Below, piece after piece: positions 1 through 64,000 of a stretch of DNA of 64,000 nt (positions are counted from its first letter, which is position 1; the number at the start of each line of letters is the position of its first letter). A model generated the notes under the pieces. That model was not told where the DNA came from. It saw nothing but the letters and a program-made list of their open reading frames with translations, and made no database searches. This DNA is from an uncultured Armatimonadota bacterium (GTDB lineage Bacteria > Armatimonadota > Fimbriimonadia > Fimbriimonadales > Fimbriimonadaceae), in contig CAIYLG010000002.1 in assembly GCA_903927025.1 (NCBI GenBank), positions 1-64,000 of the forward strand. The letters run 5' to 3'. Position numbers and translations under genes: made by a program.

Positions 1-38
1 ACGACGAGCAGTTCGATGAGGGTAAAGCCTTTCTTCAT
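1..38 (-). CDS. Prepilin-type N-terminal methylation-motif protein (5' end only)
   Basis: Only the first 12-13 codons are inside the window, read leftwards from an ATG at 38. They give MKKGFTLIELLVV, the class III signal peptide and hydrophobic start of type IV pilins and type II pseudopilins. Cleavage is expected after the Gly, with the Phe methylated by a prepilin peptidase and Glu at mature position 5. The product should be an exported pilin, pseudopilin or DUF1559-like protein. The rest of the gene lies beyond the left edge, so its exact class cannot be told. A purine-rich AAAGGA stretch lies about 10 bases before the start. Confidence 0.85.
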   Translation of the reverse strand, partial: MKKGFTLIELLV

Positions 39-177
39 GGTGGATGTGTTTCCTTTAATCTTCCTAAGCGACTCTCGCCGCCTGATGAGATGATTGTCCG
101 CCAATCACAACAAACCCTCAAGTCGCAGTTACAGGGTCCTCTGCCGAGGGTAGCGCGATAGAAGTACACAAATGGAC

Positions 178-1557
178 CTACGCTGGGGCAGTGCGCGAGA
201 CGCTCACTGGCTTTTTGCCTTTAGGCTTAGGATCTTTGGGGGGCTCTTTTGGGCCGAAATTCACCACTGCCCGCACCCTTCCGTTTTCTTGGTGAAGACG
301 CACGTCCCACCCGTTGGCGGTCGAGACTGCTCTGCTGATGGCTAGGCCGAGGCCATTGCCGCCTGTCTTGCTGTTGCGGGAGGTGTCATCGCGGTAGAAG
401 GCTTCAAAGACGTTCTCGGTTGCGATCTTGATCGACTCAGGAAAGTCGTTGATGACCTCGAGCACGATGTTTCCATCTTGCGTTTTAAGGTTCATCTCAA
501 GGTTCCCGCCCTCCGTTGTGTACTTCACTGCATTCTCAATGAGGTTCCTCGCCAGCACTTCAGCGTGGCTCGGAACGGCAATGACCTGCAACCCGGGCTC
601 GACGTTCTCAGTAAACGTGAGGTTTCGCGTCGCCGCGAGGGAGAGCATCATCTCGGCAGCGCTCTCACAAGCCTCGGAAAGGTTGACGGTGGATGAAGAA
701 GAGTGGGTACGCGTGTCGATCTGATGCAGAAACAGCAGTCCCTGCACGAGAGAGATCAGTCGCCTAGTCTGCTTATAGGACTCCTTGACGACCTCTTCAT
801 ATTCCTCGGCAGTTCGCTTGCGACTGGAGGCGAGTTCGAGGTGGCCCGAGAGCGCCTGCAACGGTGTACGGAGTTCATGCGAGGCGGCTGCGTAAAACCT
901 TCCCTTCATCTCCGCAGTTTCATAGACTCGATGAAGTAGCCCATTGAGGGTTTCGACCAGTTCCGCCATCTCGACATCTTTGGATGGGGACTCCAACACC
1001 ACACTCATGTGGTCGGCCGAGGCCTGCGTGGTCTGACGGGCGAGAGATCCGATGGGTGAAAGGACTCGCCCCACGAGGAGCCAGGCTCCCGCGGCAACGG
1101 CGGCCAAAATTATGATGCTGAGTCCCGCGAGGGTGCCCGGCAAAGCGCCGTTGACCGACTTCCGTGGCTCCAGCACCACCACTCGGAACTGGTGGAAACG
1201 CCCAAAACTTGCGCGCCACTTATCCCTTACTTCTTGTGTCTGTTTGGCAAGATCGGTCCGCGGCGTATTGGCGGCGGATTTGAAAACGATGGAGTCATCC
1301 AAATCTCGAACGAGGATGCCGGCTTGATGATCGCGAAACGGTCTGCCGTCTGCCAATTGGTCGAGCCCTTTGACCTTCCAATCAGGACTCTGCATCGCCT
1401 TCAGCGCCTTATCCTTGAGAACGCTCAAAGCCTTCGAGGCATCGTCCTCGGCAGCCTTTGTCGTGATGGTGAGCAGGAAATAGGACGTTCCAAAGAGGAA
1501 CGGGATGAGCAGCAGCACGAACCAGATGGTCATGCGGCTGCGCATCGATTTAAGCAT
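178..1557 (-). CDS. Two-component sensor histidine kinase
   Basis: A 459-aa membrane kinase. The N-terminus has one TM helix (about residues 10-30), then a periplasmic sensor of roughly 100 residues, a second TM helix (about 140-162) and a HAMP linker. The HisKA phosphoacceptor is SHELRTPL near residue 228. The HATPase_c domain follows, with the N-box NLIENAVKYT and the G-box GGNGLGLAIS. The last ~20 residues are a Pro/Lys-rich tail. Its ATG lies inside the end of the response-regulator gene (8-base overlap), so the two are translationally coupled. The kinase should phosphorylate that regulator. The sensed signal is unknown. Confidence 0.93.
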   Translation of the reverse strand: MLKSMRSRMTIWFVLLLIPFLFGTSYFLLTITTKAAEDDASKALSVLKDKALKAMQSPDWKVKGLDQLADGRPFRDHQAGILVRDLDDSIVFKSAANTPRTDLAKQTQEVRDKWRASFGRFHQFRVVVLEPRKSVNGALPGTLAGLSIIILAAVAAGAWLLVGRVLSPIGSLARQTTQASADHMSVVLESPSKDVEMAELVETLNGLLHRVYETAEMKGRFYAAASHELRTPLQALSGHLELASSRKRTAEEYEEVVKESYKQTRRLISLVQGLLFLHQIDTRTHSSSSTVNLSEACESAAEMMLSLAATRNLTFTENVEPGLQVIAVPSHAEVLARNLIENAVKYTTEGGNLEMNLKTQDGNIVLEVINDFPESIKIATENVFEAFYRDDTSRNSKTGGNGLGLAISRAVSTANGWDVRLHQENGRVRAVVNFGPKEPPKDPKPKGKKPVSVSRTAPA

Positions 1558-2224
1558 CCTGATTCTCCATACAGTAGCCGACGCCGCGCACGGTTTGAAT
1601 CAGGGAGTTAGGATGGCCCCGATCGATCTTTCGTCGCAGGTAGCTGATGTAGACGTCAAGGACCTTATCGTTTCCATCAAAGTCGTATTGCCAAACATGT
1701 TGAAGGATCATCGCACGAGTAAGGACTCTGCCCGCATTGCGCATCAAATATTCCAGCAGGGCATACTCTGTTGCGGATAGCGAGATCGCCTTGCCGCCTC
1801 TAACGATCTGTCGCGAGGTGGGCTCAAGGGTTAGGTCGCCAACTTTCAGGCTAGTCGTGCCCAGATTTCGTCTTCGGAGGAGGGCTCGGGCGCGAGCCAA
1901 GAGTTCCGCAATCTGGAATGGCTTCACCAGATAGTCATCGGCCCCGCTGTCCAACCCCATCACCTTATCGTCAAGCAGATCCTTAGCGGTGAGAATCAGA
2001 ATCGGGGTAGCGACTCCATCACCCCGCAGTCTCCGGCACACCTCAAAACCCGTTAAGCCGGGCAACATCACGTCGAGGAGGATCAGGTCAAATGGATTCG
2101 ATTTAGCGAGGTGATAGCCAGTTAAGCCATCCTCAGCAACTTGGGGGGCATAGCCAGCCTCAAGCATCGCCTGCCGTAGAAAACGGGCGACGCTTTCGTC
2201 ATCTTCAACAATTAGAACGTTCAA
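1550..2224 (-). CDS. OmpR-family response regulator
   Basis: A 224-aa transcription factor with an N-terminal receiver and a C-terminal winged helix (Trans_reg_C). Visible receiver residues are the acidic pair in VEDDE, the phosphorylated Asp in LILLDVMLPG (about residue 51), the Thr in LILTAKD and the Lys in VKPF. The output domain carries the typical RGVGYCM ending. The gene is the first of a two-gene operon with the kinase at 178-1557. Upstream lie repeated TTAGAC-type motifs spaced 10-11 bp apart, consistent with autoregulation. The regulon cannot be read from this window. Confidence 0.94.
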   Translation of the reverse strand: MNVLIVEDDESVARFLRQAMLEAGYAPQVAEDGLTGYHLAKSNPFDLILLDVMLPGLTGFEVCRRLRGDGVATPILILTAKDLLDDKVMGLDSGADDYLVKPFQIAELLARARALLRRRNLGTTSLKVGDLTLEPTSRQIVRGGKAISLSATEYALLEYLMRNAGRVLTRAMILQHVWQYDFDGNDKVLDVYISYLRRKIDRGHPNSLIQTVRGVGYCMENQDA

Positions 2225-2232
2225 GGTATCAA

Positions 2233-2345
2233 TTAGACCACGTTAGGACAGATTTAGCCATCCCTATTAACCTCACGGCTAGTGTGGTTCTCCAGAATTA
2301 GACAGACGTGAGAACCCGGTGAGAGTTCTTTAACTTCGGTTAGAC
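2233..2345. promoter_or_regulatory. Putative response-regulator operator: TTAGAC-type direct repeats
   Basis: The gap before the regulator gene holds TTAGAC at 2233, TTAGGAC at 2243, TTTAGCC at 2253, TTAACC at 2267, TTAGAC at 2298 and TTAGAC at 2340. The first three are spaced 10 bp apart, one helical turn, as OmpR/PhoB-type dimers require. I infer an autoregulatory site. No experimental motif is known to me for this protein. Confidence 0.45.
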
Positions 2346-2389
2346 GTTCCTTGCAATTGCGCTTGTTCCCAAAGCGGGCCCCCAGCAGA

Positions 2390-3127
2390 TCACCGCTTTC
2401 TAACCGCGGTGTAGTGGAGGCGGTCACTCTTGGGACGAGGCGGGTTCAGCGTGTAGCTGTGATAGGCACGCAAATCTTCAAAGCCAGCCAAGTCCAACAT
2501 CTCATAGATCTCTTCTTCAGAGTAGGCCCTCTGCTGGTGAGTTTCTCTGAACTCTTCCTGGCCTCGCCAGAAGCGCATGTTCACCGTGATAATCCGGGTG
2601 TTGGCATTCCAGTCGCCGACCCACTTGTATCTCAGCTTGGCGTTGCTTCGCAGATTCTCCTGGTCAAACATCTGCTCCTCGAACGCCACCGCAGTATTCA
2701 TGTCAAAGATAAAGGAACCGCCGGGCCGAAGGTGAGCCGCCACCCGGTTGAAGGCAAGCTGCAGGCGGTCCTTGTCGAGAATGTTGTTGAGGCTGTCAAA
2801 AAACGAGTAGGCAGAGTCGTAAGTCTCTCCCATGTCCACTTCAGCGGCATCCATCACTTCATATCGGATGTCCATTTTTTTTGCCTCGGCTTTACGTCTG
2901 GCTTCTTCGATCATGCCAGGGGAAAGGTCAAAGCCGGACGCTTTGAAGCCTTCTCGGTTGAGCATCTGGCACATGGTTCCAGTGCCACAGCACACGTCGA
3001 GAATTTTCTCTGGGTGCACGTCCTGTTGGGTGAGCAGCAGAAAGTAGTAGCCGATCCACATTCGGTACGGCACAAACTTCATGAGGTCGTCGTAATACGG
3101 CGCGACCGGGCCAAAAGACGACGTCAC
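2390..3127 (-). CDS. Class I SAM-dependent methyltransferase
   Basis: A 245-aa cytosolic protein with a Rossmann methyltransferase fold. Motif I reads ILDVCCGTGTM (about residues 42-52), followed by an acidic FDLSPGM. A post-I region includes YEVMDAAEVDMG, and FIFDMNT lies later. The length and ending fit the methyltransferase_25/11 group; the substrate is unknown. The start is a GTG sharing a 4-base GTGA overlap with the stop of the small ccmD-like gene. It therefore appears to be the last gene of the cytochrome c maturation operon, although no role in that pathway is established. Confidence 0.85.
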   Translation of the reverse strand: MTSSFGPVAPYYDDLMKFVPYRMWIGYYFLLLTQQDVHPEKILDVCCGTGTMCQMLNREGFKASGFDLSPGMIEEARRKAEAKKMDIRYEVMDAAEVDMGETYDSAYSFFDSLNNILDKDRLQLAFNRVAAHLRPGGSFIFDMNTAVAFEEQMFDQENLRSNAKLRYKWVGDWNANTRIITVNMRFWRGQEEFRETHQQRAYSEEEIYEMLDLAGFEDLRAYHSYTLNPPRPKSDRLHYTAVRKR

Positions 3128-3243
3128 TTCTTCAGTTTGTTCTCAACAGACTGGATCCGCTTCTCAATCCTGTTCAGATACAGTGATACGGCGAACCACA
3201 CCAGTAGGGGCGGGATCGCCGCCATTATTTTCCAACTTTCCAT
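3124..3243 (-). CDS. ccmD: CcmD-like heme exporter small subunit
   Basis: A 39-aa reading frame too short for most gene callers. The N-terminal half is a single TM helix (MAAIPPLLVWFAVSLYL). It is followed by a basic amphipathic tail, NRIEKRIQSVENKLKK, the layout of CcmD/CcmD-like proteins that hold CcmE with the CcmABC heme exporter. It lies directly after ccmABC. Its first 80 bases overlap the last codons of ccmC in another frame, and its stop overlaps the methyltransferase start. Family assignment rests on shape and position rather than strong sequence identity. Confidence 0.7.
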   Translation of the reverse strand: MESWKIMAAIPPLLVWFAVSLYLNRIEKRIQSVENKLKK

Positions 3244-3943
3244 TGTTTCGTTCCATTTCGAGCTCCATCATGCCGGCTCGAACCCTGAGGCGATAAAGAT
3301 ATACGGTGAGAATCGCGAAGAGGACCAGCAACAGAATGACGCACTGCGCATACTGCCCCTTGATGCCTCCACCGGTTATGCTGTCAGACGGATGCAGCGA
3401 CAGCTCCTTGATCTGCGGGAGTCTCGGGAAGACAAAGGTGAGAAACATCCCGGGCAGAAAGGCGAGCAAAGCGTAGCCTGCGCCAAACGTTGCCTTCTTG
3501 GATTCGTCTGAGTATGCAAATCGCAGCGCAAAGTAGGCTGCGTAGATCAGCAGCACAATGAGAAACGAGGTCTGCCGAGGATCCCAGCTCCACCAGTCTC
3601 CCCATTGCAGGTACGAGAACATGATGCCGGTGACCATCGTGAGCACAAAGAAGATGTAGCCAATCTCAATGCACGCCAGAGACTTCAAGTCGAACTCGGC
3701 CCGCTGCACCGGATCTGTCTGGGCTCTCATCCAGCTTCCAGTTCGAACATCTACGACGGCTCGCAAGGCAAACCATGTGCCGAACATCATCAGGAACGTA
3801 CCGATGACGGAGGGCGGGAAATGCCACAGAAAAACTCGAGCCATACCCGGCTTCTGGAATGCGTTGGCATCCGGAACGGAGTAAGTCCAGATGGTCGCCG
3901 CTGCCATCACCAGTATGTAGAGCGCTTTGAGAATCGTCTTCAA
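3164..3943 (-). CDS. ccmC: Heme exporter protein CcmC / cytochrome c biogenesis
   Basis: An integral membrane protein of about 259 aa with six predicted TM helices. It carries the tryptophan-rich heme-handling signature WGDWWSWDPRQT and nearby conserved His residues (for example in LWHFPPS). CcmC delivers heme to CcmE during cytochrome c maturation. I place the start at TTG 3943, which overlaps the ccmB stop (TTGA). The longer open frame up to 4228 only shadows ccmB. The hydrophilic C-terminal tail, about 27 residues, is encoded where ccmD begins. A multiheme cytochrome at 34439-35701 shows that the cell has substrates for this pathway. Confidence 0.9.
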   Translation of the reverse strand: MKTILKALYILVMAAATIWTYSVPDANAFQKPGMARVFLWHFPPSVIGTFLMMFGTWFALRAVVDVRTGSWMRAQTDPVQRAEFDLKSLACIEIGYIFFVLTMVTGIMFSYLQWGDWWSWDPRQTSFLIVLLIYAAYFALRFAYSDESKKATFGAGYALLAFLPGMFLTFVFPRLPQIKELSLHPSDSITGGGIKGQYAQCVILLLVLFAILTVYLYRLRVRAGMMELEMERNNGKLENNGGDPAPTGVVRRITVSEQD

Positions 3944-4617
3944 CTTTTCCAGACCGCCGCAAAAATATAGGGACCCGTCGCCAGCGTTGCCGTTGCGTAG
4001 CCGATGAGCCCAACCACGGAGGCCATTCCCCCTGAAGCCCACGAACCGTCGCCCAACGAAATCCTCATCCCACTTACTCCCAGCGCCACCAGCGGAAGCA
4101 GCAACGGAACCGATATGGCGGCTGAAAGCATGGATCGATTCGCCGCCTGCGCCGCGATCGCCCCGCATAAGGTTACCGCGCCCGTCAGGGAAAGACATCC
4201 GGCCACGAGGGACACTACAAAAAGCCAAGGCATCGTGACAGTTGCCGCCGTGAAGCCAAGGTAGAGGACGCTAAGAATGACCGACGTCACCAAGTTCTGG
4301 AAGATATTGAACAGCGCCTTGCCCCAAAACACCGCATGAGGTCGCGCGACTAGACGCAAGAGATCAGCCGTTCCCTGTTCTTCTTCCACGAGAAAGCTGC
4401 GCGTGAGGGACGATGACGCCGAGAATAGCAGGGCAACCCACAACATGCCAGCAATCACGGTGCCGTGAAGCTTCGTGCTAAGTGCGGCAAAACCGATAGC
4501 GTAAACCGTCACCACGCTGAAGAGGAGCGAAGTCAGGATCCCACTTAGGGAGCGCATTTCCGTGCGCCACTCCTTAAGGAAAACGGCTTTGATTTCAGTC
4601 TGCCAATTGGAGTTCAA
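3940..4617 (-). CDS. ccmB: Heme exporter membrane subunit CcmB
   Basis: About 225 aa with six hydrophobic helices. The cytosolic N-terminus has the family motif FLKEWRTEMRS. This is the permease partner of CcmA in the heme/CcmE-release ABC transporter of cytochrome c maturation system I. The second TTG (4617) is preferred as start because a good AAAGGAGG Shine-Dalgarno lies 10 bases before it; a TTG at 4638 would add seven residues. The gene overlaps the end of ccmA by about 23 bases and its stop overlaps the ccmC start, so the operon is tightly coupled. Confidence 0.9.
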   Translation of the reverse strand: MNSNWQTEIKAVFLKEWRTEMRSLSGILTSLLFSVVTVYAIGFAALSTKLHGTVIAGMLWVALLFSASSSLTRSFLVEEEQGTADLLRLVARPHAVFWGKALFNIFQNLVTSVILSVLYLGFTAATVTMPWLFVVSLVAGCLSLTGAVTLCGAIAAQAANRSMLSAAISVPLLLPLVALGVSGMRISLGDGSWASGGMASVVGLIGYATATLATGPYIFAAVWKS

Positions 4618-5176
4618 GGGTAGCCAGCCTCCTTTCAAGCGGATCGTTGGTTGCGACGATCAGGCAGCCACGCTGAGCCTGCTCGGATGTGATCTTGTCG
4701 ACCAGGTTGCGACCGGCTTCATCCAAGCCAGCTCCTGGCTCATCGAGCAAGAGCAGCTTCGGCTTCGCCTGGATTGCCATCGCCATACGGAGCCTTGCCT
4801 TCATCCCTGTCGACAGCTGCCCCGCGGGCACATCTTTGGCATAACCAAGCTCGATGAATTGCAGCAATTCGTCCACCCGAGCCGGGCAGCTTCTGAGATC
4901 CGCCGTGAGCTGAAGATGCTCTGCAACCGTGAGCTGGGCGTAAACAGATTGCTCCAGAGCGCTCAGCCCGAGTACATGACGCAGATCGCCTTCAGGAAAA
5001 GTGATCGTTCCTTCCGTTCGCTCCGTGAGCCCGGAAAGGGTCTTCAACAGAGTGGACTTACCCGACCCGTTGCGACCAAGGATCACGAGCCGGTCGCCAA
5101 GTCCGAGTTCGAAGGATAGTCCACGGAATATCCACCTGCCGCTATATTTCTTTCCCAGCCGGTCGACCTTCAGCAC
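4595..5176 (-). CDS. ccmA: Heme exporter ATP-binding subunit CcmA
   Basis: An ABC ATPase of about 193 aa, the normal length for CcmA. It shows the Walker A GRNGSGKST, the signature LSTGMKARLRMAMAI, the Walker B LLLLDEPGAGLDEAG and a switch region ending near VATNDP. It powers release of heme-loaded CcmE with CcmB, CcmC and CcmD. The start is set at GTG 5176 (reading MLKVDRLGKKYSG). The open frame continues upstream to 5257, but that extension has no family match and would overlap the divergent gene. It is the first gene of the ccm operon. Confidence 0.9.
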   Translation of the reverse strand: MLKVDRLGKKYSGRWIFRGLSFELGLGDRLVILGRNGSGKSTLLKTLSGLTERTEGTITFPEGDLRHVLGLSALEQSVYAQLTVAEHLQLTADLRSCPARVDELLQFIELGYAKDVPAGQLSTGMKARLRMAMAIQAKPKLLLLDEPGAGLDEAGRNLVDKITSEQAQRGCLIVATNDPLERRLATLELQLAD

Positions 5177-5238
5177 TATCTTCAGTATGACATTGACGGT
5201 TTTGCAAGGTTCGCGCGGATCGTGTACGCTGATCAGCC

Positions 5239-5763
5239 ATGCTTCAGGTCCCCCCAATCTTCACGAATCTCACGTCCGGGCAGCTTGTCGGGGAGGGTGT
5301 GACCGAATCCCGACGCACGGTCAGAGACCTTGCAGGCTACTGGCTGGATGAAGAGGCGGCGAGAGCCAACGCTGACCAACTCCTGTATGTCACCCAAAGC
5401 TGGTTTCCAGAGCCGGATGGCACCGAAGGGGCTGTCCTTTGGGGCAATACCACGCTTATGCCGGGCACGGTCGGTGGCGAATACTTCATGACGAGGGGCC
5501 ATTGGCATCTCAAACGGACCCGCGGAGAGATGTGCATCACCGTCTCGGGGACCGGACTCCTCGCCCTAATGGACGAAGGTCGAAATACTCGGTTCGAACG
5601 CCTGACGCCCGGCTCGTCCCATTGGATTTCAGGCGAACTGGCTCATCGAACGATCAATGATGGAAATGAACCACTCGTCTTCCTCTGTTCTTGGCCCGCC
5701 GACTGCGGTCACGACTATGAGGTCATCCTCCGTGAAGGCTTCAGCGAACGGGTCTTCGCATGA
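5239..5763 (+). CDS. Cupin-type (archaeal-like) glucose-6-phosphate isomerase
   Basis: A 174-aa single-domain cupin. The metal-binding cupin motif reads GGEYFMTRGHWH (about residues 76-87), followed by a conserved E in TRGEMCITVSG and a second His in ELAHRTIN. This matches the GPI family (PF06560), which interconverts glucose-6-P and fructose-6-P with a bound metal. The family is typical of archaea and scattered in bacteria, and is unrelated to the classical Pgi. It is divergent from ccmA, and its stop overlaps the next gene by four bases (ATGA). Confidence 0.85.
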   Translation: MLQVPPIFTNLTSGQLVGEGVTESRRTVRDLAGYWLDEEAARANADQLLYVTQSWFPEPDGTEGAVLWGNTTLMPGTVGGEYFMTRGHWHLKRTRGEMCITVSGTGLLALMDEGRNTRFERLTPGSSHWISGELAHRTINDGNEPLVFLCSWPADCGHDYEVILREGFSERVFA

Positions 5764-6518
5764 CACCTGAGCTCAATGACTACCCAGAGCTGAATGAGCC
5801 CTACGCCAAAGCGCTCCGAGAAGCGGTGGAGTGGATTTTTGCCAGCTACGAGGTCTGCGGACTGCTGGTCACCGGAACCATCCTGCGGGGCACACCTGAT
5901 ACCCGAAGCGACCTCGACATCCATGTACTGCATCGAGACAGGTTTCGGGAGCGCGTGCAGCGGTTCTTCAATGGGGTGCCTTGCGAGATCTTCGTAAACC
6001 CGCCAGATCGTGTTAAAGATTATTTCATAGAGGATTTGGAAGACCGGCGACCGATTTCGCCGCATATGTACGCAACCGGAACTTCCCTCTTCGACCCAGA
6101 CGGGCAAATCCTAGAATTGCAAAACGAAGCCACCAGCCTTCTGACCAACACTCCCCAAGCACCTTGTGCGGACGCACTCACTGCTTCGCGATACTCCGTT
6201 GCGACGGAGTTTGAGGACGTCCTCGATCTCGCGGAACGAGACGAACACGCAGCATCGGTGATGCTGGGCGCGGTGATTGTGCACCTGCTGGAGTTCAGAG
6301 CCAACCAGTCGCCAGGATGGAAACCCCGCAACAAGGACCTCCTCCAGCGGATTGAGGAGCTAGACCCTCTTGCGGCCCGCCTAGCGATTGAGGCTGCTTC
6401 TGGATTCACCCTCTATGAACGGTTGGAGGCAACTAGGTCGCTATGCGCGCTCGTCACTCAATCGGAAGGGTTCTTTGAATGGAAGAGTCCGCGCGAGGTG
6501 ATTCCTCCGGCGAAATAG
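5760..6518 (+). CDS. Nucleotidyltransferase-domain protein
   Basis: A 252-aa protein. The N-terminal half carries a pol-beta type nucleotidyltransferase core: VTGTILRGTPDTRSDLDIHV, with the two metal-binding Asp residues in SDLDI, and a third strand with CEIFVN. The C-terminal half is a helical bundle of the HEPN/substrate-domain sort. The substrate is unknown; small-molecule (aminoglycoside-like) or nucleic-acid modification are both possible. It is translationally coupled (ATGA) to the sugar-phosphate isomerase upstream, but no functional link is evident. It converges on the SRAP gene with a gap of only eight bases. Confidence 0.75.
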   Translation: MTPELNDYPELNEPYAKALREAVEWIFASYEVCGLLVTGTILRGTPDTRSDLDIHVLHRDRFRERVQRFFNGVPCEIFVNPPDRVKDYFIEDLEDRRPISPHMYATGTSLFDPDGQILELQNEATSLLTNTPQAPCADALTASRYSVATEFEDVLDLAERDEHAASVMLGAVIVHLLEFRANQSPGWKPRNKDLLQRIEELDPLAARLAIEAASGFTLYERLEATRSLCALVTQSEGFFEWKSPREVIPPAK

Positions 6519-6526
6519 ATTCTGGT

Positions 6527-7198
6527 TCAAAACTCGAGGACTCCCTGGGGCCCATTTGGGGCCTTTCTCTTAAAGTCTTCAGGGTTTGCCAGTTCCACCT
6601 TCATTTCACTGGCTGGGTACGGAGCCATGATCACCTTCAAATCCGAGGCGGGAGTGGCAGGAGACAGCCAAAGATCGTAGTGTTCAGGATGCAGGATCAC
6701 CGGCATCCTATCTTGAAACTGAGAAGCCAGTTCATTTGGTGTGGTCGTGACAATCGTGCAGGACTCCAAGATGGTCTTCCCATCTGTCCAGCAATCCCAC
6801 AAGCCGGCAAGCGCTAGCGGGGCTTCGTTCCGCAGAGAGAGCTCGTAAGGCACATTGATTCCGAGTTCTTCTCGCCATTCCACGTAGCTGACCCAAGGCA
6901 GAATCCCGCGTCGGGATCGAAACGGTTCACGAAACGTTGGCTTTTCGGCCAGACTCTCACTCCTGGCGTTAAAGGTGGAGTGGCTAAATTTTTGATCCTT
7001 CGCCCAGAAAGGGACCAGACCCCAGTGAAGCATTCTCACGTGAAGGTGGCCGTCCGATTCTTGCCGAATGAACGGAGTGTCATGGGTTGGGCGAATGGCG
7101 TGGCGCGAAATTCCGGCTAGTTCTTCCACCACTGCGAAGAACTCAGTCACATCGCGGGCCAGCTTTGTGCGAGAAGCAATGTAGCCAGCGGAACACAC
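6527..7198 (-). CDS. SRAP/HMCES-type protein (SOS response-associated peptidase family)
   Basis: A 223-aa protein that starts Met-Cys. The Cys2 is the conserved residue that, once Met is removed, crosslinks to abasic sites in single-stranded DNA (YedK/HMCES family). Other family marks are FNARSES, the VEWRE segment with the active-site Glu, and the RMPVILHP segment with the catalytic His. The sequence differs from the usual MCGR start (MCSAGY), so it is a divergent member. It probably protects abasic sites at replication forks. It converges on the nucleotidyltransferase gene. Confidence 0.85.
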   Translation of the reverse strand: MCSAGYIASRTKLARDVTEFFAVVEELAGISRHAIRPTHDTPFIRQESDGHLHVRMLHWGLVPFWAKDQKFSHSTFNARSESLAEKPTFREPFRSRRGILPWVSYVEWREELGINVPYELSLRNEAPLALAGLWDCWTDGKTILESCTIVTTTPNELASQFQDRMPVILHPEHYDLWLSPATPASDLKVIMAPYPASEMKVELANPEDFKRKAPNGPQGVLEF

Positions 7199-7321
7199 AG
7201 AGTGGTTTTACCGCCAACATATAAGCAACTTGACGATTTCCAGGGGTTGACGTGAAATCAATGACTACACTGCGGACGTCTAGTTGAAGGGATTGCGCTG
7301 ATTCGATCCGAGCGAGTTGCC

Positions 7322-7717
7322 ATGGCAGTCGAAGAAGATGTCAAAAGTCAAAATGAAGCACCCGCAAACCATAATAGGGAAACTCGCTTGAAAGCTCAGC
7401 TGCCCACCACCGTCCGCACCCACCGCGACTTCTTCGGGTCGTTCATTGGCATTCTTGTGTTTCTGGGTGGAGTGGCACTCCTTGTGCTCGTTTTCAAGCT
7501 TGCCTATGGCCTCTTCATGACTCCACCTGCCAAAGCTCTCAACATTGAGCCGGGCAAAAAGATGGACCTCAATGCGGGCCTCAGCTCCCTGTTCATGGTG
7601 ATGATCCGAATCATGTTGCTCCTCGTGATGGGCATGGTTGGATCGTGGGTCGCCAATCGCGGAATTTCGCTCTACACGCAGGCACGCGGAATCAAGGTCA
7701 ACGTAGAAGAAGGCTGA
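7322..7717 (+). CDS. Small membrane protein of unknown function
   Basis: A 131-aa protein with two clear hydrophobic helices, around residues 43-65 and 94-118, separated by a soluble loop rich in Lys and Asn. The N-terminal ~40 residues are charged and likely cytosolic. I recognise no family. A TTGACG/TGAAAT promoter-like pair lies about 70-95 bases before the start, in the gap divergent to the SRAP gene. Nothing in the neighbourhood gives a role. Confidence 0.6.
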   Translation: MAVEEDVKSQNEAPANHNRETRLKAQLPTTVRTHRDFFGSFIGILVFLGGVALLVLVFKLAYGLFMTPPAKALNIEPGKKMDLNAGLSSLFMVMIRIMLLLVMGMVGSWVANRGISLYTQARGIKVNVEEG

Positions 7718-7814
7718 ACCTAGCAGGAAACCCGGGTGAGTTGACACACGTTTGTGTCGATAAGGAATCCAGGACACCACCCTCCGTTATTCAGGACACC
7801 CTCGGCGTCTATAA

Positions 7815-8201
7815 TTGAGGTTAGCGTCACGATTTATGCTTCCGCTCCTGCCAGCACTGATCCTCTTACTTCTGCAGGGCCCCTCAAATTTTGAGCGGCT
7901 CGCGATCGGTGCACGGTTACCAGAGGCATTGGAAGCGATCCATCGACAGATGTCGGAGCCGGGTTCCAGTTCACTTGCCCGAGGCGATGAGCAGGCCCTA
8001 GCCGATTTAATCGCCACGAAGTCGGGAGCGGAGCTTACACAGGCTCTTATTTCCTTCCTTTGCGGACGCCCTGAAATTGTACGCGACCGCCAGAACTTGG
8101 TGGAGCATGTTCCCACCGGAAGTTTTCCTGAGCCAAGCACCTCATCCGCGTCGGATGGCTTTGCCCGATCTCAGCGTTCACGCGACGGCCCCGCGATCTA
8201 G
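7815..8201 (+). CDS. Hypothetical protein with N-terminal signal/anchor
   Basis: Up to 128 aa. It could start at TTG 7815 or ATG 7836. The N-terminus is a strong hydrophobic segment (MLPLLPALILLLLQG), followed by a soluble mainly helical part containing FERLAIGARLPEALEAIHRQM. The C-terminal 30 residues are low-complexity Ser-rich. It lies about 80 bases upstream of secA on the same strand and might share its transcript. No family is recognised. It could be an exported protein or a weakly conserved frame. Confidence 0.4.
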   Translation: MRLASRFMLPLLPALILLLLQGPSNFERLAIGARLPEALEAIHRQMSEPGSSSLARGDEQALADLIATKSGAELTQALISFLCGRPEIVRDRQNLVEHVPTGSFPEPSTSSASDGFARSQRSRDGPAI

Positions 8202-8279
8202 CGCCTCAACCTGGCGCCCTTCATTTGATCGCTCCTTCGGGCCCATCCGCCCGCCCTCCTGAATGCATAAGGCAGTAAC

Positions 8280-11200
8280 GTGAATTTTTTAAGAAAACTA
8301 TTTGACACCAGTAAACGCGACGTCGAGATGATCTCGCCGATCGTGAACCAGATCAACGCCCTTGAACCGTCCATCTCCCCTTTGAGCGATGACGAACTCA
8401 AGGCCAAGGCAGCCGAGCTCAGGGCCAAAGCTCAGTCTGGCACCACCCTTGATGCTCTCCTCGTCGAAACTTTTGCCATCGTTCGCGAAGTCTCTAAGCG
8501 CACGCTGAACATGCGACAATTCGACACCCAGCTAACCGGCGGCGCGGTCCTTCATCAGGGTCGAATCGCTGAAATGAGAACGGGTGAAGGTAAGACGCTC
8601 GTCGCTGTCGCTCCGATCGTTCTCAACGCCCTCTCAGCACGCGGAGCCCACCTCGTCACCGTCAACGACTACCTGGCACGACGCGACGCGGTTTGGATGG
8701 GTCCGATATACCACTTCATGGGCCTCAGCGTCGGAATTATCCAGGGCCAGTCACCTGACTCGGACGAACTTGGCGGTTCCTACTACTACGAACCAGGCGC
8801 TGAGCACGAGGACCCACGGTACATGAACTTGGTTCCCTGTAGCCGACGCGATGCCTACGGTTGCGACATCACCTACGGCACCAACCACGAATTCGGTTTT
8901 GACTACCTCCGCGACAACATGGCGTTCGATGAGACCGACCTGGTTATGCGAGAGCTGAACTACGCGATGATCGACGAGGTGGACTCGATCCTCATCGACG
9001 AAGCGCGAACGCCACACATCATTTCTGGCCCTTCGATGGAGGATGTCTCCATCTACAAGGTCGTTGATGAGGTCGTCCGAAAGCTTGAGAAGGAAGTTCA
9101 CTGGACTTCCGATAAGAAGAACCACTCCGCCTCACTCACCGAGGAAGGAATGGACTACGTCGAAGAGATCATGGGGATCGACAACATCGCCGCCGATCCC
9201 AAGCTGTTCCACCACGTTAACGCATCGGTTAAGGCGTATGCGCTGTTCGACAAGGACATCGACTATGTCGTTCGAAGCGGCGAAGTCGTCATCGTTGACG
9301 AAAACACCGGGCGAATGATGTTCGGCCGACGTTTCGGCGATGGCCTCCACCAGGCCCTTGAAGCAAAAGAAAAGGTTGCGGTTCAGCGAGAAAGCCAGAC
9401 CATCGCGACAATCACATTCCAGAACCTGTTCCGCCTCTACAACAAGCTCGCCGGCATGACGGGTACGGCGAAGACAGAAGAGGACGAGTTCCGAAAGATT
9501 TACGGTCTCGACGTGGTTTCAGTACCGACGCACCGACCGATGATCCGAGTTGACCAGCCAGACATCATCTACAAGACCTTGGAAGCCAAGTACCGTGGCA
9601 TCGGTTGGGAGATCATTCGTCTGTTCGCCAAGCAGCAGCCAGTTCTGGTAGGAACGCGATCGATTGAAATGTCTGAAAAGGTCTCCTCGCGACTGACCGC
9701 AGACCTGCTCCAGCGCCTGGTGATTTCCCAGCGGCTGAAAGACCGGCTCGAAGTCAAGAAGGATCTTAAGGGCGACAACAAGGATGAGGCATCTCGCCTC
9801 TATCTCACTGACTTGCCAGACATGGATCGCCAAGCGGTCAACTCGCTCCTCGCGAAGATTGACCTCAGCGGAGACGTTCTCAAGGGCGATTGGATCGACT
9901 GGTGTCTGGAGCAGTGGAGCCTGCCAAAGGCCAATCGCGAGTTCCTAGAGGAAGCTCTCAAGCACGGAATTCCGCACAACGTTCTCAACGCTAAGTTCCA
10001 CGAGCAGGAAGCCGTCATCATCGCCGAAGCTGGTCGAAAGGGCCAGGTCACCATTGCCACCAATATGGCTGGACGTGGTGTCGACATCCTTCTTGGTGGA
10101 CGGGTTGAAGATGACCTCGTCAAAATGGCGAGAGATGCCGAAGGCGAAGACCTTGAAGGCACCACCGACGTTTACGGCGAAACGTTCGTCAGCTACCGCC
10201 GAGGCGGCAAGGAGCGAGCTGCTCCACCGCTTCCGCTGGATGACCAGGAGCGCCGAGAGCGCGCCGAAGAGGTTCGAGCCCTGGGTGGAATGTTCATCCT
10301 TGGTACCGAGCGCCATGAGAGCCGCCGAATTGACAACCAGCTTCGAGGACGTGCCGGTCGACAGGGAGACCCTGGCGAAAGCCGCTTCTTCGTGGCGCTG
10401 GAAGACCAGCTTTGGAAGATCTTTAACGCGAATATGATGGAAAATCCCGCGCTGAAGATGTGGCCAGCGATGGAAGAGGTTACTGCCGGCTTCCTGAGCC
10501 GAATGATCCAGAAAACGCAGGAGCGAATTGAGAACCACTTCTTCGAGGCCAGAAAGAACGTTCTTGAGTACGACGACGTTCTCAATGCTCAGCGCGAGCA
10601 CATCTACGGCCTTCGCCGAGAGATCTTGCTTGGCAAGGACATCCGCTCCGAGTTGAAGACCTACATCCATGACACTCTCGCCGAAGTGGCAGAGAACGCC
10701 TGGATGGTGGAAGAGGACGGCACTAAGGTGTACGACTACGCGGTGCTTTACGAAGACCTCAACGAGATCTTCCCGCTCGTGGACTACGCCACGATCGCTG
10801 ACCTTGAGGCGCACAAGCCTGGCGCCGCACTAGTGAAAGTTCTGAACGATCTGGCGCTTCAGGCGTATGACGCAAAGATCACCGAATCTGGTGAGGCAAT
10901 GAAGCTCTTGGAGAAGCACGTGCTTCTGAGAGCCGTTAACGATCGCTGGATGGAGCACCTCCAGACCATCGAATACATCCGAGAGGGTATTGGCCTCCGC
11001 GGCTACGGCCAAACCGACCCGCTGATCGCCTACAAGAAGGAAACGTACGACACGTTCCAAACCACGCTGAAGAACATCCGAGACCAGGCCGCTCGCATGA
11101 TCTACCACCTGCGCGCCCAGCAGCAGCAGGAGATCCAACAGTACGAAGAGGAGCAGGACGCCACACCGTTGATGTTCAACATGGACGACCTGCCTCCCGA

Positions 11201-11375
11201 ACTGCAGGAGCAGCACGGTGCCAAAACTGTAGCCGCGCCAACCGCGATCTCGCCGGTAGCCCTAGGAAACATCGACTGGACGCGAGTCGGCCGAAACGAT
11301 GTCTGCCCTTGCGGAAGCGGCAAGAAATTCAAGGCATGCCACTATCCAACCTTGAGAGCCGAAGGCGTTATCTAA
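8280..11375 (+). CDS. secA: Preprotein translocase ATPase SecA
   Basis: A 1031-aa motor of the Sec system, which drives unfolded preproteins through SecYEG. Visible are the Walker A region MRTGEGKTLVA, the DEVDSILIDEARTP Walker B stretch, the ITYGTNHEFGFDYLRDNM block, TNMAGRGVDI, the QLRGRAGRQGD arginine-finger region and the C-terminal zinc motif CPCGSGKKFKACH. It is longer than usual (about 850-900 aa). Extra stretches lie before the ITYGTN block (around residues 155-190) and before GIPHNVLNAK (about 75 residues). The start is a GTG. A perfect hairpin follows the stop. Confidence 0.98.
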   Translation: MNFLRKLFDTSKRDVEMISPIVNQINALEPSISPLSDDELKAKAAELRAKAQSGTTLDALLVETFAIVREVSKRTLNMRQFDTQLTGGAVLHQGRIAEMRTGEGKTLVAVAPIVLNALSARGAHLVTVNDYLARRDAVWMGPIYHFMGLSVGIIQGQSPDSDELGGSYYYEPGAEHEDPRYMNLVPCSRRDAYGCDITYGTNHEFGFDYLRDNMAFDETDLVMRELNYAMIDEVDSILIDEARTPHIISGPSMEDVSIYKVVDEVVRKLEKEVHWTSDKKNHSASLTEEGMDYVEEIMGIDNIAADPKLFHHVNASVKAYALFDKDIDYVVRSGEVVIVDENTGRMMFGRRFGDGLHQALEAKEKVAVQRESQTIATITFQNLFRLYNKLAGMTGTAKTEEDEFRKIYGLDVVSVPTHRPMIRVDQPDIIYKTLEAKYRGIGWEIIRLFAKQQPVLVGTRSIEMSEKVSSRLTADLLQRLVISQRLKDRLEVKKDLKGDNKDEASRLYLTDLPDMDRQAVNSLLAKIDLSGDVLKGDWIDWCLEQWSLPKANREFLEEALKHGIPHNVLNAKFHEQEAVIIAEAGRKGQVTIATNMAGRGVDILLGGRVEDDLVKMARDAEGEDLEGTTDVYGETFVSYRRGGKERAAPPLPLDDQERRERAEEVRALGGMFILGTERHESRRIDNQLRGRAGRQGDPGESRFFVALEDQLWKIFNANMMENPALKMWPAMEEVTAGFLSRMIQKTQERIENHFFEARKNVLEYDDVLNAQREHIYGLRREILLGKDIRSELKTYIHDTLAEVAENAWMVEEDGTKVYDYAVLYEDLNEIFPLVDYATIADLEAHKPGAALVKVLNDLALQAYDAKITESGEAMKLLEKHVLLRAVNDRWMEHLQTIEYIREGIGLRGYGQTDPLIAYKKETYDTFQTTLKNIRDQAARMIYHLRAQQQQEIQQYEEEQDATPLMFNMDDLPPELQEQHGAKTVAAPTAISPVALGNIDWTRVGRNDVCPCGSGKKFKACHYPTLRAEGVI

Positions 11376-11383
11376 GCCTAGGC

Positions 11384-11443
11384 ACTGGTTCGTAGTTAGG
11401 GGGCTGGTTGTTTTGACAACCAGCCCCCTAACTACGAACCAGT
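11384..11443. terminator. Perfect 28-bp stem-loop between convergent genes
   Basis: The left arm at 11384-11411 and the right arm at 11416-11443 are exact reverse complements over 28 bp with a 4-base loop (TTTG). It starts 8 bases after the secA stop and ends 10 bases before the stop of the convergent surface-protein gene, so a bidirectional terminator is the simplest reading. Neither side has a clear U-tract, and the stem is unusually long for an intrinsic terminator. Confidence 0.7.
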
Positions 11444-11453
11444 CAGTAATTGC

Positions 11454-14108
11454 CTATGGTGTCAGCTTTATCGTGAGGTGAATCGTGGTCACGTTCACCG
11501 CGGTTATGATCACCGAAGCATTCGAGGTCACGGCGCTAGTCGCAACTGAGAATGTCGTACCTGTCTGACCCTCAGGAATGATCACGCTGGATGGCACGGC
11601 TGCATTTACCGAACTCGAGGAGATGGGTACAACCGTTCCTCCAGCAGGAGCAACTCCAGTTAGAGTTACGGTCACGGATACCGCCGTGCCGCCTTGGACG
11701 GTGGCAATAGCAGTCGTGAGACCGGCCAGCGTTGGGGGAGAAACGATGAATGCGCAAGTCTTGGTTACGGTGCCAAGATTCGCACTCAGTGTTGACGTTG
11801 TTCCCGATCCCACCGCGATGGTTGAGATCCCAAAGGTGGCTGTCGTGCTTCCAGAGAGAATCGTCACCGTCCCAGGAAGGACGACCGAACCTGAAGTTGA
11901 AGCCAGCGACACGACTGCGCCCGATGCTGGGGCGGGAGCCGTCAGCGTTACGGTTCCAATTGAGGAGTTGCCTCCAATCACACTGCCGGGAGAGGCGGAG
12001 ATGCCCTTCAGAAGTGTCGAGATTCCTACCCCGAAGCCGCAAGTGACACTTCGACCATTGAGAGAGGCCGAAAGAGTCGCAGATGCTGCCGTTAGCGTTC
12101 CTACCGTCGAGATGCTGAAGGTCGTTGAAGACTGACCTGCAGGAATGGTTACCGTCGAAGGGAGGCTGACGAGCCCGCTGCTTGAACTCAGCGATATTGT
12201 CGTCCCGCCATCAGGAGCGTTTCCATTGAGGGTCACGCTTCCAGTTGCAGAGGCACCACCGGCAACTGACCCGGGAGTTGAGGAGATGCTGTGAACCAGC
12301 ACAGACGCACCCACACCAAAGGCGCAAGACTTCGTCACACCTCCGTACGAGGAGCTAAGGTTCGCCGTGTATGGGTTCGAGGTTGATGCCGTCGAGATGG
12401 CGAACGTGCCGGCGGAGCTTCCGGCCGGAATCGTCACAGAGGCTGGAATAGTGACTCCGGAACTGTCTGAGCTCAGGCTCACCGTAATGCCACCGGTTGG
12501 AGCCCTACCCGCAACGGTCACCGTACCCGTGGAGGATGTGCCGCCAGCTACAGAACTGGGAGTTGCAGAAATGCTGTGAAGCTGAGATGGATAGATGGAC
12601 AGAGCCATCGTTTGAGAACTGAGACCAGCTGAAGCCGTAACCCAGATCCAACCGCCATCAAGAACTCCAGTCTGGCTGCCAATTGCGGAAGTGGAGATAT
12701 TGAACGTCGCGGTCGTGCTACCACTCGGAACTGTTACCGAAGCAGGAACGGTGACACTCGTATCGGTTGATGCAAGACTCACAACAGTGTCCGAAGCCTG
12801 AGATGCACTCAGGGTCACCGTGCCCGTTGCCGAGCTTCCGCCAAAGATGCCGGTGGGTGAGGAAGAAAGGCTCAGCCCCAGTCCGCCCGACGACATCAAC
12901 ATCACAAGGCCCTCTTGAGCCTGGACGCCATCCTGAGCGATGATGAAAACTCCCGTCACGCCTGGAACGGAAGAGGTCGTGACGGTGAACGTCGCGCTAT
13001 TAGAGCCGAAAGGAATCGTCACGGTGGATGGAACCGACGCGGCGGCTGGAGTTGAGCCGTCAACATTGCTCGTGCTCAGCGAAACGTCCTCACCATCGAC
13101 TGCGGTGACATAGTGATCCAGCTGAACTCCCGACGTCACAGGACTACCGCCAACGAGGTAGGTGTTCGGAACCTGAACGCCAAAGACGAACGGGCTGTAG
13201 GTATTCAAGCTCAGATTTGCAGTTGCGGAGCCGCCTCCGCTGGATGCAGAAATGACCGAAGACTGAATAGCTGCACATGGGCTGGTCCAGATGGGGAAGC
13301 TTGCGCTCAGCGAGCCAGATGGCACCGTGATGGTCGGTGGGACCACTGCAAAGCGGCTGCTTGATGACAGTGAAATGGCAAAGCCGCCCGATCCTGCAGC
13401 TCTACTTAACTGAAGGGTACCAACAGCAGTTGTCCCTCCCATGACCGAGGAAGATGGTAGCGTCAGTGACGCCAAGATGGGTTCCACCGTAAGCGATGTG
13501 GTTACGGTGCTGCCGCCTACCGCCGCAGTTATGGTCGATAAAGCGTTTGAAGTGACGGAGCTCGTCGACACCGAGAACGTTGCCGAACTGTTACCGGCTA
13601 ATACGTTTACAGCTGCGGGCACCGTCGCGGCAGAGGTGTTGGAGGAAGAGAGGTTGACCACCGCGCCGCCGGTTGGGGCGTTGTCACCAAGGGTAATTGT
13701 TCCGGTAGTGGACGTACCACCGCTGACTGGGTTTGCAGTGATGGAAACGCTAGAGAGCGGATTCGCCAAAACGGGCAAATAGCCATAGACATGGGTTCCG
13801 TTCGGCGCTGTCTCCGTGATGGTGGCCTGCACCGGAGTCGACACAGTCGAAGTGGTAGTGCTGAAATTGACGACAAGCGTCCCAGCCAGCAAGATCACTG
13901 ACGATGGGACGGTGACGCTGACGGAATTCGAGGAAAACAGGAATGTGCGGTTGGTGCCGGTAGAGTTACCCGCCACGGTCAGAGTCGCCGTGGTACCGTT
14001 GCCGCCCACAACCGTGGGCGAATTGAATACAAGGGTGTTGGCCACGGCAAACTGGCTTAAGACGCACAGCACAAAAACCAAAAATAAGACGGAAGATTTC
14101 GAGCGCAT
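11454..14108 (-). CDS. Large secreted protein with nine Ig-like/beta-sandwich repeats
   Basis: An 884-aa protein with a signal peptide (VLFLVFVLCVLSQFAVA). About nine tandem repeats of 80-95 residues follow. The repeat pattern is a GG(T/S)s.tGTVtL segment, then APtGG..vsLSSs, then vP.sVTIPaGs.saTFsIsTs. Composition is dominated by Ser, Thr, Val, Ala and Gly. Such repeats build rod-like surface or adhesin stalks. There is no visible anchor, protease or sugar-binding domain, and no sorting signal. Cys occurs only in a few of the later repeats. A strong AGGAGAAA ribosome-binding site precedes the ATG. Function beyond a surface or extracellular role is unknown. Confidence 0.8.
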   Translation of the reverse strand: MRSKSSVLFLVFVLCVLSQFAVANTLVFNSPTVVGGNGTTATLTVAGNSTGTNRTFLFSSNSVSVTVPSSVILLAGTLVVNFSTTTSTVSTPVQATITETAPNGTHVYGYLPVLANPLSSVSITANPVSGGTSTTGTITLGDNAPTGGAVVNLSSSNTSAATVPAAVNVLAGNSSATFSVSTSSVTSNALSTITAAVGGSTVTTSLTVEPILASLTLPSSSVMGGTTAVGTLQLSRAAGSGGFAISLSSSSRFAVVPPTITVPSGSLSASFPIWTSPCAAIQSSVISASSGGGSATANLSLNTYSPFVFGVQVPNTYLVGGSPVTSGVQLDHYVTAVDGEDVSLSTSNVDGSTPAAASVPSTVTIPFGSNSATFTVTTSSVPGVTGVFIIAQDGVQAQEGLVMLMSSGGLGLSLSSSPTGIFGGSSATGTVTLSASQASDTVVSLASTDTSVTVPASVTVPSGSTTATFNISTSAIGSQTGVLDGGWIWVTASAGLSSQTMALSIYPSQLHSISATPSSVAGGTSSTGTVTVAGRAPTGGITVSLSSDSSGVTIPASVTIPAGSSAGTFAISTASTSNPYTANLSSSYGGVTKSCAFGVGASVLVHSISSTPGSVAGGASATGSVTLNGNAPDGGTTISLSSSSGLVSLPSTVTIPAGQSSTTFSISTVGTLTAASATLSASLNGRSVTCGFGVGISTLLKGISASPGSVIGGNSSIGTVTLTAPAPASGAVVSLASTSGSVVLPGTVTILSGSTTATFGISTIAVGSGTTSTLSANLGTVTKTCAFIVSPPTLAGLTTAIATVQGGTAVSVTVTLTGVAPAGGTVVPISSSSVNAAVPSSVIIPEGQTGTTFSVATSAVTSNASVIITAVNVTTIHLTIKLTP

Positions 14109-14368
14109 TTTCTCCTCTGGCGGGTTAAAAGTGCTGAATCAGCTAGAACAGGCCGACTTAAAACATGGCCTGATTTAGCAAGAGAAGATTCGAACAAATC
14201 TGTAACCTATCTGTATGGAGCTTCGGGTTGCGAGTTCCGAATCTTAATGGTGTGAGCATGGTTGGGCCACATCGCGGGCGCTTTCCGCAAGGAGTCGCAA
14301 GGTTGGGCCGCCACCTTTATCAGAACCCATATCGGCGCTGAAGTCACCCGGCCACGGACAGTTCCCAC

Positions 14369-15238
14369 CTAGCCGATGTCCAAAACTTGGGCGTCCCGAA
14401 TCGGCAGTCTCGTTGCTCCCGAGACGTCCTTTGCCCGAATCACGCCAATGAGTTCGGTCCCTACGAGTTTGATGCGCAGTTCGGAAAGTTCATCGGCGAT
14501 CCATTCCATGATCGGATCTACTTCGGTCAAATCAGGCAGGGTGAGATTCATGCTGACTTGGACCTGATTTCTGGAGGCAAGGGGAAAGCCGAGGGCTCTG
14601 ACACCTAGAAACCGAGTGTCCCCTTCCCTTCTCATCGACCGAATTTGCTTTGCCAGGGCCTTGGCAACTTCCAAGTCTTCGGTCCCTAAGTCGGCATTGA
14701 CAGCAATAAGGAAGTCTCGAACACCGACCACAGTGACGCCCAAGTTTGTGTGGGCATATTGAGGGCCGAAATCAGGTGATAGGGTCTTTCCAAGGAGTCC
14801 ACCAAAGCCACCATGGCGCAGGGCGGGCAAATCCGCCTCATGGCGGCCGCGCTCCGACTTTTCATAGAGGTAGACCGGGACGCCATATCTGCCTCCGATC
14901 ACGGCAGCGATTCTTTCTGCTGAGGCATTCGCGCTCTGAAGTTCTGCCTGAGATTTACCAAACGGCACGATTGGGCATACGTCCAATGCCCCAATACGTG
15001 GATGTACACCGACGTGCCGATTCAGGTCGATTGCATCGAAAGCGGGCTCACAAAGCCGCAGAAGCGTTTCTTCTACGACCGCAGATTCCCCGCTGAACGC
15101 CACAACGGTTCGGTTGTGGTCGACATCGCCCTGACAGTAGTGAACCGTGACGTCAGCCGATTCGAGAATCGACTGAAAGTCGCGCAGGAGTGCCTTGTTC
15201 CGACCAAAAGACCAGTTCGGAACCGTAAGCAGCCGCAT
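14369..15238 (-). CDS. ftcD: Glutamate formimidoyltransferase
   Basis: A 289-aa cytosolic enzyme of the formiminotransferase family, covering both the N-terminal and C-terminal subdomains. Matches include the start VPNWSFGRN, the DVDHNRTVVAF segment with the catalytic-region His, and HVGVHPRIGALDVCPIVPF. It transfers the formimino group from N-formimino-glutamate to tetrahydrofolate in histidine degradation. It lacks the cyclodeaminase domain, as is common in bacteria. Its ATG follows directly on the fabI stop (TAAATG), so the two are co-transcribed, though their pathways are unrelated. Confidence 0.9.
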   Translation of the reverse strand: MRLLTVPNWSFGRNKALLRDFQSILESADVTVHYCQGDVDHNRTVVAFSGESAVVEETLLRLCEPAFDAIDLNRHVGVHPRIGALDVCPIVPFGKSQAELQSANASAERIAAVIGGRYGVPVYLYEKSERGRHEADLPALRHGGFGGLLGKTLSPDFGPQYAHTNLGVTVVGVRDFLIAVNADLGTEDLEVAKALAKQIRSMRREGDTRFLGVRALGFPLASRNQVQVSMNLTLPDLTEVDPIMEWIADELSELRIKLVGTELIGVIRAKDVSGATRLPIRDAQVLDIG

Positions 15239-16003
15239 TTACATGCCGGTGATGGTGTAGCCGGAGTCGATAAAGATGATCTGGCCGGAAACGCCCTTGC
15301 TGAGATCGCTGAGCAGATAGACCGCCGATCCCGCAACCTCTTCCTGACCGTAGGGTCGCTTGAGAGGGGCTCGATCCTGGACCGACTTAATCATGTCGGT
15401 GAGGCCATTGATACCTCGACCAGAAACCGTATTGACCGGTCCCGGCGACAGGGTGTTCACCCTGATTCCGCGATCTCCCAGGTCTACGGCCAAATATCGA
15501 ACCGTCGACTCGAGAGCGGCTTTGCAGACTCCCATCACGTTGTAATTCTTCAGAGCTCGGGTGCTGCCCACATAGCTGAGGGTGATGACACTTCCGTCCT
15601 CGTTCATCAGCGGCTCAAGGGCATTGCAGAGTCGGCAAAGAGAGTAGGCACTGATGTTCATCGCGATCTGGAAGTCCTCCAGAGTGGTGTCGATGAATCG
15701 GCCGTTGAGAGCGGTTTTGGGAGCAAAGCCGACGCTATGGACGATAAAGTCGATCTTGCCGTACTTTTCGGCAACCTGGTCTCGCAGGAGATCAAACTGC
15801 GCGTCATCGCTAAAATCGATCGTGAACGGATCAAATCGCTCGCGACCTTCCACCAGCTTGAGCACGCCATCCAGCATCCGCTCATTCTGTGCACCGATGC
15901 CCACCGTGGCTCCATGGAGGTTGGCGGCATCCGCAATAGCCCAACCGATGGAGTTCTTGTTCATCACGTTGAGAACCAAACCCTTTTTGCCTTCGAGCAA
16001 CAT
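15239..16003 (-). CDS. fabI: Enoyl-[acyl-carrier-protein] reductase (NADH), FabI type
   Basis: About 254 aa, an atypical short-chain dehydrogenase catalysing the last step of each fatty-acid elongation round. Family marks are the SIGWAIADA cofactor loop, the catalytic Tyr-x6-Lys in NYNVMGVCKAALE, the earlier Tyr in SYVGSTRA and the SPGPVNT stretch. The start is set at ATG 16003 (MLLEGKKGLVLNV) because this aligns with known FabI N-termini. The open frame extends to 16189, but the extension overlaps divergent purK and has no similarity. Operon partner of ftcD. Confidence 0.92.
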   Translation of the reverse strand: MLLEGKKGLVLNVMNKNSIGWAIADAANLHGATVGIGAQNERMLDGVLKLVEGRERFDPFTIDFSDDAQFDLLRDQVAEKYGKIDFIVHSVGFAPKTALNGRFIDTTLEDFQIAMNISAYSLCRLCNALEPLMNEDGSVITLSYVGSTRALKNYNVMGVCKAALESTVRYLAVDLGDRGIRVNTLSPGPVNTVSGRGINGLTDMIKSVQDRAPLKRPYGQEEVAGSAVYLLSDLSKGVSGQIIFIDSGYTITGM

Positions 16004-16041
16004 AAGAACGGTTTTACCCGGGTTCGCCCGTTTCATGGCCG

Positions 16042-17202
16042 ATGAAGATTGCTGGGCGGTACCCTTTGGAGGTGAGTCAGCGGTTCGATATCGGCTTTTT
16101 GGGTGGGGGACAGCTCGCGCGGATGTCGATTCAGGCCGCGCAGCGCATGGGATTGAAGTGTCTTTCCCTTGATCCAGACCCCACGGCACCTGCTTCGCAG
16201 ATTGCGCAATCGGTGACTGGCAAGCTGAGCGACGTTGAGCGAATCGCCGAGGTGTTTGCCAAATGTGACCGCGTAACCCTCGAAAACGAGTTCATCCTTG
16301 CCGACAAGATCGTTTCCGCCTGTGAGATCGCTGGGGTAGATCCTGGTCACCTTTGCCCAACGCTGACGTCCCTTCGCACGATTCAGGACAAGCTTCTTCA
16401 GCGCCAGGCGCTCCAGCACGCGGGTGTTCCTTCGCCACCAGCCTTTTCACTGGAGAGCGACGTCAGTTCGGTCATAGAGACCCTGGGCTTCCCCATGGTC
16501 CTGAAGGTTCGGTTTGGCGGGTATGACGGCAAGGGCACCCGCATCGCTAGGAACGCCGAAGAGCTGGAAGCCCTGCGCCCTGAGTGGGAATCGGGCGGAT
16601 GGCTCGCCGAAAAGTTTGTGCCTTTTACCCGAGAGCTTGCAGTGATGGTCTACCTAAGCGACCACGGCACCGGATGCTTTCCGACGATGGAGACGGTCCA
16701 GGTAGACCAAGTGTGCGACCTCGTCTACCCGAGCGGTACCGACGCCTCTGCAGTCGCCCTTGCCGCGATTGAAGCGGTGGATGGCGCAGGACTTTACGGG
16801 GTTGAGCTGTTTGAGCTGCCCGATGGAAGTATCCAAGTCAATGAGATCGCCCCACGCCCACACAACACCGGTCACTACACGTTGGATTGGGGCGGCCCCA
16901 GCCAGTTCGAGCAGCACGTCCGCCTCGTGATGGGCTGGCCCGTCCACTCACCGTTTGGGCAAGAGACTTGCATGGCCAACCTCTTGGGTCGAGTTCCCAG
17001 CGGCCGCCACGCCGACGCCATCCCCGCCGCCCTCGCGGAGCCAGGTTTGTTCTTCCACTGGTACGGAAAAGTCGAGGCAAAGCCTGGCCGCAAGATGGGG
17101 CACATCAACGCCGTCGGCAACGACTGTGTGAATCGTGCGATAAGAGCCCGAGAAGCGTTCTTCAACACTTGGAGCGCCCCGATCTGGGACGCTCCAGTTT
17201 AA
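16042..17202 (+). CDS. purK: 5-(carboxyamino)imidazole ribonucleotide synthase
   Basis: Up to 386 aa; an ATP-grasp enzyme of purine biosynthesis converting AIR and bicarbonate to N5-CAIR. It shows the GFLGGGQLARM N-terminus, the PMVLKVRFGGYDGKGT ATP-grasp segment, the VNEIAPRPHNTGHYT active-site block and the C-terminal INAVG. The ATG at 16042 gives a slightly long N-terminus. A GTG at 16072 would match family length better and leave more room for the promoter shared with divergent fabI. Its stop overlaps that of the convergent peptidase by four bases. No purE is visible in the window. Confidence 0.93.
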   Translation: MKIAGRYPLEVSQRFDIGFLGGGQLARMSIQAAQRMGLKCLSLDPDPTAPASQIAQSVTGKLSDVERIAEVFAKCDRVTLENEFILADKIVSACEIAGVDPGHLCPTLTSLRTIQDKLLQRQALQHAGVPSPPAFSLESDVSSVIETLGFPMVLKVRFGGYDGKGTRIARNAEELEALRPEWESGGWLAEKFVPFTRELAVMVYLSDHGTGCFPTMETVQVDQVCDLVYPSGTDASAVALAAIEAVDGAGLYGVELFELPDGSIQVNEIAPRPHNTGHYTLDWGGPSQFEQHVRLVMGWPVHSPFGQETCMANLLGRVPSGRHADAIPAALAEPGLFFHWYGKVEAKPGRKMGHINAVGNDCVNRAIRAREAFFNTWSAPIWDAPV

Positions 17203-19541
17203 TGCTTTGCGCTCAGCGCGCCGATGGCGCCTTCTGCGGCTTGGCGGAAGAAGACGAGGCTGTTGGTTCGGAAGGGTTCCAGCAGCTTGATTGCTTCGGG
17301 GTTGCCGTAGGACATGAGGGCGTAGATGGCGGTGCTTCTTGCACCGAACGACGTTTCCTTAAGGATGTCTGTAAGGGCCGAGTAGACCCTGGTTTCGCCT
17401 GGCTTGTCTTTGAGACCGCCGAGCATACGGATGGCATCGACTCGAAGCGGCTCTGATGTTGGGTGGGCAAGGATATCCAGGCACTTCTCGCGCGCTTCGT
17501 CGGCCGCGTGGCCCTGAAGCCAGCCAAGAGCAAAGCGTCGGAACTCGTCGGCATACCCGTCCATCGACCAAGCCTTCTTAACGAGCGCTTCATCGTTGGT
17601 AAGGGCGACGAGGGAATGAAGGGCTGTGGAACGGATCGACTCATTGGGATCCTTCTCCCAAAGGGCCGTCAGCTGCTCCACGATCGCTGGACTCTTAGGC
17701 AAACCGCCGAGGACACCCGCTGCCGCGTTGGCGACCTGACGATTCGCGCCTTTCGTCAATTGGATGAGGAAGCCCTCACCCGGCTTGCCAACTCTTCCGA
17801 TAAGCCGCTGGAGGATATTCGGGGAAGTGGTTCCTTCTGCGATGGCGAGCCACTGATCCTGGGTCAGCCCATCCATCATCGTGTCCAGAATTCTCGCCTG
17901 CTCTCCGGCGTTTGGCGCATTCTTGAACAGGTTGATCCGCTCGTCCACTGAGAACGGGATGTTGTTGTGGATGGTGGCCATCACAAAGCACCGAGGGTCG
18001 ATCAAAACGGGCTTACCCGCCTGGTTGCCCAATTCCAGGGTCGTTTCGTGACCAGAAACCTCAACCTTCTTTTTGAACCACGAACCGCCATCTAGGGTCC
18101 AAACATCCAGTTTGAGGTTGAAATACGGCTCGGGCTGGGTGATCACCAGCTTGCCGTCTCGCTCAGAAACGGTGAGATCGGGCGCGGCAGGAGTGTAGAA
18201 CCACTGCTGCATGAACGGCTTGAGATCTACCCCAGATGCGCGAGACATGCTATCAAAGAAGGCCGGCGTGTCAAACGAGGTGAACTTGCGCTCGTTCAGA
18301 TAAGCCGAGATCGCCTTCCAGAATCGCTCCTCGCCGAGCATGTCCATCAACATGAACATTCGGGCAGAGCCGCCGGGATAGATGAACCCGTTGAACATAT
18401 CCAGGGCGTCTTTATAGCCCGCCCAAACCACGGGGCGCTTCTGCCCCTGGTGGGCGCCGATCGCCGCCTGGAAGTCACCATAGCGGCCCAGGTCAAAATT
18501 CTCCTGGCCGTACTTCTTTCGATCCCAGAAGTGAGGCAGGAAGGTGGCAAAGCCCTCGTTCAGCCAGGCATCGCTCCACCCGTTGCAGGTGATGGTATCG
18601 CCAAACCACTGGTGAGCCAACTCGTGGGCTACCAGCCCGGTTGCATCGTTGACCGGCTCGGTGGACTTTGGATGGAGGGCGGTAATCGTCTGCGTCACGG
18701 CGGTGATGTTCTCCATTCCGCCAAACATAAAGTCAGGAACCGCGCTCTGGCAAAACTTGGCGTACGGGTAGTTGAAGCCAGTCAGCTTGCTGTAGAAGTC
18801 GATGATGTCTTCGGTCCTGCCAAAGGAGGCGTCTCCCCAGGGCAAGAGCCCCTTGGGCACGTAATAATCAACAGGCATCTTGCCCCACATTCCATGCCCG
18901 GCATCGAGTTGCCCGGCGACGATGGAGATGAGGTAAGTGGCGTGCTGCTGATCCACCTTCCAGTGATAGATTGACCGATCTGGCAGTTGCTTGACCTCAA
19001 TCAGCTTGCCGTTGCTAACTGCAGTTTCGCCTTTAGCAACTTCAATGAATCCTTCGCTTGTGGCCTTGTCATCCGGATAGTCCCATGTCGGGAGCCAATA
19101 GCGGTTGTCCACCATTTCACCCTGGGTATAGATCACGGTGGTGTGGGCGGGAAAGGCTCGCGACCCAGGGATGAGATACATGCCGGCCTCTGGAGAGCCG
19201 TGGTAGTAAACATGAACCCGCAGCGTGGCGCCGACCGCGGTGCCGGCTGGGAGGTTGACCGTGATCATCTTGCCGTCGGTGCTAAACGTCGCGGCGGCAT
19301 CGTTCACCTCCACCTTGTCGACCGTGAGCTTCGCGCAGTCAAAGGTGACGCTGGCGGGATCGGCCAAGACCTTGAGGGTGTTGACGACATCTCCGTTGAG
19401 AACTCCGGTGCTCTCGTACGTTTTCAGGTCAACGTGCCATTTGACGTCGAGAAGGTCAAAGTTGTGGGGGCGGGTTTGGCTGAACCCAAGCGCAGAAACG
19501 AGGAGGCAGCAAAGCGCCGCAGGCAGTCGCCGGAAGGTCAT
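17199..19541 (-). CDS. M1-family metallopeptidase with C-terminal HEAT-like repeats
   Basis: A 780-aa exported zinc aminopeptidase. The signal peptide is LPAALCCLLVSALGFS. A beta-sandwich N-domain leads into the gluzincin core: GGMEN substrate motif, HELAHQWFGD and, 18 residues on, the third zinc ligand in WLNEGFAT. The C-terminal ~230 residues are helical HEAT-like units (repeated LGGLKDKPG-type turns). It probably trims N-terminal residues from peptides in the periplasm. A single-gene unit; its last bases overlap the purK stop. Confidence 0.92.
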   Translation of the reverse strand: MTFRRLPAALCCLLVSALGFSQTRPHNFDLLDVKWHVDLKTYESTGVLNGDVVNTLKVLADPASVTFDCAKLTVDKVEVNDAAATFSTDGKMITVNLPAGTAVGATLRVHVYYHGSPEAGMYLIPGSRAFPAHTTVIYTQGEMVDNRYWLPTWDYPDDKATSEGFIEVAKGETAVSNGKLIEVKQLPDRSIYHWKVDQQHATYLISIVAGQLDAGHGMWGKMPVDYYVPKGLLPWGDASFGRTEDIIDFYSKLTGFNYPYAKFCQSAVPDFMFGGMENITAVTQTITALHPKSTEPVNDATGLVAHELAHQWFGDTITCNGWSDAWLNEGFATFLPHFWDRKKYGQENFDLGRYGDFQAAIGAHQGQKRPVVWAGYKDALDMFNGFIYPGGSARMFMLMDMLGEERFWKAISAYLNERKFTSFDTPAFFDSMSRASGVDLKPFMQQWFYTPAAPDLTVSERDGKLVITQPEPYFNLKLDVWTLDGGSWFKKKVEVSGHETTLELGNQAGKPVLIDPRCFVMATIHNNIPFSVDERINLFKNAPNAGEQARILDTMMDGLTQDQWLAIAEGTTSPNILQRLIGRVGKPGEGFLIQLTKGANRQVANAAAGVLGGLPKSPAIVEQLTALWEKDPNESIRSTALHSLVALTNDEALVKKAWSMDGYADEFRRFALGWLQGHAADEAREKCLDILAHPTSEPLRVDAIRMLGGLKDKPGETRVYSALTDILKETSFGARSTAIYALMSYGNPEAIKLLEPFRTNSLVFFRQAAEGAIGALSAKH

Positions 19542-19581
19542 GGGACTCTATTGTAATCGAACCGGACGAAATCGCCTCAAT

Positions 19582-20181
19582 CTAAGAGCCGTTGAGGAGC
19601 TTTTGAGCGGCCTGCCATGCCCGTGTGATGTCTGAAACGAGGAGCGAATAGCCTCCATCGCCTGAGATATTCATCTGACGAAGAATGTAGCTCGGGTGAA
19701 GAGTGGCGATCGCCGTTTTCGCGTACTCGCAAGGAAAGTAGATCCCGCGCTCCTTGGTGATGGCAAAGTTCTTCTTGATTAGGTTCTTGGCGCTCGGAGC
19801 CCCGACGCAGAGGATCACCTTTGGCGCAATGATCTGCACCTGGGGGACCAGCCAGCGGCGACAGGCAACGGCTTCCTGCTCGGTAGGGGCCCGGTTGACA
19901 GGCTTGCCTGTGCTCCAATCTGCCGCTCGGCATTTGACCGTGTTCATGATGTAGACATGGTCTCGCGAGAGGCCAGCATCCGCTAGAGCCTTGTCCAGGA
20001 GTTGCCCTGCCCGCCCCACGAATGGCCGGCCGAGCTTGTCCTCCGTTTCCCCGGGTCCCTCGCCGACCAGCACAAGAGGAGACTTTGGGTTGCCCTCTCC
20101 AAAAACGACGTTGGTCCTGCGATCGCTGAGCGGACATTCCCTGCAGGTCAGGGCTTCTGCGCGCAGCTCGTCAAGCGTCAC
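19582..20181 (-). CDS. Family 4 uracil-DNA glycosylase
   Basis: A 199-aa iron-sulfur repair enzyme that removes uracil from DNA. It carries the CRECPL Cys pair near the start, further Cys residues around VKCRA and FPCEY that complete the 4Fe-4S set, the catalytic region VGEGPGETEDKLGRPFVGRAGQLL, a strand with ILCVGAPSAK, and the C-terminal HPSY motif. The start overlaps the end of the HIT gene by 11 bases. The length is typical for thermophile-type UDGa enzymes. Confidence 0.9.
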   Translation of the reverse strand: MTLDELRAEALTCRECPLSDRRTNVVFGEGNPKSPLVLVGEGPGETEDKLGRPFVGRAGQLLDKALADAGLSRDHVYIMNTVKCRAADWSTGKPVNRAPTEQEAVACRRWLVPQVQIIAPKVILCVGAPSAKNLIKKNFAITKERGIYFPCEYAKTAIATLHPSYILRQMNISGDGGYSLLVSDITRAWQAAQKLLNGS

Positions 20182-20668
20182 TGTCGATCGCCTGCTTCAC
20201 AACCATGTATGTGTCTTCCAGCGACTGCGGGATAACCCTCGCGCCTCCGATGGAAGTCATAAAGCTGGTGTCGCCGTTCCAGCGCGGCACGATGTGCCAG
20301 TGGATATGGATGGGAATGCCGGCACCTGCAGCGCTGCCCATATTCACCCCGATGTTGAATCCGTTAGGGTTGTACGCCTTGCGGAGCCAGCGGACACCCT
20401 TGGCAACCAGCTGATTGATCTCCAGAAGTTCGTCATCGTTCAGGTGAACGATATCTGCGATCTGCCGGTATGGAGCCACCATCAGATGACCGTTGGCGTA
20501 AGGGTAGGCGTTCAGCATGACGAAGGCATGAACACCACGAAACAGGATGAAGTTCTTGACATCATCCTGTTCGGCAGGGAGGTCGACGAAGATATCGCCG
20601 GCCGAGCTTCCAGTTGGCGGTCTCTGGATGTAGGCCATCCGCCAAGGCGCCCAAAGTGTCTCCGTCAT
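20171..20668 (-). CDS. HIT-family nucleotide hydrolase
   Basis: A 165-aa protein of the Ap4A phosphorylase/HIT group. The histidine triad is HIHWHIVPRW, where the central His is the nucleophile. It is preceded by NIGVNMGSAAGAGIPIHIH, typical of the branch found in actinobacteria and their relatives. The probable reaction is hydrolysis or phosphorolysis of dinucleoside polyphosphates or nucleotidyl adducts. It is the upstream partner of the overlapping uracil-DNA glycosylase. The ANTAR regulator gene ends 25 bases upstream of its start. Confidence 0.88.
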   Translation of the reverse strand: MTETLWAPWRMAYIQRPPTGSSAGDIFVDLPAEQDDVKNFILFRGVHAFVMLNAYPYANGHLMVAPYRQIADIVHLNDDELLEINQLVAKGVRWLRKAYNPNGFNIGVNMGSAAGAGIPIHIHWHIVPRWNGDTSFMTSIGGARVIPQSLEDTYMVVKQAIDSDA

Positions 20669-20693
20669 GCTCTGGTTATAGCACGAGTGGCGA

Positions 20694-21269
20694 CTAGATG
20701 GACTTCGCGAGGATGATGGCTTCAGCCACTTCTCGCATCGTCTTGCGGAGGTTCATGGACTGAACCTGGATTCGGCGGTAGGCCTCACCCTCGGAGAGCT
20801 TGTGCTCGTCCATCAGGATGCCCTTGGCTCGGTCCACCAGCTTTCGAGCTTCAAGTCGCTCTTGAAGGTTTCCGACTTCCTTGGTCAGCTGAAGATTCTG
20901 CTCAAATCGGCTTCGGGCAACTTCAATGGTCGGCAGAAGGTCGCTAGCTTTGAACGGCTTGACGAGGTAGGCAAAAACGCCAGCGGCCTTGGCTCGGTCA
21001 ATAAGGTCCTTGTCCGAGTAAGCCGTGAGAAGAATCGCAGGGGCGATGTTCTCTTCGGTAATGATATTGACGGCGTCAATACCATCCATCACCGGCATCT
21101 TGACGTCAAGAATGCAGATATCGGGTTTGGTTTCACGAGCGAGATCTACAGCCTGCTGACCGTCGCTGGCTTCAGCGACCACCTCATATCCGAGGTTCTC
21201 CAGCATCTGTTTGAGGTCCAGAAGGATGATGGGTTCGTCATCCGCGATTAATACTTTCATCTTAGACAT
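20694..21269 (-). CDS. Response regulator with ANTAR RNA-binding output domain
   Basis: About 191 aa. A receiver domain (VLIADDEPIIL, phospho-Asp in CILDVKMPVMDG, Lys in VKPFKASD) is joined by a coiled-coil linker to a C-terminal ANTAR domain (KLVDRAKGILMDEHKLSEGEAYRRIQ). ANTAR proteins bind paired hexanucleotide RNA loops and act as antiterminators. The start is ATG 21269, with a good GAAGGA ribosome-binding site 6 bases before. No kinase gene is adjacent. An RNA target with dual hairpins would be expected elsewhere; none was recognised in this window. Confidence 0.92.
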   Translation of the reverse strand: MSKMKVLIADDEPIILLDLKQMLENLGYEVVAEASDGQQAVDLARETKPDICILDVKMPVMDGIDAVNIITEENIAPAILLTAYSDKDLIDRAKAAGVFAYLVKPFKASDLLPTIEVARSRFEQNLQLTKEVGNLQERLEARKLVDRAKGILMDEHKLSEGEAYRRIQVQSMNLRKTMREVAEAIILAKSI

Positions 21270-21389
21270 AGCAGATCCTTCGAGCAAGCACGGCACCGTA
21301 CACGCTAAATGTTGTTAATAGATGATACCAGGGTAGCCACAGGTAGACAGGCGCAGACGGCAAAGGCCCAGGTGCGGGATACTGTCCAT

Positions 21390-22298
21390 ATGCGCAGTTC
21401 GCTGAAGAGTCTGCTGGATGGATTTATTGACTACGCGGGGACTTTCCCTCCCGCGGGCCTCACTGTAACCCAATCCTTTGACAACTATCTTCGCTATCTT
21501 CGGGGCCCCGAGCAGGTTATCGTGAGTCGCTTTGCGATCTCTTCCAAAGCTCTCCCTGAACTGATTGAGGAGCTTGACCGCCGCCCAACCGCGCCTGAGG
21601 TGCCGATTACCGTCATTGGATCCGGAAGCCAGGACCTCGACAGTTGGCACGATGCTCTCGAAACCGATGCGGGCCTGATGACAGAATTCGTCAACGAGGC
21701 CGGCGAGCGCGCGGCAATCGAAGCCTACGAGGTTCGTATTCCAAGCAACGACCTCATCGAGACCTGCGTGCGCGACATGAAGGCGTTCGATCAGGTGGAT
21801 GCGTTCCTGGAACTTCCATGGGGACCTGGTATGACGGACTCCCTCGCCGTCATTGCGCAATCGGAGTGGCTCGCGGCCAAGGCAAGGACAGGCGGTGCGA
21901 CGTTGGATGCTTACCCATCCACAGCTTCTGTTGCCACGTTCATCCATGGGTGCGCTGCGTTGGAGCTCAGTTTCAAGCTGACGGCGGGGCTTCATCATGC
22001 TTTGCCCAAGATTGACCGCGAGACCGGTGCCAAGGCTCAGGGCTTTCTCAATGTGCTCGCAGCGTGCGGCTTCGCGCTGGTCCATGACCTAACCACATCA
22101 GAGTTGGCCAACGTCCTCACGAGTCACTCTGCAGAGGATTGGAGGTTTGGTGATGCGGGGTTGAGTTGGAAGGGCATTGACCTGACCCTTGAAGATATTG
22201 ATGATTCGCGCGGAATTTTCTGGTCGATCGGTTCCTGCTCCGTGGAGGAAGCACTGAATGACCTCGACGCGCTCGGACTGATTGCAGGAGGCCGCTGA
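21390..22298 (+). CDS. Uncharacterised protein of a fumarylacetoacetase operon
   Basis: About 302 aa starting at ATG 21390 (MRSSLKSLLDGFIDYAGTFPPAGL); the open frame reaches back to 21309. It appears to be a soluble alpha/beta protein with no signal or TM segment. Segments such as FIDYAGTFPPA and FKLTAGLHHAL look like active-site loops of a TIM-barrel-like enzyme, but I do not recognise a named family. Its stop overlaps the fumarylacetoacetase start (ATGA), so a role in the same aromatic or branched-acid catabolic step is likely by context. Confidence 0.75.
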   Translation: MRSSLKSLLDGFIDYAGTFPPAGLTVTQSFDNYLRYLRGPEQVIVSRFAISSKALPELIEELDRRPTAPEVPITVIGSGSQDLDSWHDALETDAGLMTEFVNEAGERAAIEAYEVRIPSNDLIETCVRDMKAFDQVDAFLELPWGPGMTDSLAVIAQSEWLAAKARTGGATLDAYPSTASVATFIHGCAALELSFKLTAGLHHALPKIDRETGAKAQGFLNVLAACGFALVHDLTTSELANVLTSHSAEDWRFGDAGLSWKGIDLTLEDIDDSRGIFWSIGSCSVEEALNDLDALGLIAGGR

Positions 22299-23551
22299 TG
22301 CCGTTTTTCGTTTCCCCCAACGCCAAAAGCTGGATTCGCGTAGATCCTGAGAGCGACTTTCCTATCCAAAACTTGCCGCTGGGCATCGCTGACCTTGGCG
22401 ACGAAGCCCCGACTCTGGTGACTCGGATCGGCGATTTCGCGGTCGACGTGCTGGGACTGTGTGACGAAGGGTTCATCGACAACGAAGGCTTGGAGGACTT
22501 TGCTGGCATCGCAGAAATGGGGAAGCAGGCGATTGTGGACCTCCGCAAGAGCCTGTACGACATCCTTCGAGAAGGAAACCCAAAGCTCCGCGACAACTCA
22601 AAGCTGAAGAAGCAGCTTCTGCTCCCAGCATCGGAACTCACGATGATTCTTCCAATGGAGGTCCCCGCGTTTGTGGACTTCTATTCCGGGATCAACCACG
22701 CTAGCAATGTAGGCAAGATGTTCCGCCCTGACATGGAGCCGCTTCTGCCCAACTACCGTCATCTGCCGGTGGGATACAACGGTCGTGCCTCCAGCCTGAT
22801 TCCTTCTGAAGTACCCGTGCTTCGACCCAACGGTCAGACGAAGGCACCAGACTCCGAATTGCCCACCTTTGGCCCAACCCGAGAACTGGACTTCGAGCTG
22901 GAACTCGGCTTTTTCCTCGCTGAGGGTAATGATTTCGGTGAAGCGGTGAGTGTTGCCGATGCTGAGGAAAAGATTGCAGGTCTAGTACTGGTCAACGACT
23001 GGTCTGCCCGTGATGTCCAGCGGTGGGAGTATCAGCCTTTGGGACCGTTCCTCGCCAAGAGCTTCGCAACATCGGTCAGCCCTTGGCTGGTCTCTTTAGA
23101 CGCGCTGGAGCCCTTCCGCGTGAAGGGCCCCGCCCAGGAGCCGGCACCGCTTCCGCATCTTCAGCAAAAGGGGCCAGGTCACTTCGACATCATTCTCGAA
23201 GTCTGGCTCCAGACCGAGAAGATGACAAAGCCGCAGCGAATCAGTCACACGAACGCTCGCGAACTGTACTGGAACTTCGCTCAGCAGCTGGCGCACCAGA
23301 CTTCCAATGGAACGCCCACGGAACCAGGTGATCTTTACGCTAGCGGCACCATTAGCGGGCCAGAAGAAGGCAGCTTTGGCTCGATGTTGGAACTCACATG
23401 GCGTGGAACCCATCCCATCAAGATGGTGGAAACCGGCGAGGAGCGACGATTTATCGAAGATGGAGACGTGGTGACGTTGAAAGGCTACTGTCTGGGCAAA
23501 GGCTTCCGCGTCGGATTTGGGGAACTCGTGAATCCGGTGGCCAAGCCGTGA
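22298..23551 (+). CDS. fahA: Fumarylacetoacetase
   Basis: A 417-aa enzyme with the N-terminal SH3-like domain and the C-terminal FAH barrel. Metal and substrate residues are visible in FVDFYSGINHA, in ELDFELELGFF (Glu pair) and in VLVNDWSARDVQRWEY, followed by PLGPFLAKSFATSVSPW. It hydrolyses fumarylacetoacetate to fumarate and acetoacetate, the last step of tyrosine/homogentisate breakdown. It is coupled on both sides: ATGA with the gene before and GTGA with the DapA-family gene after. Homogentisate dioxygenase is not in this window. Confidence 0.93.
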   Translation: MPFFVSPNAKSWIRVDPESDFPIQNLPLGIADLGDEAPTLVTRIGDFAVDVLGLCDEGFIDNEGLEDFAGIAEMGKQAIVDLRKSLYDILREGNPKLRDNSKLKKQLLLPASELTMILPMEVPAFVDFYSGINHASNVGKMFRPDMEPLLPNYRHLPVGYNGRASSLIPSEVPVLRPNGQTKAPDSELPTFGPTRELDFELELGFFLAEGNDFGEAVSVADAEEKIAGLVLVNDWSARDVQRWEYQPLGPFLAKSFATSVSPWLVSLDALEPFRVKGPAQEPAPLPHLQQKGPGHFDIILEVWLQTEKMTKPQRISHTNARELYWNFAQQLAHQTSNGTPTEPGDLYASGTISGPEEGSFGSMLELTWRGTHPIKMVETGEERRFIEDGDVVTLKGYCLGKGFRVGFGELVNPVAKP

Positions 23552-24423
23552 AGCGGGGAGTCTATCCCGCATCGGTGACGCCATACGATTCAAAGGGACA
23601 GGTGGATCTTGCCGCAGTAGCTCGCCTAATGGCGTGGTTCAAGTCAAACGGATGCACCGGCGTTGTGCTGGCCGGCACCAACGGTGAAGGTCCAAGTCTG
23701 AGTGCGGTTGAAAAACGAGACTTGGTGAAGGCTGCGGTCGGACTGGCTGACGGACTCGAAGTGGTGCTTGGTATCGCCACCGCAAGTTTGGATGAGGCAA
23801 AGTGGCTTTGCCGTCAAGCCCATTCAGCTGGTGCTGTTGCGGCGCTGGTGATGCCGCCCGCCTATTTCAAGGACGTCACCGAAGAGGGCATTGCCCTGTG
23901 GTTCGAAGCGCTGCTTGACAGTTCCCCGCTTCCCATACTGGTTTACAACTTTCCTTCTCGTACCGGAATCACCCTCAGCGCGAACTTGATGGCTCGTTTG
24001 GCGAGGCACCCTCAGATGTTGGGACTCAAGGACAGCAGCGGGAATGCAGACAACCTGGCTGACTACTCAGCGGCACTTGCCGACACCGAAAAGCTGATGT
24101 TCGTGGGTGACGAAACTCTGCTGGCAAGAGCTCTGGCCCAGGGATGGACCGGCACCATCAGTGGTGCCGCAAACTTGCTCCCAGCCTGGCTGAGCCAAAT
24201 CGTTTCGGAGTGGGACCTCAATCAGGAATCGGCGGAGACCAAATTCGCAATCATCGAACCTGTTCTGAAAGCGATCCGAAAATGCCCTCAGCCCGGTTCC
24301 AACAAGGCGATGCTTCATGAGATGGGAATCATCCCATCGGCAGATGTGAGGCTTCCGCTTGAGCCTGTTCCCGCTGAGCGTTTCGAAGAAGCCCTTTCGA
24401 AGGTTCGAGAACTCGTCCGCTAA
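23548..24423 (+). CDS. Dihydrodipicolinate synthase (DapA)-family aldolase/lyase
   Basis: About 291 aa, starting at a GTG that overlaps the fumarylacetoacetase stop (GTGA); the longer frame from 23398 shadows that gene. It is a class I aldolase TIM barrel with GTNGEGPSLS, the Tyr in PILVYNFPSRTG and the Schiff-base Lys in LGLKDSSGN. The family includes true DapA, N-acetylneuraminate lyase, KDG aldolase and 4-hydroxy-2-oxoglutarate aldolase. Its place in a catabolic operon argues for a catabolic member rather than lysine biosynthesis. A bidirectional terminator follows. Confidence 0.85.
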   Translation: MKRGVYPASVTPYDSKGQVDLAAVARLMAWFKSNGCTGVVLAGTNGEGPSLSAVEKRDLVKAAVGLADGLEVVLGIATASLDEAKWLCRQAHSAGAVAALVMPPAYFKDVTEEGIALWFEALLDSSPLPILVYNFPSRTGITLSANLMARLARHPQMLGLKDSSGNADNLADYSAALADTEKLMFVGDETLLARALAQGWTGTISGAANLLPAWLSQIVSEWDLNQESAETKFAIIEPVLKAIRKCPQPGSNKAMLHEMGIIPSADVRLPLEPVPAERFEEALSKVRELVR

Positions 24424-24430
24424 CACAAAA

Positions 24431-24474
24431 AGGCTCCTTGCTTTGGACGGGGGCTTGTCCGAAGCAAGGAGCCT
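24431..24474. terminator. Bidirectional intrinsic terminator
   Basis: Arms 24431-24448 and 24457-24474 pair over 18 bp with a single G-U position and an 8-base loop. An A-run precedes and a T-rich stretch follows, so it can work on both strands. It lies 7 bases after the DapA-family stop and 17 bases from the convergent gene's stop. Confidence 0.85.
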
Positions 24475-24491
24475 CTTCTGTTTTCGTGCGT

Positions 24492-25931
24492 CTACTTGGT
24501 GGACGTGATCAGGACGTGACCGGTTTCCTTGTCGTACTCCACATTGACACCGAGGGCGTCATGGATGAAGCTGAGAGGAACGATCGTACGACCGCGATCG
24601 ATGTAAGGAGTGACTTCCATCGACATCGTGATCTCATCGACCTTTGCATTTCGATCGCCGATCTGAATAACGATCGACTTGCCGTCTGCGCTGGCTCGAA
24701 CCGTCTTGGTCATGTTCTCCCACTTGACCTTGCCGCCGTCCTTCTCAAGGAGATAGCGGAGCGGGGTCATCGGCACGCCATTGTCAACTCGGGGCTGAAC
24801 GTCGAACTTGACGAACTGCGAGTTGAGCTCGATCGCGAACGTTCCGATGTTCGGAATTCGCTGACCCTTGGTGATGCTGAGCATGTGGGCGGCTGTGTTG
24901 ACTTCTTTAATGACCGCGCTGGAGATTCCACCCTTCTGAGCCATCGCGACTTCCGTCGGCTTGACCTTGATGCTGATGGAGCCTGGATTCACCTTGGCCG
25001 CTTCAGAAGCGACTCGGCGTCCACTGGGAACGAGAGTGCGAACACCTGTAGCGATTGAAGCGGCATGAGGAGCTGCTTCAAGGCCGCTTGGAGCGCTCAC
25101 CGATACGGAATGAATTCCGTTTGACGAGGTGAGAGCACCTACCTTTGGCTCAACACCAGCTGGCTTAAAGGTGCCGCTGCTCTTGGAAGTCGAATTGCTG
25201 GCACGTACACCAGCATCTCCCGCTTCAATGGTTGCATGGAAGGTTGGAGAAGTTGGGTTGGTCTCGTTCGAAACACCATTTCGTCGTGTATCGCCATGGG
25301 GATTGTCAACGAAAATGCGGGTCTTCTTTGTCTTGTAGGTCTGGCTCGTCTCGTCGACGTCCCAAGCCTCAACCTCGTGCCAACCGTTGGTCTCACGTGT
25401 CGTGTCCCAAATGTAGTTGTAAGGAGGATAGTTGGACATCGCCTTGAAGTTGCTGTCCACAAAGAAGCTCACGATGGAGTTCTTGATGTCTCGATTGAAA
25501 GAAAGCTTGATTTCTACGGGACCGCGAACGGTTGCTCCGACCTTCGGGGTGGTCAGGTAAACCGGACCTCGGCTCGATTGGTCGGTGGATATGGAGGTCT
25601 TATCCGATCCAACCAGCTTGCCGGTTCGGTCGTAAAGGCGGACTTCCACATCGTTGTCGCCGTCTTTCAGCTCTGTGAGAATTACGTTGAAGTTGGTCTC
25701 GCCGGAATCCTTGGCCGCAGCCACGGAGCGGGTTCCCACGCTTTCGCCGTTGAGTCTGAGCTCAACCAGAGCGACGTGAGCGCCTGCATAGCGGATCGTC
25801 AGCGTTGGGCTGTTCAGTGCCCGATCAATCGTAATGTGGGTATCTGCAGGTACAGCGTTTGAAGTAACTCCCAACGCCAACAATCCTGCGAGCACGCACA
25901 TCCTTCGTATCGTTTTGCTCGTCTTATACAT
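24492..25931 (-). CDS. Secreted stalk protein with copper amine oxidase N-terminal-like domain
   Basis: A 479-aa exported protein. The signal peptide is RMCVLAGLLALGVTSNAV. The N-half holds Ig-like beta domains, including an Ig segment with PVEIKLSFNRDIK and NGWHEVEAWDVD. A disordered Ser/Thr/Ala linker follows. The C-terminal ~120 residues form the CuAO_N1-like module (PF07833): VTPYIDRGRTIVPLSFIHDALGVNVEYD and a preceding copy, PMTPLRYLLEKDG. In Firmicutes and Armatimonadota such modules occur in cell-surface or cell-wall proteins. No catalytic site is visible. It is divergent from the PqaA-like gene. Confidence 0.78.
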   Translation of the reverse strand: MYKTSKTIRRMCVLAGLLALGVTSNAVPADTHITIDRALNSPTLTIRYAGAHVALVELRLNGESVGTRSVAAAKDSGETNFNVILTELKDGDNDVEVRLYDRTGKLVGSDKTSISTDQSSRGPVYLTTPKVGATVRGPVEIKLSFNRDIKNSIVSFFVDSNFKAMSNYPPYNYIWDTTRETNGWHEVEAWDVDETSQTYKTKKTRIFVDNPHGDTRRNGVSNETNPTSPTFHATIEAGDAGVRASNSTSKSSGTFKPAGVEPKVGALTSSNGIHSVSVSAPSGLEAAPHAASIATGVRTLVPSGRRVASEAAKVNPGSISIKVKPTEVAMAQKGGISSAVIKEVNTAAHMLSITKGQRIPNIGTFAIELNSQFVKFDVQPRVDNGVPMTPLRYLLEKDGGKVKWENMTKTVRASADGKSIVIQIGDRNAKVDEITMSMEVTPYIDRGRTIVPLSFIHDALGVNVEYDKETGHVLITSTK

Positions 25932-26113
25932 ATCCTAACTTGCCCCCGGAATTCTCGCGCGCAACGCGAGAGCGTTCTATTGTCTCACCTTTGAAAAATG
26001 GTGTCAAGCTGCTTGATTCCGTAGCATTCTGGACGGGAACCGCTGGGCAAGACGTTCGCGTAGAACGTTAGTCGCATTTCGCTGGACTCAAAATCGCCTC
26101 CTGAACTCAAAAA

Positions 26114-27400
26114 ATGGTGCACCTACTGCTTGCCGCAGCTCTTTTGCGGCCTCAAATTCCTAACGAGTTTTATGACTACCTTAATAAAAAGGATGCCTCG
26201 TTTCATTACGAGGTAACGGATGTAGTCAAGGGCGAAATCAAGATGACCAGCCAAACTTGGCAGGGTCACCCGTGGCAGCATACGATTCTTCTCAAAGAGC
26301 CGTCGGAGATCAAAACGAAGGGGACTGCCATCCTTTTCATTACTGGAGATGGCCCTTTCCGGGGCGATTACCTCGATCTGAGCCTGGTCACCGCCGCGAC
26401 CGGCATGCCTACCGCGATGCTGTTCGACATCCCGAACCAGCCGCTCAATGGGATGAAAGAGGACGATCTCATCGGATTTACATTCGAGAAGTATCTCGAG
26501 ACGAAAGACCCAAATTGGCCACTCCTATTCCCCATGGCCAAGAGCGCGATTCGTGCCATGGACGTGATCGAGGCGGTCACCAAGAACACCGCGAATCCCA
26601 TTCATCAATTTGTCGTCACCGGTGCCAGCAAGCGCGGCTGGACAACCTGGTTTGTGGGAGCGTCCAAAGACAAGCGGGTCAAGGGCATCGCACCGATGGT
26701 GATTGACAACCTCAACGTGGTCAAGCAGATGAAGCATCAAATGGACTCCTGGGGCTTCTACTCTGAGGAGATTCAGGACTACACCAAGCGTGGGCTGCAG
26801 CAGAAACTCGCCACACCCACCGGAATGAGACTCGGCAAGATCGTGGACCCATTCTCCTACCGAGGCAACATCACCGTTCCCACCCTTATTGTAAAAGGCG
26901 CCAACGATCCTTACTGGACAGTGGATGCCATGAGCCAGTATTGGGACGATCTTCATCAGCCCAAGTGGGTGGTAACCGTCCCGAATGCGGGTCACGGGCT
27001 TGGTAACCACATTGAAGCGGTGGAATCCATCGGTGCATTCGCACGCGCCATCGCCGGGGACTTCAAGCTCCCGAAGATGCGTTGGGGAATTTCCCAGCAG
27101 CCCGGCAAGGACAGAACCCTAAAGGTGGTGCTTGACACACAGGGACCACCCCTTGCCAAGCTCACGTTTTGGGTTGCCGAATCGGACACATTGGACTTCC
27201 GAAAATCGACTTACCGTGCGAACGGGGTTCTAGAAATCCAAGGTGCCGATGGCAACCTTTCCGGCAAAGCGAATCCGATGATGCTTGTTTCGACTGACCA
27301 CACCAAAAACATCGCAGTATTTGGTGAGGCGCGATATAAAATTGGCAGCCGTCAGTTCTGCCTGTGCAGTCCCACCAAGGTCTTCACCAAGGTCCCTTGA
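26114..27400 (+). CDS. PhoPQ-activated pathogenicity-related (PqaA) family protein
   Basis: A 428-aa alpha/beta-hydrolase-fold protein. The family signature is VVTGASKRGWTTWF, with the nucleophile Ser in GASKRG, followed by KGIAPMVIDNLNV. A later Asp (GANDPYW) and His (NAGHGLG) complete a Ser-Asp-His triad. The N-terminus is hydrophobic and may be a signal. The family (PF10142) is named from a Salmonella PhoP-regulated gene. Its enzymatic substrate is not established; ester or carbohydrate hydrolysis is plausible. Single gene, with a hairpin between it and mtnA. Confidence 0.85.
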   Translation: MVHLLLAAALLRPQIPNEFYDYLNKKDASFHYEVTDVVKGEIKMTSQTWQGHPWQHTILLKEPSEIKTKGTAILFITGDGPFRGDYLDLSLVTAATGMPTAMLFDIPNQPLNGMKEDDLIGFTFEKYLETKDPNWPLLFPMAKSAIRAMDVIEAVTKNTANPIHQFVVTGASKRGWTTWFVGASKDKRVKGIAPMVIDNLNVVKQMKHQMDSWGFYSEEIQDYTKRGLQQKLATPTGMRLGKIVDPFSYRGNITVPTLIVKGANDPYWTVDAMSQYWDDLHQPKWVVTVPNAGHGLGNHIEAVESIGAFARAIAGDFKLPKMRWGISQQPGKDRTLKVVLDTQGPPLAKLTFWVAESDTLDFRKSTYRANGVLEIQGADGNLSGKANPMMLVSTDHTKNIAVFGEARYKIGSRQFCLCSPTKVFTKVP

Positions 27401-27415
27401 CGTCTCTGGAATATA

Positions 27416-27463
27416 ATCTAGCCGCCGTTCAGACAGTTCGTCTTTGATCGGCGGCAACTAGAT
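27416..27463 (+). promoter_or_regulatory. Hairpin in the PqaA-like / mtnA gap
   Basis: ATCTAG-CCGCCG at 27416-27427 pairs with CGGCGG (27449-27454) and CTAGAT (27458-27463), leaving a 3-base bulge and a 21-base loop. No T-run follows, so it may be a weak terminator for the upstream gene or a leader structure of mtnA. It does not resemble a SAM-I riboswitch. Confidence 0.4.
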
Positions 27464-27503
27464 TTATGACTTCGTTCCATCTCCAATCGCGCAGAGGCGG
27501 CAA

Positions 27504-28466
27504 ATGATCCGCCCGATGATCTGGGAGGGTGACCACCTCCTCATGCTGGACCAGCGCGTCCTGCCTGCCAAAGAAGATTGGCTGAAGCTGGAGACCTACC
27601 AGGATGTGGTCGACGCGATCAAGACGATGGCAGTTCGCGGAGCGCCTGCGATTGGTGTGGCCGCGGCTTACGGTATGGCTCTTGCCGCGCTGAAAGGCGT
27701 GGACCGCTCCCAGGCGGCGGAAGAGCTTGCCGCTTCACGTCCCACCGCTGTCAATCTGTTCTGGGCAATCGACCGTATCTGCGGAATGCACGAGTGGACC
27801 TTTGACGCAGTTCTTGCCGAAGCGCAGGCGATTGAATCGGAAGATCTGGAGATGAACCGATCGATTGGTCGAAACGGCGCCAAGCTGATCGGCGAGGGCT
27901 GGAATATCCTCACTGTCTGCAACACTGGCTCCCTGGCCACTGCGGGCCACGGCACAGCGCTCGGCGTGATTCGCACTGCTCACACCGACGGAAAGGGCAT
28001 CCATGTTTTCTCCTGCGAAACGCGGCCAAGACAGCAGGGTCTCCGGCTGACCGCCTATGAACTGATGAAGGAGCAGATTCCGTTCCACAGCATCGCCGAC
28101 GGCGCGGCGGCCTCCCTCATGCGCGCTGGTGAAATCGATTGTGTGATCGCCGGAGCAGATCGCATCGCCGCAAACGGAGACACCGCCAATAAGATTGGAA
28201 CCTATGCGCTCGCAGTTCAAGCCAAGCATCACGGCATTCCGTTCTATATCGCCGCTCCCAGCTCCACCTTCGATCCGAGCCTGGAGCACGGAGACCTTAT
28301 CCCGATTGAGGAACGAACCGGCACAGAGCTGACTCACGCCGACGGCATCGAAGTCGCCCCCGCCGGTACCCCCGTCTTCAACCCCGCCTTCGACGTCACC
28401 CCCGGCGAACTGATCACCGCGATCATCACCGAAGCCGGCGTGTTCACGCCGCCGTATCGGTTCTAG
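27504..28466 (+). CDS. mtnA: S-methyl-5-thioribose-1-phosphate isomerase
   Basis: A 320-aa enzyme of the methionine salvage pathway, converting methylthioribose-1-P to methylthioribulose-1-P. It belongs to the eIF2B-related isomerase family. Visible motifs are MAVRGAPAIGVAAAYG, the catalytic-region Cys in VFSCETRPRQQG, and the catalytic Asp in IAGADRIAANGDTANKIGT. The length is slightly short but complete. Other salvage genes are not adjacent. The downstream epimerase and nucleoside phosphorylase are on the same strand with small gaps. Confidence 0.95.
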   Translation: MIRPMIWEGDHLLMLDQRVLPAKEDWLKLETYQDVVDAIKTMAVRGAPAIGVAAAYGMALAALKGVDRSQAAEELAASRPTAVNLFWAIDRICGMHEWTFDAVLAEAQAIESEDLEMNRSIGRNGAKLIGEGWNILTVCNTGSLATAGHGTALGVIRTAHTDGKGIHVFSCETRPRQQGLRLTAYELMKEQIPFHSIADGAAASLMRAGEIDCVIAGADRIAANGDTANKIGTYALAVQAKHHGIPFYIAAPSSTFDPSLEHGDLIPIEERTGTELTHADGIEVAPAGTPVFNPAFDVTPGELITAIITEAGVFTPPYRF

Positions 28467-28529
28467 GCATTTAGTCCGATGGGGCCGTTCGGTGCGAAAT
28501 ATTCGTAGTCCCAGCGTTTCTCTCGGCGG

Positions 28530-29357
28530 ATGGTGCCTGTCCACACCGTAAACTTGGGGTTCGTGAGCAAGGCTGTTATCTTTCGAGAATCTCCGTTTCC
28601 TGCTTCGGATGAACTCCGTACAGTTCTTGTCACGGGAGCGGCGGGACGGATTGGGTCTTGCTTTGCGGAACTCTCCCATGACCGCTATAAGCTGCGTCTG
28701 ATGGTGCGCGGGGACGAGGCGGAAATTGATGCTATCCGGCCATTCGGCGACGTAGTCGAGTGCGATCTCGCCGACCAACAGGGGCTCAAAGATGCCTGCG
28801 CAGGGATCGATACCGTCATCCACCTAGCGGCAGACCATCGCGTTCACGCGCCGTGGGAGGAGCTGCTTCCGAACAACATCGTTGGAACCTACAACCTATT
28901 TGCCGCCGCCAAGGAGCAGGGTTGCAGGCGGGTGGTCTATGCGTCTTCTGTGAACGCGATGAATTCCGCTCCACGTGGCATCCAAATCCGCCCGGATGAC
29001 CCAGTCAGCCCCGGAAATCTGTACGGCGTCAGCAAGACGTTTGGCGAGTCCCTTTGCCGCCTATACGCCACTCGAGAGGAACTGAGCAGCTTTGCGCTTC
29101 GCATAGGAGCGTTTCAGACCCTCCATTCCATTCGGCATCACCACCATCGCATCCCATTCAGCATCTTCGTTTCCCCTCGGGACCTCAACCAGTTGCTCAA
29201 CCTATGCGTGGATGACCTTCGCGTGCAGTTCGGCATCTTCCACGCCCTGTCTGCTAACCAATACAACCACTTCGACATCTCGGAAACGTGTGAAGTGCTC
29301 GGATACCGACCAGTCGACGACGCCTACGCACCGGAACCGGATCAAGCGTCAAACTGA
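28530..29357 (+). CDS. NAD-dependent epimerase/dehydratase (extended SDR)
   Basis: Up to 275 aa. A Rossmann fold with the cofactor motif VTGAAGRIGS, the HLAADH strand, the SSV (catalytic Ser) segment in VVYASSVNAMN and the Tyr-xxx-Lys in LYGVSKTFGES. It resembles the uronate dehydrogenase or sugar-nucleotide epimerase group; the substrate is not determined. A GTG at 28563 (reading VSKAVIF) is an alternative start that removes a weak 11-residue extension. It ends 8 bases before the pyrimidine nucleoside phosphorylase gene and is likely co-transcribed with it. Confidence 0.85.
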   Translation: MVPVHTVNLGFVSKAVIFRESPFPASDELRTVLVTGAAGRIGSCFAELSHDRYKLRLMVRGDEAEIDAIRPFGDVVECDLADQQGLKDACAGIDTVIHLAADHRVHAPWEELLPNNIVGTYNLFAAAKEQGCRRVVYASSVNAMNSAPRGIQIRPDDPVSPGNLYGVSKTFGESLCRLYATREELSSFALRIGAFQTLHSIRHHHHRIPFSIFVSPRDLNQLLNLCVDDLRVQFGIFHALSANQYNHFDISETCEVLGYRPVDDAYAPEPDQASN

Positions 29358-29365
29358 GACTGGAA

Positions 29366-30667
29366 ATGGATATCCAGGCATTTATCGCAACCCGACGAGA
29401 CGGGGGCCGGCACCCTTCAGCCGACCTGAACACCTTTGCAAAGGGTGCTGCCGACGGCTCCATCCCCGACTACCAGCTTGCCGCATGGCTGATGGCAGCC
29501 TATCTCAAACCGCTTAATGAGCAGGAAACCGCCTGGCTCACGGAGGCGATGGCAGACAGTGGCGAGCGACTGGACCTATCCGGTCTTCCCAAGCCGTGGG
29601 TCGATAAGCACAGCACCGGTGGCGTCGGTGACAAAACTTCCATCGTTCTTCTTCCGCTTCTGGCCAGCTGTGGCCTGACCGTCGTCAAGATGAGCGGTCG
29701 GGGTCTTGGCATTACTGGCGGCACGGTGGACAAGCTCGGCTCGATTCCAGGATTTCGCCTGGACCTCAGCCCAGAGGAGATGAAGGCACAGGCGAAGCGG
29801 ATCGGTATCGCGCTCACCGGACAGACCCCGGACCTCGCCCCCGCCGACAAGGTCCTTTATGCACTCCGGGACGTCACGTCGACCGTGAGCTCGGTCCCGC
29901 TCATTGTCAGCAGCATCCTCAGCAAGAAGCTCGCAGGCGGTGCTGAAACCATTGTCCTGGATGTGAAATGCGGGGCGGGTGCCTTTATGCGAGACCTCGA
30001 AGCCGCACAAACACTTGCTGCCGCATTGAAGCGAACGGCAGAGCTTTGCGGACTGAATATCCGGATCGCGATTACCGACATGGATCAGCCCCTTGGCTCT
30101 GCCGTCGGGAACGCGCTCGAAGTACGAGAGGCGCTGGAGGTCCTGCAGGGTAAGCCCAGCCGGTTCGCCAGCCTATGTATTCGCCTCGCTGGGCTCACTT
30201 TAGCCGCTGCGGGGCTCGCACCGGATCGCGATGCCGGGGAACGCGTTGCGGCTGAGGCGATTGCCTCTGGCAAGGCGAAGGCAAAGGCAGCAGAATGGTT
30301 TGCCGCGCAGGGAGCGACGGTTGATGTTTTTGCCCACCCGACGGCTCTCCCTTCCGCCAAGATCAAAGTCGACGTTCTTGCACCGTCTGTCTCGGGTTGG
30401 GTCAGCGGGATCAACGCCGAGGCGGTTGGGCATGCGGTGGTTCACTTGGGTGGCGGACGGCTTAAGAAGTCGGACGACGTTGAACCCTCCGTCGGGCTCG
30501 AGCTCCACGTCGAAGTGGGTTCACCGGTCCAGCCGGGCGACTTGCTGATGACGATTCATGCACGATCGCTCGACGAAGCGAAGTCGGCGGAGCTCTCACT
30601 TAAGGATGCCTTTACCTTCTCGTCAAGCAAGGTCGATTACCGAGACCCGATTATCGCGGTTCTTTAG
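29366..30667 (+). CDS. Thymidine/pyrimidine-nucleoside phosphorylase
   Basis: A 433-aa enzyme of nucleoside salvage that splits thymidine or uridine with phosphate. It has the three-part layout of the family: helical N-domain, glycosyltransferase core with the phosphate-binding signature KHSTGGVGDKTS and SGRGLGITGGTVDKL, the DVKCGAGAFM segment, and a C-terminal PYNP domain ending near the SPVQPGDLL loop. The length matches DeoA/Pdp; which substrate dominates cannot be decided from sequence. A small hairpin (AGCC-aaac-GGCT) follows the stop and may be a terminator. Confidence 0.93.
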   Translation: MDIQAFIATRRDGGRHPSADLNTFAKGAADGSIPDYQLAAWLMAAYLKPLNEQETAWLTEAMADSGERLDLSGLPKPWVDKHSTGGVGDKTSIVLLPLLASCGLTVVKMSGRGLGITGGTVDKLGSIPGFRLDLSPEEMKAQAKRIGIALTGQTPDLAPADKVLYALRDVTSTVSSVPLIVSSILSKKLAGGAETIVLDVKCGAGAFMRDLEAAQTLAAALKRTAELCGLNIRIAITDMDQPLGSAVGNALEVREALEVLQGKPSRFASLCIRLAGLTLAAAGLAPDRDAGERVAAEAIASGKAKAKAAEWFAAQGATVDVFAHPTALPSAKIKVDVLAPSVSGWVSGINAEAVGHAVVHLGGGRLKKSDDVEPSVGLELHVEVGSPVQPGDLLMTIHARSLDEAKSAELSLKDAFTFSSSKVDYRDPIIAVL

Positions 30668-30855
30668 GTTCAGCCAAACGGCTGGTGGGCGCGCGGGCAT
30701 TCTCATTCGTTCCCCTCCCGCCGCAGGCAGGCGAGGGAACCGATCCAAGATGCCTTGCTCGGCTCACCTAGGCATGGGAACACAGCACCACCTAAGGGGC
30801 AATTCTCGAACTGGATGGCATTGGGCTCAAGCCAGGGCTCAATTTTTTGGGGAAG

Positions 30856-31395
30856 CTAGCCGGCTTTCGGGACAGGGTAGCTGGCGATCTTCATCCAGAA
30901 GTGGGTGCCATCCTTTGCAATGCTGTCGAGTTGGATCTCGATTTTCACTGACTCCTTGGGGACTACGAGCAGGATGAAGGGATAGTAGATGGTTTCATCC
31001 GCAGTCGCAGGGGCGAATTTTTGGGTTAGCTGAACCACTGCAACATCGTCCCGGGCGTATGTTTTCGCGTACTCGTAGGCCAGAACGTTGGGAAGCTTGC
31101 CACCAAAGACCACCAGCACCTGGTTCTTCGTGAAATCGACTTCTGGCGGCTTGGGTGCGTTTGGATAAGTGATATCCCCTTTGTCATTCACAAGCGCCTG
31201 AACGCCTTTATGAATGTTCCAGAGCTCGGCCCAGTTGCTCTGACTGGTAATTTGCCGAACCAGGGGAGCGTGGATATGGCTGTCTCCGCCCGCCATCGTT
31301 TGATTGGGCTTGATCTTGAGCGGATCCGGGCCATCGGCGGCCGCCATTGCCGCCACGGCGAAACACAGCACCATTGACGAGCAGAGGGTTCTCAT
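30856..31395 (-). CDS. Exported protein resembling PrcB_C-type domain
   Basis: A 179-aa protein with a signal peptide (VLCFAVAAMAAADG). The mature part has the pattern of PrcB-like domains: WAELWNIH, then PEVDFTKNQVLVVFGGKLPN, then a C-terminal beta strand set ending KIASYPVPK. Such domains accompany the treponemal dentilisin complex, but here no protease gene is adjacent. The likely role is a small secreted accessory protein; the similarity is weak and functional inference is limited. Confidence 0.6.
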   Translation of the reverse strand: MRTLCSSMVLCFAVAAMAAADGPDPLKIKPNQTMAGGDSHIHAPLVRQITSQSNWAELWNIHKGVQALVNDKGDITYPNAPKPPEVDFTKNQVLVVFGGKLPNVLAYEYAKTYARDDVAVVQLTQKFAPATADETIYYPFILLVVPKESVKIEIQLDSIAKDGTHFWMKIASYPVPKAG

Positions 31396-31437
31396 ACTTT
31401 GATTGTACAGAACCTTCTGTGGTGCGGAGCGATTGGT

Positions 31438-33141
31438 TTACACAATCGACTTGCGCGCGAACTCTTCGCCGTGGTGCTTGCCGATCGGCTTGACGGAAGC
31501 CACGTTGTCTGCGGTGTAGTCCAGAAGCTGGAGCCAATCCTCTTGGGTGTCGCCCTTGGGGAAGATCTCATTCTCCTTGTACTCCTGCATCATCGCCTCG
31601 GTGAGGTCTTCCAGCGAGACGCCGGCCATGTGCTTAGGGTCCGCAATGGCACGCTTGATTGCAGAATCCTTGGCTCGGTCCACGATGCTCTTGAGGAGCG
31701 CGCCGGACACGAGGTCTTTGAAGTGGAGCGTGTCCGTCGAGCCGTTCCGTAGGAACACCTTGAGAAATTCGGTCTCTTTGGACTTGCGCCAAAGCTGGTC
31801 GATGAGCGCCTCCACGATCTCCTTTCTGGCGCAGTCCACCTCGCCCTTGTTCCGCTTGAGCAGTTCCGCATCCAGCGGGATGCCGGCATGAAGGTAGATC
31901 TCGAGAATCTGGATGGAAGATTCTTTGTCTGGCCGAGAAACCTTAACCTTTCGATCAATACGCTCCGGGCGCAACACGGCGGGGTCGATGTAGTCCGGAC
32001 GGTTGGAAGTCAGCATCAGAACGACGTTATCCAATGACTGGAGGCCGTCTAGCTCCGCACAGAACTGAGGAACAACGGTGTTGGAGATATTCAGATAGCG
32101 TCCGCTCGAGCGGGTGCGCAGCACCGACTCCGCTTCATCCATGAAGATGAAGACCAACCGGCCCTCTTTTGCCTTATCTCGGGCGGTCTTGAAGATCTCT
32201 CGCACGATTCGCTCAGTTTCACCAAGCCACATGTTCAGGATCTTGGGCCCGCTGATCGCCATGAAGTACTCCTTCACGTCCTTGCCTGTCCGCTTGGAAT
32301 ACTCTCGGGTGAGGTTGTAGGCGGTTGCCTTGCCCAACAGGGTCTTGCCGCAGCCGGGAGGCCCGTACAACAGGATTCCCTTGATCGGCTTCTTTTCGAA
32401 CTGGGCAAAGATTTCGGGATACAGCAACGGCTGCTCAATGGTGTCTCGAATCAGGCGAATCGCCTCTTTCTGTCCTCCGACGCGCTCCCAAGGAATTTCT
32501 GGGACATCTTCCAGGAAGTAGTCTCGGCTCTCCTGCTTTTCGTAGTGCTCTAAAGCGATGCGTCCGGTTCCATCCAGACGAACCTCGTCTCCAACGTTGA
32601 TCTTGGTCTCGGAAAGCGCCGCGCCGCGAAGGATCAGTCGACCATCAGAACCAGGCGTGTCCGATCCAATTCGAATCCGCCCATCAGGCAATGGGTCTGA
32701 AACTTTGACCACACTTCCGGTGAGCACAGCCGGCATCGTGCCAACCACTGCATAGGCGTCGTTGATCTTTACGCGAGTGCCAAGGGCCAGACCCTCGGCG
32801 TCTACATTCGGGTCGACCTGGCTGACGTACTCCTGATCTCCCAAGGAGATCACCGCCAGCTTATCGATGGCCACTTCCCCTTCGGATGCCTCGCGGTCGG
32901 TCGCTTCCTGCTCCAGCCAGTGAAGAAAGACTCCAAGGCGATTTGCCGGGGCGGTCAGCTTGTTGTAGGCCGCTTCATACTCGGCGAGCATCTGTTGGGC
33001 ATCATCGCGCTCCTTTGACTCGCCATGTAGCGCAGATCGCAGCGCTGCAATGTAGTTCTGCAGTCGCGCATTGTCTTTAGGTGCGTGCTCTGCGATTCGC
33101 TCAAGCAACTCCAGCGACGTTGGAGTATCTCCCGGTGCCAT
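31438..33141 (-). CDS. arc: Proteasome-type AAA ATPase ARC (Mpa homologue)
   Basis: About 567 aa from ATG 33141; an upstream TTG at 33201 is less likely. The N-terminus is a coiled coil (RLQNYIAALRSAL), then two OB-fold segments, then one AAA+ module: Walker A GPPGCGKTLLGKA, pore-1 region, Walker B FIFMDEAES, sensor TSNRPDYID and arginine fingers in LRPERIDRK. ARC/Mpa rings unfold Pup- or UBact-tagged proteins for the 20S proteasome. The ending here (EEFARKSIV) lacks the GQYL tail that docks Mpa onto the 20S core. No proteasome, pup or pafA gene is in the window. Confidence 0.92.
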   Translation of the reverse strand: MAPGDTPTSLELLERIAEHAPKDNARLQNYIAALRSALHGESKERDDAQQMLAEYEAAYNKLTAPANRLGVFLHWLEQEATDREASEGEVAIDKLAVISLGDQEYVSQVDPNVDAEGLALGTRVKINDAYAVVGTMPAVLTGSVVKVSDPLPDGRIRIGSDTPGSDGRLILRGAALSETKINVGDEVRLDGTGRIALEHYEKQESRDYFLEDVPEIPWERVGGQKEAIRLIRDTIEQPLLYPEIFAQFEKKPIKGILLYGPPGCGKTLLGKATAYNLTREYSKRTGKDVKEYFMAISGPKILNMWLGETERIVREIFKTARDKAKEGRLVFIFMDEAESVLRTRSSGRYLNISNTVVPQFCAELDGLQSLDNVVLMLTSNRPDYIDPAVLRPERIDRKVKVSRPDKESSIQILEIYLHAGIPLDAELLKRNKGEVDCARKEIVEALIDQLWRKSKETEFLKVFLRNGSTDTLHFKDLVSGALLKSIVDRAKDSAIKRAIADPKHMAGVSLEDLTEAMMQEYKENEIFPKGDTQEDWLQLLDYTADNVASVKPIGKHHGEEFARKSIV

Positions 33142-33226
33142 ACCCAATAGTACGTTGTCAGTCGGCCTTGCGATAACGTCAAGAAGACCGAATATTGTCA
33201 ATCCGCCCTACATTGCGGAGGGTGCG

Positions 33227-34222
33227 TCAGTCTTTGGTCAGCGATTCCAACACCAGCTCAATAAATTGGCGCATAGCGGCGCGGCTGGATTCAGAGGTTT
33301 GGATCTCCGCGCGGAACCGGGTGGCGCGCAGATAGGCTTCGGAGGGCTCAATGCCCATCACGCGGGCAACGTCGACTTCTGATAGCCCCGCCTCATGGAG
33401 AAGCGTGTAAAGGGTTAGGTCCGCAACGCACACTTTGCTGAACTGGGGGGCGGCAGATTCTGCCACGCGAAGAATTTTAAGTTTTAGGTCCCAGCTCCCG
33501 TTGTCTGAGAAGAATGGATCCAAAAGACCGAGCGCACGAAGGCTCGAACTGGAATCCAGCCAATTGGTCCCAGAAAGCCGTAAACGCTTGAGAGCGCCGG
33601 ACATCGTACGACCGTTGCCGTGCATCTGCTCTGCAATCAGCTTGCTGAGCCTTGGCGAAAGGGAGAGATCTTCTCCAGCTGCCATCTGATGAAGGAGCAA
33701 CACTCGTTCCACTGGCTCTGCGGCAGGCAGGGTGACAATCTTCCATTCCCGCGACATCGGTAAAAAAGTTCGAATGGCTCGGCTGGGGCGAGGGCCGGTA
33801 AAAGCAAGCAAGGTTGGCTTTCCACAACGAACCCGTCGCTCCAAATTCATGCGAAGGTTCATCTTCAGGCGACTGCGCCCCATCGCCTCCTGAACGTCGT
33901 CCAACAACAGGTGACCCGAAGATTCGCCCTTTGGCGGGTTAGACAGATACTCGCTCACCGAGATCGGCTCTGGCATCACGTAAACGTCCATGCAGATCCG
34001 GTTGGCGACTGCCTTGAGCAAGTGGGTTTTGCCCCAGCCGCTTGGTCCCACTAGAGCCACAAAGGGGTGAAGACCTGCGGAGAACATAACAGCCGCATCA
34101 ATCGCATCGATGTTGGAAGGCAACGCGGCAAGCGAATTGAAGGTGCTTTCTCGACGCTCGAACAGAACTTCGGACAGCTTTGGAAATGGGGCAACTGTCT
34201 CGATCTTGTTAAGCACGTTCAT
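33227..34222 (-). CDS. DnaA/Hda-like AAA+ ATPase
   Basis: About 331 aa. The DnaA-type Walker A is GPSGWGKTHLLKA and the Walker B LLLDDVQEA, with a box VII-like arginine region in AFTGPRPSRAIRTF. The C-terminal ~90 residues form a helix-turn-helix-like region (LTLYTLLHEAGLSEVDVARVMGI) where DnaA has domain IV. The diagnostic DHSTV-type signature is replaced by IEPSEAYLR. DnaA domains I and II are absent. It may be an Hda-like regulator, a DnaA paralogue or a highly diverged initiator. ATG 34222 is preferred over an upstream TTG. Confidence 0.7.
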   Translation of the reverse strand: MNVLNKIETVAPFPKLSEVLFERRESTFNSLAALPSNIDAIDAAVMFSAGLHPFVALVGPSGWGKTHLLKAVANRICMDVYVMPEPISVSEYLSNPPKGESSGHLLLDDVQEAMGRSRLKMNLRMNLERRVRCGKPTLLAFTGPRPSRAIRTFLPMSREWKIVTLPAAEPVERVLLLHQMAAGEDLSLSPRLSKLIAEQMHGNGRTMSGALKRLRLSGTNWLDSSSSLRALGLLDPFFSDNGSWDLKLKILRVAESAAPQFSKVCVADLTLYTLLHEAGLSEVDVARVMGIEPSEAYLRATRFRAEIQTSESSRAAMRQFIELVLESLTKD

Positions 34223-34237
34223 CCTCGTAAAAGGCAA

Positions 34238-34438
34238 TTAAATTGGCGAACTCGCCATGACACTGAAATCAGTTATCCAGGAACCATTCTCTTAATATGG
34301 ACAGCCACCGTCAAGGGCAACCAAGCGGAAAGCATTAGGTTCGATCTGCTCTCAGATTCTGCCGAATACTCGCGTTTTCGAGTGTTTTCTTTTCGGGATG
34401 TTTTCGCAAGAAGTTTTCCGATATCCACCGGTTTTCCA
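34238..34438. promoter_or_regulatory. AT-rich gap with DnaA-box-like words upstream of the DnaA-like gene
   Basis: Words close to the TTATCCACA consensus occur at 34272 (TTATCCAGG, 7 of 9), 34420 (ATATCCACC, 7 of 9) and 34431 (TTTTCCACT). The stretch is AT-richer than its flanks. This may only be a promoter region. An autoregulatory site or origin-like element is possible but unproven. Confidence 0.25.
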
Positions 34439-35701
34439 CTATTTGTGTTGGATCTTTGCCCAATAGGTTAAAGGGTTAAATTTGGGACTCTGGTCCGCGG
34501 TATGGCAGTTTGTGCACATCTTTAGTTGAACCTTGGGCAGCTTAACTTTCTTGGGCTGAAGTGAATGGAGGACGGCATTGCCGTGACAGGACTCACAGCT
34601 CACGTTTGCCAGGCCTGGTGTGGCCTTTATGGAACGAAATCCTGTGTTCAGATTTAAACCAGTTACATGGCATTTGACGCATTCGGGATCTCTTGCTTCG
34701 CCAACTTTCTCTAAACTTTGCAGTGCAACAGAGTGTTTGCTGTGCTGCCAAATCTTCGTGTCTGCGGCGTGGCACTTGGCGCAGGACTGAGATCCGGCAA
34801 ATGCCTTCGATGCCTGACGAACCGCCTTATCAAGGAGTCCTTCTCGGTCCACTTCACTCAGATAAGCCCGAAAATAGCGACTTGCCTGGGCGTCATTGGG
34901 AAATTCAGGGTCCAGCGGAACTGCGGAGTAGTTTCCAAGCTTCCCATCTTCCAGCGTGATGGTCAGTGCGAATTTGCCCTCTTGCCCCGGGGTCACAAGT
35001 AGCGTGGATCCAACTGTTTCCGCGTCGGTTTCGGGGTCCGAGGCAGATCGATAAACGATGAGGGCCAATTTGGGAAACTGCTTCGCAATCGCCTCGGCGC
35101 GCTCCTTTGGGCCGTCCAGCAGCAGGACCGGACTGGATTCGGACTCCTTGGCTGATGTCACAAGAAATTCAGTCGCGGCTTCAACGGAGTTTGCCTGACG
35201 CAGCACATTGCGGGCAAGCAGATCAGGCTGGGTACTGACGCCGCCAATGGTCAGACCGTCTGTGGTCTCAGTCTGGGCAAATGTTACTGGCCCATTTCCC
35301 TGCACCGAACTGGTGAGCAGCTTTCCTCCCGTTTGGTTTTGGATCGATTGGAGCGCACCCAACCCAAGCTTGGCATCTTCCGGAGTCAGGTTCACGGCGG
35401 CAACTTTGAGCGCCCCTAGAATCTGTGCTGTCGTTTCCAGCTTTAGCGCATCCTGGCGTTTGATATCCCCTGAAAGGGCTCCAGTGCTCAGCAGCACGAC
35501 GTCAGAAGTCGCCTCCAGCCGGTGAACCAGTGTGGCTAGCCGAAGGAGGCCGCCTCGCTGCGGGCTGGTGCAGCCGCAGGGTTGGACATGGCCGAGATAG
35601 TCGCCACTGATGACAATCGTGGTGGCGCGGTGGACCTGCAGGCTCCCGATCAGTGCGCTCAGCGCGCCGAACAGGCCAAACAGGCCCAGCGCCAATTTCA
35701 T
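34439..35701 (-). CDS. Secreted tetraheme cytochrome c with degenerate UshA-like N-domain
   Basis: A 420-aa protein with an N-terminal signal/anchor (LALGLFGLFGALSALIG). The first ~270 residues resemble the 5'-nucleotidase/UshA metallophosphatase fold (start QPCGCTSPQRGGLLRLATLV), but the metal-binding His/Asp signatures are mostly missing. The C-terminal ~130 residues hold four CXXCH heme motifs: CAKCH, CVKCH, CESCH and CTNCH, typical of cytochrome c554-like proteins. It is probably a periplasmic electron carrier matured by the Ccm system at 3.1-5.2 kb. The start overlaps the upstream DUF1573 gene (ATGA). Confidence 0.88.
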   Translation of the reverse strand: MKLALGLFGLFGALSALIGSLQVHRATTIVISGDYLGHVQPCGCTSPQRGGLLRLATLVHRLEATSDVVLLSTGALSGDIKRQDALKLETTAQILGALKVAAVNLTPEDAKLGLGALQSIQNQTGGKLLTSSVQGNGPVTFAQTETTDGLTIGGVSTQPDLLARNVLRQANSVEAATEFLVTSAKESESSPVLLLDGPKERAEAIAKQFPKLALIVYRSASDPETDAETVGSTLLVTPGQEGKFALTITLEDGKLGNYSAVPLDPEFPNDAQASRYFRAYLSEVDREGLLDKAVRQASKAFAGSQSCAKCHAADTKIWQHSKHSVALQSLEKVGEARDPECVKCHVTGLNLNTGFRSIKATPGLANVSCESCHGNAVLHSLQPKKVKLPKVQLKMCTNCHTADQSPKFNPLTYWAKIQHK

Positions 35702-37308
35702 TGGATGCTTGCCCGAACCGGGATGTCGATGGTGGGTTGCTTAGCGTCGGTGGTGTGAGCTCGGATCGTCGCCAAGAGTTGCCCGGGTGTGCCCTTTCCG
35801 CTGTAGCTGACCACCAGCTTCCACTCGCCAACCTCCGCCCCCGGTACCGCCATGACCTTAATCAGAGCGGTATTCGATTCCACACTAGTCACCTTAAATG
35901 CTGACCCTGGACGAGAAAGGAGAATCTCTCGGGTGACCGGCACGTGACCCACTTCACCCATAAACAGGTCTTCGGGAAGGGCGATAATTCCCTTCTGGCC
36001 ATAGAACGTATAGGTGATGTTTGGAAACTCGGCATCGCTTGTGTAGATCTGAAGGGTGCCTGGGTTCCGCGTCGGACTGATGTGCCCCTTCATCGCCATC
36101 ACAATCTTGTATCCCTTTCGAGGCTTCGGTCCTTCGCCTCGTTCTGGGTCGGCCAGGGTGCCTTGCCAGGGTGTCATCGAGACTTTGACATTCATTCCGG
36201 AAAGACCGGCGAAGGAGTTGGAGAGTGGCTCCATGTCTGAGCCGGGCGCTGGGATGAGATACAGGGGAACGTTTATTCCCGTATCGGGAATGATGAGCGT
36301 GTCGCCCAAAGGAGCAATTAGCCGGTATCGCGGCTTCAAGCGCACCTTGAGGGTGACCTGCTGAACAGGAGCCTCGGCGTCATTGGTGTACACGTATACA
36401 TGCTTCACCATGTCGCTGGTGAACATCTTCGTGTCCACGGCGACCGGCATGATCATGTCGGTGTGGGGCTTTAGGTTCCCGGGATCCTTGACGATGGTGC
36501 ACCCACAATCCCCATGGAGATAGTAGGCTAGGCTCCCGTCTCCCTTGTTGGACATCTGAATGTGAAACTCCACCCTATCCCCCTGGACTGCCGGGTCGCT
36601 CACAAGCACTTTAGGGTCTAGGAAGAGGCTTGGCTTTCCGGCGGAGACCACCGTTTTCTTCTCCACCAGTTGCTTTAGTTCTCGGATCGCGAGGAGATTC
36701 TTTCGCGCGGCATTCATTTCTGCGTACGCAGCGTCAGTTTGGGAGCTTCGGCTGTTGTCCGCCGGGTACATCGCCCCTTCGTCTTTGAGTCCGTCGGCGA
36801 CGCCCAAGTACGCGCCCACTGCGTAGACCACATCGTTGTAGACGTCAGTCTCTTCGGTCTGCTGAAGTGGATTGCCCCGCTGGAGACCGATGACGAAGTC
36901 TAGCCTCGGGGCATTTGGGTCTTCTCCAAAGAACGCGACTTTGGCGTAGGGCCGCTTGGTGTCCGGATTGGTGCCCAGCACCGGCTCAAAGCTGATATGA
37001 ATATCGGCGTGCTTGTCGAAGGAGGGGCTGAACGCTGGGATGTGCTTTTTCCAAGAGTGCAGGGCCTGCTCAGCAGCGTGGCGGAAAGACGCGCGAAACG
37101 CGGCGGGCACTTTTGAATCATCCCAATCCACGTTGGGCGCTTCCTTGGGCAAGAGCTCAAGCCGCTTCTCGGCGGCAGCGAAATCTTGGCCCTGGAGTGC
37201 TTCCTTCACCGAGAAGTACGCGGTTTGGAAGGTAGGACTCGACGCAGGCGGAAGGATGGGACCTTCCGACTGAGCCTGTGCCAGCGCGAATGCGAGTGCG
37301 ATCAGCAT
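35698..37308 (-). CDS. Exported DUF1573-domain protein
   Basis: A 536-aa protein with a signal peptide (LIALAFALAQAQ). The N-terminal ~220 residues look helical with TPR-like spacing. The central part has a DUF1573/ASH-like beta sandwich: GDGSLAYYLHGDCGCTIVKDPGNLKPHTD and VYVYTNDAEAPVQQVTLKV. The C-terminus contains further beta sandwich material. In many bacteria such domains pair with thiol/redox or cytochrome proteins. Here its stop overlaps the start of the tetraheme cytochrome gene, so the two probably work together at the cell surface or periplasm. The exact function is unknown. Confidence 0.75.
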   Translation of the reverse strand: MLIALAFALAQAQSEGPILPPASSPTFQTAYFSVKEALQGQDFAAAEKRLELLPKEAPNVDWDDSKVPAAFRASFRHAAEQALHSWKKHIPAFSPSFDKHADIHISFEPVLGTNPDTKRPYAKVAFFGEDPNAPRLDFVIGLQRGNPLQQTEETDVYNDVVYAVGAYLGVADGLKDEGAMYPADNSRSSQTDAAYAEMNAARKNLLAIRELKQLVEKKTVVSAGKPSLFLDPKVLVSDPAVQGDRVEFHIQMSNKGDGSLAYYLHGDCGCTIVKDPGNLKPHTDMIMPVAVDTKMFTSDMVKHVYVYTNDAEAPVQQVTLKVRLKPRYRLIAPLGDTLIIPDTGINVPLYLIPAPGSDMEPLSNSFAGLSGMNVKVSMTPWQGTLADPERGEGPKPRKGYKIVMAMKGHISPTRNPGTLQIYTSDAEFPNITYTFYGQKGIIALPEDLFMGEVGHVPVTREILLSRPGSAFKVTSVESNTALIKVMAVPGAEVGEWKLVVSYSGKGTPGQLLATIRAHTTDAKQPTIDIPVRASIQ

Positions 37309-37358
37309 ATTGAATTGGAACCTATCTTGAGTGCCGCCGGTTCTCGTTTCCCGGCCGG

Positions 37359-38475
37359 CTACTCTATAAACGCATCATCTGATGGTTTTTGCTTCAGGTA
37401 AGCCTCGATAAATCCATCGATCTCACCATCCATTACAGCCACGACGTTTCCGGTCTCATGGCCGGTTCGGTGATCCTTCACCATCGTGTAGGGCTGCATC
37501 ACGTAGCTGCGAATCTGTCGCCCCCACGCGGCGGGTCCGCCATCTCCCTTGAGCTGGTTGATGCGGTCCTGAGACTGCTCTTTCTCCAGCGCCATCAGCC
37601 GCGCAAGCAGCACGGACATCGCGCTGGCGCGATTCTTGTGCTGGCTTCGCTCGTTCTGACAGGACACCACAATCCCAGTGGGGATATGGGTGATACGAAC
37701 CGCGCTTTCCGTTTTGTTGACGTGCTGGCCACCGGCACCGCCTGCGCGCAGGGTTTCCTGCTTGAGGTCGTCCGGGTTGATATGCACTTCCGACTCCTCG
37801 ATCTCAGGCAGAACTTCTACCTTGGCAAACGAGGTGTGCCGCCGCGCCGCCGCGTCGAATGGCGAGATGCGCACAAGACGATGCACGCCCATTTCGGCCT
37901 TGAGGAAGCCGTAGGCGTTTTCACCGGAGACGAGCATCTGCACCGAGCGATAGCCGGTGACGTCACCAGGGGTTTCGCTTAGGATTTCCAGCTTGTAGCC
38001 GTGAGTTTCCGCCCATCGGGTGTACATCCGATGAAGCATCAGGGCCCAGTCACAGGCTTCTGATCCACCCGCACCGGCATTGATTTCGAGGAGGGCATTT
38101 CTGCCATCGTGTTCGCCGCTGAGCAGAGTTTTCAGCTCATAGGCATCGAGGTCGGCCATGAGCTGCAGGGCCATCTGATCCGCTTCCCTTTCGGTGTCAG
38201 GATCATCTTCCAATCGCAACATGTCGTACAGCTCGGCTATGTCTTTTTCCGCTTTATCGAGGGCGTAAAAGGGCTGGACGATGTTCCGCAATCGGGACAG
38301 CTTTTGCAGCGTCTTGTTGGCGAAGTCTGGGTTGTTCCAGAAATCTTGTTCAGAGGATCGTGCCTCTAATTCCGCTATTTGAGTTTGCAGGTTATGTAGG
38401 TCAAAGATGACCTCCAATAGCGTCCAATCTCCCACGAGCCTTGGACAGCGCTTCCTGCTGATCGAAGTTCAGCAT
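37359..38475 (-). CDS. prfB: Peptide chain release factor 2, expressed by +1 frameshift
   Basis: RF2 recognises UGA and UAA stop codons. The coding sequence is split. Codons 1-24 run from ATG 38475 ([20 protein letters not shown]...) to an in-frame TGA at 38403-38401. Translation continues in +1 from GAC 38402 ([22 protein letters not shown]) to 37359, giving about 371 aa. The peptide-release GGQ is in [18 protein letters not shown]. The codon-recognition SPF tripeptide is in [15 protein letters not shown] gene caller would instead report a single frame from 38435 with a false N-terminus. Confidence 0.95.
38400..38406 (-). other. Programmed +1 frameshift site of prfB
   Basis: The slippery word CTTTGAC (CTT, then in-frame TGA, then C) lies on the minus strand, with a Shine-Dalgarno-like GGAGGT three bases before it. 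This is the classical autoregulatory arrangement: low RF2 lets the ribosome slip, high RF2 terminates at TGA. Confidence 0.93.
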
Positions 38476-38544
38476 ACGATGAGGATACCTCTAGCCGTAC
38501 ACTCCAGGGCTCCCGCAGCAACAACGCCGTTGAGGTGATGGAAT

Positions 38545-38672
38545 GGACGTGCCCCAAAGGGGCCGTTTCTGCGGAGCGAAGGGATGGGCTCGTGAAACGA
38601 GGGCTTCCCTTCGCTCCGCGGTGGGCACGCCAACCTGAGCGCCTTTGCAGAACCCACTCCCTTGGGGTGAAC
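38545..38672 (-). repeat. Dispersed extragenic repeat, single inverted copy
   Basis: The 66-bp core at 38545-38610, read on the minus strand, matches two direct copies at 42952-43017 and 43081-43146. Shared words are GCCCTCGTTTCACGAG near one end and TTGGGGCAC near the other. Copy sequences are imperfect and contain short inverted repeats (GAGCGAAGGGA facing TCCCTTCGCTC here). The element fills the gap between prfB and the membrane-protein gene. Confidence 0.75.
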
Positions 38673-39127
38673 TAATCCTGCTCGCGGGGGAGTACCGCCA
38701 ACGCGAGGATCGCGCTGATCAGGATCCAGGCGAGGGGGAGGAGGTAGGTCATTACCTTGGGATACTCGGCGGGTGGGGCCTGACGGGCGAGGGCGGAGAG
38801 GAAGACTTGGTCTAGGCGCAGGAAGAGGAAGATCCCTGTTGCCATCGACCCACCGACAAACCCGCACGCCCCAGCGAGGGCAAAGCGACGGGTGGCGAGG
38901 ATGCCCAGGATCGCAGCAGGGATCAGGCCGACGCTGGAACTGATGAGCAGGAACTTGACCTTTTCCGACTCCGGAAAGAAGAAGAAGGGCCAAACGCTGA
39001 GCAGGTAGCCGCCGATGGAGGTCCCGACGAACCCGCTGCATCCAAACAGCATGGCGGCATCCATGTCCCGAGTCTTCGGGGCAGGGGTGTCCAGCTTTTC
39101 GTCGGTCTGAAGTGGCTCAAACGCCAT
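38672..39127 (-). CDS. Small integral membrane protein
   Basis: A 151-aa protein with about four hydrophobic segments (near residues 27-47, 58-78, 82-104 and 125-146) and a short polar N-terminus. No catalytic or transport motif is recognised. It lies between the X-Pro peptidase and prfB on the same strand with small gaps. The upstream peptidase ends 15 bases away, so the two may share a transcript. The dispersed repeat begins at its stop codon. Confidence 0.65.
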   Translation of the reverse strand: MAFEPLQTDEKLDTPAPKTRDMDAAMLFGCSGFVGTSIGGYLLSVWPFFFFPESEKVKFLLISSSVGLIPAAILGILATRRFALAGACGFVGGSMATGIFLFLRLDQVFLSALARQAPPAEYPKVMTYLLPLAWILISAILALAVLPREQD

Positions 39128-39142
39128 AGCTCAGTATAGGTG

Positions 39143-40543
39143 CTATTGCCCGACCGGCTTCTTGCCGATTCCCGTCTTCTTCATCAGGGCCTCGATTTCG
39201 TCTACCGTTCGCGGGACTCCAGCGGAAAGGTTGACCGGTCCCTGAGCGGTGACGAGGATGTCGTCTTCGATGCGGACGCCGATGTTCCAGTACTTGGGGT
39301 CGCACTTGCTTCCCGCCCGAATGTAGATGCCGGGCTCCACCGTGAGCACATAGTTCGGCTTCAGGGTGTTGTCGCCGTGGGCATCGTGAACGTCCAGCCC
39401 GATGTAGTGGCTTATGCCATGAGGCAGGTAGGTGCCGACCTCACTGGCGTTCTTGATGATGCCGAGCTTCATGAGCCCCTCCGTGACAACCTTGAACGCG
39501 GCATTTCCGGGTTCGCCGAACCCGTTCCCGGCTTTGCACTGGGCAATTCCGGCAGTTTGGGCGGCCAGCACAATCTCATAGATCGCCTTTTGAGCAGGGG
39601 AGAACTTGCCGTTGGCAGGGAAAGAACGGGTGACGTCAGCCGAGTAGCCGTGGAACTCGCCGGCGGCATCCATGCAGATCATGTCGCCGTCCTCAATCAG
39701 TCGGCGATCCTCCTCATAGTGAAGGATGCAGCTGTTGGGGCCAGAACCGACGATGCTGTTGTAGCCGACCGACTCGCAGCCGTTTCTGGCAAAAACATAC
39801 TCCACCAGTGCCATCAGCTCGTATTCCCGCATCCCCGGCTTTACGGACTTGAACACTTCTCGATGCCCCATCGCGGAGGCTTCGGCGGCCCGCTTCAGCA
39901 TGGCGAGTTCGGCGGCCGACTTATTCACCCTAAGCGAGGCGATGTAGCTGTTGATCGGGCCTAGGTCCAGCGTCTTCACGTTTTGTCCCTTCGTCCACTC
40001 CGCGAGGGAGTCGATCATCTGCTTGAGGTGCCCGCTGGGCGATGGAGGAATGAACGGGTTGTAGTAGCGATTCTTCTTATTGGCCGCGAGCGCCTTCAAC
40101 AGGTCTGGCAGCCGGTTGTTGGGCAGCACGGCTTCCATCCCAAGCAGCGGTTTGGCTTCCTTGGATCCCATGCGGTAGCCGAGCCAGGTGACGGAATACG
40201 GGTCGCTCTCGTTGACAAGGAGCACCTCGCTAACGGTCTTGCCATCGATCTCAATCCCATCGGGAGCAAGCACGAGGGCGGCATCCGGCTCCTCGAACCC
40301 GGTGAGATACAGGAAGTTGGAATCGGCGCGGAATCGAAAATCGCAGTCGTTGTTTCGGTTCCTCTCTGGGTTGGTGAAGAAGATCTCCACCCCATTCGCC
40401 CCGAGGTGGGACTTGACCTTCTCGCGTCTGGCCTTAAGCTCCGCAATCGGGATCTTGTCGGTCTCGAACACCGGGTAAGTGATCTGCTGGGCCATCGCCG
40501 CCCCCGCGACCCCAATCAGCAAGCAACTCATCGCCAAACGCAT
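39143..40543 (-). CDS. Secreted Xaa-Pro aminopeptidase (M24B)
   Basis: About 466 aa from ATG 40543, which starts a clear signal peptide (MRLAMSCLLIGVAGAAMAQQ). The open frame further upstream runs through a palindromic repeat and is not coding. An aminopeptidase P N-domain leads to the pita-bread fold. Dinuclear metal ligands are visible as the two Asp in MDAAGEFHGYSADVTRSF, the His in LPHGISHYIGLD, the Glu in TVEPGIYI and the Glu in GVRIEDDILV. It cleaves N-terminal residues preceding proline, probably in the periplasm. Confidence 0.93.
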   Translation of the reverse strand: MRLAMSCLLIGVAGAAMAQQITYPVFETDKIPIAELKARREKVKSHLGANGVEIFFTNPERNRNNDCDFRFRADSNFLYLTGFEEPDAALVLAPDGIEIDGKTVSEVLLVNESDPYSVTWLGYRMGSKEAKPLLGMEAVLPNNRLPDLLKALAANKKNRYYNPFIPPSPSGHLKQMIDSLAEWTKGQNVKTLDLGPINSYIASLRVNKSAAELAMLKRAAEASAMGHREVFKSVKPGMREYELMALVEYVFARNGCESVGYNSIVGSGPNSCILHYEEDRRLIEDGDMICMDAAGEFHGYSADVTRSFPANGKFSPAQKAIYEIVLAAQTAGIAQCKAGNGFGEPGNAAFKVVTEGLMKLGIIKNASEVGTYLPHGISHYIGLDVHDAHGDNTLKPNYVLTVEPGIYIRAGSKCDPKYWNIGVRIEDDILVTAQGPVNLSAGVPRTVDEIEALMKKTGIGKKPVGQ

Positions 40544-40601
40544 GGGAGAGAGAATGACAGATTTGGGTTGGGGCCGGTGGGTGGAGAGCATCTCCCGAGT
40601 C

Positions 40602-40725
40602 ATTCCCCTCTGTGGAGGGATGGACAGCGAAGCTGGACGGGGTGGTTTCCGGGGAACTTGTCCGTTCCCACCAGCTACCGGAAGAACCACCCCGCCCTAA
40701 AGGGCACCCCTCCACAGAGGGGAAT
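40602..40725. repeat. Nested palindromic repeat upstream of the X-Pro peptidase
   Basis: Outer arms 40602-40619 and 40708-40725 are perfect 18-bp reverse complements. Inside them CGGGGTGGTT (40638-40647) pairs with AACCACCCCG (40685-40694), and TTCCGG pairs with CCGGAA further in. The ~124-base unit could fold into one long cruciform or RNA hairpin. It lies between two minus-strand genes, 58 bases upstream of the peptidase ATG. Confidence 0.8.
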
Positions 40726-40739
40726 TCGCAGAAAACGCC

Positions 40740-41645
40740 CTAAATTCCAGCGTACTCGCAGTACCGATCAAAGAGGTTGTGCGCGGCGGGATAACACGAG
40801 TTCGGGCTCATGAAGTGGGGGAACTCGAACGTGATGATCTTTTCCGCCACTGGGGCGGCGGCTTCCAGCTTGATGCGCAGGTAGCGCCAGTCGGCGGGTG
40901 GGAACTTGATCGGCATATCTCGATCGAACGTCTCGAGGTTGGACCAAATGGTGACGCCGTGCTTCTTCCCCAGTTCCCCAATCCCCTGGATGAAGTTGGG
41001 CAGTTCCTGGTAGTGAATCTGTCCGTCTTGGAAGGCGCAGATGTCGAACGCGCCGTGGGTCTCGGCGAAGATGCGCTCCCAATGGTCAAACGACTCGTCG
41101 ATGGACATCACGGCCCCACCGCTGAACTGCTTGGCGCCTTGGGGGAACGGCGAGATGAGCACGGGGACGTCTTTTACCTGCTTGCAATGGCCGCCGATGT
41201 GGTTGAAAAGCTCGATGATGTGTGCATCATTCCTTGACGTCTCGTGGCACAGGTACCAGCCCTTGAACGACTCGTGGTGGCCGTATCTTTCGCCTGCTTC
41301 GTCGATGAACGCTTTGTTGAGGTCCACCTCTTTCCACCAGCTTCGGCGGTACCAGTGGAAGCCTGAATCGTAAGTGCCGAAGAAGACGCTGATGCCGAGT
41401 TCATCGGCGAGGCTGAAGAACGTTTCACCGATGTCGTCGTGAATCGGGAGCAGGTCTGGAATGGTCTTGGATGGGAAAATGCACTTGTTTTGGTAGCCCG
41501 CGCGGATGATGACCACGGTGTCGATGCCGATCTGCTTGTACAGCTCGAATTCCTTCCGCCACTGCTTGGGCCCCCAGTTCTGCGAGGGGATGTCGTGGGT
41601 GATTTCGTCGAGGAAGGTACCGGTGATGCGCGGAGCAGTGGGCAT
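40740..41645 (-). CDS. DUF4434 TIM-barrel protein (glycoside-hydrolase-like)
   Basis: A 301-aa protein matching the DUF4434 pattern: GTFLDEITHDIPSQNWG at the start, then DTVVIIRAGY, FFGTYDSG, FKGWYLCHE and DICAFQDG. These strands fit a (beta/alpha)8 barrel related to glycoside hydrolases. Acidic residues at strand ends (LCHE, FQDG) could be catalytic, but no activity is known for the family. There is no signal peptide. It ends 14 bases from the repeat and starts 12 bases after the acyl-CoA dehydrogenase-like gene ends. Confidence 0.8.
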   Translation of the reverse strand: MPTAPRITGTFLDEITHDIPSQNWGPKQWRKEFELYKQIGIDTVVIIRAGYQNKCIFPSKTIPDLLPIHDDIGETFFSLADELGISVFFGTYDSGFHWYRRSWWKEVDLNKAFIDEAGERYGHHESFKGWYLCHETSRNDAHIIELFNHIGGHCKQVKDVPVLISPFPQGAKQFSGGAVMSIDESFDHWERIFAETHGAFDICAFQDGQIHYQELPNFIQGIGELGKKHGVTIWSNLETFDRDMPIKFPPADWRYLRIKLEAAAPVAEKIITFEFPHFMSPNSCYPAAHNLFDRYCEYAGI

Positions 41646-41657
41646 GACGCCCAGACT

Positions 41658-42752
41658 CTACCCCTCCAGCATCACACTTGGCTGCGCGGGTTTCACCAAC
41701 CGCTGAAGCGTGGCTTCCATCACCGCCGGAGTCTGGGCGGAGACGGTGAATACAAGCGCCTCGCGATAGATTCGCTGAGCGGGATGGCTGAGCGAGTTGG
41801 CGGCACCGCTGGACGCGGCGATGGCGGCATGGGCGCACCGCACCGCGAACTCGATCGCCCAGGCACGCACCTTCAGACGTTCGGGGGTGGTGGAGTCATC
41901 TGATGACCTCTGAGCCTGCGCTGTGCTCATCCTCAGCTCGACCAATTCGAGTTCAAGCGACTTCAGCGCGTCCTGCAGGAACGGAAACGGCTTTCGTTCT
42001 GCGTTCTGGCGAACCACATCGATCCCTGCCATCGCGCAGCCGATGGCGAAATGCCCCTGGAGCGCGATGTTGATCATGTCGCTGTTCTGAATCCAGCCAT
42101 CGGGTTTGATGAAGCCAACCTGCGACTCGGAGATGAAGAAGTCGGTGAAGTCGACTGTTACCGTCATCGCCGTCCCCATCGACGCCAGCGCCATCGGCTC
42201 GGAGACTTTCAGCCCGGGTCGATCTGTGAGGGGGACAACCGCGAAGAGTGCGCGTCCATCCGGAAGGGTTGCGCCAAGCAGAAACTCCGGATAGAAACTC
42301 CATCCGGTAACCCAAGGTACATGGCCATCCAGCTTATAGCCTCCCGTCACCGGAATTGCCCGCATGATGGGCGGACCGCTTCGGCGAAGCTGGCTGAAGC
42401 CGATGCCGACGAGCTTGTCCCCGTTCACCATCTTGGGCAGGTACTCCTGCTTGAGCGTCTCGTTGTCTCCACCGGCGATCATGCCGACCGCACTCTGGTG
42501 CTGGGTGGTGAGGAACGCCAGCGTCCCCGAAGTGCGTGCGACCTCTTCCTGATAGATGCGGAACATGATCTCCGACATCTCCACGCCCCCAAACCGCTGG
42601 GGAAGCTTGAGGCCGAGAAGGTTGAGCTCGCCCATTCGGTCGACGATCTTGTGAAGCTCCGCTGAATCCTGGTCAATGATCTGCGCCTTGGGAGCCACCT
42701 CCTCCCGCAAAAACCGCTTCGCCGCCTCCAGCGCCTCAACCTCAAGACTCAT
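41658..42752 (-). CDS. Acyl-CoA dehydrogenase family protein
   Basis: A 364-aa flavoprotein. It has the helical N-domain with GLKLPQRFGGVEMS, the central beta domain including LVGIGFSQLRRSGPPIM and VPWVTGWSF, and the C-terminal helical bundle ending in VMEATLQRL. The usual FTE(P/Q) segment is altered to FSQLRR, so it may be a divergent member, for example one acting on non-CoA substrates (DszC-like monooxygenase group). No electron transfer flavoprotein genes are adjacent. The substrate is unknown. Confidence 0.78.
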   Translation of the reverse strand: MSLEVEALEAAKRFLREEVAPKAQIIDQDSAELHKIVDRMGELNLLGLKLPQRFGGVEMSEIMFRIYQEEVARTSGTLAFLTTQHQSAVGMIAGGDNETLKQEYLPKMVNGDKLVGIGFSQLRRSGPPIMRAIPVTGGYKLDGHVPWVTGWSFYPEFLLGATLPDGRALFAVVPLTDRPGLKVSEPMALASMGTAMTVTVDFTDFFISESQVGFIKPDGWIQNSDMINIALQGHFAIGCAMAGIDVVRQNAERKPFPFLQDALKSLELELVELRMSTAQAQRSSDDSTTPERLKVRAWAIEFAVRCAHAAIAASSGAANSLSHPAQRIYREALVFTVSAQTPAVMEATLQRLVKPAQPSVMLEG

Positions 42753-42773
42753 ATTCGTATTCTACGCAGAAAC

Positions 42774-43190
42774 CGGTTCACCCCAATGGGGTGGTTTCTG
42801 TGCAGCGACGGGGTGGACGCCAAAGGCGCTGTTTCTCCGGGGACGCGGAATTGGCGGCCCAAGTGGATCGCGCGGCATAAACCCGACGTCCCTCCGCATT
42901 TCCGGAGAAACAACCGTTGCGGTATGGGGTCGCACGCGCACCGCCGTTTCCAGGGAAGCCCTCGTTTCACGAGAGCATCCCTTCGCTACACGGAATCGGC
43001 CCCGTTGGGGCACATCCTAACCCAATCACTCCATGGGGTGGTTTCTGCACAGCGGGGGTCGCACGCGCACCGCCGTTTCCTGGGACGCCCTCGTTTCACG
43101 AGCGCATCCCCTAGCGGCGCAGAATCGGCTCCGTTGGGGCACGTCCGAACCCTGCCCCCAACGGCGTGGGGTGAACCCCCGGTATCCTGC
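42774..43190. repeat. Intergenic array of imperfect ~129-bp repeats
   Basis: This non-coding gap of about 440 bases holds two good tandem units whose 66-bp cores (42952-43017 and 43081-43146) are 129 bases apart, and a third, degenerate one before them (from 42774). Repeated words are CACGCGCACCGCCGTTTCC, GCCCTCGTTTCACGAG, ATGGGGTGGTTTCTG and TTGGGGCAC. A further inverted copy is at 38545-38672. Short open frames across it arise from the repeat and are not convincing genes. Confidence 0.78.
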
Positions 43191-43195
43191 GACGC

Positions 43196-44164
43196 ATGAT
43201 CTTGGCGATGACTTTATTGGCCCTGGCCCGGACGCCGAAATTCGGCGCTTGGGTGCTTTTGGACGACGACGGCAAATCCGTATCCCGATTCGAAGAGCAT
43301 GTTTCCTGCTTCGACTCGGTGACCGGACAGTTCTATTCCTGCACCAAGGACGGGTTGGTGGAGCATGTCCAGGGGATAAAGGAAGAGACGTTTAAGAACT
43401 TTGTCGACTTTGCCCACAAGCACCGCGTGGCCGTGTTTGGCCTGGTCGGCGACGGCGGACTGGGGGCGGCTGGAGTGGAGTACTTCCTCAATGACCCCGT
43501 CCGGCGAGAACGCCATGCTCAGGCGCTCGCCGATGCGGCGGTGAAGGACCACCTCGCTGGCATCGACCTGGATTACGAGAGCATGAAGGCGGAGGACAAG
43601 GAGAATTTCAGCCTGTTCGTGGAGGCTTGCGCGGAGAAGCTTCATCAGCGCCACAAGATCCTCACGATCGCCCTCAACGCCAAGGAGCGTGAGCCCGGCG
43701 AGTGGAGCGGGTCCCAATCCGAGGATTACGCCCGAATCGGTAAAGCCGTCGACCGAGCCCGGATCATGACTTATGATGAGCACGAAGAGGGCGGCACCGC
43801 TGGTCCCGTCGCGGACATCGCCTGGGTGAAGCGCGTGATGGACCACACCCTCGCCCTGATCCCCGCCAAGAAGGTGGAGCTCGGCATCCCGATGTACGGC
43901 TACGATTGGTCGCCACCCCACGCTCACGGCATCAACTGGGAGCAGTTCTCCAAACTCCCCGGCGCCGACAAAGCCAGCCGGGACCCATCATCCCAGGAAG
44001 CCATCCTCACCACCCCCAACGGAGGCACCGCCTGGTTCTGCGACGCCATCTCCGAGAAACCCAAAATCGACCTCGCAAGGCAGCTCGGCCTGAGAGGCGT
44101 CTACGTCTGGGTCATGGGCTCCGAAGACCCGAAGTGGTGGGATGTCCTCAAACCCTGGAAATAG
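43196..44164 (+). CDS. Glycoside hydrolase family 18-like protein
   Basis: A 322-aa protein with a short hydrophobic N-terminus that may act as signal or anchor (MILAMTLLALART). The GH18 strand 4 motif appears as GIDLDYES (DxDxE type, with the catalytic Glu), followed by RIMTYDEHEEG on strand 6 and ELGIPMYGYDW on strand 7. It is closest in layout to YaaH/spore peptidoglycan hydrolase or chitinase-like proteins. It probably acts on a beta-1,4 N-acetylglucosamine polymer. It converges on the beta-helix gene with 11 bases between stops. Confidence 0.85.
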   Translation: MILAMTLLALARTPKFGAWVLLDDDGKSVSRFEEHVSCFDSVTGQFYSCTKDGLVEHVQGIKEETFKNFVDFAHKHRVAVFGLVGDGGLGAAGVEYFLNDPVRRERHAQALADAAVKDHLAGIDLDYESMKAEDKENFSLFVEACAEKLHQRHKILTIALNAKEREPGEWSGSQSEDYARIGKAVDRARIMTYDEHEEGGTAGPVADIAWVKRVMDHTLALIPAKKVELGIPMYGYDWSPPHAHGINWEQFSKLPGADKASRDPSSQEAILTTPNGGTAWFCDAISEKPKIDLARQLGLRGVYVWVMGSEDPKWWDVLKPWK

Positions 44165-44175
44165 GGCGGCTCGCT

Positions 44176-45378
44176 TTACTCGCCGGCGCCGATGGCTTGG
44201 TTTTTGATCTTTACCCAGCCTTCCTTCGAATGCCGGTGGGTGGGACGGGCGGGTTGGCGGGCGCCGTCTCCATCGGTGTATCGGGCGGCGACGGGCAGAT
44301 AGGGGAGCCGCGAGGGGCCGGTTCGGGTGTCGGTGTACAGCGTGGTGGGGTCAATCTTGGTTCCGGTGACGGCGTAGCCGGGGGAGATCACATTGCAGGT
44401 CCCGGTGACGGCGGTGAGAGACGAGCTGCTGTCGACCGACACCAGCACCGGGTGGGCCTCCTTCACGTTCTCGATAAGGTTGTTCACCAGGACCGCCTTC
44501 GCGGTTGCCGAGGTGAGGGACAGAACCGCGGAGTGGAAGGGCGTGTTGATCGTGTTGTACAGCAGGTAGATCGTGCCGTCCCGCTGACCGGACTCCTGCC
44601 CGAAGTTGATCACCCCTTTGTTGCCTGTGCAGTCGGGGTCCTTGTTGATCACGTTGCCGAGAAGAACCACGTTCGAGTCGGGCCGCTTCGTGTCCCATGA
44701 GTCGACAAAGTCGCACTCCCGGCTGGAAGCGGAAAAGATCTCACAGTGCTGCACCAGGGTGAAGTGGGCGCGGCTTTTGAGGTTGTGGCCGGTGAGGCTG
44801 TGGTCGATCTGGCAGAAGCGCAGGGTGACGCTGGTGCCGCCGAGGTACAGGTTGTGGTTGTAGCCGGGGTCGCCAGTGTTGCCGTTGTGGTGGATGTGAC
44901 AGTGGTCGATAAGCTGGTTCTCACCCGCATAAGGGTCGCCTTCAATGCCCGCAGACATGATGCCCATATCGCAATCGTGGATCTCGCACTCCAGCACCGA
45001 GCAGTTCTTAGCCGCATTGATCCGCACCCCCGCCCCGTTGAAAGACTTGTTGTGCGCCCCCGTCAGCTCAAGGTTTTGGATAACGACGTGGTCCGCGTTC
45101 GGCTCAACCTGAAAGATCGCCCGAGGCACACTTCCCTGCCCGGAGTACTCAAAGCTCCCCCCATCCAACCGAACCCCTTTCCCAATCCCAATAATCTTGA
45201 GCCCCGAGGTCTTGACCCGCACCGCCGTCCCCGAGTACCCGCTCTGGCGAGGATAAACATCAATCTCATCCCCGGGTGATGCCGCCGCCACCGCATCCTC
45301 AACACGGGTGTACGTATGCCCATCCCCAACCTCCAGCGTCGTCATCGCGTGCGACAGAAACAGAAGGGGGAATAGCAT
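44176..45378 (-). CDS. Secreted right-handed parallel beta-helix protein
   Basis: A 400-aa protein with a short signal (LFPLLFLSHAMT). It begins YTRVEDAVAAASPGDEIDVYPRQSGY, the entry sequence of pectate-lyase-like folds. Beta-helix coils follow, such as VIQNLELTGAHN, CSVLECEIHDCDMGI, NQLIDHCHIHHNGN and VVLLGNVINKD. No pectate lyase calcium or Arg catalytic set can be assigned. The likely role is binding or cleaving an acidic polysaccharide. The C-terminal 60 residues are low in structure. Confidence 0.75.
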   Translation of the reverse strand: MLFPLLFLSHAMTTLEVGDGHTYTRVEDAVAAASPGDEIDVYPRQSGYSGTAVRVKTSGLKIIGIGKGVRLDGGSFEYSGQGSVPRAIFQVEPNADHVVIQNLELTGAHNKSFNGAGVRINAAKNCSVLECEIHDCDMGIMSAGIEGDPYAGENQLIDHCHIHHNGNTGDPGYNHNLYLGGTSVTLRFCQIDHSLTGHNLKSRAHFTLVQHCEIFSASSRECDFVDSWDTKRPDSNVVLLGNVINKDPDCTGNKGVINFGQESGQRDGTIYLLYNTINTPFHSAVLSLTSATAKAVLVNNLIENVKEAHPVLVSVDSSSSLTAVTGTCNVISPGYAVTGTKIDPTTLYTDTRTGPSRLPYLPVAARYTDGDGARQPARPTHRHSKEGWVKIKNQAIGAGE

Positions 45379-45557
45379 GAGCCGAGGTTACCGCGATTCC
45401 TCCGGGCCTCCTTCCTTCCGCTCGCCTACCAGCAAACAGCTTGCCGAGAGGAAGGCGGGGGATGGAGAGTCAGCGCGTTCAGCGCTGGGTGCGTACGATC
45501 AACTTCAGTCCAATTCCAAGAAACGTCCCCTGCGTCTCACCCGTCCTCATTTCGAGG

Positions 45558-45776
45558 ATGCCAAAAAGTCGAGACCCGTGGTTCACCGCCCGCGAAGGCG
45601 GCGCATCTTACTACCCAGTGACCTGGCAGGGCTATGTCGTGCTCATCGGCTATGTGGTGTTGCTGAGCTTGGCGTCGCTTGCCATCTTCAAGAGCTGGGC
45701 GCTCTTCTTCGCCCTCGTCATCGCCCTCTCGGTCGTCCTCGCGATCATCGTCTCCGCCACAAGCTCCGAGTTCTGA
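45558..45776 (+). CDS. Small two-helix membrane protein
   Basis: About 72 aa from ATG 45558 (MPKSRDPWFTAREGGASYYPVTWQGY). The open frame extends to 45441 but the extra residues look non-coding. It has two adjacent TM helices (about residues 26-45 and 48-68). The N-terminal pattern Pro-Trp-Phe, Gly, Tyr-Pro-x-Thr-Trp-Gln-Gly is shared by small uncharacterised bacterial membrane proteins. Function unknown. It converges on the DUF4838 gene with 15 bases between. Confidence 0.6.
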   Translation: MPKSRDPWFTAREGGASYYPVTWQGYVVLIGYVVLLSLASLAIFKSWALFFALVIALSVVLAIIVSATSSEF

Positions 45777-45791
45777 ACGGGAATTTCGCCC

Positions 45792-48008
45792 TTACTTCAC
45801 CGTCAGCTCATCCAAGAAAAACCACGACTTGCTCCCCGCCGCCGAGTGCCAGGCGGGCAGCTCGTGAGTCCCCTCCACGTGCAGGCGGACGAACCGAATC
45901 GGCTTCCCCGAGAGCCGAAACGCGAACGTCTTCACCAGCGGCTGGGCCCGCAGCTCGGGGTCGCAGACAAGCGTGCGGATACCGAGATAGTTCACGCCGT
46001 CCACCGACACCGCACACGACACCGAGGCCGGGTTCAGGATCCAGCTATTGGGGACGCAGATGGAATCCACCGCCACTTCGGTGGCGTGGGTGGGCTTTCC
46101 CAGGTCCAGGGTCAGGTCGCAGTCGACGCCTTCCCAGCCAAGCCACTGGATGCGGAAGTCGTCTGCCCCTCGCACCCCGTTGGTGAGAAGCTTCAGGTCA
46201 CCGTGGCCATATTTGGGCGACGGCAGCGGCATGGCCGTCACCGGTTTCTGGAAGGCATGATTGCCCTCGATCTGCAGGTCCAGCATCCGCTTTTGCACTG
46301 TGTAGAAGTCCGTGGGCGAGAGGTTCGCCTCGTTCACACTGCGCACGTGGTTGGTGGTGCAGGTGTTGTGGAACTCCTCCAACACATGAGCCATGGACGG
46401 GCGCAGCACCGGCTTGCCATGGGTGGAGTCGAAAAAGCCTCGTGGGCCGAACATCTGGTCAGACCCGATGCAGATCATGGCGTAGTCGAGGGGGAGGCGG
46501 GCGACCTTGACGCGCTGCAGGAGCTCCGGGTGCCCGGCGACGCTGGCTTCGGCCTGGTCAAAGAGCTTGTTGTATCGGGCCACGTTTGACGCGGAGAGGA
46601 AGTTGCTTTCGTGCGAAGTCGGCGGCTCATAAATATCCAGCCGCTTTTTGGACTTCGCCAGCTCGGCTTCCATGGTGTGGATATACGTGCGGATGAAGGG
46701 GGCGGCGTGGCCGTAAAAGCCGGTCAGGAAGTCGTCCTCAATCGCCTTCACGTCGGCGTACGGGTTCCACAGGAGTTTTGCGATCAAGTAGCTTTTCAGC
46801 TCGGAGAACTCGTGGCCGAGACTGGTGTTGGTCTGCTGGAACTGCAGGCGCGCGTTGTTCTCATAGAAGAATTTCAGGTTGGGGGCCAGCACCGGGAGGT
46901 TTGGGAAGGGCGCGATGTGGTGGGAAAAGTTGACGGTGTAGTCCCACAGATAGATCTCCGTGCAGATGCGCCCCCAATTCACGAGATCGTCTCGAAAGCT
47001 GGCCGACGTTGGGTCTTGGGAGATCGGCAGGGTTCGGGAGAGCTCAATCGTGCACAGCATGATCTGCACATTGGGGCGTGGCTTCGTGAGCTTGGGTGCG
47101 TGGCGGGAGTACAGGTAGGCGAGGGTGGAGATCGTTTTGTCTGGAAAGTGCTTTGCCACTGCGTTGACATATCTCAGGATGGGGCCAGACGGCGAACCCT
47201 CCTCCGCGATCGCCTTGATGCAGTCCGGGCAGTGGCAGTACGTTTCGTTGTCGTTTTGGCTCACCGACCAAACCTGCTTGTCCGGCTGAGCCGCCATCTC
47301 CCGCTTGAGCGTCTCCACCGCAATCTCGACGTTTTTGGGGTTGCTCGGGCAAAGCTGATCTCGAACCCTTCTGCCATCGACGAGGGCATATAGCTCCGGC
47401 TGCGATGCAAAATACGTTTCGGGAGGCACAAGCCGGTGGAAGGTGTGCACGTAGTACCCCTTGCCAAACATCTCGTCGGTAGTCGTCAGCCGCAGCCAAT
47501 CGACCCAATTCGGGTCCGCCGTGAAGTCACCGTTGATGGTTCGGAAGCTGTTGCGCGGCTGGTCCGTTGTCTCCCCAAGCGGCAAGATCAACCTGCTTCG
47601 CTTAGGAAACACCTGAACCTTGGGGCTGTAATACCTGCACCCGAAGTTCTTCTCGAGGAGGTCGACGACCGCATAAATCGCACCCTTCCGGCTACCGGAG
47701 ATTTTGACCTCGTCGCGGGTCGTCTTGACGAAGAACTCGTCCTTCTCGCCGCCCAAGGATCCAAAGGTGCAAATAGCGACACTGCCTTTCTGTGGCTCAT
47801 CGGTCCAAGTTCGAATAGGCAGCCGCGCTCCGCTCAGCCTCAGCACCGAGCTCTGTAAAATCTGAGCCGCCCGCCGATCATCTTTGGAGGGATTACTGGT
47901 CAGAGCTATATAGGACTTGGCCACCCCACGTTCGACGAGCACGAATCCGTCGTTTCGAGGCACCTCCCGATGCATCATCGCCCCCATCACCAACAACCCA
48001 ATCCACAT
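45792..48008 (-). CDS. DUF4838 protein with alpha-glucuronidase-like N-domain and F5/8-type C-domain
   Basis: A 738-aa exported protein. After a short hydrophobic start comes a GH67N/GH20b-like domain (residues about 25-125). The DUF4838 core follows, with VPPETYFASQPELYALVDGRR, VWSVSQNDNETYCHCPDC and STLAYLYSRHAPK. The last ~120 residues form a discoidin/F5-8 type galactose-binding-like sandwich (CDLTLDLGKPTHATEVAVDS). Related proteins cluster with polysaccharide degradation genes; the catalytic activity is not established. It fits the secreted carbohydrate-active run at 40.7-48.0 kb. Confidence 0.85.
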   Translation of the reverse strand: MWIGLLVMGAMMHREVPRNDGFVLVERGVAKSYIALTSNPSKDDRRAAQILQSSVLRLSGARLPIRTWTDEPQKGSVAICTFGSLGGEKDEFFVKTTRDEVKISGSRKGAIYAVVDLLEKNFGCRYYSPKVQVFPKRSRLILPLGETTDQPRNSFRTINGDFTADPNWVDWLRLTTTDEMFGKGYYVHTFHRLVPPETYFASQPELYALVDGRRVRDQLCPSNPKNVEIAVETLKREMAAQPDKQVWSVSQNDNETYCHCPDCIKAIAEEGSPSGPILRYVNAVAKHFPDKTISTLAYLYSRHAPKLTKPRPNVQIMLCTIELSRTLPISQDPTSASFRDDLVNWGRICTEIYLWDYTVNFSHHIAPFPNLPVLAPNLKFFYENNARLQFQQTNTSLGHEFSELKSYLIAKLLWNPYADVKAIEDDFLTGFYGHAAPFIRTYIHTMEAELAKSKKRLDIYEPPTSHESNFLSASNVARYNKLFDQAEASVAGHPELLQRVKVARLPLDYAMICIGSDQMFGPRGFFDSTHGKPVLRPSMAHVLEEFHNTCTTNHVRSVNEANLSPTDFYTVQKRMLDLQIEGNHAFQKPVTAMPLPSPKYGHGDLKLLTNGVRGADDFRIQWLGWEGVDCDLTLDLGKPTHATEVAVDSICVPNSWILNPASVSCAVSVDGVNYLGIRTLVCDPELRAQPLVKTFAFRLSGKPIRFVRLHVEGTHELPAWHSAAGSKSWFFLDELTVK

Positions 48009-48125
48009 GCCCGAGTTTTACCGGTTCCAAAGAGATTGCGATTTGGAACAGTGGTATAGCCTCGACTCGATGCGAGTGCAACCAGCAACGACGCGAGATC
48101 AAGCCAAAGATGGCCAATCGAGGTT

Positions 48126-48158
48126 CCCTCCACCGCCATGTCCGTGGCGGGCGGAGGG
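48126..48158. repeat. GC-rich imperfect hairpin upstream of the DUF4838 gene
   Basis: CCCTCCACCGCCA faces TGGCGGGCGGAGGG with a 6-base loop and one unpaired base. It lies about 120 bases upstream of the DUF4838 start in the 287-base gap before the tRNA. It may be another extragenic palindrome. Nothing else is recognised in that gap. Confidence 0.4.
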
Positions 48159-48295
48159 CCAGGGAGGGGTGGCGAACCGAACAGCGCCCCTGGCTCCGCA
48201 TTCCCTTAGAAACCCGTAGCTTCCAAAACTCCTGAATTCCCTCAGCACCCCAATTTGAACCCAGCCCCCCGAACCAAGTACACTAGACCCTTCGC

Positions 48296-48371
48296 GGCCT
48301 CGTAGCTCAGGGGATAGAGCGCCTCCGTCCTAAGGAGGGCGTCATCGGTTCGAATCCGGTCGAGGTCGCCA
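48296..48371 (+). tRNA. tRNA-Arg (anticodon CCT)
   Basis: A complete 76-base cloverleaf with encoded CCA. The acceptor 5' strand GGCCTCG (48296-48302) pairs with CGAGGTC (48361-48367), with one G-U pair. The anticodon stem CCTCC/GGAGG encloses the loop GTCCTAA, giving anticodon CCT (AGG codons). The T loop is TTCGAAT. It marks the left edge of the cassette island: four partial copies of a tRNA-Arg 3' half lie downstream. In those copies the acceptor 3' strand is CGAGGCC, which would pair perfectly with this 5' strand. Confidence 0.96.
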
Positions 48372-48731
48372 CTTTTTGAACCTAAGATTGTCTTTTGGCA
48401 TTCGAGATTGCAAGTAATTTCGGTTGTTCTTGGGCAGATATTGGGCTCCCTCCTGCGAACGGAGGGAGCCGGGGTCGAGCACCATCGGGACCAGCAATTC
48501 ATACGATGCCGTTTCCATTCGATGGAAACGGGACTCCTCGCGGCTCCGAAATAATAGTTCCATAGGCAAACGCTTAATTAGGCATCATGTTCAAGCCATG
48601 GTGTCAGCCCGGCTCAATCCCGGTGACAACTGGCAAACATTTAAATAAGATGTTCATGGCCAGAACGGATGGCCGCGAGCATCGATAACTTGCAAGGACA
48701 GAGTTTGGTTAAGGCCGTGGCGAACGCACGT
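48372..48731. other. Left end of the island: non-coding, with inverted attachment arm and hairpin
   Basis: No convincing gene. Four bases after the tRNA CCA, TTTGAACCTAA (48375-48385) is the reverse complement of the TTAGGTTCAAA found before the tRNA-half copies at 49700 and 51200. TTGGGCAGATATTGGGC at 48430-48446 resembles other words of the same arm. A 10-bp perfect hairpin (GGCTCCCTCC, 48444-48453, with 48461-48470) follows. I read this as the inner arm of an attachment site. Confidence 0.55.
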
Positions 48732-48737
48732 TATAAT
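48732..48737 (+). promoter_or_regulatory. -10 box of the first toxin-antitoxin operon
   Basis: A consensus TATAAT lies 20 bases before the GTG start of the antitoxin gene, with GAGAGG as a ribosome-binding site 8 bases before it. The -35 region is weak. Confidence 0.55.
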
Positions 48738-48756
48738 AGTTAGAGAGGCCAAAGCC

Positions 48757-49068
48757 GTGAGAATCAGTCTTAACATTCAGGATCAGAACCTAACACCCGA
48801 GGGAAGGGAGATTCTCATTGGCCTGCTCCACCGCCTGGAAAGGGAGCCAGAGAAGTTCACTGCGGAGAATAGTCTCGTTTCTTCTCTCCCTGAGCCGGAG
48901 GAAGTGATTGATGTGGCTGAATTCTTGCGCAAAGCTCGCGCCGAGCGAAAGCCATTGAAGCCGATCACTCCACAGGAATTCTTTGCGGCGATGCGCGAGA
49001 CAAAAGGCTTCGAAAGCAAGGAAGCCGCACACCAACATATTCAAGAACTCCGCGATGAGTGGGATTGA
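48757..49068 (+). CDS. Putative antitoxin of a PIN-domain toxin-antitoxin pair
   Basis: A 103-aa acidic, mostly helical protein starting at GTG (MRISLNIQDQNLTPEGREIL). The N-terminal ~20 residues form strand-turn-helix material and the C-terminal part (EFLRKARAERKPLKPITPQEFFAAM) could wrap the toxin. I do not recognise a DNA-binding family. The antitoxin call rests on size and on its stop overlapping the start of a PIN-domain gene. It is the first gene of cassette 1, with its own promoter. Confidence 0.65.
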   Translation: MRISLNIQDQNLTPEGREILIGLLHRLEREPEKFTAENSLVSSLPEPEEVIDVAEFLRKARAERKPLKPITPQEFFAAMRETKGFESKEAAHQHIQELRDEWD

Positions 49069-49508
49069 AGGTGTCCCCTTTACGAATCTATCTCGATGCC
49101 GATGGCTTGCTTGACCTAACCACACCGAGATCCCTGGCTGATGACGAGAACGAGCAGAAGATCAGCGATGCCTTGAAGGGCGGTCGGCTTATTTTCGTCA
49201 CGAGCGAGATCGCAGTGCTAGAGACGCTTGTCCATGCCCGCCGGAATGAATATGAGAGAAGACAATCGAGTATCAGGCGCTTCCTCACCCCATCGACTCT
49301 TATCGAAACCAGGCCGGTCAATCTGGAATTGATCGAAGACGCCCTCACCCTTCGTGTCCAGTTCGGACTGAAATCGCCCGACGCCATTCACGTGGCGACC
49401 GGCATTTCCTCCAACTGCAGCGCCTTTCTGACCAAGGACGAAAAGTGGGGCAAACTCGGTCTATCGATTCTCACCGCCAATGACCTGGTTGCTTTGCTGA
49501 AGGATTAG
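49065..49508 (+). CDS. PIN-domain ribonuclease (VapC-like toxin)
   Basis: About 147 aa from TTG 49065 (TTGA overlap with the antitoxin stop); GTG 49059 and GTG 49071 are alternatives. PIN acidic residues are the Asp in RIYLDADGLLDL, the Glu in SEIAVLETLVHAR, the Asp in SPDAIHVATG and the Asp in FLTKDEKW. VapC toxins cut tRNA or rRNA when not held by the antitoxin. The same gene order and TTGA overlap recur in cassette 2 with a different, non-identical pair. It ends about 190 bases before the first tRNA-half copy. Confidence 0.85.
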   Translation: MKVSPLRIYLDADGLLDLTTPRSLADDENEQKISDALKGGRLIFVTSEIAVLETLVHARRNEYERRQSSIRRFLTPSTLIETRPVNLELIEDALTLRVQFGLKSPDAIHVATGISSNCSAFLTKDEKWGKLGLSILTANDLVALLKD

Positions 49509-49600
49509 CGGTCCTCGTCGAACGAGCCGCCGATATCGTTCTCCTCCAAACAAAAAGGCTGGGCCACGATCAAAAGTAGGGACCCAATCGGTCAAGATCT

Positions 49601-49680
49601 GCCCAAACTTTGGGCAGACACACCGATATTAGGCAGCCCTTAGTTACATCCAAATATCTCAATTTAGGTTCAAACTGGCC
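49601..49680 (+). repeat. Attachment-arm repeat before tRNA-half copy 1
   Basis: These 80 bases align without gaps to 51101-51180 with about 61 identities. Both segments lie exactly 100 bases before the TCCGTCC of the following tRNA-half copy. Conserved words are GCCCAAA, GGCAGACACA and ATTTAGGTTCAAA. The GCCCAAA-c-TTTGGGC start is a perfect palindrome here. This fits integrase arm-binding sites. Confidence 0.65.
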
Positions 49681-49699
49681 TTCCTTGACTCGCTTGAAG

Positions 49700-49748
49700 C
49701 TCCGTCCTAAGGAGGGCGCCGGGGGTTCGAGTCCCTCCGAGGCCGCCA
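49700..49748 (+). repeat. tRNA-Arg 3'-half copy 1 (attachment-site remnant)
   Basis: 49 bases running from the anticodon stem (CTCCGTCCTAAGG) through the T arm (GGGGGTTCGAGTCCCTC) to the acceptor strand and CCA. There is no 5' half before it, so it cannot be a tRNA. It separates cassette 1 from cassette 2 and truncates the primase gene on the minus strand. Confidence 0.88.
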
Positions 49749-50262
49749 AACGTTTGGAGAGCAAAGCGTCTTCTTGCCAGGCCGGTCCGTCGAAATCGCA
49801 GGCTAGGAAAACGCAAGTGTCGTCCTCTCGGATGGCATAGGTCTCCAGGACAACCTGGCCACTTAGATGGGCCCTAGCCGCCTCTTTGTCGAGTGCTGGG
49901 AATGCTTGGTTGGGGCATTCCGAGCACTTGACACGTCCATTTGGCGGCTTGCCGCAAATACCTTTGATCCACTCATTTTCGCAAGTCGGCGAGTCTCCGC
50001 TCGTTCCCTTCGCGCGGTTCTCCCAGAGCTTCGGATAGACCGATTCTCGACAGCGAAACATCTGAAGGATAAGTTCGATCTGCGAGTCGATGGTGGTTAG
50101 CGGCTGCCTGGCATTTTCGTGAGCTGGCGACTGGAGGAGAGCCAATTCATGTTCGAGCTCACGCTTCCGTGCCGCAAGGCGAGATAGTTCAGACTCGATT
50201 TCTTCCATGCGGTCGCGGTTCAACGAGTTTATGCTGGTAGGTATCCACTTGGGGTCGGACAT
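49749..50262 (-). pseudogene. Truncated TOTE conflict-system primase (AEP superfamily)
   Basis: About 170 residues remain of a much larger protein. The N-terminus is a coiled coil (IESELSRLAARKRELEHELALLQ). It is followed by the family start region FRCRESVYPKLWENRAKGTSG, then CENEWIKGICGKP and CSECPNQAFPALDKEA, and the first primase strand CVFLACDFDGPAWQED with its catalytic-region Asp residues. Homology stops exactly where the tRNA-half copy begins at 49748; the frame then reads through the tRNA remnant. The rest of the primase and the helicase/nuclease parts expected downstream are absent. A decayed defence gene. Confidence 0.75.
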
Positions 50263-50327
50263 CCGTGAACTGGATAACTGTGATCCGTTCGCTGGATGAG
50301 TTTTCGTTGTAAAATAGGTCAACGCCA

Positions 50328-50579
50328 GTGCAAGCACTTAGAATTGACGCGAACGTTGCCTCCGATCATACGGTGACCATCAAGTTGCCGTCAGACGTTC
50401 CCGTGGGTCCGGCAGAAGTCATTCTTCTCTACAGGGAGTCAACACCAAGGATCGAAACCAGCGGAAACGGTCCGGCGATCTTGAGCGCACTGTCACACAG
50501 TCCGCACCCGTTGGATGGTTTTTGGAAAGGGGCTAGCGACGAAGTCCAAGAGGCGCGGGATGGTTGGGATGCATATTGA
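50328..50579 (+). CDS. VapB-like antitoxin
   Basis: 83 aa from GTG 50328. The N-terminal strand pattern HTVTIKLPSDVPVGPAEVILL is typical of short antitoxins accompanying PIN toxins. The C-terminal part (LDGFWKGASDEVQEARDGWDAY) is an acidic helix likely to bind the toxin. The stop overlaps the toxin start (TTGA). It is divergent from the truncated primase, and a TAAAAT -10-like box lies about 15 bases upstream. Confidence 0.8.
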   Translation: MQALRIDANVASDHTVTIKLPSDVPVGPAEVILLYRESTPRIETSGNGPAILSALSHSPHPLDGFWKGASDEVQEARDGWDAY

Positions 50580-50965
50580 AGGCCTACCTTGATTCATCGG
50601 CCGTTCTAGATTTGCTGGATCCTGGAAGCCTCCGCCATGAACAGGCAAAGAGGACGTTGGAGATCGAACCTCGAACATGGTGCGTAAGCGATTTAGTGCG
50701 CTTGGAGTGCCTGATCCGTCCGATTAGAGCAAAGAACAGAGAAGCGGAAACGGAAGTCCGGGAAGTCTTGGGAAAGATGGAGTGCCTTTCAATTACGTCT
50801 TCGGCTTATGACGGCGCTGCAAACTTAAGAGCCGAGTTTGGCTTGAGAACGCCTGATGCGATCCATTTAGCAACTGCTCTCACCAGCGAGTGTGTAGAGT
50901 TTTGGACTAACGACGAAAAGTTGTTGAGAGTTTCGGCGGGAATAGTATTTCGGACGTTCGCTTAA
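50576..50965 (+). CDS. vapC: PIN-domain toxin VapC
   Basis: About 129 aa starting at TTG 50576 (MKAYLDSSAVLDLLDPG). The PIN catalytic set is visible: the first Asp in YLDSSA, the Glu in LVRLECLIRP, the Asp in TPDAIHLATAL and the Asp in FWTNDEKLL. It is predicted to be an RNA endonuclease neutralised by the overlapping antitoxin. The two PIN proteins of cassettes 1 and 2 share only family motifs, so they are not recent duplicates. Confidence 0.9.
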   Translation: MKAYLDSSAVLDLLDPGSLRHEQAKRTLEIEPRTWCVSDLVRLECLIRPIRAKNREAETEVREVLGKMECLSITSSAYDGAANLRAEFGLRTPDAIHLATALTSECVEFWTNDEKLLRVSAGIVFRTFA

Positions 50966-51100
50966 GACCGGAGCATGTCGACTGGCAACATTTTCGTCAA
51001 CTCCTGACACTGCCCACGTCCGAATGGATTGCCAATTCGAAGCGATCAGTTTTAAACTCCCACTCGCATGGCATCAGTGAAACGGACCTGCCTCGTTTTC

Positions 51101-51180
51101 GCCCAAAGTTTAGGCAGACACATCGATGTTGGGCGGCACTTGGTGGCATTCATACGGGTCGATTTAGGTTCAAATTGGCT
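51101..51180 (+). repeat. Attachment-arm repeat before tRNA-half copy 2
   Basis: The partner of 49601-49680, in the same orientation and at the same distance from the tRNA-half. The palindrome is slightly decayed (GCCCAAA-g-TTTAGGC). The 135 bases between the PIN toxin stop and this arm contain nothing I recognise. Confidence 0.65.
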
Positions 51181-51199
51181 CGAGACAACTCACACTCTC

Positions 51200-51248
51200 C
51201 TCCGTCCTAAGGAGGGCGCCGGGGGTTCGAGTCCCTCCGAGGCCGCCA
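51200..51248 (+). repeat. tRNA-Arg 3'-half copy 2
   Basis: Identical over 49 bases to copy 1, and extending one base further into the anticodon stem (CCTCCGTCC, as in the intact tRNA). It marks the boundary between cassettes 2 and 3. Confidence 0.88.
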
Positions 51249-51803
51249 TTTTTTCTATTGCGGCGTTTATTCAGCGCGAAAGGTTTTCTTTCCGGGCACA
51301 TTGCCACTCCGTGGCTAGGTTGACGTATCCCGGCATCCAATGTTTCACGCTTCAACTATTCGGTCGAAATTAGGGTTTCGTTTTTGAAGTAGTGAGTTGC
51401 CCCCTGGGGGTCTCGCTGGGGCAAGACGTGGACTTTTGATTTCCCTTTGGTTTACCGGGGTATCTCTACGGCTCTACCCCGGGCTAATGCACGTGACTCC
51501 TCCATAGTCCTCTAGTGCGGCGGGTAGCGGCGGGTTCGAGAGCGCGTTGGTCTAGCCTGATTGAAACTTGGCGGCTTACACACTGGGCAGCAAGGCAAAA
51601 TCATCCTCACTGACCAGTTCCGCCCGTGGGTTGTTTTTGAGAGTCACCCGATTCCGCGTTCCGGCCACACTCCGCCGTACACATTTTTCACTATGGACAG
51701 TTTTTCCCGACTCGTTCCCGATACCCCTCCCGATAAATCCTCGCTCGTCGAATGAGAATTCCAAACGCATCCCCAAGATAATTTTTCTCGTAATGTGAAT
51801 GTC
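51249..51803. other. Non-coding left part of cassette 3
   Basis: About 555 bases with no convincing gene. A small inverted repeat TTGCCCC / GGGGCAA occurs around 51396-51420. The stretch becomes AT-richer towards the membrane-protein gene. Short open frames here overlap each other and lack start signals. Confidence 0.5.
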
Positions 51804-52766
51804 ATGGCGCAATCTTCGCTGACTCCGCTGAAAACTCAGCTTTCTGAACTTATTGGTGACATCTTTCCTGATAAATTCGTACCAACGCTCGCGAATCTAT
51901 CGTCTGTCGCGGCTCTCGCGTCTATCTTGACGTATGTGGTCAACTACACGGAATCTCAAAAGTTAGTCGTTGCTCGGTTCGCATTTGTCGTCGTTTTATT
52001 GGCTACCTTAGGGAATTTATTGATCCGGTTTCTGAGAAAAAAACACACATGGCTATTTACAGCTTGCAAATTCATATCCCATCTGTGGCTTGTCCCAGTT
52101 TCTATTTACATCGCCGTTTGTGTACCTCATCGACTCGACGCCGTACCAACCGGAATACTGGACCTTCTCCAGGCTGAGAGTCAATGTGCAATCAATAATT
52201 GCAAACTTGACACCATCTACACCCCAAACGCTTCTTTCTCCGTGGCTGGTAATCATGAAATCAATCTTTTCAATAATTTCAAACTAGATAGTTTGTCAGA
52301 AAATGATATACCCGTGCTTAAGAAGTTAGGCTTTTCATATTTAACAGGGAAAAACTTCCGTGATCATAGGGATGAAACTCGACGCCGTATCGAAGGATGG
52401 CGCGATGGAGCTACAGTCCAGGGAATACCCTCAATAAAATTGCTGCGGAATGACTTGCGCAAAATGTGGGAAGAGCAGGAAGCCCCAGGCTACACATACC
52501 CAAAACACATCATACAATACGAATCAACTCCAGATCGTCAGCGATCTATCGCGATTGCGACCTCTATCCCGACTGCCAGGATTCCCGAGTTGATACCTGT
52601 GAACCGCTACGTTGTATTTGAATTCGAAAGTCACCTTGCCGCGAGTACTATTTGGCCTTGGCGTATAGCCAAACAGAGCGGTGGCCTCACGGAGGCGGAA
52701 GCAGAAAGAGCATATGCGTCATTAAAAGAGAAAGGTCAGCAATGGGAAACCGTATCCTCTCGTTAG
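51804..52766 (+). CDS. Orphan membrane protein of the island (possible effector)
   Basis: About 320 aa (ATG 51804; GTG 51795 possible). Three hydrophobic segments occupy residues about 30-50, 58-80 and 88-115. A cytosolic or extracytosolic domain of ~200 residues follows, with ENDIPVLKKLGFSYLTGKNF, charged KLLRNDLRKMWEEQE and a C-terminal helix rich in Glu and Lys. No family is recognised. The base composition is AT-richer than the core genome. In a defence-type island, an N-terminal TM cluster plus soluble domain could be a membrane-acting effector, but this is only inference. Confidence 0.6.
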   Translation: MAQSSLTPLKTQLSELIGDIFPDKFVPTLANLSSVAALASILTYVVNYTESQKLVVARFAFVVVLLATLGNLLIRFLRKKHTWLFTACKFISHLWLVPVSIYIAVCVPHRLDAVPTGILDLLQAESQCAINNCKLDTIYTPNASFSVAGNHEINLFNNFKLDSLSENDIPVLKKLGFSYLTGKNFRDHRDETRRRIEGWRDGATVQGIPSIKLLRNDLRKMWEEQEAPGYTYPKHIIQYESTPDRQRSIAIATSIPTARIPELIPVNRYVVFEFESHLAASTIWPWRIAKQSGGLTEAEAERAYASLKEKGQQWETVSSR

Positions 52767-52946
52767 TCTGTAGGACGATCGCTTTTGTGGTGCATCAAGC
52801 ATCTTTATTGGATGGGCAGGTTCAGGATTTTCACTACTTATCGAAGTCCCGATTCTAAATTCGTCGGAGTGCTATTTTCTTCGTAGAACTTTGGGTTGAA
52901 GCGAGTTGATGCAACCTAGTAATGTTTGGGCGTGTAGGATTAAACA

Positions 52947-54125
52947 ATGCTCAAGTTTCAATTATTGATCTCGACAAACCTCGTGTTCTTTGCCATTTCA
53001 AATTGTTTCTCACAGTCGTTAACAAAGGTGATTGCGAGGAATGATGCTGTTCTGGATGGGTGCTTTCGGAGTGACGGCGGAATATCCGAAAGCCCAGAAC
53101 CGACATCTGAAGTTGTTCCCTATTTCGCCAATTTCATAGCAGTAAGATGGGCTATGAGAGGTAAGGAGGCTGACCTCGATAGAGTCTCGAAGTATTTGAC
53201 ATGGTGCCAAAAACATCAAAATGGAGATGGCACGATCGATTGTTATGGTTATGCACAAGGTCCTCCGACACGCCTGTGCGATGCGGACGACTCGGAACTG
53301 GCAGGCTTCATCTGGGTGGCTGACACCTTTGTGAGTCACAAGGGCAAGTTGACTGAGAAACAGATAGCAGCATTGCAAAAAGCATTTGACCACCTTCAGC
53401 ATCTAATGCGGCCCTCTGGGTTGACTTGGGGAAGAGATCGAGAGCAAAACTTCATGCCCTCAGTGAAAGGTCCAGACGGACGGCCTTACAACAAGCGATC
53501 AACTCTCTCGTATCTTCAAGATAATTTGGAGGCTTACGCAGGTTTCGCCTCTGCGCAGCACCTCTTTACTACGCTTGGAGACACAAAGCGAAAATCAATT
53601 GCTGAATCATCAAGGCTAACGGTTGGACACGCGTTGCAGAACATGTGGGTTCCAGAGAAAAAACTTTACAGCCCGGGTTTCGCAAACGGAGTCCGCTTCC
53701 CCGCCTACACGGTAGATATGCCGGAATATCCAGGCCATGAAAAAGACTTTCTGGCTCTATGTTGTTTGGTTAATCTAAGGGCTATTACATGGTTAGACAG
53801 CTCGCCGGTTGAAGTCAAGCATCCTGGACACCCGTGGGTCTATTGCACTTCGAAATTCATTCCGGATGGCGGGAATTTTTGTGCCTGCCCTACTGAGTAC
53901 TTCTACATGGCAAGTCTGCGGGTCGGCAAACCAGACGAGATTGCGAAATGGAAGCACAAGACAATTGCCGAATCAGATGGATTCGGGAGTGACACCTACG
54001 GATATCGCCCAGCGATATGCAATTTGGCGCTGCTTTATGGAACGAATTGGATCCCAAATTGGATAGACGATCAACAAGCAAATCATGCGCCCAAAGGTGT
54101 CACGTCGCAATCTAATTTGCGCTGA
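52947..54125 (+). CDS. Secreted alpha/alpha-toroid-like protein
   Basis: A 392-aa protein with a signal peptide (LVFFAISNCFSQS). The mature part is helical, with paired helices and motifs common in six-hairpin glycosidase-like folds: TWCQKHQNGDGTIDCYG, CDADDSELAGFIWVAD, NLEAYAGFASAQHLF and EYFYMASL. Asp residues in DADDSE are candidates for catalysis. I cannot name a family. Unlike its island neighbours it looks like an exported enzyme rather than a defence protein. Composition is AT-rich, in line with recent transfer. Confidence 0.6.
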   Translation: MLKFQLLISTNLVFFAISNCFSQSLTKVIARNDAVLDGCFRSDGGISESPEPTSEVVPYFANFIAVRWAMRGKEADLDRVSKYLTWCQKHQNGDGTIDCYGYAQGPPTRLCDADDSELAGFIWVADTFVSHKGKLTEKQIAALQKAFDHLQHLMRPSGLTWGRDREQNFMPSVKGPDGRPYNKRSTLSYLQDNLEAYAGFASAQHLFTTLGDTKRKSIAESSRLTVGHALQNMWVPEKKLYSPGFANGVRFPAYTVDMPEYPGHEKDFLALCCLVNLRAITWLDSSPVEVKHPGHPWVYCTSKFIPDGGNFCACPTEYFYMASLRVGKPDEIAKWKHKTIAESDGFGSDTYGYRPAICNLALLYGTNWIPNWIDDQQANHAPKGVTSQSNLR

Positions 54126-54491
54126 GCTTTTCCAACTAGATCGCGTTGTTCTCGCCAGCCCTCGCGGTCCCTAGATTCAATGGGGGCCCGGCCTTCCAGG
54201 GCGACGCCAAGAGGCTCGCAAGCATTTTCAGCACATAATTTTCAACGTGAAACGTTGCTTGAACATTTGAGGAAACAGACACACATGCCCCCTCTTATGT
54301 GAGGCTTGATCGGGGAAATGCTTTTCTGCCGTAGGCTGAAATCGTCCTTTACTCCTCAGAATCGGTTGTATTGACAGGTAAGGTAATCGGTCGTTTGGAA
54401 TACCGGCTCGGTCTCTCTTAGCCTCTGGATTTTGGGAGACAAATTGAGACGCCTGTAGACTCAGATTTGGGATTTTTCAACCTATTTTTCT
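54126..54491. other. Non-coding right part of cassette 3
   Basis: About 366 bases without a gene. The last ~70 bases (TTTTGGGAGACA, AGATTTGGG) loosely recall the arm words before copies 1 and 2, but spacing to the tRNA-half differs. The similarity is weak. Confidence 0.4.
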
Positions 54492-54539
54492 TCCGTCCTA
54501 AGGAGGGCGCCGGGGGTTCGAGTCCCTCCGAGGCCGCCA
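54492..54539 (+). repeat. tRNA-Arg 3'-half copy 3
   Basis: 48 bases from TCCGTCCTAAGG to the encoded CCA, identical to copies 1 and 2 in that span. The base before it differs, which helps place the recombination crossover in the anticodon stem-loop. Boundary between cassettes 3 and 4. Confidence 0.88.
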
Positions 54540-54688
54540 GGTTTATGGGCATACACCTATACATATCCTCCAGATCGCGGAAGCCTTTTGGCAATCCTGT
54601 TGTTTTTGCGCTGGTTGAAAGCATTTTTTCGAGCCAAACTAGCACACGAAAAGCCTTTTGGGGACTCTTAGCCAGAGCGCATGGAACC

Positions 54689-55438
54689 CTAACGTTGCTC
54701 CAGATTCAGCTCAACCACAAGCAGAGAGTGATCAGATAGACCGTGGCTCCGGACATCGTGATCAAAATGCGCCGACGCGAGGCAAGGCGAAAGTGGTGGG
54801 GACAAGAAACAGTGATCCAAGCGGAAGCCGTTCTTCTTTTGTCGACTCAACCACGAGTACTCTCGGGTTTTTTCATTGCATCGACGCCAGCAATCGACCC
54901 AACCCAGATCCAATAGCATCTGGAAACAGTGCTCTAGGTAGAAAGGGGTACCTTCGGTGTCCTCACTCAACCCCGTGTTGAAATCTCCAAGAATTGCTAC
55001 CCGGCTTCCGGAATGTTCCGCTGCAAACAGCAAGAGGTGGTGCCAAAAATCATCCTTATCCCAATGCTCCCCTTGATTCGGAACATGTACGCCTAGTACC
55101 TGTAAGCCAAGAGTCGGAAAAATTGCTGGTAGCCAGCGATGACTGCTCTTTGGAGTCGCACCCTGGTCGGTCAGAACTTGGAACCTGTGCGGACTACTGA
55201 AAAGAAGGCCATTTTGTTTTGGCGGCGGAAGTGAATCCTGTAGAACGATGGTTTCATCGACGGCCAATGCCTCACGAAGCTTGATTCCTGGAACAGACCT
55301 GTATTCAGAGATCAAAAGGCAGTCGGGAGCCAGCGTGCGCAGTCGATCTGCAATCTGGGGGATTCTTTTGCCTCCTCCACTTTGAATGTTCCAAGTCGCA
55401 AGAGAGATGTTCTGAGACTCATGGGAGGTCAGCTTCAT
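54689..55438 (-). CDS. Endonuclease/exonuclease/phosphatase (EEP) family protein
   Basis: A 249-aa soluble hydrolase. EEP motifs are present in order: LATWNIQSGGG (Asn), CLLISEYRSV (metal-binding Glu), VHVPNQG, VAILGDFNTGLSE (catalytic Asp and Asn), FRLDHCFLS (Asp-His) and GLSDHSLLVVEL (final Asp-His pair). The family includes exonuclease III-like nucleases and phospholipid or inositol phosphatases. There is no signal peptide, so a cytosolic nuclease acting on DNA or RNA is plausible. Single minus-strand gene at the left of cassette 4. Confidence 0.85.
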   Translation of the reverse strand: MKLTSHESQNISLATWNIQSGGGKRIPQIADRLRTLAPDCLLISEYRSVPGIKLREALAVDETIVLQDSLPPPKQNGLLFSSPHRFQVLTDQGATPKSSHRWLPAIFPTLGLQVLGVHVPNQGEHWDKDDFWHHLLLFAAEHSGSRVAILGDFNTGLSEDTEGTPFYLEHCFQMLLDLGWVDCWRRCNEKTREYSWLSRQKKNGFRLDHCFLSPPLSPCLASAHFDHDVRSHGLSDHSLLVVELNLEQR

Positions 55439-55499
55439 CTAGCCAGTATGGGAGGTGGTGTACCACATGGGTTGAATCCAAATCCTGCCATGCTGATTC

Positions 55500-55838
55500 A
55501 TGTGGATCTTTTCGGAAAAGGGCATGATCAGTGCAGTCGCCCACCGGGACAAGCCTGGCGTAACGCTGGTGAGGGCAAGGCGTAGGGAGCACTTGGCGGC
55601 CTTCCTCGCCTCTTGTGGTCCGTGGACTGGAAGCGAGATCTGCCAGATGCCTTCGGCAGACTACGAATACCGGATAGAGCTTTCTTCCGAGACGTTTTCT
55701 CTGCTTCTCGCTGCGCAGGCCATGGCGATCGACTATCCGAACTTCAAGGGCAAGTGTGATGCTCTACCGGATAAGGATTACGCACACGCACTTCACAAGG
55801 TCTGGGCTGTGATTCATACCGCGGTGGCACGCAATTGA
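55500..55838 (+). CDS. Small conserved hypothetical protein of mobile islands
   Basis: 112 aa beginning MWIFSEKGMISAVAHR. Its pattern (start MW-F---G--S, then VRAR-R-HL, DYEYRIELS, IDYPNFKGK and HALHKVWAVIH) matches a widespread uncharacterised family often annotated as hypothetical in bacteria and on phages or islands. It is a soluble alpha/beta protein without an enzymatic motif. It starts about 60 bases from the divergent EEP gene, so the two may share a control region. Confidence 0.7.
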   Translation: MWIFSEKGMISAVAHRDKPGVTLVRARRREHLAAFLASCGPWTGSEICQMPSADYEYRIELSSETFSLLLAAQAMAIDYPNFKGKCDALPDKDYAHALHKVWAVIHTAVARN

Positions 55839-56148
55839 AAGACCTTGGAGTCCACCAGAGATGACAATGCGGCACTCGGAGCAAGCCACCGCGATTTCCA
55901 CGCTGCTATCCAAAGCCCACCTGGCACCGAGCAGTGATGGGGGAGCTTACGATCGAGGTCAGGCTGACCTGTCCCCTTTCGAAAAGGCTCAATCTCTGAT
56001 AGGTTCTTGGCGAAGTCGCGGCAGGCAGGGTCTTTACCGCCAACTACTTTGCTGCCCCTCTCGGCTGCTGTTGCACTCCGGTTGCCACTTCTGTTGAAGC
56101 GATCAATTTTTAGCCTCTCAAAAATCTTAGGCTGTCTGGTACTCACAT
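55839..56148. other. Gap without recognised gene
   Basis: About 310 bases between the small conserved protein and the next minus-strand gene. Overlapping open frames occur on both strands but none has a family match, a good start or convincing composition. Confidence 0.5.
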
Positions 56149-57216
56149 CTAACACATATGGCTTGGGAGCTTGCCAGGCAATGGGCCGTATCCAATTGCT
56201 TGCTGGCCAAATGAATGCCATTGGTGAATCACATCACAGGGACCGTTAGGCGGCAGTTCCTTTCCGAGCAAACAGACGCAAAGAGTCGTTAATGCTAGCT
56301 CAGCTCCTTCCTTGGCACTTTCAAAAGTGACCGATTCGGGACATTGGCTCACCTTTATGCCTTTGATGCGATACCCCTCTGGACTGTCTTCAATTCTCAT
56401 GGTGAATGCCTCAAAGCCTGTCCAGCTGCGGTGGAAATGGAGTACTGGCTCCTCGAAAAACAGAAACCATTTATCCTCCATCTGGTTAGGGATTAGCCCT
56501 AATCGAACCACATTCATCGCTTCTGAAGATAAGCGGATATCCAAAGAAAACTCTGCGAACGCAGGGCCCATAGGCTCATTGATCCAATCGCTTCTTATAA
56601 CCGGCATGCGGTTTTCTAAGGAGACACAGTAAGCCTCGTTTACTGTAAGCACCTGTGCAATTTTGTCATTTGCCATCGGCACCAATTCGCGGAGCCTCTC
56701 CATTGCCCTTGCAACGCCACCTGCGACGAAATGGCTCGCAAACCATCCTCCATCGTTGTTGTCCGGAAATCTCGAAAAGCGTGTCGTTGCTCGGAGGTAA
56801 GTAAGGACTCCCCAAATATTCGCTTTCTGCATAGAGTGGATGGATTCGAAGTCTGCAAGAGATTGCGTCAGAAAAGACTTCGACCATTCGATGCTGGCAG
56901 TGCGTCGCTTCTCGTCAATTTCCTCAAACAGGTTCTCAAGCGCATCCAGGAACGTCGTAGCCTCAGGTCCGTATCCCCAATCCGCTCCTGACTCCGAGGA
57001 CTGAGCACTTTGTAGCTCAGTGCTCTCGATTTGTAATGCGGTCCACGCGGATTCAATCTGGCTCAGTAAATTTTGCTCCCACGGAGTCCAATTGGGAATT
57101 TCCTGAAATCGATGTGATGGATTGGATTCATGCGGCATAGATGAGTTACCGTAGGGAGAGTAGCTGGCTAGTACGATTCGGATTCCGCCATTTAGCATTA
57201 GGAGACCTACTGTCAC
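56149..57216 (-). CDS. Uncharacterised protein with C-terminal hydrolase-associated-like domain
   Basis: Up to 355 aa (GTG 57216; ATG 57198 and ATG 57138 are possible later starts). The first ~230 residues are helical and acidic with no known motif. The C-terminal part contains DKWFLFFEEPVLHFHRSWTG and FEAFTMRIEDSPEGYRI. That resembles a small domain seen next to ADP-ribosylglycohydrolase- or macrodomain-type proteins; the similarity is from memory and weak. It is a single gene between the EEP/small-protein pair and AbiE. Role unknown. Confidence 0.55.
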   Translation of the reverse strand: MTVGLLMLNGGIRIVLASYSPYGNSSMPHESNPSHRFQEIPNWTPWEQNLLSQIESAWTALQIESTELQSAQSSESGADWGYGPEATTFLDALENLFEEIDEKRRTASIEWSKSFLTQSLADFESIHSMQKANIWGVLTYLRATTRFSRFPDNNDGGWFASHFVAGGVARAMERLRELVPMANDKIAQVLTVNEAYCVSLENRMPVIRSDWINEPMGPAFAEFSLDIRLSSEAMNVVRLGLIPNQMEDKWFLFFEEPVLHFHRSWTGFEAFTMRIEDSPEGYRIKGIKVSQCPESVTFESAKEGAELALTTLCVCLLGKELPPNGPCDVIHQWHSFGQQAIGYGPLPGKLPSHMC

Positions 57217-57501
57217 CCCTTCTCAAGAATATATTAGACGGGTGGGGAGCCACACACTTTTCTTATGTGGCCGGTAGCTGAGATCGAATCTGTGCAATAT
57301 AATCGTCCGGAGCAGATCCATCGGTCTTTAGCAAGGACACATTTGAAACGGTCGGCTTGTTTGACGTCTTGCAAGAAATCGGTCAGGATCTTGCTGAGGG
57401 CCGGGCGAGAGATTCCATCATGTTTTCCCAGGATGTCATCCACCTGACCCTTTTCGGTAGCTGCTTCCAGCTTGCCACAAGTTACTTTGGCAGGCCTAGT
57501 C

Positions 57502-57622
57502 TTGCGGTTTATCAATCTTCGGCCTTTGCGGCGTTTATCGCCGCAGAATTTCAGTTTGATAAACCAACCTGGACCCGAAGGTTTACAAATCGCACGAATT
57601 GCGGCGTTTTTCGCCGCAATTC
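57502..57622 (+). promoter_or_regulatory. Putative AbiEi operator: repeated TTGCGG palindromes
   Basis: Three related words precede the AbiE operon: a half-site TTGCGGTTTAT at 57502; a palindrome TGCGGCG-tttat-CGCCGCA at 57527-57545; and an 11-bp perfect palindrome GAATTGCGGCG-ttttt-CGCCGCAATTC at 57596-57622, 17 bases before the start codon. AbiEi antitoxins are known to repress their own promoter through inverted repeats, so these are good operator candidates. The remaining gap (57217-57501) shows nothing else. Confidence 0.6.
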
Positions 57623-57639
57623 AACGGTATAAGTAAACC

Positions 57640-58449
57640 ATGAGACAAGCCCATCAACAGCCAGGAGCCCTCTTGCCGCCCGGCCTCGTTGCCGCCAAGT
57701 CGTGGCTGATGGGCAAGGGCGTTCAACGCCATACCGTCGATAACTGGCTAAAGAGCGGTCAGATCGTCGCTGTGACACGTGGCGTGTTCAAGAGGCCAGA
57801 GGCTGAGCTAACCTGGAAGGGCGTCGCCTGCTCCCTGCAACGTATGGGAGCCGATCTGACTCCAGGCGGACTCACCGCCCTCGAACTGCAAGGGTTCAAC
57901 CACTACCTTTCAATGGGACCGCAGTCGGTCGTTCATCTGTACGGACGTTCCCATCTGCCAGGGTGGGTCAATCACCTTCTGCCCGAGACCAGCTTCGAAC
58001 GTCATAGGCCCTTAGAATTCGACTCACGTGAGGACGACTCCGGATTCGAGAATTCGCGGTGGCGCGCTCAGGTTATGCCTTTCGGCAATGAAAAATGTTC
58101 TCTGAACATTTCGTCGCCTGAACTCGCTATGCTTGAGTTGCTGATGGACGTTCCCATCTCAGTCTCATTCGAGCACGCCGACAACTTGCTTCAAGGACTG
58201 CCCAATCTGTCCCCGCAAAAGCTCACCCATATCCTTGAGCACTGCAAGAACGTCAAGGTGAAGCGCCTGTTCCTTTGGCTTGCCGAGCGCAACCAAAGCC
58301 CCTGGCTCAAGAGGCTCGATCTTCACAGGTTCAGCTTAGAAGGTGGCACCCTTGGATCGGGCAAGCGCGTCATCGCCAGGGGCGGCAAACTCGACCGCAA
58401 ATATCTTGTAACCGTTCCACCAGAGATGGCGGTTGAACCCAATGGATAG
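57640..58449 (+). CDS. AbiEi-family type IV antitoxin
   Basis: A 269-aa protein. An N-terminal winged helix-turn-helix (VAAKSWLMGKGVQRHTVDNWLKSGQIVAVTRGVFKRP) is followed by the AbiEi domain, with GGLTALELQGFNHYL and ISSPELAMLELLMDVP. AbiEi controls transcription and counteracts the AbiEii nucleotidyltransferase in this phage-defence toxin-antitoxin system. Its stop overlaps the start of the AbiEii gene (ATGGATAG). Three candidate operator palindromes lie just upstream. Confidence 0.9.
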   Translation: MRQAHQQPGALLPPGLVAAKSWLMGKGVQRHTVDNWLKSGQIVAVTRGVFKRPEAELTWKGVACSLQRMGADLTPGGLTALELQGFNHYLSMGPQSVVHLYGRSHLPGWVNHLLPETSFERHRPLEFDSREDDSGFENSRWRAQVMPFGNEKCSLNISSPELAMLELLMDVPISVSFEHADNLLQGLPNLSPQKLTHILEHCKNVKVKRLFLWLAERNQSPWLKRLDLHRFSLEGGTLGSGKRVIARGGKLDRKYLVTVPPEMAVEPNG

Positions 58450-59167
58450 CAGCGGCCCATACTACCGGCAGGTGCAGCTTCTCATCCGGCTGTTACCGAT
58501 CATAGGTCGCGAGACGTGCTTTGCCCTGAAGGGTGGCACGGCTCTCAACTTGTTCGTGCGAGACATGCCGCGCCTATCCGTTGACATCGACCTGGTCTAT
58601 CTCCCAGTCGAAGATCGAGATACAACCCTTGCCAATGTGCAGGCTGCCTTGCAGCGGATTGATGACGCGATCGGCACAGAAATTCCCGGAAGCAAGGTGA
58701 CTTGGACTAAAGCCAAGGACTCGTTGCGCCTATTTGTCGAGGCGAATGGCGTCAACGTCAAGATTGAGTTGTCTCCAGTTCTGCGCGGCAGCGTTCACGA
58801 ACCGGTTACCCTCACTGTCAGGCCAGCTGTCGAAGAGGAATTCGGTTACGCCGAGGTACCTGTCTTGGCGTTGCCCGACCTCTACGCCGGCAAGATTTGC
58901 GCTGCGCTGGATCGTCAGCACCCGCGCGACCTTTTCGACATCAAGCTCCTTCTCGAAAACGAAGGGCTCACAGACGACATTCGCCGTACATTCCTGGTCT
59001 ATCTCATCAGCCATAACCGTCAAATGGCGGAACTCTTGGCTCCTAACCGCAAAGATATCCGTGCCATCTTCGTGTCCGAATTCCAATCAATGACGATGCA
59101 TCCGGTCATCGTCATTGATTGGAAGAGGCTCGCGAACAGCTTATTCGCCGGATTCACACAGACCTGA
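58442..59167 (+). CDS. AbiEii-family nucleotidyltransferase toxin (frameshifted, N-terminal part)
   Basis: About 241 aa from ATG 58442. The nucleotidyltransferase active site is FALKGGTALNLFVRDMPRLSVDIDLVY, with GG, the two Asp of DIDL and a further Asp/Lys set in LPDLYAGKICAALDRQHPRDLFDIKLL. The toxin pyridylates or nucleotidylates a cellular target, probably tRNA. After residue ~225 the frame loses homology (IVIDWKRLANSLF) and stops, while the expected C-terminus continues in another frame at 59119-59352. The break coincides with an 18-bp perfect inverted repeat. Confidence 0.88.
   Translation: MDSSGPYYRQVQLLIRLLPIIGRETCFALKGGTALNLFVRDMPRLSVDIDLVYLPVEDRDTTLANVQAALQRIDDAIGTEIPGSKVTWTKAKDSLRLFVEANGVNVKIELSPVLRGSVHEPVTLTVRPAVEEEFGYAEVPVLALPDLYAGKICAALDRQHPRDLFDIKLLLENEGLTDDIRRTFLVYLISHNRQMAELLAPNRKDIRAIFVSEFQSMTMHPVIVIDWKRLANSLFAGFTQT
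59081..59124. repeat. 18-bp perfect inverted repeat at the AbiEii frameshift
   Basis: Arms 59081-59098 (TTCCAATCAATGACGATG) and 59107-59124 are exact reverse complements around an 8-base loop. It lies inside coding sequence, at the point where the AbiEii frame must shift by -1 to join its C-terminal part. It may be the scar of a hairpin-templated mutation or a structure that stimulates frameshifting. Confidence 0.85.
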
Positions 59168-59352
59168 CCGACGAAGAGAGGCGGTTCCTGTTGTCGTTCA
59201 AATCCAAAGCGCCCGAGTGGGAGTTGCTCGGATTTACGGATACAGATAAGCTGCCTGCCGTCCGATGGAAGATGATAAACTTGGAGAAGATGCCGCAAGA
59301 GCGGCATGCAGCAGCGCTGGGGGCGCTACGCAAAGCGATAGGCATGGATTAG
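59119..59352 (+). pseudogene. Out-of-frame C-terminal part of AbiEii
   Basis: 77 codons that read LEEAREQLIRRIHTDLTDEE, then FLLSFKSKAPEWELLGF and LPAVRWKMINLEKM. This is the characteristic C-terminus of AbiEii-family proteins and overlaps the N-terminal part by 49 bases in the -1 frame. A TGA immediately precedes the TTG at 59119. Reinitiation, a -1 ribosomal slip near TGG-AAG, or simple gene decay could each explain the arrangement. Confidence 0.75.
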
Positions 59353-59505
59353 AGCGGTAGATCACGGAACGGGATGACCCCTCCATCGATGTTAGTCTAG
59401 TGGTAGCCTGTAGGAGTTCTTCGTAGCTCATTACTTCAATTCAGTACAGTTACGTCTACTAAATTGGTTCTAATTTTGTAGACGCATGCACTTCATGACG
59501 CCCTT
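59353..59505. other. Right end of cassette 4
   Basis: Non-coding. A 7-bp inverted repeat CGTCTAC (59453-59459) / GTAGACG (59478-59484) ends 22 bases before the tRNA-half copy, roughly where the TTAGGTTCAAA arm lies at copies 1 and 2. Its sequence is different, so this element may use different arm sites. Confidence 0.4.
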
Positions 59506-59550
59506 CGTCCTAAGGAGGGCGCCGGGGGTCGAGTCCCTCCGAGGCCGCCA
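59506..59550 (+). repeat. tRNA-Arg 3'-half copy 4 (right border of the island)
   Basis: 45 bases from CGTCCTAAGG to CCA. It matches copies 1-3 except for a one-base deletion in the T arm (GGGGGTCGAG instead of GGGGGTTCGAG), and its left identity ends two bases later. The last copy; core-genome genes follow. Nothing is seen between it and the asparagine synthase gene (59551-59661). Confidence 0.87.
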
Positions 59551-59661
59551 CGAATTTGAATCTGAGCGGTGTGCTTTCTGGCCGAATCAGCTTCGAAATT
59601 CGCGTTTCGCCCATGCTCTCGCTTAGACGGTATCGGAGTCATTCCTCAAGCGACGAGTCGC

Positions 59662-61575
59662 TCAAAGTGAGAACCGGTCTTGCAGGAGACAGTAGCTCAG
59701 CATGGTCATCAGGGCGGGGTCGAATCGGGTTCTTGAGGCGTCGTCCATGTCCGGAAGCGCATCGAGCATCGCGATGACTTTCTTGCGATCATAGATTCCG
59801 ATCGCGTCGACGCCGGGACCGCGCAGCGTGTCCTGTACCAAGGTGTAGAGCCGGCCGTCGGTTTGAAGCGTCGACGGCGGGGCTAGGAACGGGTGCTTTT
59901 GGCGACGATACACCTCTTCGGTCACCACGGATCGTGTCGCTTCGCGAAGCACATACTTTTCCGTCATGCCGTTGATCTTCATTTCAACCGGCATCTTGGC
60001 CGCGCATTCCACAACCTTGTGGTCTAAGAACGGCACCCTTCCTTCAACCGAATGGGCCATCTCCATGCGGTCACCCAAGTTGCTGATGATGTAGTTGGGA
60101 AGCAGGGACCTGCCCCATAAATAGAGCGACTGGTTGACTGGGTGGCGTCCTGCAACCTTTCCCGAAACGTTCAAATGATCGAGGAATTGGCAGAACGGAT
60201 CTTGATTTTGTATCGCTTGAAGCGATTCTTCGCTCAGCAGATTGAGGTTCGCCGTACGGCTCTGAGCAAAGGGCTCCATAAAGGCGGGGCTGTAGCCGAG
60301 TCTGGCGCTGATACCCTCCATGTGTGGATCTCCGCTGTCCCCAAGCAGGAGGCCCTGCGAAACGCGATTTGAAGCCTCCAGGTCGCCAAGAGTCCCCCGC
60401 GAGTCGTCCGGGCTAAGGCTTCTCGCGAGATGCCCCATCAAGTCCTTGCGAAAGTGGGCGTATCCAGCGAAAACCTCGTCCGAGCCCTCTCCGGTAAGAA
60501 CAACCCTCGTTTCGTCGTCCCGAACCGCCCGACTCAGCAGGTATTTGGCGACGCAGTGGGCGTTGACGAAGGGGCGCTCGGCATGAAAGAGGGCATCTCC
60601 AAAATGATCCGCCATGTCGTCTGATCGAATGTCGATCGGGAAGAATTCGGCGCCGGACAGTTTCGCCTGAGCTTCGGCCGTCTTTCGCTCGTCGTAGTCC
60701 GCATGGTCAAAGGCGAGCGTGTACGCGCGGAGGGGTTTAGAAGCATATGTCGAAGCGATGCCCAGAATCGCGCAGGAATCCAAACCGCCGCTCAAATAGC
60801 ATGCCACCGGCACATCCGCGCGGAGGCGCAGCTTTACCGCGCTATAAAGAGTCTCCCGCAGCTCTTCTACATGTTCCGTGGTTTCGGCATCATGCTCCTG
60901 ACCCGCCATTGGGAAATGCACATCCCAATAAGGATGAAAGTCCATGTGCCCCCCACTTGCCAGCAGATAGTGAGCCGGCGGCACCTGTCGCACCCCGGCA
61001 TAGAGGGACCCGTTGGGTGGCGCGATGTTTCCGGCAAGCAGCGCGTCCCGGTCCCAAGCAGCAGGAACTCCGGCCGCAAACAGCCCCTTCACTTCCGAGG
61101 CGAAGTAAGTGGTGCCTTGATGCGTTGAAAAGTAAAGCGGCTTGATTCCGAATCGGTCTCTTGCCGCGAACAGCCTCCGATGCGGCTCATCCCATAGCAA
61201 AAAGGCAAACTCGCCCCTTAAGTGCTCTAGGCAATGAACGCCGTATTCCTCATAAAGGTGGATGAGTAGTTCGCTATCGGAGTGGGTGCGAAAGACGTGT
61301 CCTCGAGCTTCCAGGTCTGACCGGATGCGCTCAAAGTCATAGAACTCACCGTTGACCACCACGCGAATGGTTTCGTCTTCATTGGCGATAGGCTGATCCC
61401 CTCCGCCTAAGTCGAGGATCGACAGACGGCTGTGCCCGAGACCCATTTGGTGGTTCTGTGAAACCCAAACACTTTGATTGTCGGGCCCCCTGTGAGTAAG
61501 GGAGCGCACCGCCGCGCTCAAAGAACCCGAATCCACACTGCCGGGTGATCCCAGCGCGCCAACGATGCCGCACAT
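59662..61575 (-). CDS. asnB: Asparagine synthase (glutamine-hydrolysing)
   Basis: A 637-aa two-domain enzyme making asparagine from aspartate, glutamine and ATP. The class II glutaminase domain starts MCGIVGAL with the nucleophile Cys2, and has VNGEFYDFERIR and LRGEFAFLLWD. The synthase domain has the pyrophosphate loop LSGGLDSCAILG and GEGSDEVFAGYAHFR. The length matches the long AsnB type, which is also used in exopolysaccharide or peptide modification. It is the first core gene right of the island and divergent from the propeller protein. Confidence 0.95.
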   Translation of the reverse strand: MCGIVGALGSPGSVDSGSLSAAVRSLTHRGPDNQSVWVSQNHQMGLGHSRLSILDLGGGDQPIANEDETIRVVVNGEFYDFERIRSDLEARGHVFRTHSDSELLIHLYEEYGVHCLEHLRGEFAFLLWDEPHRRLFAARDRFGIKPLYFSTHQGTTYFASEVKGLFAAGVPAAWDRDALLAGNIAPPNGSLYAGVRQVPPAHYLLASGGHMDFHPYWDVHFPMAGQEHDAETTEHVEELRETLYSAVKLRLRADVPVACYLSGGLDSCAILGIASTYASKPLRAYTLAFDHADYDERKTAEAQAKLSGAEFFPIDIRSDDMADHFGDALFHAERPFVNAHCVAKYLLSRAVRDDETRVVLTGEGSDEVFAGYAHFRKDLMGHLARSLSPDDSRGTLGDLEASNRVSQGLLLGDSGDPHMEGISARLGYSPAFMEPFAQSRTANLNLLSEESLQAIQNQDPFCQFLDHLNVSGKVAGRHPVNQSLYLWGRSLLPNYIISNLGDRMEMAHSVEGRVPFLDHKVVECAAKMPVEMKINGMTEKYVLREATRSVVTEEVYRRQKHPFLAPPSTLQTDGRLYTLVQDTLRGPGVDAIGIYDRKKVIAMLDALPDMDDASRTRFDPALMTMLSYCLLQDRFSL

Positions 61576-61702
61576 AAGAAGCGGAGTCTAACACGAACTG
61601 TCTTTCCGCTGTTGCAACCTGGCAAGTGCCAGGAAATCCGCTTTCTCTGCCCGCGTGATAAGATGGCGCGGTGCTTCTCAGCCGAAAGCACTTTGCAAGT
61701 TT

Positions 61703-63469
61703 ATGTTTATTTCCTTCCTGCTCCTAGCCATTACCCAGGCAGCAACTCCGGTTGCTTCCAATCCGCCGAAGCACACCATCTGGTACAGCGTCGACGCCAG
61801 TCCGTCCCACTCCCAAATTTTTATCGCCAATGGAGACGGGACACAAGAGAGACCCCTATTGCCGTTGACGGGGCTGGACTATTCCCCTTCCCTTTCCAAG
61901 GACGGTAAATGGGTTATTTTCACGTCCGAGCGGAACGGTTCCGCCGACATCTACCGCGTGCATCCCGACGGAACGGGGCTGGATCGGCTGACCGATGATC
62001 CCGCGTTTGACGATCAGGCTGCGCTCTCTCCCAATGGGGAGACTCTCGCGTTCGTCTCCTCTCGTAAATTGGGCCTTGCCCATGTCTGGCTGATGGACAT
62101 GAAGACGCGCCGATCGCGCCTTCTGAGCAACCAGCCGGGCAGCGGCTTTCATCCCGCCTGGTCGCCGGATGGCAAGTGGCTGGCGTTCAGTTCCGACGGC
62201 GGACGCTTCGCCGGACACATGCCGGGGCGGTGGGAGAAGACTCAGTCGCTCAGCGTCTACATCGTCCGCCCGGATGGGTCAGGGCTTCGCCGGATCACCC
62301 GGGGCAGAGGGGTTGCAGGTTCACCCCAGTGGTCGCCAGATGGCAAGCGAATCTTCTATTACGAAACCTCGGAAATCGGCGCGGTGTTCGCTTCTGGCGC
62401 TAACGCAACCAAGGGCGCAACCCAGATCGTCTCGGTCGACGCTGCAGACGGAACGTTCGCCCAGGTCACGACCGGGGACGGGGTACGTCGCTGGCCACAG
62501 CCTCTCGCCGACGGCAGCATCGCGTTCCTGGATTCTGATCCAAAGGGTTCCACGGCCCTGTGCCGTGTGAAGGATGCCGTGATCACAAAAGGCGGATTGG
62601 GAGACATCCGCTCGCCGTCTTGGGCTCCCGACGGAAAGACCGTGGTCTACGCCAAGGTCTCATGGGCGGACAAATTTGAGCTACAGCCCGGTTTCTCCAT
62701 GCATCCCGCATTTCAGCTGACCAGGCTTGCCAGCGGAGGATTTTTTCCAACTCCGATGCCCAACGGTGGGCGGATGGTGGTCTCGTCCAATATGCAGAGT
62801 TTGGTTTCCATGAAGCCCGACGGCTCCGATCGCAAGGAAATCTTGTCTTCAACCGATAGCCTGCTGCTGTCGCCGGTGGCTTCCCCGGATGGAAAAAAGA
62901 TCGCGTTCTCTCTGGGGATGTACTTTCGCCCCTCAGGGCACCCCATCGGCCAGATCGGCATCATGAATGCGGACGGGACAAACGTCCAATACAGTGGCGT
63001 TGCGAACACCAACAGCGGCTTTCCAACCTGGTCTCCGGACGGGAAGAACATCGTGTACTCGCAGGATGCCCACTTGGTCGTTTGGAATCTTGAATCGGGC
63101 CAGCGACGAAATCTGACCGTGCCCGGCGCCCAACGAGACACGTTTCCGCAGTGGTCTCCGAAAGGGGATTGGATCGCCTTTTCGAGTGATCGCGACAGCG
63201 ACGAGGACTTTAAGCTGTTCCTGATCCGGCCGGATGGCACTGGCCTGCACCGCCTGACCGACAAATCGGGCGACTCCCACTGCTCCTGGTCGCCGGATGG
63301 AGACTGGCTCATCTTCTCCAGCGCGCGGATGGGATTCAAAGACGAGCACGCCCTCTCCGAATCTCCCCAGCCCTACGGCCAACTCTTCATCATCCGCCCC
63401 GACGGCTCCGGCCTGCGCCAGATCACCGACAACAAGTGGGAAGCCGGGACGGCGATATGGATAAAGTAA
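61703..63469 (+). CDS. Secreted TolB-like beta-propeller (PD40/WD40-type repeats)
   Basis: About 588 aa from ATG 61703, where a signal peptide begins (MFISFLLLAITQAATPVA). The open frame extends to GTG 61655. At least eight PD40 repeats are visible, each with a core such as PSLSKDGKWVIFTSERNG, HPAWSPDGKWLAFSSDGG or FPTWSPDGKNIVYSQD. This makes a propeller of TolB type. No protease or kinase domain is fused. It is probably a periplasmic or extracellular binding protein. The esterase gene follows 15 bases after the stop and is likely co-transcribed. Confidence 0.85.
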   Translation: MFISFLLLAITQAATPVASNPPKHTIWYSVDASPSHSQIFIANGDGTQERPLLPLTGLDYSPSLSKDGKWVIFTSERNGSADIYRVHPDGTGLDRLTDDPAFDDQAALSPNGETLAFVSSRKLGLAHVWLMDMKTRRSRLLSNQPGSGFHPAWSPDGKWLAFSSDGGRFAGHMPGRWEKTQSLSVYIVRPDGSGLRRITRGRGVAGSPQWSPDGKRIFYYETSEIGAVFASGANATKGATQIVSVDAADGTFAQVTTGDGVRRWPQPLADGSIAFLDSDPKGSTALCRVKDAVITKGGLGDIRSPSWAPDGKTVVYAKVSWADKFELQPGFSMHPAFQLTRLASGGFFPTPMPNGGRMVVSSNMQSLVSMKPDGSDRKEILSSTDSLLLSPVASPDGKKIAFSLGMYFRPSGHPIGQIGIMNADGTNVQYSGVANTNSGFPTWSPDGKNIVYSQDAHLVVWNLESGQRRNLTVPGAQRDTFPQWSPKGDWIAFSSDRDSDEDFKLFLIRPDGTGLHRLTDKSGDSHCSWSPDGDWLIFSSARMGFKDEHALSESPQPYGQLFIIRPDGSGLRQITDNKWEAGTAIWIK

Positions 63470-63484
63470 GCCCTCTCATTGACC

Positions 63485-64000
63485 ATGAAATACTCCCTCC
63501 TGCCCGTCTTCACCCTCTTAATGGCTTCAGTGCTAGCCCACGGCACTGAAGCAACGAAATCCAACGAACAGAAGACCCTGCGCGTTTTCATCTTTGCCGG
63601 ACAGTCAAACATGGTCGGCTCGGATTCTAAAGTTCAGGATATTAAACTCTTTCCGCCATTCGTGGGCCTCGATGCGCCTCAGGACAAGGTGATGTATTGC
63701 TACAACATCGGGCGCGAGGACAAGCTGACCTCAAACGGCTGGGTTCCCTTACAGCCGGTGGACAACGTGGTGGGCCCGGAGCTCAGTTTTGCCCGAAGAG
63801 TTTCGCAAGAGACGAAGGCTCCCATCGCCATCATTAAATGTGCCGCAGGAGGAACGAACCTGGGCGCAGATTGGAATCCCGACCATCCGGGTGGCTTTAA
63901 GCTGTACCCATTGGCATTGCAGCTGGTTCAATCATCCCTGGCGGAACTCGATCGACGGAAAATTCCATACCGGATCGAAGGTTTCATGTGGCATCAGGGC
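63485..64000 (+). CDS. SASA/CE6-type carbohydrate esterase (5' part)
   Basis: The first 172 codons, cut by the right edge. A signal peptide (LLPVFTLLMASVLAHG) is followed by VFIFAGQSNMVG, the SGNH-hydrolase block I of the sialate O-acetylesterase/acetylxylan esterase family, whose Ser is the nucleophile. Further matches are VGPELSFARRV and IAIIKCAAGGTNL, and the end FMWHQG begins block V-type sequence. It probably removes acetyl groups from sugars outside the cytoplasm. It is the downstream partner of the propeller protein. Confidence 0.88.
   Translation, partial: MKYSLLPVFTLLMASVLAHGTEATKSNEQKTLRVFIFAGQSNMVGSDSKVQDIKLFPPFVGLDAPQDKVMYCYNIGREDKLTSNGWVPLQPVDNVVGPELSFARRVSQETKAPIAIIKCAAGGTNLGADWNPDHPGGFKLYPLALQLVQSSLAELDRRKIPYRIEGFMWHQG

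Follow-up and report, generated by a model that had tools for sequence, protein, structure and literature searches.

Elements that integrate at a tRNA gene carry the 3′ half of the tRNA in their attachment site (attP); on integration this half joins the chromosomal 5′ half, and the resident half goes to the far end of the insert (PMC4383910). The tRNA-targeted islands described by Islander have a regenerated tRNA gene and a displaced 3′ fragment in direct orientation, occur in tandem arrays and include anticodon-centred crossover among their recognised subsites, and each island must contain an integrase (PMC4383910). Rebuilt tRNA genes inherit mismatches between attP and attB (PMC3293823), as in the mycobacteriophage Boilgate, where five differences occur in tRNA-Lys (PMC10865867). 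Accretion is known from the ssrA islands and cis-mobilizable elements of Dehalococcoides, in which tandem islands at one RNA gene each end in a copy of the 3′ end of that gene, and 15 islands have no integration module (PMC3146451, PMC5704250).

The window, a 64,000-nucleotide stretch of DNA from an uncultured member of the Fimbriimonadaceae (Armatimonadota; genome G000), has features of all of these. It shares with Islander arrays the rebuilt tRNA gene, the displaced 3′ fragments in direct orientation, the tandem layout and the anticodon-centred crossover, but none of its four cassettes contains an integrase. As in the inherited mismatches, a non-identical 3′ half replaces the old one and still allows a tRNA fold; here, however, there are nine differences and three re-paired T-stem pairs, and the displaced native halves are preserved downstream. 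Like the Dehalococcoides islands, the cassettes lie in tandem at one RNA gene and each ends in a copy of its 3′ end; the former rely on a serine-family recombinase at tmRNA, whereas the autonomous islands apparently related to those in the window use a tyrosine integrase for tRNA-Arg(CCU). Accretion, mismatch inheritance, islands in tandem at an RNA gene and members that lack an integrase are all known already, and the window is a clear and unusually divergent example of them. A possible step beyond what is known, suggested by sequence comparison, is that 3′-half alleles and cassettes circulate between genera.

An intact tRNA gene and four displaced 3′ halves

ARAGORN calls a single tRNA gene in the window, tRNA-Arg(CCU) at 48296–48371. 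The 16-mer of its anticodon arm, CGTCCTAAGGAGGGCG, occurs five times on the plus strand (0.03 expected from dinucleotide shuffles). The displaced copies, including the shared anticodon arm, lie at 49700–49748, 51199–51248, 54492–54539 and 59502–59550, all 3′ of the intact gene and in the same orientation, the layout of a tRNA-integrated island array. No further displaced copy beyond the fourth was found in the genome. Between the tRNA copies are four cassettes, U1 to U4, of 1.3, 1.45, 3.2 and 5.0 kb:

48296–48371, plus strand: intact tRNA-Arg(CCU), chimeric (native 5′ half and variant 3′ half), attL of the array, from ARAGORN, the Rfam tRNA score and comparison with relatives
48327–48371, plus strand: variant 3′ half (tRNA positions 32–76), TCATCGG-TTCGAAT-CCGGT and CGAGGTC, with 9 differences from the native half
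48372–49703, plus strand: cassette U1, flanked by the intact tRNA and displaced half 1; last insertion by position, probable carrier of the variant half, without an integrase
48757–49508, plus strand: U1 cargo, a small protein (possible antitoxin, no family match) and a PIN-domain protein (PF01850, E = 2e-10), forming a toxin–antitoxin-like pair
49601–49703, plus strand: U1 right attachment arm, of the class with the GCCCAAA-TTTGGGC palindrome and TAGGTTCAA, 77% identical to the end of U2
49570–50337, minus strand: AEP-TOTE-like open reading frame or fragment (PF22548), overlapping U2 and the displaced half at 49700
49704–49748, plus strand: displaced native-type 3′ half 1, the resident until the last insertion, identical to the native half of congeners
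49749–51203, plus strand: cassette U2, a small protein and a PIN protein (PF01850) at 50328–50965, the second toxin–antitoxin-like pair of the array
51204–51248, plus strand: displaced native-type 3′ half 2
51249–54494, plus strand: cassette U3, two proteins (51795–52766 and 52947–54125) with no Pfam match
54409–54494, plus strand: U3 right attachment arm with GGTCTCTC at 54410, common to cassettes of other genera with unrelated cargo
54495–54539, plus strand: displaced native-type 3′ half 3
54540–59506, plus strand: cassette U4, an endonuclease/exonuclease/phosphatase protein and an AbiEi/AbiEii pair (57640–59167)
59507–59550, plus strand: displaced 3′ half 4, the distal end of the array; its position makes it the original half, and its T loop is 1 nt short

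A sequence-only reading of this DNA had proposed that the displaced halves fit the 5′ half of the intact gene better than its own 3′ half does, and the base pairing bears this out: all four displaced halves carry CGAGGCC, which forms 7/7 Watson–Crick pairs with the 5′ acceptor strand GGCCTCG, whereas the intact gene's own CGAGGTC forms six Watson–Crick pairs and one G–U pair. The difference in the T arm that it reported is equally real (GGGGG-TTCGAGT-CCCTC in the displaced halves versus ATCGG-TTCGAAT-CCGGT in the intact gene). Intact and displaced halves differ at nine positions, all within the last 45 bases of the gene (tRNA positions 47, 49, 50, 51, 59, 63, 64, 65 and 71). Six of the nine make up the three outer T-stem pairs (49–65, 50–64 and 51–63), in which both sides have changed and pairing is kept; the variant therefore resembles a working tRNA half of another lineage and not a decayed copy. 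The partial copies are not quite as uniform as that reading had them: the anticodon arm is the same in all five copies, but in the most distal one (59502) the T loop is short of one T (GGGGG-TCGAGT).

The Rfam tRNA model gives the intact gene 53.5 bits, versus 57.3 bits for the native form, and a cloverleaf fold was obtained for the chimera; from this score and fold we infer that the chimeric tRNA is functional. We set aside tRNA-dependent lysogeny, in which no functional tRNA is rebuilt, because the rebuilt gene is called as a tRNA and is predicted to fold as one. An integron cassette array would have an integron integrase beside it; none lies near this array, whose repeated ends are tRNA halves. 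The acceptor G–U pair alone was not accepted as proof of a swap: genus g47 has a G–U pair in its intact gene and in most displaced copies. A single acceptor G–U pair is not diagnostic, because G013, of the same genus, and G022, of the same family, each have one, yet the 19-kb loci examined in them contain no displaced half.

Native form and source of the variant half

Comparison with relatives identifies the native form as the one that the sequence-only reading had predicted from the partial copies. The tRNA-Arg(CCU) genes of G004, G012 and G014 match, at 76/76 bases, a composite of the window's 5′ half and its displaced 3′ half, and over positions 1–46 they have zero differences from the window gene. 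Among the 18 genomes of the genus that have an intact tRNA-Arg(CCU) in the assembly, including G000, the T arm is GGGGG/CCCTC in 16, and the variant occurs in G000 and G017 only. The RpoB tree unites G000 with three genomes that all have native-type T arms, G004, G012 and G019 (100/100), and G017 falls just outside this four-species clade (90/92). Because its closest RpoB relatives and its congeners are native-type, the variant in G000 is most simply explained as derived. No conserved flanking synteny around tRNA-Arg(CCU) was found in relatives within 20-kb loci, distal flank included, and a strict empty site is therefore not seen.

We consider it probable that four integrase-less cassettes were stacked at tRNA-Arg(CCU) by site-specific recombination and that U1 was the one that brought in the foreign variant half. 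Each cassette would have entered the gene in turn by recombination in the anticodon loop, the 3′ half of the incoming element joining the chromosomal 5′ half and the resident half being pushed to the far side of the insert. Three older insertions would have left native-type halves; the half on U1 (48372–49703), the last to enter, most probably came from another tRNA-Arg(CCU) lineage. The expected product is a chimeric working tRNA whose T arm is foreign yet well paired and whose acceptor stem has one G–U pair, and the integrase may have been supplied in trans or since lost. Direct observation supplies the array with its differing halves, the native gene of relatives, a uniform point of crossover and, elsewhere, a family of integrases linked to tRNA-Arg(CCU); the role of U1 follows from the geometry of the array: if U1 is the last insertion, the half at 49700 the prior resident and the half at 59502 the original, then U1 would have brought the variant. 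The earlier proposal of a last insertion with a variant half and a crossover in the anticodon stem-loop thus gains support from the native form in relatives. Its further statement that the original half was displaced downstream holds as to displacement; strictly, the original is the copy at 59502, while that at 49700 was part of the gene until the last insertion.

The native-type distal copy at 59502 speaks for import with U1, as does the finding of no second variant half in the genome. Neither a free U1 attP nor a variant-carrying relative of U1 was found. Two relatives also speak against it, as do the missing empty site and the class of the U1, U2 and U4 ends. The variant half of G017 differs from that of G000 by two bases, which form one base pair (49–65, A–U to G–C). 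An island-free relative with CGAGGTC as its native form was looked for: G017 has CGAGGTC, and no displaced half is seen in the 704 bp between the tRNA and the point at which its contig ends in repeats, so that G017 settles the matter neither way. In the sister G012, an attachment end on a different contig bears a variant-like half in decayed form (GTCATCGGTT...), and the variant was therefore perhaps present earlier in the lineage; it may have entered this part of the genus repeatedly, or once and then been displaced in some species.

Among one genome per species, the G017 record (an uncultured Armatimonadetes metagenome-assembled genome) is the sole match to the variant half, and none was found in viral contigs. 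The distant Armatimonadota genome G210 was rejected as a donor: its T arm is similar (TCAGCGG-TTCGAAT-CCGTT, acceptor CGAGGGC) and not exact. In G003, the only trace of the gene is a degenerate half with CGAGGTC (G003:C34:5980–6027); there is no intact tRNA-Arg(CCU) match in this assembly, which has eight matches to the Arg(CCU) integrase family.

The closeness of the G017 half, with only two bases different, and the shortness of the half, flanked by identical anticodon-arm sequence, would also suit an array that was native-type throughout and later, independently of U1, took up the variant from G017 or a similar relative through gene conversion or ordinary homologous recombination. We regard this as unlikely. 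The genome offers no internal donor tRNA for the variant T arm (the best other matches have 3 mismatches in 22 nt), and a recombination tract would have to stop at the CCA because the sequence on the U1 side has no similarity to that downstream of the tRNA in G017. Moreover, the swap has the position expected of integration, and other arrays repeatedly show smaller ones. It is also improbable, to much the same degree, that the variant is the old native form of the clade of G000, G017, G004, G012 and G019, and that the native-type halves came with the elements. The position of the variant-bearing G017 beside the four-species clade and the variant-like displaced half of G012 fit such a history, but the T arm is native-type in G004, G012, G019 and every deeper congener examined, the most distal half in G000 (the expected pre-array resident) is native-type, and the genome retains no displaced variant half. 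Drift by mutation in a single native half at its site, without import, would leave a valid tRNA half such as the variant still is. Yet drift is hardly credible when nine of 45 bases have changed, six of them in re-formed pairs, when the first 46 bases of the gene show zero changes and when four displaced, presumably unconstrained copies have stayed native.

Cassettes, attachment ends and integrases

The cassettes of the window keep attachment ends without integration genes, as non-autonomous elements do. No integrase was found in any of the four (no PF00589 match on the window's contig and no Arg(CCU)-integrase match in the window), so the integrase gene inside each island that marks Islander-type islands is absent from this array. 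A PADLOC scan added only AbiE to the annotation. The AEP-TOTE-like frame crosses the displaced half at 49700, and its C terminus is therefore partly encoded by the attachment site. Homologs of the U1 cargo (85–88% amino acid identity) occur in the sister G004 at about 120.3–121.1 kb of contig C160; in that genome the U1 gene pair and the U2 small protein have homologs that are joined together, some 27 kb downstream of tRNA-Arg(CCU).

In ten relatives, tyrosine integrases of a single clade start 113–115 bp downstream of the intact tRNA-Arg(CCU) (10/10); less closely related integrases of this family are located near tRNA-Val, tRNA-Leu or tRNA-Pro genes. The window's genome has four PF00589 genes, all on contigs other than that of the array. 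Its sole clear relative of the Arg(CCU) integrase matches over the N-terminal 176 amino acids alone and lies on contig C16 next to tRNA-Pro(GGG). At that locus (G000:C16:15000–26000), the tRNA-Pro(GGG) is at 4960–5036 and the integrase starts at 5139 (locus coordinates), with the same left-arm motifs; beyond 176 amino acids the frame runs on into unrelated sequence.

Integrase-side ends and cassette ends have motifs in common, TTGAACCTA / TAGGTTCAA and GGTCTCTC. In U1, the first pair is found at 48376 and 49665, respectively. The ends of U1 and U2 belong to a second class with the GCCCAAA-TTTGGGC palindrome, and related ends are present in G004 and G012. The right arm of U3, together with the adjoining half, is about 80–91% identical over 68–134 nt to ends in G021, G010, G024, G001 and G018. 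The right end of U3 also matches ends in the integrase-carrying genomes G021, G024, G101, G102 and G106, whereas U1, U2 and U4 have no clear match there; their ends appear to be of another class than those of known integrase-bearing islands. For islands with similar ends, inspection by eye of the G094 frames and part of the G007 frames found no tyrosine recombinase, and a PF00589 search near the G007 island gave no match. A cassette in G024 that has no full integrase match (contig C2, 4564–4617 of the locus) retains only the first 18 codons of the Arg(CCU) integrase beside its left arm, a remnant which suggests that non-autonomous cassettes may arise by internal deletion.

Crossover point and swaps across the family

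Displaced tRNA-Arg(CCU) 3′ halves, a few of them decayed or doubtful, occur in 33 of the 85 family genomes. A comparison with the intact gene of the same genome was possible for 48 copies, and in 36 of these the uninterrupted match to that gene begins precisely at position 32, where the anticodon loop starts. In the window itself the point of strand exchange is bounded only to about tRNA positions 29–46; the start at position 32 in most copies compared across the family places the crossover in the anticodon loop, a recognised tRNA subsite.

Smaller 3′-half replacements are visible at other arrays. The intact 3′ half of G075 is five positions off both of its own displaced halves and equals the distal displaced half of G024, which belongs to another genus. 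Intact and displaced halves differ at two positions in G105 and at one in G026, where the displaced half is the better paired; in G106 and G020, too, a displaced half pairs better than the intact one. A broader but tentative possibility is that the tRNA-Arg(CCU) 3′ half is a circulating allele in this family, and that small integrase-less cassettes, which a tRNA-specific tyrosine integrase would move in trans through common GGTCTCTC / TTGAACCTA arm sites, might stack in integron-like fashion, repeatedly rewrite half of a core tRNA gene and pass alleles between genera.

The array indicates that horizontal transfer can replace half a tRNA gene, with the displaced halves as a layered record of its former states. 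Since 85 genomes display the point of crossover, displaced copies and a target-specific integrase, the order of insertion is directly legible, as is the apparent passage of tRNA halves from one genus to another. A further caution is that a tRNA that serves as a lineage marker may be a chimera.

The opposite arrangement, with displaced 5′ halves (positions 1–40/41), is rarer and was seen at G064:C9:89480–89519, about 8.7 kb upstream of the intact gene, and at G108:C177:9217–9257. G080 has two full-length tRNA-Arg(CCU) genes 3.3 kb apart (C1:1493143 and 1496501), the second with a broken acceptor pair.
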